Part shown: positions 1 to 38,767 of the stretch, one piece after another
Position numbering within the stretch: position 1 is the first letter of the stretch
Layout of the letters: every line of letters begins with the position of its first letter
Origin: a virus
Length of the DNA stretch: 38,767 nucleotides
Direction: 5' to 3' (one strand)
Virus record (IMG/VR): IMGVR_UViG_3300049846_001000
Coordinates: 1 to 38,767 of that record
Position numbers and translations under genes: made by a program
The notes under the pieces: generated by a model
Told to the model about the DNA's origin: nothing
Databases searched by the model: none
Seen by the model: the letters and a program-made list of their open reading frames with translations, nothing else

Positions 1-2110
1 TCTCAATCTTAGGCACATATGCCTGCGTTTCTTTAGGAAGCAGATGCGAAATATCGTCATAGGACTCGCCATCAACCCGGTCCAGCAGCTTCCCTATCCT
101 GCCCGCACCGGCGTTATAAGCCGCCAAAGCAAGCCTTAAATCCCCAAACTTCTCCCAATCATCAAGAATCTTACTGGCCGCCGCCTGCCTACTAGATTCA
201 GGGTCGAAAGGGTCTTCCAACCCGTAATCCTTAGCCGTTGCATCGGTAAATTGGTATGGGCCTTTTGCCCCGGCTTTTGATATAGCCTTGTCGTTACCGC
301 CGCTCTCAACTTGACGAACGGCGTCTAGAAGTTTGTTTATAAATACATCGTCGGGGGTGTTAGATGGAGTTTGATTGGCTTTTTCGCTTGGCTGTTGCCG
401 GGCTATTTTTTTATTTGTGGTTGATTGACCAGAACTTGAAAGAGCTTGTTCGCTCAACAAAGGAGATTGCGCGCCGGTTGGAAGCAGTTCTTCCGACCCA
501 GTCTGAGAAGGAGCATCAGGCGTTCCTTTATATGAATAGCTATCCGGAGAATCAGACGGCGCAGCAAGCCGCCCAAAAATAGATGGGGCCTTCTCTCCCG
601 CCGCTCCAAAAATAGAGCTACTTTTGGAAAGGGTCCTAAGTCCCGACCCTACAGCATTCTTGCCCGTGCCTGTTGATGCAGCCCCAAGCGCAGCTCCCGC
701 CAGTAGCCCTAACGGCCCTCCACTAGTTGCCCCAACAGCGCTACCTATTAGCGTAGGAGTTGTTAGTACGCCCCCACTTGTCCTAAGCGCTTGTCTCAAT
801 CCCTTAATCGGGTTTGCTGCCTCATCTAGGCCTGCGGTTCTTCTAGCTATCGGCTCAAGAATTTTCCATTTTGCCAACTCTCGGTTTAGAGGAATAACCT
901 CTGGAGCCGCTTCTTCAATGGTCTTTTGAATATCATGGTATAACGACCGATTAAATAAGTTGGAAATTGTTTCTCCAAACTTATATTTGTTACCGATAGC
1001 GATCTTCTGTTGTTGGAGAAATTCCAGCGAGCCTTTGCCATGATTTTTTATTCCAGCTTCTAAGCTAAGGACATCGGATAAGTAACGCTCTACCTCGTCA
1101 GCCGGGATTTTGCCACTTTCTAGCAGTGACAATGTTTGGTCAAATTTTGGCTGTATTTTGCCTGTGTTGGCGGCTCTAATTACGCCCCCTATTTTGTCCC
1201 CAATCTCTTTTTGTTTATCAAATACCGTCGCGAGAACTTTTTGACCGTCCCGCCCCGGACCCAACTGACCGGAATCAATAATATCGTTCAATGCCGTCGC
1301 GGTTTTTGACTCTACTGCGTCGTCCACTATGTCCCATATCCCCGCTTGGACTAGCCCTTTTTTGTAGTCCGACGCCGTAGCTCCCAGTGCTGACCGTTGA
1401 GTTGCTTTCCCAATCTTGTTTAACGCGGGCAAGTACTTTTCTGCTGCCAATAATGGTGTGCCTATAGCCGTCGACCATAGCGCCCCTGATGTTGCCCCTT
1501 CTGCGGCTCCTTTCGCTCGTTCCGCCAGTCCTCCTTCTGCGGCATCAGCTCCATACAAGGCGCCTATCCCGCCGCCTTCAAGGGCAGTCAGCCCGATTTT
1601 CCCAGGCAAGGAAGTTGTTAGTTTTGCTAAGCCAGGCGCGGGCAATGCTAACGCACCGCCAAGTTGCACTGCGGGAGTTGCTATACCTCCAAACTTACTG
1701 CTTTGCTTATTAAATGCCTCTTGGTAATCGCGCACCTCGTTAAGTCGCTTTTTATACGAGTCTGTTAGGTCGCCCCCTTTTAGCTTGTCGACTACGGCGC
1801 TGCCTCCTGCAACTATTTCATCCCCAAAGGGAAGAAATTGACTAAGCCCACCGACTCCGACTCTTGCAGCTCGTTGTAAGGATGATGTGTCGTCGCCACC
1901 AGTAAGTTCGTTTACCCCCGGTGCGAATGAAAACAAATTGTTAGAGCCTCCCTGCCTCTCCAACGCCAACATCTGCGCATCAGAAATGATATCCGGAAGC
2001 CCCGCGCTGAAATCCAGAGACGATCCACCTCCCCCGCCCGAGTTCCCCCTATTCGCCTGATTCTCAAGCGCGGTCATTTCCTCATCAGATATGATATCCG
2101 GTAGTCCCAT
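1..2110 (-). CDS. Virion-associated lytic transglycosylase / internal ejection protein (3' end cut off)
   Basis: Open reading frame of 703 residues entering from the left edge with no stop, starting at the ATG at 2110-2108, which overlaps the stop of the upstream gene (TAATG). The N-terminus carries a duplicated motif, GLPDIISDEEM at residues 2-12 and GLPDIISDAQM at 37-47. The middle is Ala/Gly-rich with amphipathic helices. The end is an SLT-type transglycosylase domain: catalytic Glu602 in QVESGG, then a GPYQFTDATA segment, a NAGAGR motif near residue 665, and LPKETQAYVPKI. Such domains at the end of large virion proteins (for example T7 gp16) locally open peptidoglycan during DNA entry. 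It closes a series of large internal-type proteins. The transglycosylase domain is clear; virion location is inferred from gene order. Confidence 0.85.
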   Translation of the reverse strand, partial: MGLPDIISDEEMTALENQANRGNSGGGGGSSLDFSAGLPDIISDAQMLALERQGGSNNLFSFAPGVNELTGGDDTSSLQRAARVGVGGLSQFLPFGDEIVAGGSAVVDKLKGGDLTDSYKKRLNEVRDYQEAFNKQSSKFGGIATPAVQLGGALALPAPGLAKLTTSLPGKIGLTALEGGGIGALYGADAAEGGLAERAKGAAEGATSGALWSTAIGTPLLAAEKYLPALNKIGKATQRSALGATASDYKKGLVQAGIWDIVDDAVESKTATALNDIIDSGQLGPGRDGQKVLATVFDKQKEIGDKIGGVIRAANTGKIQPKFDQTLSLLESGKIPADEVERYLSDVLSLEAGIKNHGKGSLEFLQQQKIAIGNKYKFGETISNLFNRSLYHDIQKTIEEAAPEVIPLNRELAKWKILEPIARRTAGLDEAANPIKGLRQALRTSGGVLTTPTLIGSAVGATSGGPLGLLAGAALGAASTGTGKNAVGSGLRTLSKSSSIFGAAGEKAPSIFGRLAAPSDSPDSYSYKGTPDAPSQTGSEELLPTGAQSPLLSEQALSSSGQSTTNKKIARQQPSEKANQTPSNTPDDVFINKLLDAVRQVESGGNDKAISKAGAKGPYQFTDATAKDYGLEDPFDPESSRQAAASKILDDWEKFGDLRLALAAYNAGAGRIGKLLDRVDGESYDDISHLLPKETQAYVPKIE

Positions 2111-3357
2111 TACGGTTTCCTAACCCATTGTCCTTGAATTTTCTCGTATGCCTGCCCGTTTAGAATCTTGATGTTTGGTGCAGGACTAGAAATACTTAAC
2201 CCTCCAGGTAATGGCATAGTTTGCTGTGCTTCTTGATATGGCTCCAACTGCGCTGCTTCTAGATATGTGACTCCATCTGGTAGGCCCATTCTTTGAGCCT
2301 GCCCCATATAAAACTCTCTAGACTGATTAAACTTTGCTCCGTATTCATTATAACGTCTTTGGGCAATTCGGATAATTCCCTCTCGCACGTCTTGAGGGAG
2401 TCTAGTTTTACCGGTCAGAGCGCCGTCAATAGCGGCTATCCACTGGGAAGGGATAGACCCCGATTGTCGCACGGCCGCTTGCTCCCCTTCTCTAACAGCC
2501 ATACCCGGCTCAATAGCCTGAATAGCACCGCGCACTAGTTCCAGGTCACTTGTAGAACTTGGGTCTAATATCGCCTTTTTCATGGATTTTAAACCAATAT
2601 CAGAGGTAACAAAAGATTGAACCTCTCCTAGGCCTTGAAACTCCTTTCTAAGCGCTGATAGCCTATCTTCATTCTTTTGAGGCTTATCAAGCACGTCAGT
2701 TTTAAAGGCATCTCGGGCAAGGGTCTCATCCCCTTTATACTTGCGCAAATAGTCCTCATACCCGAGCCTTAAAGCTGGTGACCCCGGTGCTGCTGAAGTG
2801 CTATTTTGGGCAGGGCTAGCGGGCTCGGCTAGGCTTCCCTCCTGGCTAGCTGCTGAGGCCGTAGGCTGCTTTCCGCCCATAATTTCATTTAGCAGCGCCA
2901 AGCTATCCTTTGCTCGATAGGGATTCGAGAAAATACCCTTTATTGACTCCCCGGCTATCGTCTTTTGTAAGTCCTGCCCTGAAGCGCGTTGAGCTTGTTC
3001 CGCCTCCAGCTTTCTACTTAAGTCAAATATGGACCGCGCCTTAGACACGCTTTTAAACACGCTGTCGTTAATGCCTTCTGGCTTATCACCGCCACCAAAC
3101 AAATAATCCTGCGCCAGCTGATTTTGCTTAGAGGTGTAGCTATTCCCAAGATTCTTTCCGAAGCCCCCAAGGAGTCCGGCGACAAAACTGCCGAGTGCGG
3201 TTTCTCCAATATCATATTTACCACTCCCGGCGGCCTGCATCATTAGATTGCCGACGTTGCTACCGGTATCACTTAGAAAGCCGTATGGATTTGACTCTTC
3301 CGCTGCCTTATCGGAAGCATTTAACGCTGATAATATTAAGCTTAAATCATCTGCCAT
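2110..3357 (-). CDS. Putative internal virion protein, unknown family
   Basis: 415 residues (MADDLSLILS...), lying between another large unknown and the virion transglycosylase. The N-terminal 70 residues include a Gly-rich stretch (FVAGLLGGFGKNLG). The middle, around residues 100-260, is predicted helical and rich in Lys, Glu and Gln, with a Ser/Ala/Pro linker near 165-190. The C-terminus is a short Gly/Pro-containing tail ending in IQGQWVRKP. No enzymatic motif is visible. Position, size and helix-rich composition resemble ejection proteins of podoviruses, but I do not recognise the family. It starts three bases after the stop of the upstream gene and ends in a TAATG overlap with the next one. 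Confidence 0.7.
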   Translation of the reverse strand: MADDLSLILSALNASDKAAEESNPYGFLSDTGSNVGNLMMQAAGSGKYDIGETALGSFVAGLLGGFGKNLGNSYTSKQNQLAQDYLFGGGDKPEGINDSVFKSVSKARSIFDLSRKLEAEQAQRASGQDLQKTIAGESIKGIFSNPYRAKDSLALLNEIMGGKQPTASAASQEGSLAEPASPAQNSTSAAPGSPALRLGYEDYLRKYKGDETLARDAFKTDVLDKPQKNEDRLSALRKEFQGLGEVQSFVTSDIGLKSMKKAILDPSSTSDLELVRGAIQAIEPGMAVREGEQAAVRQSGSIPSQWIAAIDGALTGKTRLPQDVREGIIRIAQRRYNEYGAKFNQSREFYMGQAQRMGLPDGVTYLEAAQLEPYQEAQQTMPLPGGLSISSPAPNIKILNGQAYEKIQGQWVRKP

Positions 3358-3360
3358 AAT

Positions 3361-4758
3361 TTAACTCCCTGGTACTGTGCTGCCAAAAGGTGCTGGTTTA
3401 GGGCGTGGGCCACCGCCGCCACCACCACCACCACCGCCGCCAGCGGCTGCTCTTGCTTTCGCAGCTTGATCAGCCTGAAACTTTTGCTGGTCATTCTGCA
3501 AATCAACCTGCGTCTGATATCCCTTTTCCGTAAGATACTTGTTCATTAATTGCCCAAAGATATTCTCAACGTCAGGCTGATTATACGTGCCGGACTCAAA
3601 GTTCTGAAAATTCGGCTGATACAGTCCCGATTGTCCAACAGCGCCCAAAGTGCCTAGTCCTCCGACAAAGGCCCCAAGGCCCCCGATATTGTTCTGTTGC
3701 CTTTGTAATGCAGTACTAGTGCCCATTTCCACTGCTTGCTGCTGAGCCGCATCGTATCGGTCATTCCAGGTATTGTTAAAATCCCGAGTTACGTTACTGT
3801 AGGCTTCGCTGCCAATTGGGATACCTCTATTAGCAAGGGTCTGCTCCACTTGCTCCTGCCCTCTCCTTTTCTCATCCCCGAAGCGGCTCGTGAGTCGTTT
3901 AAAAACCGCCTCCTCTAACGCCGGGTCGCTATACCCCGACTGTGGTCCTGCCGCATCTACAAAGTTGCCGTACTTATCTTTAATAAGCGTGTTTAAAACC
4001 GCGTTCGAATCAATAGCATTATGCTGAACGCCCTCAAGTACTTTTTTGTTTTCTGGAGACAGCTCGGTTGTGACTGTTGGTTGCCCTGTAACTGGGTCTA
4101 CAGTTACCGTTTTCGACCCAAAATCATTAACCTCATTAGGGTTCTTAAGAACAGTCTCTGCTACAGTCCCATGCTTTGAAACATCATTAACCTCATTTAT
4201 AATGTCTTTCGAGGTTGATTCTGGCGTTAAAACAGTATTCGTATTCGGCGCCGTCCGATTTTCATTGGTCTGCGCGTCATAGACATTTTTGTCAGCCTGC
4301 GCTTGAGTTTGTTGACCGGAGTTTGTCAACTGCTGCTGCTTCCATTTTTGAGACTGAAGCGCAGGGGATAGTCCCAACACCTCTTTCTCTCTCCTGGAAT
4401 ACTCATAATTCGCCTGCGCCTGATTGATAGCCCCAGAGTCTACTTGTTTTTGTAGCTGTGCCTTTGTATCGTCAAGAAACGCCTGCCCGTCTGGGGAAAG
4501 TTGAGATGGTGGAGCTGTGTCTAGGCCGACGGGAGAAGTGGCCATTTGTTCGGGTGTTGTAGCGGCTGGCGCTGCTGGAGGCGCTGCTGTTGGATCGCCC
4601 GAGCCACTAAAAAGCTGTCCTTTTTTCGGGCCATTTTCAGCACGCCAATGGTTCCCCTGAGTTCTAAACCAAATCGTTCCATCGGCGTCAGTTACCTTAT
4701 CACCAGGCTTATATTTGATTGCTGTGTCTGCAGGTGCAGCTGTAGTCTTTTTGGCCAT
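3361..4758 (-). CDS. Putative structural protein with poly-glycine C-terminal tract
   Basis: 465 residues. The N-terminus has a short beta-like module (residues 15-50, with DADGTIWFRTQGNHWRAENG) that looks like a small SH3-like or fibre-base fold. A Pro/Ala/Thr linker follows (50-75), then a long Gln/Asn-rich, mostly helical body. The C-terminus has a run of about eleven glycines followed by PRPKPAPFGS. It overlaps the upstream gene by one base (ATG/TAA at 4758) and sits among large late structural genes, so a virion role is likely. The family is not recognised. Confidence 0.65.
   Translation of the reverse strand: MAKKTTAAPADTAIKYKPGDKVTDADGTIWFRTQGNHWRAENGPKKGQLFSGSGDPTAAPPAAPAATTPEQMATSPVGLDTAPPSQLSPDGQAFLDDTKAQLQKQVDSGAINQAQANYEYSRREKEVLGLSPALQSQKWKQQQLTNSGQQTQAQADKNVYDAQTNENRTAPNTNTVLTPESTSKDIINEVNDVSKHGTVAETVLKNPNEVNDFGSKTVTVDPVTGQPTVTTELSPENKKVLEGVQHNAIDSNAVLNTLIKDKYGNFVDAAGPQSGYSDPALEEAVFKRLTSRFGDEKRRGQEQVEQTLANRGIPIGSEAYSNVTRDFNNTWNDRYDAAQQQAVEMGTSTALQRQQNNIGGLGAFVGGLGTLGAVGQSGLYQPNFQNFESGTYNQPDVENIFGQLMNKYLTEKGYQTQVDLQNDQQKFQADQAAKARAAAGGGGGGGGGGGPRPKPAPFGSTVPGS
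3410..3441. repeat. Trinucleotide (ACC/GCC) microsatellite encoding poly-Gly
   Basis: About ten tandem ACC/GCC triplets on the plus strand, read as GGT/GGC glycine codons on the coding strand of the 465-residue gene. Such runs can change length by slippage without breaking the frame. Confidence 0.8.
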
Positions 4759-6272
4759 TAGTAGCGCCCTCCTTCTTCTATGACGGCTTCAAAGCCGGTA
4801 ATTTCGTTCTTTTCCCCTGCGGGTGTTTTCTTAAACACGTAACTTATATGACGCCCTATACCTGCCGGTGCTAACTCACAAACCGCGGCTATACCACTAC
4901 TTACGGGACAATTCCGCGAATCTGTAGAACTAAGAGTGTCATCGTCTATAAACTCTGACTTGATGCCGCAGGTTGCTTTGAGTTGCAAAGAACCCGATAG
5001 GTCTTTGCCTACCAGCCGCACATGCTTAGAGTGCTTCTGTGTTTGCAAACCAAAGTCAAAAAAAGGCGTGCGCCAATCTGGTTTTGTGTCTTCGTTGCTT
5101 GAGTTGACTCCCTCCCCAGATTGTAACGGTATTTTATACACTCCGTTACTCGCCTCTGAGTAGTATAGATAGCCCTCGTAGCCAATTGCAGATAAAACTT
5201 GCCCTTGTACGCCTATGGAGGACCAAGCGCCCCGCTCGTAGTTCAGTACAAAAAACCCGTGCCGTGACGGGAATATACTGGTGTCATAAGTAACAACGTA
5301 CATAAATGGCTCTTGAGGGTCTAGCCGCATCGACCATATATAATTCAGGTACTTCCCGAGCTTTCTTGAGATCTGAACATAGGACTGCTCCGGTAAGGAG
5401 CCTCCTAAAACACTCGAAAACGCTACTAGTCCTTGTCTTGTGGCGATTAGCACTTCGGAGCCAAATTTCAATGGCGCAGCTGCTACCCCTCGGGACGTAA
5501 TGGGGAAAAGTTCTGGTATTCTCAGCCGTGCTATCAGCGTCCAATTAGTTGCTGCCGGATAATCCCCTGAGTACACCAGTATCTCACCCGTATTGTTACC
5601 TATGCAGAATAGCTCCTCATTGCTAGTGCCCTGGTTGTATGTAAAGCTGAATCCGTATGTTAGGTGCGCATTATTATCGAGTATCGAAGAATAATCTACT
5701 CCAGTCATTGCGCCTGATATCGCGTCTACCCCGCCATACCAGACCTTAGCCGTTAATGCCGCTATATCGTTTTCAATAAAATACATGCGGCTTTTGTAAC
5801 TGAACCCCCACACCACATTAGCTAGAGTTGGACCAGTAAATGTGGTATCAGCGCAATTTGCTTCGGTAATAAGATTATAAACTGCTGGAGGTCTAGCAAT
5901 AGAAAAAAAGAACATTCTATTGTTGAACTGGCACGCATGATGCGGACTATTAATTAGCGTTGCTGTGCCCGTAATATTCGTAGGGGTTGTATCAGAGCCG
6001 TCATCCAAACGCTCAATTGTCGGTGTTGGTGAGCATAAAAATAGTCGTTTAGCTCCGGCAATGTTGTAACCAGTGTACATGTGATCTGGGACAGAGGAAG
6101 CCGTGACAAGCGTTGCCGCCGCTCGTTCCCTTATCCCCCAGTCGTATATAAAATAATTATGCAGCTTCCGCGCTTCCGTAGGCAACAGCTGGCTCGGATT
6201 TGCAATAAGATTTAGCCCGTCTATAGGAGCGGGAATAAATGTTGCCTGCGTAGTTTTTGCCTGTCCACTCAT
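4758..6272 (-). CDS. Beta-propeller-like head-tail / tail stabilisation protein
   Basis: 504 residues. The N-terminus, around residues 14-50 (IPAPIDGLNLIANPSQLLPTEARKL then NYFIYDWGIRERA), matches the pattern of phage connector or DNA-stabilisation proteins (P22 gp10-like and tail tubular protein B-like) that begin with a Gly-Leu-Asn segment followed by a Phe/Tyr-rich WGxRxR segment. The rest is rich in beta strands with recurring Asp, Gly and aromatic turns, as expected for a propeller. Position after the adaptor gene fits a tail knob or nozzle component. The family assignment is by pattern memory only; structure prediction would settle it. Confidence 0.6.
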   Translation of the reverse strand: MSGQAKTTQATFIPAPIDGLNLIANPSQLLPTEARKLHNYFIYDWGIRERAAATLVTASSVPDHMYTGYNIAGAKRLFLCSPTPTIERLDDGSDTTPTNITGTATLINSPHHACQFNNRMFFFSIARPPAVYNLITEANCADTTFTGPTLANVVWGFSYKSRMYFIENDIAALTAKVWYGGVDAISGAMTGVDYSSILDNNAHLTYGFSFTYNQGTSNEELFCIGNNTGEILVYSGDYPAATNWTLIARLRIPELFPITSRGVAAAPLKFGSEVLIATRQGLVAFSSVLGGSLPEQSYVQISRKLGKYLNYIWSMRLDPQEPFMYVVTYDTSIFPSRHGFFVLNYERGAWSSIGVQGQVLSAIGYEGYLYYSEASNGVYKIPLQSGEGVNSSNEDTKPDWRTPFFDFGLQTQKHSKHVRLVGKDLSGSLQLKATCGIKSEFIDDDTLSSTDSRNCPVSSGIAAVCELAPAGIGRHISYVFKKTPAGEKNEITGFEAVIEEGGRY

Positions 6273-7822
6273 TACTTGCCTCTATTGCCGAAGACTGACG
6301 TAACTTTCTTAACAACTGGTTGCGGCGGTGGTTGCGCTTGTTGCGGGGGCGGTTGTTGAGCAGGCGCTTGTTGAGGCTGCGGGCTTTGTGCAGGACTTGC
6401 CGGCTGCGGACTTTGCTGAGGCTGCTGTTGTGGCGGTTGTTGTTGTTGTTGAGGCGCCAAGTTAAAGAAGCCTTCTTCTGCGCCACCTTTGCCTTGGTTG
6501 GGATTTTTTACCCCATATACCTTATCTATGGCGGCCCTATAGGCATCAGCATCAGCTGCGCTAATTGTGCCGTTTCGATACTGTTGCACGATGTTGCCGT
6601 AAACTACGTCTCTACCGCCCATTTTATCGTATATGCCCTTAAGATTCCCTTGCGGGTCTGAGCTGCTTAGTACCGCATTGGTGAAGTATCCTACCATATC
6701 GGACACCTGTTTTTTGTTCCCACCGCTTATCATTGCGACAATCGCGGGGTTAAGTTCCCCTACTACCTCGCTAGCACGCTGGTCTGCGAAATCAACATTG
6801 TAAGGTTTTTGGCCATTAGGTAGTACAAAATGCCCATCTTTACCGACATCAAATTGAGTTCCATCGTTAAGGGTAAGTTTGAAATCCTTATCTAACACGC
6901 CTTGCTTTTGTAGATTTTTCCTTATTGCGTCGCGTGTGAGCTGATCCTTATCTTTGTTACCTCCAATAAATCCCAGCGCTAGACCTACCACAGCGCCAAC
7001 GGCTGCCCCAATCACGGTGCCCCACGGACCTGCATATGACCCATACATTGCGCCATATGCGGTCATAGCTCCTGCGCCAACGGCTGCACCTGCGGTTGCC
7101 CCTCCTACAGGGTCTTTCTTATTATCAGATAGATTGTTGTATAATTGGTAACCGCCATAAGCTGCGCCCGCTATTCCTGCGGCAGTCCCTAAGGTGCCTG
7201 CCAGACTGCCAGTAGCGGCTTCACCTGTGGGAGCTATTAACGTGCCCCCGTCAGCGGCAGTACCTACTGCTGCATATCCGGCTGGGACTTGTGCCCCTGC
7301 GGCAATAGTAGCGGTTCCTCCTGCGTCCAAAGCAATCGGCGCTGCCGCGGTACTACCTATTCCTAAAGCGCTTTCAGTTGCGGATGGTGCCGATGTTGCA
7401 AATGCACCCCCTGTGCTAGCAGCAGATGTCCCAGCGGTGCTGGCCGCCTGAGTGCCAGTCGTTGCCGCACCACCCGTTCCAAACATTCCCCCCAGACCTT
7501 TAACGCCTTCCTTAATTCCGGAAACAAAGCCGCCGGGGTTTTCGGCAAGGGCTTGCCCAGCTCCGTATGCTAGACCGGCGCCCCCTATCGCCCCAACTGT
7601 TCCTAGTAGCCCTGGTGTGCTTGGCTTTTTAGGTCGTAATCCAGCGTCTTCATAGTATTGCTGAGCGGCCTTTGGGTCAGGCACGTAAATGTCTTTATAT
7701 GGGTCATATACATAGCCCGGCTGTTCTCCAAACTGTGCATAAGCTGGTCCAGTTCGTGGATATTTTCCGGGGTTTTGGGCGCCTGGACTTCTACCGCCCC
7801 AATCGTAGGTATAGTTTGCCAT
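6272..7822 (-). CDS. Putative internal virion (ejection) protein, glycine-zipper and Pro/Gln-rich
   Basis: 516 residues. Residues 1-70 are Tyr/Pro-rich. Residues 70-110 and 205-288 hold Gly/Ala-rich hydrophobic helices of glycine-zipper type, for example GAAVGAVVGLALGFIGG at about 272-288. A globular part covers 290-440. The tail from about 455 to 505 is almost entirely Gln and Pro. Membrane-active Gly/Ala helices are common in podovirus proteins ejected into the envelope to make a DNA conduit; that role is inferred here. It starts one base after the upstream adaptor gene and overlaps the next start by one base at 6272. Family not recognised. Confidence 0.65.
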   Translation of the reverse strand: MANYTYDWGGRSPGAQNPGKYPRTGPAYAQFGEQPGYVYDPYKDIYVPDPKAAQQYYEDAGLRPKKPSTPGLLGTVGAIGGAGLAYGAGQALAENPGGFVSGIKEGVKGLGGMFGTGGAATTGTQAASTAGTSAASTGGAFATSAPSATESALGIGSTAAAPIALDAGGTATIAAGAQVPAGYAAVGTAADGGTLIAPTGEAATGSLAGTLGTAAGIAGAAYGGYQLYNNLSDNKKDPVGGATAGAAVGAGAMTAYGAMYGSYAGPWGTVIGAAVGAVVGLALGFIGGNKDKDQLTRDAIRKNLQKQGVLDKDFKLTLNDGTQFDVGKDGHFVLPNGQKPYNVDFADQRASEVVGELNPAIVAMISGGNKKQVSDMVGYFTNAVLSSSDPQGNLKGIYDKMGGRDVVYGNIVQQYRNGTISAADADAYRAAIDKVYGVKNPNQGKGGAEEGFFNLAPQQQQQPPQQQPQQSPQPASPAQSPQPQQAPAQQPPPQQAQPPPQPVVKKVTSVFGNRGK

Positions 7823-7823
7823 C

Positions 7824-9038
7824 TCAGAAATCTCCGTCGGGCAATAGTGGATAGTTAACGCCCATACTTAAGGGCTGGCCTAGTCGTAATATCTTTCCAG
7901 GATTCCAGCGTGAAGCAGCTCCGTCTTTAAGCTGTTCGTACTCCCCAAGTAAGTCTTCATAGGCCAAACCTCGAGCGCGCAGGAATCGCCACTTTAGGCC
8001 CGCTATCATGATTTCATCATCGAAATGGCATAGGTCTGAGTCGGTGACCAATGTTTCGTAGGATTGAGGCTGAAAAGTCCAGGTAATTAAGTTATCTGAT
8101 ACAGTGGTCTCTGTAAATCGCGGTGAAAAGCTTCCAGATATGCCGGCTTCGAGAACCTGCCAAAACAAGCTGCTATACGTTAGATGAGTATCAGCAGAGT
8201 AAGCTTTTAGTGCAGTCCACCCAGCAAACGGATAATATTTCCATACGCAGGTGCCATCGGTTATGCTAGATCCAGTGCCACTTGGTCCGCCCGCTCCGGC
8301 AGAGACTCCGCTTGTGATACACTTATAATACACCCCACCGTTCGACACATAACTGCCCGCGGGGTATGCAGTGGTAATCGTCCATGCTGTGGGAGTTAAG
8401 GCCCTAAGTACTAAAGAGCCGTCGATTCCTATCCCATTAGCCATATTTGGAGCAAATGTTCCTCCTGCCTCGGCCCCTGAATCGGTTTTCTTATAATTGC
8501 GCCCAAATGACGACCGCCAGGTGTTTTGTGATACGGTTTCATTAGCGGTCCATAGCGGGGGAGATAGCCAAGACTTAGTTATATAGTCAAACGTTATTCT
8601 TTGCCCAGCGTCTGCGTCTCCCGGTATTTTATCTAGTTCTATTTGGCCGCGCCCATCATTAGGATTTTCTGCGCCCATGACTCGAAACGCTACCCTCGTG
8701 TTTGCTGACCCAACACCATAGCGCACGGCGTTGGCTTCGGAGTCTGTCAGTGAGCTATAGACGCCCCATGAAGTTCTACTGTCGTAGGGGGTTTGGGGTA
8801 GTATAGTGTAGAAATCTTGTGGGAGCTGATAAGTGCGCTTGTTTGCTTCTAGAATTAGAGAATGCTGTCTTTTAAGCTGCGTCCATACTCGAGAACTACG
8901 AAGTTCTCGACCAGTGGCATAGAACAGATTTAACAGCTGTAGGGTGGAGGTATCAGTAGCCCCAACTAATGCCGTAGGGGCGGGAATATTGCCCTCATAA
9001 CAGGCAGTCTGAACAAGTTGTAACGCGGTTTGCCCCAC
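7824..9038 (-). CDS. Head-tail adaptor / tail tubular protein A-like, with inserted surface-binding repeats
   Basis: 404 residues. Residues 5-60 (TALQLVQTACYE, then ALVGATDTSTLQLLNL) and the C-terminal part (about 330-375, with DDEIMIAGLKWRFLRARGL and YEDLLGEYEQLKD) match a widespread podovirus adaptor family that joins the portal to the tail. Between them, about residues 215-305, are two repeats of the kind seen in chitin-binding-like or fibre modules: AYPAGSYVSNGGVYYKC and KAYSADTHLTYSSLFWQVL. Typical members are much shorter in this region, so the repeats look like an insertion displayed on the virion. The adaptor call is fairly secure from the ends; the function of the insertion is inferred. 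Confidence 0.7.
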   Translation of the reverse strand: MGQTALQLVQTACYEGNIPAPTALVGATDTSTLQLLNLFYATGRELRSSRVWTQLKRQHSLILEANKRTYQLPQDFYTILPQTPYDSRTSWGVYSSLTDSEANAVRYGVGSANTRVAFRVMGAENPNDGRGQIELDKIPGDADAGQRITFDYITKSWLSPPLWTANETVSQNTWRSSFGRNYKKTDSGAEAGGTFAPNMANGIGIDGSLVLRALTPTAWTITTAYPAGSYVSNGGVYYKCITSGVSAGAGGPSGTGSSITDGTCVWKYYPFAGWTALKAYSADTHLTYSSLFWQVLEAGISGSFSPRFTETTVSDNLITWTFQPQSYETLVTDSDLCHFDDEIMIAGLKWRFLRARGLAYEDLLGEYEQLKDGAASRWNPGKILRLGQPLSMGVNYPLLPDGDF

Positions 9039-9055
9039 ACAAGCCTACCCATTGG

Positions 9056-9505
9056 TTAAGTTTCGTCTTTAATTATCAGCCAGTTATAAGCGGCATTGTT
9101 TGCAGAATCCGGGCAATCAAGGTCAAAACTAACGCCGTTTACAATGTTAGTTGCCCAACAAGAGCCTTGGTCATTGGTCGTTGTCCCAGTTCCATCACTA
9201 GTGGCAGACAGGAAAATTCTCGCGCCAGTAGAAGCGCAAGTTGTGGATACTGTAACCGCTGTGGTGCCGTTTGCTGTAGCAGTACCCATACAAGCACTTG
9301 CAGCAGTGTTGTCAGGAATCTTAAGTGTTCTTCCGCTAGTATCAAAAGTAAGGTTGCCGCTAAGTTTGAGGCTATTGCTTAGCTGCCTTGCCCATTGTGG
9401 CTTTATACCTAGTGCTATTAAGTCCCGTGCTCCATCTCCCGGAGCCGCATATACCGGAGAGCTTCCAACTAATACTGCTGTAATCAATCCTAGAATCTTT
9501 TTCAT
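9056..9505 (-). CDS. Small fibre-type protein with N-terminal signal peptide
   Basis: 149 residues. Residues 1-21 are a textbook Sec signal peptide (Lys-Lys, hydrophobic core, cleavage near VYA-AP). The C-terminal 70 residues resemble a fibre or decoration domain in which a GTAT...TVSTTC...ARIFLSATSDG strand pattern ends in YNWLIIKDE, a signature often seen at the ends of phage fibre domains. Four cysteines are present in the mature part, which fits a disulfide-bonded exported protein. Start and stop of neighbouring genes overlap as ATGA at 9502-9505. A signal peptide on a protein inside the head gene block is unusual. Confidence 0.65.
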   Translation of the reverse strand: MKKILGLITAVLVGSSPVYAAPGDGARDLIALGIKPQWARQLSNSLKLSGNLTFDTSGRTLKIPDNTAASACMGTATANGTTAVTVSTTCASTGARIFLSATSDGTGTTTNDQGSCWATNIVNGVSFDLDCPDSANNAAYNWLIIKDET

Positions 9506-10146
9506 GCTGCCGCTTCCTCGTTTATTGTTTCTACGGTCTTTTTCTTGCCCTTGCTTGCAACCTGAGCTTGAAGTTTATAGAGCTCATCCTCCATTTGCTT
9601 CATTCTTTCGGCTTGCTTGCGATTTTCCTCAATGACCATCAACATTTCTTGCTTACTATCTTGAGTTGGGTTTTTACTGTTTATGTGCCAGCGCGCCTTT
9701 TCCCTTAAATCCTTTCCTCCTGGCCCAAGTTTAAATAGCTCGTGGTCTTGAAAAGCCGTAATTTGATCTACTGTTAAAATACCGCTCTGAAGCAACTGAA
9801 CCTTTTCCCATTCGCTGATAGCTTCCCATGATTCAAGCGGCGTTTCGTCAGTCTCTTGTTGAGACTTAAACCGCTCATAGAGCCGCTGGGTCGAATACTT
9901 TTGCTTGTCCGACATGTCCCGAATTTTGCAAGTGTATTCAGTAAAAGGGTCGTTTCTAAATCCAACCATTTCATGGGGCTTCAAGACCTCCCGCTTTTCT
10001 TGTTCCGTCGCTTTCGCATCGTAAAGCTTATGGATAAAAAACCGGGCTGCTTGAGTCCCTATGTTTCCCGTTACTGCTTTTAAAACTCCTTGGTGAGTCG
10101 TGCCCTCCCCCACAGTGGGCATTTTAAAGCCTTCTGGCGCACTCAT
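9502..10146 (-). CDS. Conserved phage head-module protein, unknown function
   Basis: 214 residues, charged, mostly helical. It ends in a coiled-coil-like stretch (about residues 165-200, rich in Glu, Lys, Gln and Met) and a basic KGKKKT tail. A motif PHEMVGFRNDPFTEY sits near residue 57. It lies immediately downstream of the cement and capsid genes. No catalytic motif is visible; a head-assembly or accessory structural role is inferred from position only. Confidence 0.65.
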   Translation of the reverse strand: MSAPEGFKMPTVGEGTTHQGVLKAVTGNIGTQAARFFIHKLYDAKATEQEKREVLKPHEMVGFRNDPFTEYTCKIRDMSDKQKYSTQRLYERFKSQQETDETPLESWEAISEWEKVQLLQSGILTVDQITAFQDHELFKLGPGGKDLREKARWHINSKNPTQDSKQEMLMVIEENRKQAERMKQMEDELYKLQAQVASKGKKKTVETINEEAAA

Positions 10147-10156
10147 TTAGTTACTC

Positions 10157-10651
10157 CTAGTCTTGTTGGTTAGTGCTTAGTTCACAAGCGGCATAAGCGG
10201 CAGTTGCAGCCTGCGCGCCACCGTTATTAGTCGTAAGCTTAATGCCTTGAACTAAGTCAGTATATGTGTCGTCGATTACGCCGGCTGTAGTTGTGGTCCC
10301 GATTTTAACATCAGCAACACAACTTGCAGCGACTAGCACTGAACAACTTCCTGGGCCAATAAATACCCAGCCATGTGTATAAACGGTAACTCCATTTACA
10401 ACGACGGGAGCCGCAAACGATACTTGCGCTACCCCAACCTTTGTTGGCTCGGCGCCAGAGATTGCTGTAGTAAGTTCCGCGATTGTATAGTCGTCGTCTA
10501 TTTTTACACATGCGTATTGAGCCACTGCCGCACTTGCCTTTACATACATGTAGCGCCCATTCTCAAACTGCGAAATGGAGCCAATTTTCTGCTCAGGGGT
10601 GGTGCTGGTATTTGTTGGATTCTGTCCAACTAAATCTAATGCAAATGCCAT
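10157..10651 (-). CDS. Capsid cement / decoration protein (Bbp16-like position)
   Basis: 164 residues, beta-rich and poor in charge, directly downstream of the major capsid gene with a short gap. The pattern of small hydrophobic and Thr/Val strands, and the placement, match the cement proteins that staple HK97-type capsomers in BPP-1-like podoviruses (Bbp16). It has no signal peptide, unlike the neighbouring fibre gene. The cement function is inferred from position and composition; the sequence alone does not prove the family. Confidence 0.6.
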   Translation of the reverse strand: MAFALDLVGQNPTNTSTTPEQKIGSISQFENGRYMYVKASAAVAQYACVKIDDDYTIAELTTAISGAEPTKVGVAQVSFAAPVVVNGVTVYTHGWVFIGPGSCSVLVAASCVADVKIGTTTTAGVIDDTYTDLVQGIKLTTNNGGAQAATAAYAACELSTNQQD

Positions 10652-10665
10652 TTTTTTACCCTCTA

Positions 10666-11676
10666 TTAAGAATCAAACATTACAAACTGAAGCTTAGGCG
10701 CTGAGCAGGTCATATTACCCATCCAGATCATCAGCTTTACTTTTACTTCTTGGTTGATGCTTTGAACTTCAGGCAATGGCTCGAAGTTTGCATCTTTGTG
10801 TACTCGAAGTTTAAGGAATCGAGTATTCAACCCATAAGTTAGGTCAGTTTGCACTTGAGTCTGTCCACCGTAGTTAACCCCACCGCCCATAAATACGGGG
10901 ATGCCCTTGTACCTTAGGGTTTGGAATCCAGCTTCTACCGTAGACCCTTCTTTCTGAACCACTTGAAGCGCGTCTAATGCAGTTTCAAGCATCTGATAGT
11001 GGCCTTGTCCTTGATAAAGGATTTTTGCTCTATCCTGCCCTCTAGTAGTGCTGTTAATGCAGTAGTCTAGGTATGGCCTGATGTTGGCTGCGGTAGTGGC
11101 TGCGCCGCCTGGAGCCGGTGCGGTGGAATCGTTAACAGCATCAAACTTGAAGTTTCTATAGAACGCCCCAGCGGTTGTAGAGCGATCAATTCCACCTACA
11201 GTGCCAGAAGAAGGAGTTTTAGAAACGATTAGCTTAAGTCCGCCAATCTGTAATCCACCATCGCTTGTGCCGTCTGATAGTATATCAGACTGGTAGTAGT
11301 TTTCGGCCGTATATTCAGCGGCTTTTACCCGAGAGGTCATCAGCTTGATAACACCTTCGGACCCTGAATTCATTCTTTCTTCACGTCCGTTAATGACTAC
11401 CGCGATTGCGAACTGTTTCCAGTCGAATTCGGCTGAAGTCATTACAGGATTAACAGAGGTATTTAATGCTTGACCCCCGTAGTACCTCATGAATGTATCG
11501 TTTTCATCGAAGAACATTTCTTCAATGATAGACCGTCCGCCGCTCTCTAGTTCAAGCGCGTCATATTTCTCTATTGATGCTACTAGAGGGTTGTTATTAG
11601 AGATATTGTCTCTGAGCACCTTTTGCCGCCGGCGCTGCATCGCGGTGATATATTCGCTTAATCCTGGTTCTGCCAT
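10666..11676 (-). CDS. Major capsid protein (HK97 fold)
   Basis: 336 residues. The N-terminal 55 residues are helical, then the chain carries an E-loop-like region (residues 60-90), a long helix (about 105-135) and a C-terminal beta-rich domain (GIPVFMGGGVNYGG and LKLRVHKDANFEPLPEVQS). It sits between an acidic scaffold protein and a cement-like protein, the standard order of this module. The start at 11676 is supported by the alignment-like N-terminus MAEPGLSEYI. No Shine-Dalgarno lies at the usual distance; the nearest purine run is at the scaffold stop, and the gap holds a hairpin-forming leader described separately. Confidence 0.85.
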   Translation of the reverse strand: MAEPGLSEYITAMQRRRQKVLRDNISNNNPLVASIEKYDALELESGGRSIIEEMFFDENDTFMRYYGGQALNTSVNPVMTSAEFDWKQFAIAVVINGREERMNSGSEGVIKLMTSRVKAAEYTAENYYQSDILSDGTSDGGLQIGGLKLIVSKTPSSGTVGGIDRSTTAGAFYRNFKFDAVNDSTAPAPGGAATTAANIRPYLDYCINSTTRGQDRAKILYQGQGHYQMLETALDALQVVQKEGSTVEAGFQTLRYKGIPVFMGGGVNYGGQTQVQTDLTYGLNTRFLKLRVHKDANFEPLPEVQSINQEVKVKLMIWMGNMTCSAPKLQFVMFDS

Positions 11677-11709
11677 GGTGTTTTAAGCCATGGCTTTAAC
11701 CATGGCCCC
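11673..11709 (-). promoter_or_regulatory. Capsid-gene translation leader: three CCATGG boxes, hexapeptide ORF and hairpin
   Basis: The 33 bases between the scaffold stop and the capsid start hold two CCATGG boxes, with a third at the capsid start itself. On the coding strand the first ATG (11703) opens a hexapeptide frame MVKAMA ending at TAA (11685-11683), in frame with the capsid gene. GCCATGG and CCATGGC can pair as a 7-bp stem with loop TTAAAG. That stem would bring the purine run AAGGGG at the scaffold stop to about ten bases from the capsid ATG. Boxes and ORF are seen directly; the role in translation is inferred. Confidence 0.5.
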
Positions 11710-12849
11710 TTAATGTCTACTAAACTCTGCCAATATGGCCTCTGCAGATTCCCGCACTGACTCGCCTCTTTTGGCTTGCGACAATGTAGGAATCGTTCCA
11801 TTCCCCCGAGGGCGAACAGACACAGAAGCTTGCTTAATTCGTTGAATTTCGTCTTGTGGCGTGAGTCTCGTATTCATCGGGGAAGGACTTCCGGCATCGG
11901 CTAACTGAGAACGGTGCGTTACAACTGCCCGCCTAGTTGCCTCTGCAACAGAAATTTCCGGATGGGTCTCCCGGTGATACTTAACGAGTGGCTGCACCCG
12001 CTGTAAAAACGTATCGTCCCACAATTCAGGATACTTATAGGTACCTGTTTGTAGGTCTCGTTCATTTCGGAGCTGTGCTACTTCATTAACAGCATTTTGC
12101 AATGCCATCTGTGACCTAACACGCTGCTCTCTCTCTTCTAGTTTGCGTTCGAATTCATCAGTTGTCAATAGATTTGCTGGAATATGTTGTTGCACTTGGT
12201 GATTTTGCTGCCCGGCAAGCTGGTCTGGTGTTATTCCTAAGTTCTGAATAATCTTCTGAACTGTTCCAACTGGATTTTCCTTTAGGTTCTTCCAAGTGGC
12301 AAACATTTCCCCCAGGAATTGGGTCTCTGTAAACCCGCTTTCATGGATCAGAGGAACATAATGCTGCATCAGCTGGTCTACCTGCTGATACTTCTGGACG
12401 TACCTAGAGGCTTCCTGAAGCCGCTTGGTCATGTTTGATTCCATGCCATTCCAGAACTCAAGAGCTTGGGCCTGAACCGGTCTTGGAAGTTTGTGAAATT
12501 GTTCCTTATACTCTACCGGGAACCTCTGCGGCGGCTCTAGGGGAGGTTCTGAAGCTGCTTCCTTACCGGACTCTGTTTGGAGCTGCGAGGCGTCAACGAT
12601 TTGTCGCTTTTTTGGCCGTTTGGAATTGGCGAGAATTCTTGCCGCTTCTGAGGTGTCAACAGCGGGTTCCTTGCTTTTCTTAACCGCTGTCCCCTCATTT
12701 GTTCTGTCTGTTTCAGTTTCACCGCTAAGCTCCTCTAGTACGGCCCGGGCTGAATCTTCAACGCTTTCAGCGCCGTCTGAATCTTGCTCAAGCTCCAGTT
12801 CATCATCATTCTCTAGGTTTTCCGTCATCATCGAAGTATCTTCTGTCAT
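11710..12849 (-). CDS. Scaffold protein
   Basis: 379 residues. Residues 1-50 are very acidic (many Glu, Asp and Ser). The body is helical with a coiled-coil-like region (about 115-170 and 215-260) and a central segment containing LPRPVQAQALEFWNGME, a pattern typical of scaffold proteins of this phage group. The C-terminus is basic (NTRLTPQDEIQRIKQ and later). It directly precedes the capsid gene. Its role would be to nucleate procapsid assembly and leave before DNA packaging. The start overlaps the end of the previous gene by 44 bases. Confidence 0.8.
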   Translation of the reverse strand: MTEDTSMMTENLENDDELELEQDSDGAESVEDSARAVLEELSGETETDRTNEGTAVKKSKEPAVDTSEAARILANSKRPKKRQIVDASQLQTESGKEAASEPPLEPPQRFPVEYKEQFHKLPRPVQAQALEFWNGMESNMTKRLQEASRYVQKYQQVDQLMQHYVPLIHESGFTETQFLGEMFATWKNLKENPVGTVQKIIQNLGITPDQLAGQQNHQVQQHIPANLLTTDEFERKLEEREQRVRSQMALQNAVNEVAQLRNERDLQTGTYKYPELWDDTFLQRVQPLVKYHRETHPEISVAEATRRAVVTHRSQLADAGSPSPMNTRLTPQDEIQRIKQASVSVRPRGNGTIPTLSQAKRGESVRESAEAILAEFSRH

Positions 12850-13213
12850 AATTATAGTTCTCCAAGTTGTTATTTATTATTTTGCATCGCTCACGGTCTA
12901 ATTCAGATAAAGGGGCCATATTATCTCTCACTGCATAATAAGCCCGTGCTGCGTCTTCTTCCAGTTGCGCCTTGTAGTCGTATGACTCATAGGTATTTTC
13001 CTGTTTAACGCGGTATCCCTTATCCTTTTCAATGTATCCCGCTCTCTTATAGTGTCTCCGAAGTTCTGCCTTGCTAGTGTATATTTTCCCATCCACCATG
13101 CTTTCTATGCATATCTCATCTGGAATTACTCCATGAGTCTGCACAGAGGACTTTTTCTCATAAGGCACAAGCTTCCCTGTTTCTTTGTCTATTTTCCATT
13201 TCCCCCTGCTCAT
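12806..13213 (-). CDS. Small conserved phage protein upstream of scaffold
   Basis: Start placed at MSRGKWKIDKETGKL (ATG at 13213), which forms an ATGA overlap with the stop of the preceding gene; a start 30 bases upstream is possible but less likely. About 135 residues. The N-terminal MSRGKWKID...TGKLVPYEK, the VIPDEICIESMVDGKIYTSK segment and RRHYKRAGY resemble a small protein often found between portal and scaffold in podoviruses. Its function is unknown to me. It is highly charged and soluble, with a Tyr/Asn-rich tail. Confidence 0.7.
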   Translation of the reverse strand: MSRGKWKIDKETGKLVPYEKKSSVQTHGVIPDEICIESMVDGKIYTSKAELRRHYKRAGYIEKDKGYRVKQENTYESYDYKAQLEEDAARAYYAVRDNMAPLSELDRERCKIINNNLENYNYDRRYFDDDGKPRE

Positions 13214-13638
13214 ATTAAATCCAATGCTGCTGCAATTAACCAATTACGCCTTTCCCTTTCTTTTATTAATTCCTGCCTTTCTTTTTTTTGTTTCTCTAAA
13301 TATCGTTGATATTGCTGCTCCATTTCTGCTATGCTGTGGAGCTGCGCTTGCCTTATCTTTTCTTGTTCTAGCTTATATTCTTGCCATCTTCTATCAAGCT
13401 CCCCCTTCTGGGCCTGCCACTGCTCGAACGCTTCTAGCTGCAACTCATTTGCGATCCGCTCTTGCTCCTTTAAAGTCTGAACAAGTTTCTCGGCGGTATT
13501 AAGTGTTGTCTTGGTAGCATTAGCCAGCACCCGTTTAAGTCTCTTTTTATAACCCTCTTTCTTCCCAAGTGGTGCCGCTGGGATCTGTACCGCCCTATGA
13601 GGTCTATAAATAGGCTTGAAAAAGAATACTAAGCTCAT
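13210..13638 (-). CDS. Coiled-coil protein, unknown function
   Basis: Start placed at MSLVFFFKPIYRP (13638), giving an ATGA overlap with the methyltransferase stop; the frame stays open 90 bases further upstream, inside the methyltransferase gene. About 142 residues. A short hydrophobic/aromatic start is followed by a basic KKEGYKKRLKR segment. A long coiled coil rich in Glu, Gln, Arg and Leu then fills roughly residues 45-130, and the protein ends in a hydrophobic helix (NWLIAAALDLI). It could be a small structural or membrane-touching protein; no family is recognised. Confidence 0.65.
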   Translation of the reverse strand: MSLVFFFKPIYRPHRAVQIPAAPLGKKEGYKKRLKRVLANATKTTLNTAEKLVQTLKEQERIANELQLEAFEQWQAQKGELDRRWQEYKLEQEKIRQAQLHSIAEMEQQYQRYLEKQKKERQELIKERERRNWLIAAALDLI

Positions 13639-14147
13639 CTCTTTTTTAGTGTCGCTTGTATATCTGCCACCACATTCCAATAATGTTTTATAGCAAAAGC
13701 TCTTGCCTCTTCTGATTTTAGCTGCCAATGAGGGTCTATGCCGGCATAGATAACGGTATATTCAAAATCTACGTCCGCTAGGTAATGTTCTAACTTGTTC
13801 ATTTTCCTAAAGTTTTTATCTAAATAGAAAAACGATTCTTCAACTATAGCCCTTACATGGGTAGGGTCTTGCCAAGCTCGATTATTCTTCCCATAAGGAG
13901 CAATAATAGTAGCAGTCCCACCAACTTTAAGAATACGATACAATTCGGTATAGAAATGACACAAATTTGTTACATGTTCGATATAATGTGAACAATGAAC
14001 CTCATCTGCATAATTATCCTCAAATGGCCATTTCTCGCTTAAATCAGCTTCTATATCTACCGATGGTGTTTTAAACTTATCAACGCCTAAAAACCCCTCC
14101 CGCTTATTATCGCCACATGCTAAATCTAGTTTAACTAAATCACTCAT
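13635..14147 (-). CDS. Class I SAM-dependent methyltransferase
   Basis: 170 residues. Motif I is LDLACGDN at residues 7-14 (SAM-binding loop), then the acidic VDIEADL segment, a DEVHCSHYIEHV segment (motif III/IV region, around 48-59) and ELYRILKVGG. This is the layout of small Rossmann-fold methyltransferases of the Methyltransf_11 type that act on small molecules, sugars or proteins. No DNA-methylase catalytic motif (DPPY/NPPY) is seen. It is coupled by its neighbours to a glycosyltransferase, so methylation of a sugar or virion glycan is a reasonable guess, not proven. Confidence 0.8.
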   Translation of the reverse strand: MSDLVKLDLACGDNKREGFLGVDKFKTPSVDIEADLSEKWPFEDNYADEVHCSHYIEHVTNLCHFYTELYRILKVGGTATIIAPYGKNNRAWQDPTHVRAIVEESFFYLDKNFRKMNKLEHYLADVDFEYTVIYAGIDPHWQLKSEEARAFAIKHYWNVVADIQATLKKR

Positions 14148-14870
14148 TTACCACACAATGTCTGAATTAATATCATAATGCCCCACCTTCACCTTTGAAC
14201 TACAACCCACCTTAGCACCAATGCTTAGTGCATTATGAAAAAAATATAAGTCCTGTGTAAACGCCTGCGCCCCTTGCCCTGGTTGATAAACCTGTCTAGT
14301 TTCAAAAAGCGGTTTGTCTGGGAACTTCTCTTTCATTTTTCGTAAAAATTCCATCTTAAATAAGGTGAACCCCATGCCTAAGCCATTGCATTGTGTCACT
14401 GTATCAGGCTGCGGAATTTGTGGGACAAAATCTAATGATCCATGTTTCCCATAGCACATGGGCTGCCCAGCTTCGCCTTTCGTCCAATACAGCGCCCCTA
14501 ATGCATCCCACTGCTCGCCGTCTTCTAATAATTTCAATAGAGCATCAGGGGGTATTGTATTATCTTCTTCTAACGTTACAACATAGCGCCACTTAGATAA
14601 CTCTGGATGCGCTAAAATCATGTCTATGGCTGATGAATACGCCGCCCCTACTTCCATCCCTATCATGAAAATACGAGTGAATTTCTGGTTCATGGGAGTC
14701 ATCATAGTCAGCCAGTTTTGAACTACTTTCGCTGGAATAACCCCCCGTGTAGGAATTATGCAAATAGTCGATAAATCCTCATAGGAACGGGCCTTCTCTA
14801 ACCTAGTGATATAATCACTCTTGTTATGAATGCCCTCAAAGTCCTGAATTACTATTTGCGGTTGAGCCAT
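14148..14870 (-). CDS. GT-A type glycosyltransferase-like protein
   Basis: 240 residues. Segments fit a GT-A fold: STICIIPTRGVIPAKV (about 34-50) is the nucleotide-binding strand region, and VVTLEEDNTIPPDAL with EEDN at residues 101-104 is the DXD-like metal and donor site. A later WDALGALYWTKGEAGQP stretch and an aspartate near the end (TQDLYFFHN) fit the catalytic pocket. It directly precedes the methyltransferase and follows the large repeat fibre. The acceptor is unknown; fibre or host-surface glycan are candidates. Confidence 0.75.
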   Translation of the reverse strand: MAQPQIVIQDFEGIHNKSDYITRLEKARSYEDLSTICIIPTRGVIPAKVVQNWLTMMTPMNQKFTRIFMIGMEVGAAYSSAIDMILAHPELSKWRYVVTLEEDNTIPPDALLKLLEDGEQWDALGALYWTKGEAGQPMCYGKHGSLDFVPQIPQPDTVTQCNGLGMGFTLFKMEFLRKMKEKFPDKPLFETRQVYQPGQGAQAFTQDLYFFHNALSIGAKVGCSSKVKVGHYDINSDIVW

Positions 14871-14876
14871 ACATCC

Positions 14877-17750
14877 TTAGGCTAAAAACATTATAGGCAT
14901 ACGTCGATCATGAGCTGCCGCTGAACACGTAATCGCACTTGTATTAATTGTTGACGGCATTAACCATTGATTAGAATCTGCGGCATTAGTTGAAGATGTG
15001 CTAGAAAAAGCCCCCATCCATTGATCCCATGGCCCTGTGGAGCTTGTAGCATTCCCGAACTCATTATTGTAAGTATTGCCCTGGACACCATGAGAGATAG
15101 CTAATGGGTTTGCTCCCGCTGATAAACTATGCATCCCCACAACAATAAAATACTGATTAGCAGGTAATGAAAACCCCCCGCCAGCTTGATAGAAAGGCAT
15201 TAGTTTAGGGCCCGTCATTGCAGCGGTTGAGTTAACGCTACCAACAGAAATAATAGAGTTCGATCCTGAACCTGTCCAATAAGACACCTGAATAGAGGTA
15301 GCCGAGCTTTGGGTATAATGAATGCCCGCTATAAAAGATGAGATTAAGCTAAAAGTATCAACGTTCTTGGTGTAAATCCCAAAATAATTTCTTACCGTAG
15401 CTGTTCCAGTACCCGCTGCTCCAGTATTTACTGAAAATATGCCTCTGATTTTACTCACAGTAATGGGCACATTAACAGGATAAGGCTGGATATAGTAACT
15501 CATAGTGCTGTGAGTCGAAGCACCATTTGCGGATGTGGACCCACTATATAACGTAGATGCTGCCGTAGACCATCCCCACGGTCCTATAGGATAACGACTA
15601 TAGGTGACACTATCTGCCCCCATTATGGTTACAGTTCCACTGCTGGCTCCATTAGTCGATTGACTAAGAGTAATGCCACCAGTGCCTACAAATAAATACT
15701 GACCGCCGCCGCCTTCCACTGTGCCCGTAGTGCCGAGAGTATTCCCACCAGTTGAAACACCTATGTTAATCGCATTAACAGACGCTGTAATGGTCGAACC
15801 ATTAAGACCAAACGACATATTATTAGTATTAGAAAAAACAACTGAGCCAAGGTTATTTGAAGTTGTCCCAGCGGAAAAATTCACTGGGCTAGCTGCCGCT
15901 GTCCCCCCTGACAAAACAATAGCATTACCAGAATAGCCAACTGATATGTTCCCAGCTCCACTAAAGCTTACAGTTCGAGCATCAAAAGTAGAGCTAGAAC
16001 TTTGTCCGGTAGTGTTCCCAATGGCATAATTCCCTAAAGTTTGATTGCTCTGAGTAGCAGAAACTCTCAATGTTGAATTACTCCAGCCTACTGAAATCAT
16101 GCCAGCGCCATCGATGCTTAACGTTCTAGCATCATATGTGCTGCTAGAGGATTGCCCTGTAGTGTTCCCTACAGCGTAAATACCCCCTGTTTGGTTCGTT
16201 TGGCTTGTTATCCCATTATGAGACCCGACAATTGTATGTGACCCACCGGCCCCGGTGGACAATGACAACGTTACTCCGTTCTGATTTGTAAATGCTAATC
16301 TAGCTACGGTCGCGGAAGTCGCATTATCTGATGCAGTCCAGCTGCTATTAGTAACAGTCGGAACGGTATAACTACCAACAAATGAGCCGTTAGATGTATA
16401 AAAGGATAAGCCGTTTAGATTCCCAAACGTTGCAGTTTGAAAAGCAAAGCTTCCATTAGAACCACTTAATGCCTGATTACTTTGAGAAGTTAAAGCATTA
16501 TGGCTGGCATAAATACCTTGCGTGCCTGTGCTAAACGATACCCCATTAGAATCTGCAAATGTAGCTGTTTGGAAGGTAAAGCTTCCATTCCCAGCGGATA
16601 ACGCCTGATTGCTCTGGCTTGTGAGAGCATTGTGAGACCCTACTATTGTATGAGAACCACCGGCCCCACTAGATAGAGAAAGAGTCACGCCGTTTAGGTT
16701 TGTAAACGCAAGTCTTGCCACCGACCCGGATGTGGCATTATCGGAAACGGTCCAAGAGCTATTAGTAACAGTCGGGACAGTGTAGCTCCCTGTAATAGCG
16801 CTACCTGCGGACGTCCCGAAACTCATCCCATTAGCATTAGAAAAGCTTAAAGTCTGAAATGCGTAGCTACCGTTTGCCGCGCTAACTGCCTGGTTGCTTT
16901 GTGAGGTTAGAGCATTATGACTAGCATAGATACCTTGAGTCCCTGTGCTGAACGATACCCCGTTGGAATCTGCGAAAGTGGCCGTTTGAAAGGTGAAACT
17001 ACCATTGCCTGCAGATAATGCTTGGTTACTTTGTGATGTTAATGCATTGTGAGACCCCACTATAGTGTGAGAACCCCCTGCGCCAGTTGATAACGATAGA
17101 GTTACCCCATTTTGATTTGTGAAAGCTAACCGGGCGACTGTCCCAGATGTGGCATTATCGGACACAGTCCAGGAACTATTAGTTATGGTCGGAACTGTAT
17201 AACTACCTGTAATCGCACTGCCCGCTGAGGTCCCAAAGCTCATACCGTTGGCATTAGAAAAACTCAAAGTCTGAAAAGCATATGAGCCGTTTGCTGCACT
17301 TACGGCCTGATTACTCTGTGATGTAAGATAGTCCGTCTTTACAGTTGCGTAGATTCCCTGCGTGCCAGTGCTAAAGGAAACACCGTTAGAATCTGCAAAA
17401 GTAGCTGTCTGAAAGGTGAAACTACCATTAGCGGCTGATAAAGCCTGATTGCTCTGAGAGGTAAGGGCATTATGGGAGGCTGTTACTGTCTGGCCGTTAA
17501 TGCCGAAAGAAAGGCCATTACTGTTAGAAAATACTACCTCGCCTAATGTCCCCCGAGTAGTCCCCGCCGAGATGCTTCCAGTATTACCTCCCCCACCTGC
17601 CGCCGCCGAGATTGTGATACTATTAGCATTTTGACTTAAAGTTACATTGGCGCCCCCAGCAAGTAAATATGTACCCGTGGACACGTTAGCTGTTACGCCT
17701 GCCGTGTTACCGCCTATCTGATGGGTAATTCTAGGATACTCTAAGCTCAT
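14877..17750 (-). CDS. Large repeat-containing tail fibre protein
   Basis: 957 residues with no signal peptide. After a short N-terminal head (residues 1-90) come three near-identical super-repeats of about 140 residues starting at SHNALTSQSNQAL (residues 92, 233 and 372). Two shorter repeats of about 51 residues (GNTTGQSSSSTYDART near 528, GNTTGQSSSSTFDART near 579) follow, then a different C-terminal domain (about 715-957). The Ser/Gly/Asn/Thr-rich beta repeats are typical of trimeric fibres, and the C-terminal domain probably carries receptor binding. It lies just upstream of the glycosyltransferase. Confidence 0.75.
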   Translation of the reverse strand: MSLEYPRITHQIGGNTAGVTANVSTGTYLLAGGANVTLSQNANSITISAAAGGGGNTGSISAGTTRGTLGEVVFSNSNGLSFGINGQTVTASHNALTSQSNQALSAANGSFTFQTATFADSNGVSFSTGTQGIYATVKTDYLTSQSNQAVSAANGSYAFQTLSFSNANGMSFGTSAGSAITGSYTVPTITNSSWTVSDNATSGTVARLAFTNQNGVTLSLSTGAGGSHTIVGSHNALTSQSNQALSAGNGSFTFQTATFADSNGVSFSTGTQGIYASHNALTSQSNQAVSAANGSYAFQTLSFSNANGMSFGTSAGSAITGSYTVPTVTNSSWTVSDNATSGSVARLAFTNLNGVTLSLSSGAGGSHTIVGSHNALTSQSNQALSAGNGSFTFQTATFADSNGVSFSTGTQGIYASHNALTSQSNQALSGSNGSFAFQTATFGNLNGLSFYTSNGSFVGSYTVPTVTNSSWTASDNATSATVARLAFTNQNGVTLSLSTGAGGSHTIVGSHNGITSQTNQTGGIYAVGNTTGQSSSSTYDARTLSIDGAGMISVGWSNSTLRVSATQSNQTLGNYAIGNTTGQSSSSTFDARTVSFSGAGNISVGYSGNAIVLSGGTAAASPVNFSAGTTSNNLGSVVFSNTNNMSFGLNGSTITASVNAINIGVSTGGNTLGTTGTVEGGGGQYLFVGTGGITLSQSTNGASSGTVTIMGADSVTYSRYPIGPWGWSTAASTLYSGSTSANGASTHSTMSYYIQPYPVNVPITVSKIRGIFSVNTGAAGTGTATVRNYFGIYTKNVDTFSLISSFIAGIHYTQSSATSIQVSYWTGSGSNSIISVGSVNSTAAMTGPKLMPFYQAGGGFSLPANQYFIVVGMHSLSAGANPLAISHGVQGNTYNNEFGNATSSTGPWDQWMGAFSSTSSTNAADSNQWLMPSTINTSAITCSAAAHDRRMPIMFLA
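16224..17477 (-). repeat. Three tandem ~140-residue repeats inside the fibre gene
   Basis: Three units of about 141, 139 and 138 codons, beginning with SHNALTSQSNQAL at residues 92, 233 and 372. Each unit contains an FADSNGVSFSTGTQGIY block and a TVTNSSWTVSDNATS-type block, with small changes between copies. The amino acid identity is very high while many codons differ at third positions, so the copies are old or selected at protein level rather than freshly duplicated. Confidence 0.8.
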
Positions 17751-18196
17751 GCGGTAAGCTCCGTCACTCTTGCCGCTCCGTCATTTGGGTCAGTGGCCCA
17801 TATGCCTGTTAGCTGACCTGTAAAATTCCCATGAACTTCATGATATCCATTCGGATATATTCTTAGGGTGTAGTTAGTGCTTGAGGCTGTTCCGCTGCCA
17901 TAAAGCAAGTATAAGAGCGCTGAAGAGTCATTGTAGACCGTTGCAGCAATTCTATTAACATTGCTTGCGAGTATAGTTGTTGAGCTGTTTGAGTCGTTTA
18001 CATTGGTTATTGCCGCGCTTCCTGCTTTCCCCTGAGACACCGGCAATGGGTTAGCGCCAGTAAGTAAAGATTCACTATCCCCTGAGCCTACATCTATACG
18101 CACATGCTGGATATGTGAATCATCAGATGTAAGTTTAGTAGTTCTTACTCTGTAGCTGCCTAAAAGCCAGTTTGAAACGTCTGCAAAGAAGCTCAT
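17747..18196 (-). CDS. Small structural protein next to portal, likely fibre or head-tail component
   Basis: 149 residues. The beta-rich domain, residues about 60-149, contains ASNVNRIAATVYNDSS, LLYLLYGSGTASS and GQLTGIWATDPNDGAARVTEL. This is a domain that occurs in many phages near virion genes. The start overlaps the portal stop, and its own stop overlaps the fibre start by a few bases. It could act as a connector or decoration subunit; the precise role is unknown. Confidence 0.65.
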   Translation of the reverse strand: MSFFADVSNWLLGSYRVRTTKLTSDDSHIQHVRIDVGSGDSESLLTGANPLPVSQGKAGSAAITNVNDSNSSTTILASNVNRIAATVYNDSSALLYLLYGSGTASSTNYTLRIYPNGYHEVHGNFTGQLTGIWATDPNDGAARVTELTA

Positions 18197-20559
18197 TCAG
18201 CATACTCCAATGGTATTTCGTCCGTTTCCACAACTGCCGAGCCGTCCTCTAGATGAACAATCTTGGCACGCCTTTTTTTTGGCCTGTTTTGTTCCACATT
18301 GATAACCATTGGCTGTTGCTTTGTACTTGCTACTTTCTCTTGTAGCAGCTCATCACGGGCCAGGCGGCGTTCTTCTATTAATTTTTCCCGTTCTGTCATG
18401 ATAGTTTTGTAATGCTCTAGCTCTAGCTTCATGCGATCCATATTGGCTTGAGACGCCGCCAATTGAGCTTGCAAGTTTGCATGCATGGCCTCTACTTGCC
18501 CATCTTGCTGCACTTTTGCCGCCTCCAGCTGCAATTTCTGAGCTTCCAAAGCCTGCGTACTTTGCTGCTCTGCTAATCTCAATTGCAGCTCCTGTGCCTT
18601 AAACTCCAGATCCTGCTGCTGCATAGCCTGTTGCTGCTGAAGCTTTTGAGACTCAAGTTGTAGCTTTTGAGCTTCGATATCGGGCCCCTGGTCCTGTTTC
18701 GGCTGCATGGCTTGCTGTAAGGACTGCTTAAGAGTCTCCTCAATCTGCTTGCCGTCTTTAATGCCTCTAATTACAAAGAGAACCGTCTCCATTATCGGCG
18801 GTAATAGCGCTGGATTTTCTGCAGATGCTTTAGCCACTGCCCCGATACCATCAAGCAGAGTTTTGGCTAGGTAATTACGGTTTTCAATTTCCGCGTTCTG
18901 ATTCATAGTAATAGTTGAATCAGTCTCGATATTAATTCTAATAATGCGCTGCTGGTCGTTCCTTAGTAACTCTAAAGCTGCCGGGAATATTTGTTGCTCT
19001 TCGGGCTTCATGAATGTATAGCCCATAATGTCTTGTAGAATCCGGTCGGGAAACTTCTTAAGTGCCAGGTCTACCAGCATTTCAATTGTATCCCTACAGA
19101 GGCGCTGGAATTCACGCTGTGTAGCCGAAAAGGCAAGAGAAATGAACTTTCCCTTTTGTTGTTGTGCGGCCGCTGTTTCTCTTGGATCTGAAATACCACG
19201 AAGAATGTCAGGCACGCCAAACAACTCATTGACTTTCTGCTCAAAAAACGTTACCGATTGAACCACGTTGGATATTGAATCCGCAATCTCCCGAATCGGA
19301 AAGAATTTTACGAGCCGGTCCAATCCGCCATCGCCGATTAGCTCTCTAAACTTCCCGACCGCTAAGAATATTCCCTCATCATCTAAATTCTGAAGGGCGC
19401 GAAGTTCTGGCACGTTGTCATCAAATACCCCTATTGTTTTGTAGCTTCTAATTAAACGTCGTAACCTATCTGCAACCGCATGCAGCTGGTCGATCATAGG
19501 CCTGATTTGAATGAACGCAGGCACTGGATACATGTCATCAGGACCACATGTTCCAAGCATAAACGGCGGGCAAGGAAAGAAGTTCACTAGCTCCCAGGGG
19601 TCTTTGTCCTCTATTTTAATAAAGTCCTCATCATAGCCCTCGCAGTCCCAATATACTTGCTTGGTTTGCTTATCCCAGGTTTCGCCGACAAACGCATAGA
19701 GAGTGGGGACCTCTACTTCGTTCTCTTTTTTATCTTTCTTCTCGTCGCTCAAGCTGGAGTATTTCAGCTTTTTCGCGATCTCTTCCCCAAAGTACTTGAT
19801 GCACTCCTGCTTGCGCATGGGAGTTTTAAATCGGATCCAGTCTATCTCCTCCCAGTGCCTAGCATTGGGGGTGTGACAGTAGTCGCAATAGTGTAGTGGC
19901 ACTGGCTCGCATTTAACGCCCTTTAGAGTTTCTACTTGTTCTTCGGTGAAGAATCCGTTTTCGTCCTGTAGTATTTCTTGGCCCTGAAACGGGGCGCCGC
20001 CTTCATCGATATATTGAGTTACTGGTTGCCCGTCCGGCCCCGGAACTTGAACAGCCTGATAGTTTTTACGCCTAGTTTCTGAGGTAATGTCTCCTTCGAA
20101 AATGATTCTGCAGGTTGCCTTTTCTCCATGGATATATGCATCTCTAGTCGCATACATAACCCGGTCAAATGGCGCCCTTTCCATCAGGTTTTTAGCGAGG
20201 CGCTCAACGCAAATCGCCGCAAGCCTGGCTGTCGGGTCCGATGCTGTATCAAAAGCCTTTTCCGCGACACCCACCGGAGTTCTGGAATAAATTGCAGGTT
20301 GAATAGTTTTACAGATTGACCAATAAAGGGGAAATCTAGTCTGTTCGTCGGCGCGAAAATCCTGTGCTTTGTAATCCCTACCAGCTAGATATTCCCTCAC
20401 AGAGTCCTTAACATCATCCCGCCAGCGCTTAGACGCCTTTTCAGCAGCAGTCCACACAGTCCGCCAATAGCGAATATTAGGCTTGCCGTCTTTTGTTTCG
20501 GACTTCGCCTTAACTCCGTCCTCTTGATAGGCCTCGTTTTGTCCCTCAGTATTTTCCAC
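18193..20559 (-). CDS. Portal protein
   Basis: 788 residues, the usual size for P22-like portals. The N-terminal segment (WRTVWTAAEKASKRWRDDVKDS) and the FPLYWSICKTIQPAIYSRTP stretch, followed by a helical, charged body, match portals of this phage group. The segment FFPCPPFMLGTCGPDDMYPVPAF near residue 330 and the long helix with LFGVPDILRGISDPRETA near residue 445 also fit. The C-terminal 150 residues are a Gln/Glu/Lys-rich coiled coil, consistent with the long barrel seen in some portals. It lies next to terminase, overlapping its end by 14 bases. Confidence 0.85.
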   Translation of the reverse strand: MENTEGQNEAYQEDGVKAKSETKDGKPNIRYWRTVWTAAEKASKRWRDDVKDSVREYLAGRDYKAQDFRADEQTRFPLYWSICKTIQPAIYSRTPVGVAEKAFDTASDPTARLAAICVERLAKNLMERAPFDRVMYATRDAYIHGEKATCRIIFEGDITSETRRKNYQAVQVPGPDGQPVTQYIDEGGAPFQGQEILQDENGFFTEEQVETLKGVKCEPVPLHYCDYCHTPNARHWEEIDWIRFKTPMRKQECIKYFGEEIAKKLKYSSLSDEKKDKKENEVEVPTLYAFVGETWDKQTKQVYWDCEGYDEDFIKIEDKDPWELVNFFPCPPFMLGTCGPDDMYPVPAFIQIRPMIDQLHAVADRLRRLIRSYKTIGVFDDNVPELRALQNLDDEGIFLAVGKFRELIGDGGLDRLVKFFPIREIADSISNVVQSVTFFEQKVNELFGVPDILRGISDPRETAAAQQQKGKFISLAFSATQREFQRLCRDTIEMLVDLALKKFPDRILQDIMGYTFMKPEEQQIFPAALELLRNDQQRIIRINIETDSTITMNQNAEIENRNYLAKTLLDGIGAVAKASAENPALLPPIMETVLFVIRGIKDGKQIEETLKQSLQQAMQPKQDQGPDIEAQKLQLESQKLQQQQAMQQQDLEFKAQELQLRLAEQQSTQALEAQKLQLEAAKVQQDGQVEAMHANLQAQLAASQANMDRMKLELEHYKTIMTEREKLIEERRLARDELLQEKVASTKQQPMVINVEQNRPKKRRAKIVHLEDGSAVVETDEIPLEYAE

Positions 20560-22051
20560 TTGCGACCCTGCGTTTTAGGTGCTGATGTCTTTTAAATGCC
20601 TGTTCGAAAGTAATATTCATTTTAATATCACGCGAATCAAAAGGTGGAGGATCCGCATCGACAACCAAAGGCCGCGCCATACAGGCTAGGCGAATCGCAT
20701 CGGGGGAGTGAGTTGCTTCACCATGCTCTGCGGCATCCTCCATTTTCTTTTCACTCGGGTGCCGCGGCAAAGCTGGCATATAGTCCCTAGCAGCCTGGCA
20801 GGATTCTACGAATAGAATCATTGGATGACGCACTTTGTCGTTGCTGTCTATTTCCTTACCAATTAGGCGTGAACGTAGCTGTGACCAGCCAGTTACCCGT
20901 GAGGTGTCTCCAAGGGTAAGGGGCACACCGCATTCCATGAATGTTTCTGCTATTGTTTTACCGCCTCTGTCTTGAAACGGTAACGAGTCTGTGATTGTGC
21001 TTAGGCCCTTTTCTTCCGAAGCAAGAGACCGAGCGACAATTCCCATTGCAATGTCTTCGTTTCTATATCTGAGACCCTCCGCTGGCTTATCCGGGTTACA
21101 CCCATTCCATTCGCGGTATGCTATTAAACAGCCGCGTGGATACCATCTGGCACTGCCACTATGGTCTTTAAAACTTTCACCGTCTGATACAGCCCACCAA
21201 TAGACTACAAAGGGTTCAGCGGTTCCCCAGTCGAATGATCGAAACCTGAACCAATGGGCGGGCGGGACAAAATCAGAAATTATGTGCCGGGCATCATCCC
21301 ACTCGGGATAAAAATCCCCGACTGGTGCATCCCAATTACCCCGGTCAAGTGCGTCAATTAGGGCCGCATCGCCCAGGCCTTGCAGACGTCCTATATGCGC
21401 TTCTCTGTCGACAGATAGGTTATCCTCCACTCGACTTGGAATATATTGCCGTAAGAATCCATCTACTTTTTCAATTGCAAACTCCGGGCGCGCTTTAACA
21501 AAGTGGCGTCTAAAAAACCCAACAGAAACGCCAATAGGATTTGCAGTATAAAGAATCTTAGGAAATTTGTCCTTAAGTTCAATGGGCAACGTAGCTCTCA
21601 TATCTTCACTCATTCGCACCCACCCCCTGATAAACCGCAAACACTTTTCAGGTATTTGCGTAGCCTCGTCCCAAGCGACAACGTGTTTTTCCCGGCCCTG
21701 GTGTTTATCCAAGGCTCTTTCGTCCAAGCAATGTTCAAGGCTGATAAGGCTGCCGTTCTTAAATCTGACTTCTGTTTGCGTGAGTTCAACAATTCCTTGT
21801 TGTGCAAGGGGCGCAAGCCTGGCTCTGAAACCGCTTGGCCCGTACATATGGTTCCCGATGACATCATCGAAGTGCTTACGGAAGATTGCGGATTGTAGTC
21901 CTGAAATCCAGAGGCTCCAGACAATAAGGGCCTCCCTGACAAAGTGGGATTTCCCCCCTTCTGAGGCGCCACCAAAGAGAATCTCCGTTGCTGGAGAGTC
22001 AAAAGCCTGTTTTTGCCGGGGCCAGAGTTGTACATCCCAATTAATTTCCAT
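20546..22051 (-). CDS. terL: Terminase large subunit
   Basis: 501 residues. The packaging ATPase part holds Walker A GGASEGGKS (residues 27-35), Walker B VVAWDE (124-129) and a coupling motif YTANP near 168-172. The C-terminal RNase H-like nuclease starts at FRSFDWGTAEP with Asp274. A conserved acidic segment (ITDSLPFQDRGGKT) lies further on, around residue 350. The motif set is complete, so the motor and nuclease should be active. It cuts and pumps DNA into the procapsid through the portal, whose gene follows. The start overlaps the end of the small-subunit gene by 11 bases. Confidence 0.92.
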   Translation of the reverse strand: MEINWDVQLWPRQKQAFDSPATEILFGGASEGGKSHFVREALIVWSLWISGLQSAIFRKHFDDVIGNHMYGPSGFRARLAPLAQQGIVELTQTEVRFKNGSLISLEHCLDERALDKHQGREKHVVAWDEATQIPEKCLRFIRGWVRMSEDMRATLPIELKDKFPKILYTANPIGVSVGFFRRHFVKARPEFAIEKVDGFLRQYIPSRVEDNLSVDREAHIGRLQGLGDAALIDALDRGNWDAPVGDFYPEWDDARHIISDFVPPAHWFRFRSFDWGTAEPFVVYWWAVSDGESFKDHSGSARWYPRGCLIAYREWNGCNPDKPAEGLRYRNEDIAMGIVARSLASEEKGLSTITDSLPFQDRGGKTIAETFMECGVPLTLGDTSRVTGWSQLRSRLIGKEIDSNDKVRHPMILFVESCQAARDYMPALPRHPSEKKMEDAAEHGEATHSPDAIRLACMARPLVVDADPPPFDSRDIKMNITFEQAFKRHQHLKRRVASGKY

Positions 22052-22358
22052 CCGCTTGTTTGGTAATTACCCTTACAATCATCTCCATAGGTCCGCCTTC
22101 TAACCCAGTAACTTCCGTGCTTACCTTAGGCCTGCCAAACCCTCTGTCCAAAATCTCAGCTGCTGCCTGCATCCGTTGAAACAACTTTGCATTGGGGTCG
22201 CGCATTACAGAGACAACAAACTCCACAGCTTCAGCTCCATACTTTTGACACTCCGTCGCGAGCGCAAATATAGCCTTCGGCCTTCCACCGGGATTTGGAC
22301 AACTGCCCTTCTGGAATTGGCCGCTATGCCGTTGCCCTGGTTTAAGCCCCCTTGCCAT
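22041..22358 (-). CDS. terS: Terminase small subunit-like protein (DUF5681 type N-terminus)
   Basis: 105 residues. The N-terminal QFQKGSCPNPGGRPKA segment is the hallmark of the DUF5681-type proteins (FKKGQSGNPGGRP) encoded next to terminase genes in many phages. Helices rich in Arg, Glu and Lys follow, suitable for DNA recognition and oligomerisation. It sits immediately upstream of the large subunit and overlaps it. Function as the DNA-recognition subunit is inferred from position and family. Confidence 0.75.
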   Translation of the reverse strand: MARGLKPGQRHSGQFQKGSCPNPGGRPKAIFALATECQKYGAEAVEFVVSVMRDPNAKLFQRMQAAAEILDRGFGRPKVSTEVTGLEGGPMEMIVRVITKQADGN

Positions 22359-22360
22359 GT

Positions 22361-22894
22361 TTAATCCTGTGCTATCGCTAGTGTCACAGTAATGTCTGAC
22401 GAACTTGCCCCAGTGTACGCTCCTCTAGCGACCAGAGCGCCGTATAAAGTGCCTTGCGAAGCGGACGTGCTCGATAGGCCTTGGATTGGAAGAGCGAGAC
22501 CAGAGAGATATTTCACACCATTATCTACAAAGTTAAAGCGCGAGGCCGCTGCTAAATTCACCACCCCTATAATCTTTGGCAAATCTGCATCAGCCGGGGA
22601 AAACGCACCGTTGTTTGTAAAGGTCGTATTCGTTGGGTCTTGCCGAAACAACACTAAATCCATATCTACCGCCTGAGCCGCCTTGTCCGATATGTCTACG
22701 GCAATGACATACCCAGTGCCCACACTGTTACGGAGCGCGTTTGTAAACGTCATTTTTGTGCCCAACAAATCACCTGAAGCATAGGCGCTGCCCGTGTCCA
22801 CTGTCGGGGATGCGCTGATAAATCTCGTGGGCACGACCTGCTGAGCACTTGCAATTGCCGGTAATAGCAATAGTGCTATTAATAATCGTTTCAT
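22361..22894 (-). CDS. Signal-peptide virion or secreted protein, beta-rich
   Basis: Start placed at MKRLLIALLLLPAIASAQ (ATG at 22894) because a strong AAGGAGG lies seven bases upstream; the frame stays open 24 bases further but includes that site. About 177 residues. Signal peptide residues 1-17. The mature part is beta-rich, with many Thr and Ala, no cysteine, and ends in DITVTLAIAQD, a style seen in small phage decoration proteins. ATGA overlap with the upstream gene. Function unknown; export is the main inference. Confidence 0.65.
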   Translation of the reverse strand: MKRLLIALLLLPAIASAQQVVPTRFISASPTVDTGSAYASGDLLGTKMTFTNALRNSVGTGYVIAVDISDKAAQAVDMDLVLFRQDPTNTTFTNNGAFSPADADLPKIIGVVNLAAASRFNFVDNGVKYLSGLALPIQGLSSTSASQGTLYGALVARGAYTGASSSDITVTLAIAQD

Positions 22895-23157
22895 CTTTGT
22901 TTCCTCCTTATAATCCAAAAAGTTCCCCCGCTCGTGGTCCCGCCAGTAGACGGCAAGGCACTTTCTAAGAACGCACGATAAACAAACGCTAAATGTGCTC
23001 TATCCCCATTCCCTACTGAGCTATCTGGTAATGGAAGTGCAGAATAAACCCCATAAAATACGCTAATGGATGCGCGCTTATCCGCTGTGTCTATTGCTGC
23101 AAAAACTGGCTCTGCAATTAATAGCAGAGCCATGACCATTATTAGCGCTTTACGCAT
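22891..23157 (-). CDS. Small signal-peptide protein, conserved phage type
   Basis: 88 residues. Signal peptide residues 1-21 (cleavage near VFA-AI). The mature part begins AIDTADKRASISVFYG and continues with LPLPDSSVGNGDRAHLAFVYRAFL, a pattern I recall from small phage hypothetical proteins near virion genes, where the first residues after the initiator match this mature sequence. Here the protein carries an added leader. The stop overlaps the next start by ATGA and the start overlaps the previous stop by TAATG. Function unknown. Confidence 0.6.
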   Translation of the reverse strand: MRKALIMVMALLLIAEPVFAAIDTADKRASISVFYGVYSALPLPDSSVGNGDRAHLAFVYRAFLESALPSTGGTTSGGTFWIIRRKQR

Positions 23158-24053
23158 TAGCTAGCCTCACCTCGTGTAAACGTAGTCCCGTTGTCACTAT
23201 TACTAAATGTGCAAAGTGAAGTGCTTGCATCATCTTTAAACAATGTCCCCGTAGAACTAGTCTGAGTCAGCTTATGCCGCCCTAGCTGATATAGATATTT
23301 AATCATAGTTCCCAATGAACTAGTTCCATTCGGACAAGCTGCGAGCTCGACACTTGCATTGTCGAGTTTACACCCAGCATCAGGCTGAACAATGTAATTA
23401 TCGTTTACAGAGATTAGGCTTGATATATCAGCCGCTGTAAGAATAGTTTCGCCTGTATTGGTGCTATCCACGATACAGCTTTTAGCTTCAACAAGCCCAG
23501 CTGAGTCATAAAGCACGATTGCAAACCCATCATTAAATTGGTCATCGGCATCTACAGCGCTGGTTGCAAGTGTTAGTGTAGTTCCTGATTTAGCAGCCAG
23601 TTTGCCGTCAAAACCAAAGCTGTTTGCACTGCGCAATGTAACTCGTAAATTCATCGGGGCCATGTTAGTAGCGCCCTTGCATTGCAGCATTACCCAATTC
23701 ACACCAGCGCTTGATGCAATCGCTGCATCTGGCACACAAAATTCATAGTGGCCGGGCATGTTTGTTGAATCTATTTGTTTAAACCCACCGTTAGATGCCC
23801 CTGGGTGTGTGCCAAGAGTCGACGTGACTAGCGTAATCGACGTTGCCCCAGTCCCAGCATTTTGCCGATAGTGGTAACAACTTAACCCCGCAGTATTATA
23901 TGCCAGACCAGTAAGCCCCGCTCCAGTTGTGCTACTAGAGTCAGACACAAACACGTCAAAGCACTGTAACGTTGATCCCCCTGCAATCTCGGTATCCGCA
24001 AACGCAATGCTTGGGATTAGTAAGGTTGCTAAAAATAGTATACGCTTAAACAT
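23157..24053 (-). CDS. Signal-peptide fibre-type protein with eight cysteines
   Basis: 298 residues. Signal peptide residues 1-19 (MFKRILFLATLLIPSIAFA). The mature protein opens with a domain typical of phage structural proteins (SSTTGAGLTGLAYNTAGLSC, GGFKQIDSTNMPGHYEFCVP and CKGATNMAPMNLRVTL). It ends with a stretch (LTQTSSTGTLFKDDAST then NSDNGTTFTRGEAS) common at the C-terminus of such proteins. Eight cysteines in the mature part suggest disulfides formed outside the cytoplasm. Overlaps by one base (TAATG) with its upstream neighbour. Confidence 0.7.
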   Translation of the reverse strand: MFKRILFLATLLIPSIAFADTEIAGGSTLQCFDVFVSDSSSTTGAGLTGLAYNTAGLSCYHYRQNAGTGATSITLVTSTLGTHPGASNGGFKQIDSTNMPGHYEFCVPDAAIASSAGVNWVMLQCKGATNMAPMNLRVTLRSANSFGFDGKLAAKSGTTLTLATSAVDADDQFNDGFAIVLYDSAGLVEAKSCIVDSTNTGETILTAADISSLISVNDNYIVQPDAGCKLDNASVELAACPNGTSSLGTMIKYLYQLGRHKLTQTSSTGTLFKDDASTSLCTFSNSDNGTTFTRGEAS

Positions 24054-25189
24054 TATTGTGCGCCTCCTGCTACGTGATTGTGATTCTTAAGTCCGCCACT
24101 GCCAGCCGGGGCGGTGACATCAGATAAAACTAGATCAATAATTGCTCGACGAGTATCGGTCTCAGAAAATGACCCGGCATCAGTGCGGCTTGTATAATAC
24201 ATTGATGTACCTAACGGCAAGCTGTTCATTGCTCCGTTGGCCGTAAAATCTACGTACCATAGACCGGTTGATGTCCCCCCGGTGGATGCCGGTTTTAGAG
24301 TCGCACGATATGCAGTGCCACAACTAAACGTATAGCCTTCCGAGAATGAGCCCTCAATAAACCCGCCACTCCCGGAGGTGTCATAGTCTGTATCTAGCGT
24401 GACGGTTTGTCTGACTGTTGTGCCCTCGTAAATTACTAAATCTATTGTTGAAGCAGCTGCGTTTAAATAACCAGTTGCCCGTATTTTATCTATCTTAAAT
24501 GTGCTGCAAGATGCTGAAGGAATGGTAAAGATGTTACCGCGTTCATCCGGAGTAGCGTTAGCTCCAAAATCAAATTGCGCCGCAGATTGAGGCTGAAAAC
24601 CGTAGTAAGTAGAGCCACACTTGTAGCCAAATATAGGGGGGCCTGAGCGGTATGTAGTCACAGGCGACCCGCCGTTGTCGTTTTTAGTCCAAGTCATCGG
24701 GTAACGTGTTCCGTCAATGTTCTGATTTGAATAGGTAAATGGTGCGTAGTTTGACCCGTTAATTGTGCCACTCCCGTTGTATATTACTACCCCTGATAGA
24801 AACTCACCCTTTGTGCATGTATAGCTGCTTGTTAGGGTAGTGCAGGAAAAATTTCCCGCGCCTGGTAATGTTATGTTCCCCTTAGCATTAGCGCTAGATT
24901 TAATAGTTCCGTCCGCTCGTGCTGATGTGTTGACTCCTTGTAAAGATACTTGGTAACCGGGAGGGGTCCCGGCTGGAGTTCCTTCTCTTGTGCATAGAGC
25001 ATCAATTGCACATGCTTCTTCACACTGGAACATATATTCAATCTGGTCGTTCGCTTCGTCTAAGTTAAAATCATTCCATGATGCCGACATGGTATTGGAA
25101 GGAAACGCCGGGATTATAAGTTCGCCCACGTCTGCAGCAAATGCATTTGTCACAAATAGTAAAGTAAATAATGCAAGTAACTTTTTCAT
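24053..25189 (-). CDS. Signal-peptide, cysteine-rich beta protein
   Basis: 378 residues. Signal peptide residues 1-18 (MKKLLALFTLLFVTNAFA). The mature chain is rich in Gly, Ser, Thr and Tyr with eight cysteines, several of them in the first half. Segments such as TRYPMTWTKNDNGG and FSCGTAYRATLKPAS give the look of jelly-roll or fibre-like beta domains. A good GAGGAAGAC purine stretch lies upstream of the ATG at 25189. ATGA overlap with the previous gene. No family recognised; exported surface role inferred. Confidence 0.65.
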   Translation of the reverse strand: MKKLLALFTLLFVTNAFAADVGELIIPAFPSNTMSASWNDFNLDEANDQIEYMFQCEEACAIDALCTREGTPAGTPPGYQVSLQGVNTSARADGTIKSSANAKGNITLPGAGNFSCTTLTSSYTCTKGEFLSGVVIYNGSGTINGSNYAPFTYSNQNIDGTRYPMTWTKNDNGGSPVTTYRSGPPIFGYKCGSTYYGFQPQSAAQFDFGANATPDERGNIFTIPSASCSTFKIDKIRATGYLNAAASTIDLVIYEGTTVRQTVTLDTDYDTSGSGGFIEGSFSEGYTFSCGTAYRATLKPASTGGTSTGLWYVDFTANGAMNSLPLGTSMYYTSRTDAGSFSETDTRRAIIDLVLSDVTAPAGSGGLKNHNHVAGGAQ

Positions 25190-26976
25190 TTTAATAGTCT
25201 TCCTCTTTTAATTCTTTGCCCGCGACCTGAGCCTTGCGCTGTCGGAGTCCCTCCCTCTGACGTTAATAACCAGCCAGCATCAGAACAATTGGTTGATGTT
25301 GCACGTCCATAACTGTCTAAAGTCGGATTCTCGTTTGCCCCTCCAGTGTCCCATCCAGCTGTTTGCCATGCGGACCAAGAATTATATACAGTGCCGTTTA
25401 CTGTACTGTCGTTATTGCCGAATATTGTGCCCTGAAAAGCATCACCTGTGCTTTTATATATGCAATTGTTTTCAATCACCATTTTGTTACCGCTAATATG
25501 ATCAGTATATAGTGCGTCAGAACCGTAATGATTCACTCTTACATCAGAACTCCCATCACCACTCGAGGGCCATGTTCCCGAATGATCTGATATGCAAATA
25601 TTAAGTTCAGCATTCACAGATGGTGTTCCTGCCGTGGCATCAGTGTTATCAGGATTGAAAGCAAAGCAAAATGTGTTTGTATTGATAATTGTATTGTAGG
25701 CTACGTAGATATCCGTAAAATCGTCTGTGTTAGCTCCCAGATCTTTTACCTCAATCCCGCCATTGTCCATGTCATACAAATAGTTATATTTAATATCTGT
25801 GTGTGGGACTCCCCCACATGCTATCCCCGGGAAATCCACTCTAGTGGTAACAATGTTTTGTAAAATCTCCCCGCCCGTTGCTCCTAGATCCCCGTGCTTG
25901 ATTTTTATTCCGTAGCCATTGCCATCTGTAGACTTGCACACATTGAAATTAACCTTAAACAAATCACAGTCCATTACCACTATATCAGACGTGTTTTGAT
26001 TCTCGCTGTCCCCTATCTCGTAAATGTTATCAAACATGTTATGAGTTGCGCTAACACTGTCAGCTGATGATCTTATCGATATCCCAGCACAATTTAAGGA
26101 TCCGCACTCGCCGTGTAAGTCATGAATATAGTTATTGTAGGCCTTGCCGCCTGTAAGCGGTCCCTCGTAGTGTATTCCGACCGTATTATACCCGCTTACG
26201 CCTGATGTAATTTCGAACCCAATTACATTGATATAATCAGACTCACTAAGCTTAATAGTGTCTACGGAAGTCGGGGCAGTAGACGCCCCATCAATCACTA
26301 CCCCATTACCCACCCCGGCTTCCCACCATGTTTCGCCGGGAGCGGCAATAAACGTGATATTATCTGACGAAGTGCCATCTTTATTTGTTAAGTATATATG
26401 CCTGGTGTTTCCGCTCCACATACTTGAGTAAGTGCCTGCCCGATGGACATAGCAATCGCCTGCCACCGGAGCATGATAGCTCCCCATGCCTGTATCAGAT
26501 GTGCAGCGCCAGTCCCATTCATCTGTGATACTGCCAGTTCCAGCACAATTGGTTTCATCATCATCTATCCAATAAGTTGCCCCACTGCCGCTATGACAGG
26601 TGAAAGTGCTTAGCGCTGCACAGCCCGTAGTAGTGCCATTAGTATTGCAAGTTTTAAACTCACCAGCTGAACAAGAGCCTTTGTAACTGACTCCTGGCCG
26701 CACATAGTAATTAGTGTCATCACAATCTGTGTATGTAGTTCCCGCTCTCCCTAGAGTTCCATCAGACGTATACCCATCCCCGTCCTGGTCCGGACTCGGG
26801 CATAACACGTCAACTGCGCCGCTTAGGTCAGTATCAACCCCGCATCTAGTATCTGCTGCTAGCGAGTCAGACGCACCCAGAAGCGCCACAGCAAGCGCAA
26901 AAATGGCATGAGAGAGATGCCAGAGATGGCTCTTTCTCGCTCCTCTGTTCGTTCTTCGTCCGCTGCTGTCATGCAT
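25186..26976 (-). CDS. Exported beta-helix-like protein (candidate spike or polysaccharide-active), MopE-type motif
   Basis: 596 residues. An Arg-rich n-region is followed by a signal-peptide core (HAIFALAVALLGASDSLAAD, residues about 23-42). Residues about 55-90 contain DQDGDGYTSDGTL and TDCDDTNYYVRPG, the putative metal-binding pattern of MopE-like proteins. From about 180 to 510 come repeated short segments (for example YINVIGFEITSG, NNYIHDLHG, YNYLYDMDNGGIEV and VAYNTIINT) typical of a right-handed parallel beta-helix, as in pectate lyases and tailspikes. Nineteen cysteines suggest disulfides. No catalytic residue can be named safely. Confidence 0.7.
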   Translation of the reverse strand: MHDSSGRRTNRGARKSHLWHLSHAIFALAVALLGASDSLAADTRCGVDTDLSGAVDVLCPSPDQDGDGYTSDGTLGRAGTTYTDCDDTNYYVRPGVSYKGSCSAGEFKTCNTNGTTTGCAALSTFTCHSGSGATYWIDDDETNCAGTGSITDEWDWRCTSDTGMGSYHAPVAGDCYVHRAGTYSSMWSGNTRHIYLTNKDGTSSDNITFIAAPGETWWEAGVGNGVVIDGASTAPTSVDTIKLSESDYINVIGFEITSGVSGYNTVGIHYEGPLTGGKAYNNYIHDLHGECGSLNCAGISIRSSADSVSATHNMFDNIYEIGDSENQNTSDIVVMDCDLFKVNFNVCKSTDGNGYGIKIKHGDLGATGGEILQNIVTTRVDFPGIACGGVPHTDIKYNYLYDMDNGGIEVKDLGANTDDFTDIYVAYNTIINTNTFCFAFNPDNTDATAGTPSVNAELNICISDHSGTWPSSGDGSSDVRVNHYGSDALYTDHISGNKMVIENNCIYKSTGDAFQGTIFGNNDSTVNGTVYNSWSAWQTAGWDTGGANENPTLDSYGRATSTNCSDAGWLLTSEGGTPTAQGSGRGQRIKRGRLLK

Positions 26977-26978
26977 GG

Positions 26979-27230
26979 TTAGGCTTTCTTGTTTGCTGCT
27001 GATGCGACAATTCCAAAAACGGATATGAGTCCTCCGATAAACTTCTCGTCGGTTAGAAGTTTAAGAAGTGCATTAGTGGCTTGGTCTGCCACTTCTGGCG
27101 CTGCTAGACCTTTAGCTACCAACCAGCCGCCAAGGAATGTTAGACCGTGGCGAATGAGACCCCCAACATAATCACTCACTAACAGTTTCTTTACCCAATT
27201 AACCGGATTGATTGAGTCTAATATACCCAT
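26979..27230 (-). CDS. Small holin-like membrane protein
   Basis: 83 residues. Two hydrophobic segments, about 24-42 (GGLIRHGLTFLGGWLVAKG) and 62-79 (KFIGGLISVFGIVASAANK), are joined by a short polar stretch. The RHGLT..GG.LVAKG pattern is that of a widespread small phage holin family. It overlaps the lipoprotein gene by one base (TAATG) with a GAGGTG ribosome site five bases before the ATG. It would form the membrane lesion that starts lysis. The family call is by pattern; position in the lysis group supports it. Confidence 0.7.
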   Translation of the reverse strand: MGILDSINPVNWVKKLLVSDYVGGLIRHGLTFLGGWLVAKGLAAPEVADQATNALLKLLTDEKFIGGLISVFGIVASAANKKA

Positions 27231-27619
27231 TATTTCACCTCGATTGATGAGACTGAACCGTCTGCAATTAACTTCTTAAGCCTTTGCGCCTGTGTCGTCG
27301 TATCATTATCCTGAGTGTCATTGCCGATGACAGTTCCACCGCAGGCTGCAATCACGACGCCTTCCCCAACTTTCGCTAGTCTGATTTGCGAGTCTTGTAG
27401 CCCTGACGATGAGCTTGAGGATGATGAATCCGGCACACTGTCAACAACATCAACACCAGAGTCCTGAGCCGCCGCCACAATCTCAGGCACGTCTCCAATA
27501 TCAACTGTAAAATCCCCGCACTGAGTAATGTTAGTGTCCGTCGAAGAGCTGGATTCACTGCCGCCTCCACATGCAGCGAATATCAAAACGCTAAATAGTC
27601 CGAGCCTTAACATGTCCAT
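27230..27619 (-). CDS. Outer-membrane-type lipoprotein, lysis-associated candidate
   Basis: Start placed at MDMLRLGLFSVLIFAAC (ATG at 27619) because GGGGGGAGG lies seven bases upstream; an ATG 18 bases further upstream is weaker. The lipobox IFAAC at residues 13-17 of this start would be cleaved and lipidated before Cys17. The mature protein is small, Ser/Asp-rich and acidic, with long serine runs, and ends in a short helical stretch. It lies between a membrane coiled-coil gene and a holin-like gene, so a spanin partner or a superinfection-exclusion lipoprotein is possible. Only the lipoprotein nature is visible. Confidence 0.65.
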   Translation of the reverse strand: MDMLRLGLFSVLIFAACGGGSESSSSTDTNITQCGDFTVDIGDVPEIVAAAQDSGVDVVDSVPDSSSSSSSSGLQDSQIRLAKVGEGVVIAACGGTVIGNDTQDNDTTTQAQRLKKLIADGSVSSIEVK

Positions 27620-27636
27620 TGATATGCCTCCCCCCA

Positions 27637-27837
27637 TTATCTGTATGAATGTTTCTGACTTTCGAGAACTGCAACTCGGGTCTCAAGTTCATGTGCGAAA
27701 CAGCGAAGGTCCTCCACTGTTTCCGATAGCTTCTCGTTCGCTTTGTCGTTCGCTGCCACCTGACGATTGAGGAACCAAGCAAATACAGCGAAAACATAGC
27801 CAACGCCGTCTCTAAGATACTCTGTAATGTCGCCCAC
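27637..27837 (-). CDS. Small membrane / coiled-coil protein (possible inner-membrane lysis partner)
   Basis: Starts with GTG at 27837, seven bases after AAGGA; an ATG two bases upstream opens a different frame, which I rejected. 66 residues: a short hydrophobic stretch (about 12-25, GVGYVFAVFAWFLN), then a coiled coil ending in ELETRVAVLESQK, a frequent ending of small phage membrane proteins. An i-spanin role beside the lipoprotein would be a simple reading, but the chain is short for a spanin. Function not certain. Confidence 0.55.
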   Translation of the reverse strand: MGDITEYLRDGVGYVFAVFAWFLNRQVAANDKANEKLSETVEDLRCFAHELETRVAVLESQKHSYR

Positions 27838-27965
27838 ATTGAGTCCTTAATTCCCGTTTACAGCTATGAGTAAATATAAAGTATGTATATGCGCCATATT
27901 GGAATGATAGACCGCGGGGAGCCAATGGTCTAGCGTTTTACTAAGAAAAGTTGTTGCGTTTTGGG
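27838..27965 (-). other. 128-base gap between the two lysis sub-groups
   Basis: AT-rich spacer with no open frame. On the coding strand an AGACC/GGTCT pair can form a short stem. A TATATT-like run upstream of the 27837 start could be a -10 element, but I see no matching -35. Nothing firm is supported here. Confidence 0.3.
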
Positions 27966-28283
27966 CTAGGCCATTGCCCGGATTTTATTGACTGGATGGT
28001 AGAGGTGCTGATTTTGAGGAATCTGTGCGGCCTTATAAAGGCGACGGCAACGGCGGACAAATTCTTTATGTTGAGCGCTAGGCCATCCGAGCATGTGAGT
28101 TATTGAGCGGACTGTTGTGTCTAGCCCGAACATATCCGTATAGGCATTTTCTCGCAGTACTTTATCGATACTGACCAAGTCTCTAACCCAGCACATCAGC
28201 ACTGCACACCAGAGCTGGTATTCCGGATTCTGCGCGTTTGACGGCTCTATATCTTCAGCTCTAAATCGCGGGCTTACTGCCAT
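27966..28283 (-). CDS. Unknown small protein between endolysin and lysis genes
   Basis: Start placed at MAVSPRFRAEDIEP (28283) because AGGAG lies seven bases upstream; the longer start at 28334 would overlap the endolysin gene by 20 bases and has no ribosome site. About 105 residues. Rich in Trp, Cys and Arg with helices (YQLWCAVLMCWVRDLVS, SITHMLGWPS and FVRRCRRLYKAA). No motif is recognised. It may regulate lysis or late expression, but nothing in the sequence shows it. Confidence 0.6.
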   Translation of the reverse strand: MAVSPRFRAEDIEPSNAQNPEYQLWCAVLMCWVRDLVSIDKVLRENAYTDMFGLDTTVRSITHMLGWPSAQHKEFVRRCRRLYKAAQIPQNQHLYHPVNKIRAMA

Positions 28284-28314
28284 GCACTCACTCCTCCACT
28301 CTTCGACCTCATCC

Positions 28315-28614
28315 TCAACGTGACTTAGGATCATATTCTAGGTGAATGTGAGGTGGATTGTATTCTGCGACTACGTCGTAGTCTGGTCCGCAGGCTCTTT
28401 TAATTTTATTGATTAGCAAGTCGATGTAATCGCGTAAGCGCAGGTCTATAGCCTGGCCTTTGTAGTGCAGGGAGCTGCTCATATGTTTGCTATCTCGTCC
28501 TGCGGTAATGGTGGGTTCTAGTCCGAATTCCTGGAAAATTGCTTGGAGTTTTGGGAATGCATCCTGGATTTTAGGATGGAGGTTGGAAATGTCTGCGCCG
28601 GGTTTGATTTTCAT
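28315..28614 (-). CDS. M15-family peptidase, likely endolysin
   Basis: 99 residues. Zinc-peptidase motifs: SSSLHYKGQAIDLR with His50 and Asp57, a Glu84 (VVAEYN) that can act as general base, and PPHIHLEY with His89/His91. This is the pattern of M15 (VanY/L-alanyl-D-glutamate-type) peptidases that cut peptidoglycan peptides and serve as phage endolysins. No signal peptide, so a holin would be required for release. It is the first gene of the leftward block, so it may also be expressed from the promoter-like site upstream. Confidence 0.8.
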   Translation of the reverse strand: MKIKPGADISNLHPKIQDAFPKLQAIFQEFGLEPTITAGRDSKHMSSSLHYKGQAIDLRLRDYIDLLINKIKRACGPDYDVVAEYNPPHIHLEYDPKSR

Positions 28615-28660
28615 GTACAGTACGAATGTTCGCAGTACGTACCCGACTTACGCCTGCTTG

Positions 28661-28676
28661 ATACTAGGATAGTATA
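28661..28676 (-). promoter_or_regulatory. Candidate leftward promoter -10 overlapped by an inverted repeat
   Basis: ATACTA and TAGTAT face each other across GGA at 28661-28675, and on the minus strand the same bases give TATACT at 28676-28671, a good -10 hexamer about 60 bases before the first leftward ATG. No convincing -35 is seen (TTAATG at about 16-base spacing). The dyad covering the hexamer would suit a repressor site. Confidence 0.4.
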
Positions 28677-29117
28677 CACTTCTCCTTAAAAGCATTAACC
28701 ACACTTTTTTTAGGAACCCATGTATGTAGAAGTTAAGAAATAAGAAGTGGTATAAAAAAATAAAAACCATTTTAGCTAGTTGCTTGTCAAGCACAAAATG
28801 ACAACTCTGCGGAATCGTTCACATTGTCACGTCCGTTCTTATTGGCCAATTTGGTCAATGTATACGAGTAATTTAGTAATATCTTATAGAACGTTCAACG
28901 GAAAATAATATGTCGCAGTGTAAATAAAATGTTTTTTTCTAATTCAATCTATTTATTTCAGCCTACGAGTATGCCCGATAAGTGTTACCCAAACCACCCC
29001 TAAAACCAACTTCTTAAACTAACGCCCGAACTTATAAGCCATTGCGAACATTATCAAAAATAAAGTTCTCAAGTAAAATGAAAATTCGTTCGATAGTAAA
29101 AAAAGTTGTTGCATCCT

Positions 29118-29143
29118 TTGTTAAGTAGATGATATCTTAACAA
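29118..29143 (+). promoter_or_regulatory. 8-bp inverted repeat upstream of the early genes (candidate operator)
   Basis: TTGTTAAG and CTTAACAA are perfect inverted arms with a 10-base spacer, about 90 bases before the first early ATG. TTGTTA in the left arm can serve as a -35 and AATATT, 18 bases on, as a -10, so a bound protein would block the promoter. The XRE-type regulator encoded at 32439 is a possible binder; that link is only a guess. Confidence 0.4.
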
Positions 29144-29156
29144 TATTACAAACACT

Positions 29157-29229
29157 GCTGTTCTAGCAGCCCTTTTGGTAAGGTTATCGGGCATGGGGCA
29201 TAGAACAGCTCAAAACCTGTCGGGGGTTT
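29157..29229 (+). promoter_or_regulatory. Structured leader in front of the first early gene
   Basis: GCTGTTCTA (29157-29165) pairs perfectly with TAGAACAGC (29201-29209), enclosing 35 bases that can form smaller GCCC/GGGC or CCTT/AAGG stems. Just before the ATG, AAACC (29213-29217) can pair with GGTTT (29225-29229), covering the G-rich ribosome site. This suggests translational control; it may instead be part of an operator if transcription starts further downstream. Confidence 0.35.
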
Positions 29230-29688
29230 ATGAGCGAAAAGACTTTTCTAGATGTTGTAACGGACCTTGGCCTAGCATTAGATACCAGAGCTAGGCTACT
29301 AAAAATATCAAAACTAAGCTGGGACCAACAGCCCAAGGCATTCTTACGAATCATCTGGGACAGCCTTCGCATATCTGTGCAGCGGCGCGTAGTTTCGCAA
29401 TTCGGCGCTCGCGTTGAGCATGAATCAATCGAGATTCCAGTCGATTGTTGGGGAGTCGAAGGCACATACGACGAAGAAGGCTTCTACTATCCCCCCTGCC
29501 GCGTTGAACACCGCTATACAGCTTACAGAAACGACATACTGGGCCCCCTCAACTATCCGCACGACAACGAACAGGACGCCCTCGATGATTGCTTCGAGTC
29601 CCTAGCGGACGATTACTCAGCGGCGTTATTCTTTAAGCTAATTAAGCGCCCAGGCTTAACCGTAACTCAACCTCTTGTGGAGTTATAA
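29230..29688 (+). CDS. Unknown early protein, first gene of the recombination operon
   Basis: 152 residues, acidic, soluble. It contains a WDQQPKAFLRIIWDSLR stretch and a C-terminal DALDDCFESLADDYSAALF segment. No known motif. Its ribosome site is poor and may be hidden in a hairpin, so its translation may be controlled. The next gene (exonuclease) starts three bases after its stop, so it may be co-expressed with the recombination pair and could be a partner or inhibitor of a host nuclease; this is a guess from position only. Confidence 0.65.
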   Translation: MSEKTFLDVVTDLGLALDTRARLLKISKLSWDQQPKAFLRIIWDSLRISVQRRVVSQFGARVEHESIEIPVDCWGVEGTYDEEGFYYPPCRVEHRYTAYRNDILGPLNYPHDNEQDALDDCFESLADDYSAALFFKLIKRPGLTVTQPLVEL

Positions 29689-29691
29689 GCC

Positions 29692-30540
29692 ATGGAACTA
29701 ATTGCAATAAATACACCTGAGTGGCTAGCGGCAAGAAAGATTGGATCTTCAGATGCCGCGGCTATTCTAGGTGTCAATCCATACCGCACACCTTATCAAG
29801 TGTGGGCCGAGAAAATCGGCGCTGCAATGCCAAAAGAACCGAACGAGGCTATGCGCTGGGGACAACTACTAGAGCCAGTGATTGCTGGGGAGTTTGCAGC
29901 TCGAACTGGCCTAAAGGTTGAAAAAAATCTCACAATGAAAGTGCATCCAGAACTCGACTGGATGACTGCGACCGCAGATTTCTTTTGCTGGGACAATAAC
30001 GAGTTCGGCTTACTCGAAATAAAGAACGTAAACGCCTACAGCAAGGAATACGATGAGGAGTCTATCTCTGACTCCACCTCTGTACAGATAATGCACCAGA
30101 TGGCCGTTTACGGCCTTTCCTGGGCCTACTGTGCTTACCTGGTCGGGGGCAACAAGCTGCTATGGCAGAAAACGTACCGCTCTGAGCCACTAATCGCCAA
30201 AATAATTGAAGAGGAAAAGAAGTTCTGGCGGCTGGTGGAGGAGAAAACCCCTCCCCCATTTTCCGGGGGTGACGGGTCTCTGCTCGATGAAATGTACCCC
30301 ACTTCAAATCGGCAAGCAATACAACTCGATACTAGCGCGGACAGGCTCGCAAAGGCCTATCTAGCCGCTCGTGTTGAGGTCAAACACGCGGAAAGCAAAG
30401 CAGATGACCATTCAGCTAAGCTTAAAGCCAAGCTCGGCGGCTATGAAATGGGTTACGCCGGGTCATATCGAATCTCTTGGAAGTCGGTCGCAAATAAAAA
30501 CTATAGAAAATTCACAGTTACGGAGTTGAAAAATGTCTAA
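29692..30540 (+). CDS. YqaJ-type viral recombinase exonuclease
   Basis: 282 residues. YqaJ/lambda-exo fold motifs: RKIGSSDAAAILG (residues 15-27), Glu61 in MRWGQLLEP, Asp96 in TADF, Glu109-x-Lys111 in LLEIKN and Gln136 in a QIMHQMAVYG helix. All catalytic positions of the PD-(D/E)XK core are present. It resects double-strand ends 5' to 3' and hands the single strand to the RecT-type annealing protein encoded next, whose start overlaps its stop by eight bases. Such a pair is common in phages that recombine during replication. Confidence 0.88.
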   Translation: MELIAINTPEWLAARKIGSSDAAAILGVNPYRTPYQVWAEKIGAAMPKEPNEAMRWGQLLEPVIAGEFAARTGLKVEKNLTMKVHPELDWMTATADFFCWDNNEFGLLEIKNVNAYSKEYDEESISDSTSVQIMHQMAVYGLSWAYCAYLVGGNKLLWQKTYRSEPLIAKIIEEEKKFWRLVEEKTPPPFSGGDGSLLDEMYPTSNRQAIQLDTSADRLAKAYLAARVEVKHAESKADDHSAKLKAKLGGYEMGYAGSYRISWKSVANKNYRKFTVTELKNV

Positions 30541-31390
30541 ACCAAACGAGCTACTTGAAAAAGTTGTTGCAAAGGCAAATGGGGAAGCCGGTAAACCTCT
30601 AACTTACGGAGATCAGGTCAAATTATACCTAAGCAAACCTGAGGTACTTTCTGAAATTAGAACGGCACTACCGAAGCATATCACGGCGGAGCGGCTAGCC
30701 CGAATAGCGTTAACAACAATCAGGACAACACCTAAGCTGCTTGAGTGTTCCCTATCTTCGCTCATGGCCGCAATAATGCAGAGCGCACAGCTGGGGCTTG
30801 AACCCGGACTACTAGGGCACTGCTATTTTGTCCCCTTCCGCAACAATAAAACATGCCAATCTGAAGTTCAATTTATTATTGGATACAAGGGGTTAATCGA
30901 CTTAGCAAGACGCTCTGGTGACATCGTCACGATTGCGGCGGGGGCTATCTATTCGAACGATAAATTTCTGTACCGCAAAGGTTACGAGGAAATACTTGAG
31001 CACGAGCCAAACTTTCAAAATCGGGGGGAACTAATCGGGGTCTATGCCTACGCCACAACTAAGGATGGTGGCCGCTATGGCGACGTAATGACCTTGGAGG
31101 ATGTCAACCGCATTAAGTCCCGCTCTAAGGCTAAGGAGTTTGGGCCCTGGGTTACTGACTTTGAAGAAATGGCGAAAAAGACAGTGCTTAGACGCCTTGC
31201 TAAGTACTTGCCCCTATCCATAGAAATCAACACAAAAATACTTGAAGACGAGCAGAAAGAGTTTTCAGACGCGACCGAGATCGCGGTTAACATGCCGGAA
31301 CCATTGGCACTCGGGGGAGTGTACCAAGCGGTAACACCGGCCATTGTCGAGGGCGTTGGAGGGTTCGAGGAGGGGTCGTCAGATGTTTAG
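30533..31390 (+). CDS. recT: RecT-type single-strand annealing protein
   Basis: 285 residues. Typical RecT features: an N-terminal helical region, LLECSLSSLMAAIMQSAQLG and EPGLLGHCYFVPF, then EVQFIIGYKGLIDLARRSG, and the C-terminal WVTDFEEMAKKTVLRRLAKY segment with the conserved Lys/Arg. The length is normal. It anneals complementary single strands after exonuclease resection. Coupled to the exonuclease by overlap. The end is followed by a hairpin and a terminator-like stem, so it may close the first early operon. Confidence 0.92.
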   Translation: MSKPNELLEKVVAKANGEAGKPLTYGDQVKLYLSKPEVLSEIRTALPKHITAERLARIALTTIRTTPKLLECSLSSLMAAIMQSAQLGLEPGLLGHCYFVPFRNNKTCQSEVQFIIGYKGLIDLARRSGDIVTIAAGAIYSNDKFLYRKGYEEILEHEPNFQNRGELIGVYAYATTKDGGRYGDVMTLEDVNRIKSRSKAKEFGPWVTDFEEMAKKTVLRRLAKYLPLSIEINTKILEDEQKEFSDATEIAVNMPEPLALGGVYQAVTPAIVEGVGGFEEGSSDV

Positions 31391-31505
31391 CCGTGCCCGA
31401 CACACGGCAATGCGGCTTGAGCATTAATCAGGTGGGCAAACGCGGCCCGGCTCGCGTGACGGCTCGGAGAGACGAGCGTTTTAAAGCAGTTTTTAATAAC
31501 ATTTC
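31391..31505 (+). terminator. GC-rich spacer with two hairpins; second is a terminator candidate
   Basis: GCCGTG/CACGGC (31390-31408) forms a 6-bp stem over the recT stop. GCTCG/CGAGC (31462-31477) with loop GAGAGA is followed by GTTTT and, after a gap, TTTTT, which makes it a weak intrinsic terminator candidate. No ORF is supported in these 115 bases. The spacer may also hold the promoter of the next gene. Confidence 0.45.
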
Positions 31506-32291
31506 ATGACTATCGTGGACATGGCAAAAATAGTTTTTAGCTTACGACTAGATCAAACAGTTGTAGATGCCTACAAGACTGAAGCTGAGAAGCAACAAAA
31601 AACGGTTTCTGCTCTGATGTCAGAGGTTTTAACTGAGAGTGCAAAACGTAATACGATCGTATTACGAAACGTATTACATCGTAATACGAAACGTATTACG
31701 AAATCAGAAACCGCTGCCCTTGCTTCTGCGTACAAGCATGCCGACAAGCACGGCAATGAAAGACACCAACTTGATGACTTTAATAATCTTTGGCTTTCAG
31801 ACTTTGAAACGAACGGAGTAAGAGAATTCTTTACCAAGCGAGGGCTAGAACCGGACTACTTTGAAGATGCTTTTCGAGTTCTTGACAATTGGTTCGATAA
31901 AAAGCCGGATGAACTAAACAAATCAAAATGCCACGCCCGCTACCTAATCGGCTGGCCCCTAGACCGCGCCTTAGAGAGTCAAACAATCGCACAAAAAGCT
32001 AAGAGATTTACACCACAGCACCAAATAGAGAAAGGCAGCAAACGCCTGAACGCATTTAAAACAAACATTGAAGGTCAATTATATGGCAACGAAAGAGAAT
32101 GTTTTGAAGTTAATGTACTACCTAATGATCGAGTTTCCACACTTCGAGACACACGCAGAGAAACAACAGCTTTGGTACGAGCATCTCGGCGGCTTCTCCC
32201 CGGAACAACTGAAGAGGGGGGCAGATCACTACCTAAGTACGAGCCGGAGTCCCCATCCGCCATCATTGCCGCAATTGATTGCGGCGATTAA
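31506..32291 (+). CDS. RHH-like DNA-binding protein, candidate replication initiator, carrying an internal palindrome array
   Basis: 261 residues if the ATG at 31506 is used; M6 (MAKIVFSLRLDQ) is an equally good start, and neither has a strong ribosome site. Residues 7-47 match a ribbon-helix-helix domain (KIVFSLRLD strand, then two helices). Residues 48-65 are encoded by five 9-bp palindromic copies, giving RNTIVLRNVLHRNTKRIT. Residues 70-170 form a helical domain with Trp and Asp/Glu (LDDFNNLWLSDFE, YLIGWPLDRALES). The last 60-odd residues overlap the next gene by 209 bases and look like an out-of-frame extension. Its place before a helicase-loader-like gene resembles the lambda O position. 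Initiator identity is inferred. Confidence 0.6.
   Translation: MTIVDMAKIVFSLRLDQTVVDAYKTEAEKQQKTVSALMSEVLTESAKRNTIVLRNVLHRNTKRITKSETAALASAYKHADKHGNERHQLDDFNNLWLSDFETNGVREFFTKRGLEPDYFEDAFRVLDNWFDKKPDELNKSKCHARYLIGWPLDRALESQTIAQKAKRFTPQHQIEKGSKRLNAFKTNIEGQLYGNERECFEVNVLPNDRVSTLRDTRRETTALVRASRRLLPGTTEEGGRSLPKYEPESPSAIIAAIDCGD
31647..31700 (+). repeat. Five-copy CGTAATACG/CGTATTACG array inside the RHH-type gene (candidate origin iterons or operator)
   Basis: Copies start at 31647, 31658, 31670, 31680 and 31692, that is at 11, 12, 10 and 12 bases, about one helical turn each. Copies 1 and 2 fuse into a perfect 20-bp palindrome (31647-31666). Copies 4 and 5 form a 9-bp inverted repeat around AAA. 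Copy 3 has one mismatch at its last base. The orientation is mixed, as for sites of RHH dimers. Lambda keeps its iterons inside the initiator gene O, and this arrangement is comparable. Confidence 0.8.
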
Positions 32292-32442
32292 GGACACTGA
32301 GCCACGCAAGCGGTCTGTTGTTAGCTACAGCAAAGAAATGCTTACTTATAGTGAGAAGGAAATACAGCGCAAAGTTTGGGAAGAGGCGCGAGCAAGATAT
32401 CCGCACTTATTTAATAAGTCGGGTGGAGAAACAGACGCATGA
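32083..32442 (+). CDS. Helicase-loader-like replication protein
   Basis: Start placed at MATKENVLKLMYYL (ATG at 32083) because GAAGG lies about eight bases before; the frame is open from 32068. About 119 residues. MMYYLMIEFPHFE-type helices, the LWYEHLGGFSPEQLKRGADHYL segment and SPHPPSLPQLIAAIKD match the small phage proteins that load or regulate a replicative helicase (G39P-like). A C-terminal WEEARARYPHLF helix follows. It lies in another frame than the RHH gene, overlapping 209 bases of it, and its end is coupled by ATGA to a regulator. Loader role is inferred from pattern. Confidence 0.65.
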   Translation: MATKENVLKLMYYLMIEFPHFETHAEKQQLWYEHLGGFSPEQLKRGADHYLSTSRSPHPPSLPQLIAAIKDTEPRKRSVVSYSKEMLTYSEKEIQRKVWEEARARYPHLFNKSGGETDA

Positions 32443-32693
32443 TTATTCTGCTGCGCCCCTTGAAATGGGGCAGACGTTGTCATGTTTTGCGAGCGTATAA
32501 AGGCATTTCTGCTGAATATATGGCCAAAAAGACTTTGATTTCAAAATATCGGTATAGCCGGTTTGAAAACGGGTGGTGCCGGTTGTCTGAGGAAGAGGAG
32601 CGATTAGTTGCGCAGGTTTTAGGAGTGGTTAAAGAGGAACTCTTTAGCCCGGTTTTAATTAGTGACACAGAAACACACGAGGATACGTTATGA
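32439..32693 (+). CDS. XRE-type helix-turn-helix regulator
   Basis: 84 residues. A helix-turn-helix pattern runs over about residues 14-60: HVLRAYKGISAEYMAKKTL, then SKYRYSRFENGWCRLSEEE, where YSRFENGWCRLS stands at the end of the recognition helix. The ATG overlaps the previous stop by ATGA and its stop overlaps the next gene by ATGA. It could control the early operon; the candidate operator at 29118-29143 and the 31647 array are untested targets. No dimerisation or RecA-cleavage domain is present, so it is not a classical CI-type repressor. Confidence 0.7.
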   Translation: MIILLRPLKWGRRCHVLRAYKGISAEYMAKKTLISKYRYSRFENGWCRLSEEEERLVAQVLGVVKEELFSPVLISDTETHEDTL

Positions 32694-33328
32694 GCAAAGA
32701 AAATCACGTGGTTGAAGTTGTAAATGTTAGTGCATGGAAGGTAGTTCTTAAATTGTTTGTCTATACAATTGTTGTTCCGTCTATTGTTGGTTTAATCGTG
32801 CACGCCTTTGCGCTGGGTGTATTTAGAACTGAAAACTATCTCGGGCATCAACTTGGAGAGGTGTCAGACGCAGTAGCGCAGGCTGCTGGCTATCAACTTC
32901 CCTCTGCTCAAGAAAACTACTCACTTGATGATGTCATCGATTTAGAAGCGACACTACATGACATACATCCGGATTTAGTACGGTCTATTATCAAGCAAGA
33001 AAGCAGGGGCAATGGCTGGGCCGAGAGTAGCGTCGGCGCAATGGGACTTATGCAGCTAATGCCAGATACTGTTAAAGCCTGTGTAAAAGCAGGGATACTG
33101 AAAGACGGCGGCGCTGCATACGACGAAAAACAAAATGTTAAGTGCGGCGTTTGGTGGCTTAAGCATTCTCTGCGCGAGCAAAATAATTCTATTAATCGCG
33201 CTCTACAAAACTACAACGGTGGACCTAGATGTATCGATAGATGTGAAGAATCTATCGGCTATGCAAAGTCTGTAATGGCCACATTTGCGACCCGCAGTTT
33301 TGGATTAAAAAAAGTAAATAAAAGCTAG
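32690..33328 (+). CDS. Membrane-anchored lytic transglycosylase (SLT family)
   Basis: 212 residues. One transmembrane helix at about 18-40 (no cleavage site), a short linker, then a lytic transglycosylase domain: catalytic Glu104 in IIKQESRGNG, GLMQLMPDTV (119-128) and NYNGG (174-178). Cysteines near 181/185 may pair. It would cut glycan strands in the periplasm while tethered to the inner membrane. Place in the early/middle block rather than with lysis genes is unusual: it might remodel the wall during infection or help release. Overlaps the regulator stop by ATGA. Confidence 0.85.
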   Translation: MSKENHVVEVVNVSAWKVVLKLFVYTIVVPSIVGLIVHAFALGVFRTENYLGHQLGEVSDAVAQAAGYQLPSAQENYSLDDVIDLEATLHDIHPDLVRSIIKQESRGNGWAESSVGAMGLMQLMPDTVKACVKAGILKDGGAAYDEKQNVKCGVWWLKHSLREQNNSINRALQNYNGGPRCIDRCEESIGYAKSVMATFATRSFGLKKVNKS

Positions 33329-33345
33329 AAAATGAGCGGCAAATA

Positions 33346-34347
33346 ATGCTAAGTTCAGCATCTAAACATTCACATTTGGGCTTTAAATCAGTGAAACCGC
33401 GGGTAGTAGCACGCAAGTTTTACACGATAACTAACGCTGTAGAGCTTGCGACACTGCCCGTGCTCATTGTTCAATTCTTAGATGCTGAATGCGTAACTGC
33501 GCATACTCACAAGGCTTACTCAAATTCGCTCAAACATTTCCAGAATTTTTTAGCCGGGAAATGTAACAGGGCTGTTACAGTTCTGAGCTATAGTGATGTT
33601 TCCAGAGCTTTCGTAAAAGACTTTTACAACTATAGACTACTGGTTGAATCTCAGGCATCAGCGGAACTGAGATTACGAGTTGTAAAGTCATTTTGCAGCT
33701 GGATGCACCGCCGGTATTCTGTAGAAAATCACGGCATTAATGTTTCAACTAACTTAGCACCATCCATTGACTTTAAAGGGCTTACGTCGGCGCAATATCT
33801 CGCCTTTACTGCTACTGCAAAAAAACAAAAATCTCCGCTGCGCCGCTTTATTCCTATGCTGCTAGTGGGCACCGGTTTAAGAAATAATGAAGCACGACAT
33901 TTAACGCTAGCTAACATCTCGAAGGATGCTAAGTGGCTGCTGCGCGTTAAGGGCAAAGGCGGCAAGATTCGTAACATTCCCCTTACGGACGAAACAACAA
34001 CCGAATTACAGATATATATGTGGTGGAGACAAGATTTTGGTTCCCCCCCTGATTCCCCGCTCCTTCTCTCCCGCGTGGGTGGTCACCTGGGCAACAAAAC
34101 TATCTGGCGAATTGTGCAAGTAATTGGCGCACTGTCGGGGCTACCCGAAGATGTTTCACACCCCCACGCTCTTAGACACACGTTCGCCTATCGCACGCTA
34201 GAGCATCTGGAAAGTACAGGTATAAAGCCGGGCCGCGCGCTTAATATTCTTAAAGACATTCTTGGGCACTCCAGCATTAATACAACTATGCGTTACTTGG
34301 GCAACCAAGAAGAAGACGTGTTTGAGCTGATGCGGGGAATGAAATGA
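33346..34347 (+). CDS. int: Tyrosine recombinase / integrase
   Basis: 333 residues. N-terminal SAM-like core-binding domain (about 35-125) and a C-terminal catalytic domain with the full set: Arg179 (VGTGLRNNEARHL), Lys204/207 (GKGGK), His274-x-x-Arg277 (HALRHTF), His308 (LGHSS) and Tyr317 (TTMRYLG). The enzyme would be active in strand exchange. It lies in the middle of the early block, with no recognisable attachment site beside it and no CI-like repressor in the window. A role in dimer resolution or integration is possible. It ends in an ATGA overlap with the DUF1064-like gene. Confidence 0.88.
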   Translation: MLSSASKHSHLGFKSVKPRVVARKFYTITNAVELATLPVLIVQFLDAECVTAHTHKAYSNSLKHFQNFLAGKCNRAVTVLSYSDVSRAFVKDFYNYRLLVESQASAELRLRVVKSFCSWMHRRYSVENHGINVSTNLAPSIDFKGLTSAQYLAFTATAKKQKSPLRRFIPMLLVGTGLRNNEARHLTLANISKDAKWLLRVKGKGGKIRNIPLTDETTTELQIYMWWRQDFGSPPDSPLLLSRVGGHLGNKTIWRIVQVIGALSGLPEDVSHPHALRHTFAYRTLEHLESTGIKPGRALNILKDILGHSSINTTMRYLGNQEEDVFELMRGMK

Positions 34348-34679
34348 GTGTGCAATTTAGCGCAAAGAAACCGCACAAATATAAGGCGGTGCCAACGTGG
34401 GTGGATAATATTAGATTTGACTCTAAAAGAGAGGCGCTGCGGTATACGGAACTAAGAACGCTTCAATCGGCAGGGAAAATCAAAGATTTAAAGCTTCAAG
34501 TGATTTTTCAATTCTTTAGCGCCGGTATTGAAATAGACAGATGGCGCATTGATTTTACGTACGTAGAAAACGGCAAGAAGATCGCAGACGACCCCACCGG
34601 GTTTCTAACAGGCAAAAAGATGAAACACATGAAGTACTTTGAACAGCAGTATCCTGATTGGGAGTTAAGATTAACATGA
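34344..34679 (+). CDS. DUF1064-like protein, possible PD-(D/E)XK nuclease with altered site
   Basis: 111 residues. KYKAVPTWVDNIRFDSKREALRY at the start is the DUF1064 signature found in small phage nuclease-like (endonuclease or resolvase-like) proteins. In other members a later segment reads like DF...V.DVKG. Here RIDFTYVENG is followed by IADDPTGFLTG, so the expected lysine is a threonine. The fold is likely kept but catalysis could be lost or altered. It overlaps the recombinase by ATGA and the next small gene by ATGA. Confidence 0.75.
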   Translation: MSVQFSAKKPHKYKAVPTWVDNIRFDSKREALRYTELRTLQSAGKIKDLKLQVIFQFFSAGIEIDRWRIDFTYVENGKKIADDPTGFLTGKKMKHMKYFEQQYPDWELRLT

Positions 34680-34756
34680 AATATCTAGCACTATGGTTTA
34701 TCGCGGCATGGTTCGCGGTGGTTTGGTTCGCAAACTTAAACAAATACGACAGATGA
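34676..34756 (+). CDS. 26-residue hydrophobic membrane peptide coupled to GH5
   Basis: A short frame starts at the ATG at 34676, which overlaps the previous stop by ATGA, and ends at TGA overlapping the next ATG (34753-34756). It begins MKYLALWFIAAWF and is hydrophobic almost throughout, with a charged end (NLNKYDR). This looks like a signal anchor or single transmembrane segment. The following GH5 enzyme has no signal peptide of its own. The peptide might act separately, or be joined to GH5 by a -1 frameshift (CTTAAAC lies near its end). Only the ORF and its coupling are seen. Confidence 0.55.
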   Translation: MKYLALWFIAAWFAVVWFANLNKYDR

Positions 34757-35658
34757 AAGGCTATAACATCGGACCGTTCACAACAAAAGCAGAGGCTGAA
34801 GCATGCGTCGACTCAGGCGCTCAGCTTTTGCGTTGGCATATACAATTTGGCACACAGAACTGGCCATACGATGGCCCGTGGCAGTCGTATACATCAAACT
34901 TAGAGGCCTTTATAGCCCATTGCAGGAGGGAGATTCTTCCAGCGACTAGAGGCCGGGCTCAAGTTATTATTAACGTGCTTGATGCCCCTGGCGGTGTTGA
35001 TTCTAGGCGCCGGTTAAACTGTCTCAAAAATGCTGTGCAGCGGGCTTGGTTAGTCGCTACGTTTAATAGATTAGCAACAGAATTTAAAGACGAGCCTGAT
35101 ATTTTGGGCTACTCGCTAAATGAACCGGGCGGTGATGCTAGCGAGCTTAAGCGGTTGATGTTTAGTCTTTGGGCTACTGTTACGAGAGTCAATGACCAGA
35201 AGATATTTTGCGTAACTAACTCATTTGGACAGCCCGGAAATTTTAGCGACATTGCATTCATAGACGCGCCAAATGCTTGGCATGAGGTGCATTGCTACGA
35301 GCCTATGAGTTTTACGCATCAGGGTATACCGGGTTATGGATATGGTGTCGCGAAAAAATATCCTAGCTTAACTTTTGGCAAGAGGCGATTAGAGCGCAAA
35401 CTTAGGGATGTTTTTAGGTTCCAACGTAAGCATCCTGGCGCAAACATATTCGTTGGTGAATTTGGCGTTTCGACCGTGGCTGATGATGCGTCACGATTAA
35501 ATTATATTCGCGATTGTAAAGAGATTTTTGATAGTCACGGCTATCACTGGGCCTTTCACTCATGGGGCGCTGGCCATTGGTGGAGTCCGAGTGATGATAT
35601 CATTAATTTGTTGAGATATCGATATTTCTTAGGGGTAACTCCCCCAATTGAGGGTTAA
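34753..35658 (+). CDS. Glycoside hydrolase family 5 (cellulase/mannanase-type) enzyme
   Basis: 301 residues from the ATG at 34753, chosen over the frame opening at 34693 because it is coupled by ATGA to the membrane peptide. GH5 TIM-barrel signs: Arg27 in LLRWH, acid/base Glu124 in SLNEPGG, HEVHCYEP around 177-184, nucleophile Glu236 in FVGEFGVS, and Trp in WAFHSWGAG (267-275). The catalytic set is complete, so it should cut beta-linked polysaccharide (cellulose, mannan or similar; the substrate cannot be read here). Viral GH5 enzymes with mannanase activity are known from soil viromes. No signal peptide. Confidence 0.85.
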   Translation: MKGYNIGPFTTKAEAEACVDSGAQLLRWHIQFGTQNWPYDGPWQSYTSNLEAFIAHCRREILPATRGRAQVIINVLDAPGGVDSRRRLNCLKNAVQRAWLVATFNRLATEFKDEPDILGYSLNEPGGDASELKRLMFSLWATVTRVNDQKIFCVTNSFGQPGNFSDIAFIDAPNAWHEVHCYEPMSFTHQGIPGYGYGVAKKYPSLTFGKRRLERKLRDVFRFQRKHPGANIFVGEFGVSTVADDASRLNYIRDCKEIFDSHGYHWAFHSWGAGHWWSPSDDIINLLRYRYFLGVTPPIEG

Positions 35659-35663
35659 GGCAA

Positions 35664-36017
35664 ATGACATTACTATTCTTCGCATTAGTGCAATTTATCT
35701 GGAACGCATCAGTTCAGCCGCCGAACGTAGATAAATATGTTTTATGCGCAAGCACAACTAGAGGCAAGTGTGACAAAACAACGGAGACCACGGGGCTAGA
35801 GGCCGCATTAGACTTAGACGTAACTCAAACTTGGTATGTGTTTGCTAAAGCGGTAAATCAGTTTGGCGAGAGTGGGCCAAGCAATGTTGTAGTCGTAGGG
35901 CAACCAACTATTATTCCGGATATTAAGTGCCAAGCTATTGACGAGCTTAGAAAAAGCTTAGAGCTTGAGAAGAGACTTAGAAAAGTTTGTGGCAAGAAAT
36001 GCGCGAGGGTGAAATGA
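35664..36017 (+). CDS. Fibronectin type III-like protein with hydrophobic N-terminus
   Basis: 117 residues. The first 14 are hydrophobic (MTLLFFALVQFIWN), a possible signal peptide or anchor. Residues about 15-80 form an FnIII-like beta domain (VDKYVLCASTTRGKC, LDLDVTQTWYVFAKAVNQFG and ESGPSNVVVVG). A short helical basic tail with cysteines follows (RLRKVCGKKCARVK). It starts five bases after the GH5 stop with TAAGG before the ATG. FnIII modules often accompany polysaccharide-active enzymes, so a partner or targeting role for GH5 is plausible but not shown. Confidence 0.65.
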   Translation: MTLLFFALVQFIWNASVQPPNVDKYVLCASTTRGKCDKTTETTGLEAALDLDVTQTWYVFAKAVNQFGESGPSNVVVVGQPTIIPDIKCQAIDELRKSLELEKRLRKVCGKKCARVK

Positions 36018-36253
36018 GCGAAGAAAAACCATTTTTATTAAACGAGGAGCAAATAAAAGCATTAAAAAATGGTGGGGATCTTCAAGACTGTGAAATTTGC
36101 GGGCGCTTAACTGTCTCCAAAAAAGGCTGGTGTCATACCTGCTTTTCTTTATGGTACGACGGAGAAACTGATCCGGTTGAGATTAAGCGGCATAGCCTGC
36201 ATTGGCCTGTTGATTCCTTTAAAGCATATATTAAGAGCAACTATGATGATTAG
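36014..36253 (+). CDS. Zinc-ribbon small protein
   Basis: Start placed at MSEEKPFLLNEEQ (36014), an ATGA overlap with the previous stop; a longer frame upstream lies inside the FnIII gene. 79 residues. CEICGRL and CHTC supply four cysteines in a CxxC...CxxC spacing, a small zinc ribbon. The rest is acidic and helical, with many Trp and Tyr residues. It could bind nucleic acid or a protein partner. Function unknown. Confidence 0.65.
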   Translation: MSEEKPFLLNEEQIKALKNGGDLQDCEICGRLTVSKKGWCHTCFSLWYDGETDPVEIKRHSLHWPVDSFKAYIKSNYDD

Positions 36254-36500
36254 TCATTATGGGTTAATGAAAAACAAACTAATAAGGGCAGTAACTATAA
36301 GGAGAGTGATTAGTACGCATGATGCAAGCGCGACAACCGGGAATACGCCTTCTGCATCATGCTGGGAGTACACTATACCAGGCTGGGTAGTCTATGACGA
36401 AACGTTCCACAGCGAAGAAGAGGTAGTAAAACAAAAGCGGATTGACACGATTGTAGACACGATCAAAAGGAGCAAAGCAGATGAAAAAGCCAGTTATTAA
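36243..36500 (+). CDS. Small paralogue A (TGNTP motif)
   Basis: Start placed at 36243 (MMISHYGLMKNK), five bases after AAGAG and overlapping the previous stop; ATG at 36246 or 36267 is also possible. About 85 residues. It shares IRRVI...TGNTP and a following W...DETFHSEEEV stretch with the next gene (IKRVI...TGNTP, W...GTFATDEV), so the two look like an old tandem duplication. Basic C-terminus. Function unknown. Confidence 0.55.
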   Translation: MMISHYGLMKNKLIRAVTIRRVISTHDASATTGNTPSASCWEYTIPGWVVYDETFHSEEEVVKQKRIDTIVDTIKRSKADEKASY

Positions 36501-36741
36501 GAAAAACTTAAGAAGTGAAGCAGCAATCAAGAGAGTTATTAAGGAATGGAATGATGTACGTGTGTCAACCGGGAACACGCCTACGGTGACATTTTGGAGA
36601 ATGACTGACAATGATGGGACGTTTGCTACAGATGAAGTGCTAGCAAAGCTTGATTTGCGCGATTTTATCAAAAAGAGAAAGCCCCTAACTGGTGTCAAAA
36701 AGCAGCTTGATGCGATTGTTCGGGGGAAGAAAACTAAATAA
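36481..36741 (+). CDS. Small paralogue B (TGNTP motif)
   Basis: 86 residues, overlapping the previous gene by 20 bases, with AAGGAG eight bases before the ATG. VIKEWNDVRVSTGNTPTVTF then W, a GTFATDEV stretch, a Lys/Arg-rich region and a basic tail (AIVRGKKTK). Shares its layout with paralogue A. Probably nucleic-acid-associated given the charge, but no motif is known to me. Confidence 0.6.
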   Translation: MKKPVIKKNLRSEAAIKRVIKEWNDVRVSTGNTPTVTFWRMTDNDGTFATDEVLAKLDLRDFIKKRKPLTGVKKQLDAIVRGKKTK

Positions 36742-36777
36742 ATTTCTAGCAGTCCCTTAAGAAAGGAGGGTTTTTCT

Positions 36778-37026
36778 ATGGTTGTTATTTTTGGAGAGGA
36801 TGCGAACTATGTTGATGATGAAGTTTATCGTCTGCGAAATTGTGGGGAGGCGGTCAAAGGCGTTTGTACGCTGTTTGGTCTTCGGAGTATTTTGCGGGAG
36901 TACAAAACTCATTCCATAACAGTACGACTTATCCCAGCGCATCATGACCGTGACGAGAGAGATATATTACTTTATACTCTCGGCGAAAAGCCCGTTGATG
37001 CAATGTTTGCGAACATGGGCTCGTAG
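36778..37026 (+). CDS. Unknown small protein
   Basis: 82 residues. AAAGGAGGG lies seven bases before the ATG, a near-perfect ribosome site. The sequence starts MVVIFGEDANYVDDEVYRL and continues with a beta/alpha pattern (HSITVRLIPAHH). No motif is recognised. The gene is isolated by gaps on both sides. Confidence 0.6.
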   Translation: MVVIFGEDANYVDDEVYRLRNCGEAVKGVCTLFGLRSILREYKTHSITVRLIPAHHDRDERDILLYTLGEKPVDAMFANMGS

Positions 37027-37131
37027 AAAGGCAGGTGATTATATCTCCCTACCGGTGTGGCACGGATGCCGCACCATCGGGGGGTTAGCGTTTTTGGACT
37101 TGGGGGACTGCTTAACTTAATGGAGGACTGA
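37027..37131 (+). promoter_or_regulatory. Spacer with a strong hairpin at 37054-37075
   Basis: GGTGTGGCA (37054-37062) pairs with TGCCGCACC (37067-37075) around loop CGGA, a 9-bp stem with one G-T pair. G-rich bases then follow, with TTTTT only 14 bases later, so it is a poor intrinsic terminator and may be an RNA control element. No ORF is supported in this stretch. Confidence 0.45.
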
Positions 37132-37314
37132 ATGAGATACACAGCAGAGCTAAAAGACTGCAAAAACGGGCTTGATATAAAGCTTAGAAGTCACAAGCCA
37201 AAAAAGCTTGAAGAACAGGTAAATCGCTTGCATCAGCTGGCTTCGATGTTTAGCTTAATAGTTATTGCGCTCTTCGTGCTGTTTGCGTTGGGCGTTGTTA
37301 CAGCGTTTATGTAA
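37132..37314 (+). CDS. Small single-span membrane protein
   Basis: 60 residues. Residues about 1-32 are basic and polar (KKLEEQVNRLHQLASM at the end); residues 40-58 are one hydrophobic span (LIVIALFVLFALGVVTAF). The start has GGAGG six bases upstream. It may be a membrane-anchored accessory; no family is known to me. Confidence 0.6.
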   Translation: MRYTAELKDCKNGLDIKLRSHKPKKLEEQVNRLHQLASMFSLIVIALFVLFALGVVTAFM

Positions 37315-37330
37315 TAAAGGAGGTGATTTC

Positions 37331-37375
37331 GTGGCTAAGAAAAAAGGCGGAAAGAAAGGAGGTAAAGGATGCTAA
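37331..37375 (+). CDS. 14-residue basic micropeptide (MAKKKGGKKGGKGC)
   Basis: GTG start at 37331 with AAGGAGG seven bases upstream; stop TAA at 37373. The frame is only Lys, Gly, Ala and Cys. The strong ribosome site and the exact spacing to the next start (the following ATG is immediately after the TAA) suggest that it is translated, possibly as a leader coupled to the next gene. Function unknown. Confidence 0.45.
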   Translation: MAKKKGGKKGGKGC

Positions 37376-37654
37376 ATGATTAATATTTGGAACCCATTTC
37401 GATGTAAAAGAACCCTAACATATGGAGAGAAAATAATTATGGGAACTTTAAATGATGTAATTGGAAGCTTGGATGAATTAAAGTCTTTTGTTGCTTCGGT
37501 GGATGCAACTGTTGAGGCACTTTATGACCAAATCAAGCTGTTTACGAATAGCGGTATTACTTCAGAAGTTGCTGACCAGCTGTTGGCAAAAGTCGCTGAA
37601 GTAAGAAGCGCAGTAGATAAGGTGCAGTCTGACGATGAGCCGGCTGTAGCTTAA
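37376..37654 (+). CDS. Small acidic helical protein
   Basis: 92 residues from 37376 (AAAGG seven bases before); an inner start at 37439 (MGTLNDVIGSLDEL) is possible with GGAG 11 bases before. From about residue 22 the chain is a pair of amphipathic helices (LDELKSFVASVDATVEALYD and VADQLLAKVAEVRSAVDKVQ) and an acidic end. Likely self-associating coiled coil; function unknown. Confidence 0.55.
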   Translation: MINIWNPFRCKRTLTYGEKIIMGTLNDVIGSLDELKSFVASVDATVEALYDQIKLFTNSGITSEVADQLLAKVAEVRSAVDKVQSDDEPAVA

Positions 37655-37662
37655 GCAATTTA

Positions 37663-37687
37663 ATGGGCAGTCGGGGGCCCATGTTTT
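37663..37687 (+). terminator. Weak intrinsic terminator candidate
   Basis: ATGGGC (37663-37668) and GCCCAT (37677-37682) form a stem over an 8-base G-rich loop, followed by GTTTT. It lies between a small gene and groES. The T-run is short, so termination is likely partial. Confidence 0.45.
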
Positions 37688-37721
37688 ATGTATTTAATGT
37701 TACGAGAACAAGAGGGGGGAA

Positions 37722-38012
37722 ATGAAATTAGAACCGTTATACGACAGGGTTATTGTCGAAAAGATTCACGAAGATGAAATGTCACCAGGGGGGCTTTATA
37801 TTCCCGAACAGGCCAAAGAGCGTCCTTTTAGGGGCCGGGTGCTTGCTGTAGGCCGTGGCAGAGTTTTGAGTAATGGAGAGATTTTGCCGCCTACTATTAA
37901 GGAAGGTGATGAAATTATTTTCGGCAAATATGCGGGCTCCGAGGTCAAGATTGATGGTAAGCACCTGCTTTTGTTGAAAGAAGATGATATCTTTGCTCGG
38001 GTGAATAGTTAG
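37722..38012 (+). CDS. groES: GroES-like co-chaperonin
   Basis: 96 residues, the usual size. N-terminal LEPLYDRVIVEKIHEDEMS, the mobile-loop region with SPGGLYIPEQAKERPFRG and then RVLAVGRGRV, KEGDEIIFGKYAGSEVKIDGK and LLLLKEDDIFA follow the cochaperonin pattern strand by strand. The GGL sequence in the loop should contact the host GroEL. Ribosome site GAGGGGGG is close. Phages encode GroES homologues or gp31-like proteins to fold their capsid protein with host GroEL; no GroEL gene is in this window. Confidence 0.92.
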   Translation: MKLEPLYDRVIVEKIHEDEMSPGGLYIPEQAKERPFRGRVLAVGRGRVLSNGEILPPTIKEGDEIIFGKYAGSEVKIDGKHLLLLKEDDIFARVNS

Positions 38013-38030
38013 TGTAATATGAGAAGGGAA

Positions 38031-38104
38031 TGTGCCGGATAGGATTTGAACCTATGACTTCCGAGGTAGCATCTCGACGTTCTGTCCTGCTGAACTACCG
38101 GCAC
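38031..38104 (-). tRNA. tRNA with anticodon GCU (class I, no CCA encoded)
   Basis: Reading the minus strand, a perfect 7-bp acceptor stem (GTGCCGG/CCGGCAC), a D stem (GTTC/GAAC), a 5-bp anticodon stem and a 5-bp T stem (ATAGG/CCTAT) with loop TTCAAAT make a complete cloverleaf of 74 bases with discriminator A. The anticodon loop is ATGCTAC, giving GCU, which reads serine codons AGC/AGU. The variable loop has only five bases, whereas bacterial serine tRNAs are class II with a long arm. The D loop has A at position 20 and the anticodon has C35 and U36, the identity set of arginine tRNAs. The charged amino acid is therefore uncertain. It is antisense to the surrounding genes. Confidence 0.85.
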
Positions 38105-38126
38105 GTTCATTTTGGGAATTACTATT

Positions 38127-38339
38127 ATGAATAGAAGCTTTATACATTTCTTGGGTGGCATGAGCTCTATTTTCGACATAGCTCCCCGCTGTGATTTTGC
38201 TCGTTTTATCCCGATTGAAAGCGATGTTGAATTGTTGCATGATTGTTTTGCATCGGCGTGGTCGGATTTAATTGGTGCTATAGAGGGAGAACACGAATCA
38301 AATGAGCAAGTCGACTCGCAACAACAACGTAGCCTCTAG
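38127..38339 (+). CDS. Small phage protein, unknown
   Basis: Start placed at MNRSFIHFLGGM (38127); the frame opens at 38112. About 70 residues. FIHFLGGMSSIFDIAP and RFIPIESDVELLHDCFASAWSDLIGAI are followed by an acidic, Gln-rich end, a layout seen in many small prophage proteins next to membrane proteins. The last 38 bases overlap the next gene. Function unknown. Confidence 0.6.
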   Translation: MNRSFIHFLGGMSSIFDIAPRCDFARFIPIESDVELLHDCFASAWSDLIGAIEGEHESNEQVDSQQQRSL

Positions 38340-38767
38340 AACAATTACGAAAGACGGCCTCCCAACTGAAGGGCCAAGAGTACAGGTGATGGCGTCGTCT
38401 TTTCAGGGACCCGTCCCCCCACCTGAAGTATTGGCCTATTTTGAAAAAGTGTTGCCTGGGGCCGCTGACCGGTTTTTCCGTTTGGCGGGGCTGCACGCTC
38501 AATTCAGAATAGATGCTACCATGAAAGGTATTGCTAAAGAGGAGTTGATAAAGACTCGGGGCCAGTGGTTTGGGTTTATAATAGCTGTATTGGCACTTGG
38601 GGTAACTGCCTATTTAGGCTGGCTTGGACACGCAACTGCCGCCGGTACTGTCGGCAGTGTGACGGTTCTTGGTCTTGTTTCCGTGTTCATTACGGGCAGA
38701 GCTGTCGATTCGGGGGAACTAAAACGAGGGTTTACAGTAGATAAGGGCGCTACCCTCGCATCAACTT
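38302..38767 (+). CDS. DUF2335-like membrane protein (3' end cut off)
   Basis: 155 residues in the window, from the ATG at 38302 to the right edge without a stop. Segments VPPPEVLAYFEKVLPGAADRFF and RGQWFGFIIAVLALGVTAYLG, then a second hydrophobic helix (VTVLGLVSVFITGRA), are the DUF2335 layout: a helical segment before two transmembrane helices at the end. Function of this family is unknown to me. It may be nearly complete at the edge. Confidence 0.75.
   Translation, partial: MSKSTRNNNVASRTITKDGLPTEGPRVQVMASSFQGPVPPPEVLAYFEKVLPGAADRFFRLAGLHAQFRIDATMKGIAKEELIKTRGQWFGFIIAVLALGVTAYLGWLGHATAAGTVGSVTVLGLVSVFITGRAVDSGELKRGFTVDKGATLAST

Follow-up and report, generated by a model that had tools for sequence, protein, structure and literature searches.

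A candidate replication origin inside a phage gene for a putative initiator with a ribbon-helix-helix-like domain

Five short, near-palindromic boxes stand in a row inside a coding frame of the IMG/VR virus record IMGVR_UViG_3300049846_001000, and the locus raises the question of what such an array does there and which protein binds it. We analysed positions 1–38,767 of the record, a stretch of 38,767 nt that we refer to as the window. Altogether, our results favor a model whereby the array is probably the iteron part of a phage replication origin that lies within the gene encoding its own initiator, with the ribbon-helix-helix (RHH)-like N-terminal domain of that initiator as the predicted binder.

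The box array and its coding context

The array and its parts are as follows.

31647–31700, no strand: array of five 9-bp CGTAWTACG boxes, candidate origin iterons (motif search, clustering, codon phase)
31647–31655: box 1, CGTAATACG, exact
31658–31666: box 2, CGTATTACG, exact
31670–31678: box 3, CGTATTACA, one mismatch
31680–31688: box 4, CGTAATACG, exact
31692–31700: box 5, CGTATTACG, exact
31647–31666, no strand: boxes 1 and 2, joined as a perfect 20-bp palindrome

The preliminary description had reported five 9-bp copies in mixed orientation within a coding frame, two of them fused into a perfect 20-bp palindrome. Both the array, which corresponds to residues 48–65 of the 31506–32291 open reading frame (ORF), and the palindrome were borne out. 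Five sites are indeed present, but just four are exact copies, and because the box is palindromic apart from its central base, the mixed orientation comes down to an A or a T in the center. From box to box, the starts are 11, 12, 10, and 12 positions apart.

The box array is far beyond chance. When the whole window was searched, a single site outside the array (at 37735) came within one mismatch of the box, and the array was the sole cluster of at least three copies of any 9-mer inside 80 bp. Against the four copies observed, 300 simulated windows (first-order Markov) yielded at most three copies within 60 bp, and this in a single simulation. The boxes are read in codon phases 0, 2, 2, 0, and 0 (translated as RNT, VLR, VLH, RNT, and RIT), and the 18 codons of the array belong to the worst 1.3% for codon preference among 18-codon stretches of the window's genes. 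The use of two codon phases together with poorly preferred codons argues for a constraint at the level of the DNA and not of the protein; an explanation of the array as a protein repeat is ruled out by the different phases in which its boxes are read. The array is 65% AT. The richest 40 bp nearby, approximately 170 bp upstream, are 72.5% AT, a level that 2% of the window reaches, and a scan of the array's surroundings revealed no strongly AT-rich tract flanking it. GC skew was not used as a pointer to the origin, as its turn near 28 kb coincides with a change of gene strand.

The gene and its replication neighborhood

The ORF that holds the array is placed among the following features.

29692–30540, + strand: YqaJ/RecE-like exonuclease (PF09588, E 7e-26; phrog_434)
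30533–31390, + strand: RecT single-strand annealing protein (PF03837, E 5e-58)
31506–32291, + strand: candidate replication initiator gene, 261 aa, the start of which may be the ATG at 31521 (position between RecT and the helicase loader; codon preference)
31521–31649, + strand: RHH-like N-terminal domain, residues 6–48 (sub-threshold profile matches)
31872–31982, + strand: possible C-terminal initiator domain, residues 123–159, W...P...RYLxxW (weak profile match)
32083–32442, + strand: G39P-type helicase loader (phrog_2289, helicase loader, E 3e-6)
32439–32693, + strand: small helix-turn-helix regulator downstream of the loader (HTH_31, E 5e-5; phrog_3)

With the order exonuclease, RecT, candidate initiator, and G39P-like loader, the gene stands directly before the helicase loader in a replication cluster, as in the lambda O and SPP1 gp38 layout, and the boxes directly follow the N-terminal domain and precede the C-terminal half. 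The loader is linked by phmmer (E 2e-5) to the loader of L005 (Inhibitor_G39P), a virus discussed below. Initiator ORF and loader share 209 nt, read in different frames (32083–32291), over which the codon score per codon is gene-like in the initiator frame (0.138) and low but positive in the loader frame (0.033); as both frames score positive, both genes may be real. Searches of IMG/VR, GTDB genomes, and phage records returned no homologues of the candidate initiator, and none of the loader were found in IMG/VR. Farther along, the window contains a Holliday junction resolvase-like gene (34344–34679; phrog_190, E 1e-14), which SPP1 has too, and an ORF at 34693–35658 that by eye is glycoside hydrolase-like (NEPGG and GEFG motifs) and has no PHROG match. 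Near the window end lie genes for a GroES co-chaperonin (37722–38012) and a tRNA-Ser(GCT) (38031–38104).

The nearest viral RecT relatives in IMG/VR served as the comparison set. In L002, L003, L005, L006, and L008, a replication-initiation or DnaD-like protein follows RecT directly or one gene later, and in L005 and L006 the protein in this slot is followed by a loader matching phrog_2289. L002 has the order exonuclease, RecT, initiator, small gene in the loader position, helix-turn-helix gene, and integrase. The replication-initiation proteins in this slot, together with the adjacent loader, thus argue that the 31506–32291 gene occupies the initiator slot. Repeats lie within the slot gene in four of six relatives: those in L005 are 22-bp iterons, while L004 and L008 have 12-bp units, which are codon multiples and could equally be protein repeats; the fourth is L003. 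The slot genes of L002 and L006 contain none.

The C-terminal half of the protein resembles the C-termini of phage initiators, a likeness that is suggestive only. When a small profile of such C-termini was compared with 179 window ORFs, the candidate initiator scored best, though weakly (E 0.3), and its C-terminal half can be aligned by eye with the C-termini of the initiators of L046 and Vibrio phage VaK, the latter of which has five 24-bp iterons inside its gene. The sole family to match this half (phrog_17962, E 0.001) was set aside, being of unknown function and absent from the other initiator records tested.

Most RHH proteins act as repressors, and the array might accordingly be an operator at which the protein, bound inside its own gene, blocks transcription of itself and the loader and is not an initiator. 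Arrays in two other records (L047 and L067, described below) occupy an operator-like position directly upstream of an RHH-like gene. Here, however, the array lies at least 126 bp inside the coding sequence, where a promoter-like site is not above chance, the gene is in the initiator slot beside a helicase loader with no other initiator found in the genes tested, and the loci with twin boxes in other viruses are mostly initiator genes. We therefore consider an operator unlikely. A role as a negative regulator that competes with a separate initiator for the iterons appears very unlikely; the precedent is PrpA, an RHH antitoxin of plasmid pMBL6842 that binds iterons and blocks the initiator (PMC7848731). 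PrpA is likewise an RHH protein at an origin-iteron array, but it is a separate negative regulator and not an initiator. In the phage, by contrast, the array lies inside the 31506–32291 gene and not beside another, and no separate initiator was found among the early-region genes tested, although the record may be incomplete. No toxin gene adjoins the candidate initiator, its neighbors being RecT and the loader.

Short-repeat arrays bound by RHH proteins are usual at partition sites, and in one other virus (L062) a similar array precedes a gene whose product combines an RHH-like N-terminus with a ParA domain. That the array in the phage is a partition site for a centromere-binding protein of the ParG or omega type is nonetheless very unlikely: the neighbors tested (exonuclease, RecT, loader, helix-turn-helix regulator, transglycosylase, integrase, and Holliday junction resolvase) comprise recombination and replication genes and no ParA-like gene, and the phage has an integrase.

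The same box in other viruses and the N-terminal domain

A search of IMG/VR with the twin-box pattern CGTAWTACG-N(1-4)-CGTAWTACG found it in 31 contigs, in 21 of which it lies in the linker of winged-helix phage initiators, just past the N-terminal domain, an assignment made partly by eye from translations. These initiators are of the DUF1376-like and Lin1244 types, the twin-box linker is mostly written ...RWxK...YERNTNVIR..., and of the 30 ORFs that lie over arrays, 17 match phrog_9327 (primosomal protein). The mirror (reversed) pattern, used as a control, occurred in 14 contigs and in an initiator in one of them (L090), a difference with a Fisher p of 0.0002, or of 0.04 with one large family collapsed to a single case. 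From the sequences compared here, CGTAWTACG boxes in the linkers of DUF1376/Lin1244 initiators appear to be a recurrent origin signal, an association of which we found no description.

Several of these loci have features of their own. The control hit L090 (3140–4354) encodes a DUF1376-type initiator with twin GCATWATGC boxes, that is, the same layout with another palindrome. In L044 and L048, the array is outside but near the initiator gene, while the box matches in L049 and L100 were dismissed as chance, arising from codon repeats in tyrosine-rich proteins. Twin or multiple linker boxes were seen in L046, L051, L053, L055–L061, L063, L065, and L066, and further in L068, L071–L075, L077, L078, and L103.

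The gene order and the occurrence of the same box in the linkers of other phage initiators make an origin likely and lend good support to the earlier proposal of a candidate replication origin. However, winged-helix initiators have this box too, so its presence by itself does not identify an RHH protein as the binder, and the argument turns on the N-terminal domain. A winged-helix N-terminus is usual for initiators with in-gene origins of the lambda O and SPP1 gp38 layout, and the candidate initiator has no winged-helix match. No curated profile matched its N-terminus above cut-off. Below cut-off, residues 6–48 match the BrnA antitoxin (18.8 bits against a cut-off of 26.1), DUF6364 (19.7 against 27.3), two Arc-like repressor PHROGs, and a HicB-like and another antitoxin PHROG; nearly all annotated weak matches of these residues are RHH families. 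That several independent RHH families agree on these residues makes the case for an RHH domain, which we regard as plausible.

Structure prediction does not support this assignment. AlphaFold gave a useless full-length model (mean pLDDT 34.5) and, for the domain alone and without an alignment, a model of high pLDDT in which residues 12–49 of the fragment are one long helix with the strand absent, a result that does not confirm an RHH fold. The strand of an RHH domain, however, takes shape only on dimerization, and a lone chain is difficult to predict. Foldseek of the domain model against the PDB returned nothing, and PDB sequence searches with the window protein returned nothing relevant. The preliminary description's RHH-type protein thus keeps the consistent family matches on its side and has against it that all of them are sub-threshold and that the model is without a strand.

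RHH-like genes also stand by similar arrays in five other records, in which a winged-helix initiator over the array is absent. In L047, the array is directly upstream of an RHH-like gene that matches PDB 2kel and Arc-like repressors weakly. In L062 (2–656), it is upstream of the gene with the ParA domain mentioned above; the gene on the array's other side has a DciA domain. In L067 (4791–5357), which is probably an archaeal virus, the array is directly upstream of an RHH-like gene, and the next gene encodes an MCM replicative helicase. L101 (910–1503) has a looser related array inside an RHH-like gene, and in L102 (14280–14595) a 9-bp tandem array runs from the end of an RHH-like gene until the contig breaks within it. 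The RHH call in L067, L101, and L102 was made mostly by eye. Because winged-helix initiators share the same box, we treat these five records as leads, not proof.

It is conceivable, if rather unlikely, that the origin lies within the gene but that its boxes are bound by another part of the protein or by a host factor, the RHH look being misleading. In its favor, unrelated winged-helix initiators share this box, as though box and domain were independent of each other, the RHH matches are sub-threshold, and the AlphaFold model shows no strand. The alternative accords less well with the near-exclusive appearance of RHH families among the annotated weak matches, and with the five records in which an RHH-like gene accompanies a similar array that no winged-helix initiator overlies. 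We accordingly retain the RHH-like N-terminal domain as the predicted binder.

A model for the origin and its relation to known systems

In our model of the origin, dimers of the N-terminal RHH-like domain would bind the near-palindromic boxes and, because the box steps are close to one helical turn, would do so on one face of the helix. With the five boxes filled, a nucleoprotein complex would form, and the protein's C-terminal half would recruit the adjacent G39P-type loader, which would deliver the replicative helicase; origin melting and helicase loading would follow from this assembly. No helicase gene was seen beside the candidate initiator, suggesting that the replicative helicase is probably the host's DnaB. 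Once bound, the initiator may in addition dampen transcription of the gene that encodes it.

The placement of iterons within an initiator gene, proposed earlier as a new layout, is already known from lambda O, SPP1 gene 38, and relatives with the same slot. In SPP1, oriL lies within gene 38 and the loader is gp39 (PMC6316719); as in the phage analysed here, origin repeats are within the initiator gene, and exonuclease, annealing protein, initiator, and G39P-type loader are among the early replication genes, but a helicase gene was not found in the present phage and its N-terminal domain looks like RHH. In lambda, iterons are in the middle of the O gene and the next gene encodes a second replication protein (PMC7466680), although lambda has four iterons and an adjacent AT-rich tract, whereas the boxes here are shorter and near-palindromic and such a tract is absent. 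The DUF1376 (YdaU-like)/Lin1244 initiators with twin boxes (for example, L056, L057, L058, and L072) share the 9-bp box, a step of approximately 11 bp, and the location in a linker after the N-terminal domain, and differ in having a winged-helix-type N-terminus. Vibrio phage VaK/H20-type initiators similarly have in-gene repeats between an N-terminal DNA-binding domain and a W...P...W C-terminal domain, but with a helix-turn-helix N-terminus and 24-bp iterons.

What would be new, if real and within the scope of the open literature, is an RHH-like N-terminus as the DNA-binding domain of an initiator; in the open-access papers covered, subscription papers being outside the scope, we found no RHH replication initiator. 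We tentatively speculate, at somewhat less than even confidence, that RHH domains can be the DNA-binding part of initiators and that one is here joined, with its own box array, to an initiator C-terminus to give a self-contained in-gene origin. The same box would then be read by two unrelated folds, the winged helix in DUF1376-type initiators and RHH here and possibly in L067 beside the MCM helicase, and how the two folds read a common site could be tested on it directly. The association between box and initiator also provides a simple DNA pattern for locating origins in uncultivated phages. If our reading is true, it would mean that a repressor-type fold can replace the DNA-reading part of phage initiators without a change in layout, iteron spacing, or loader partner.
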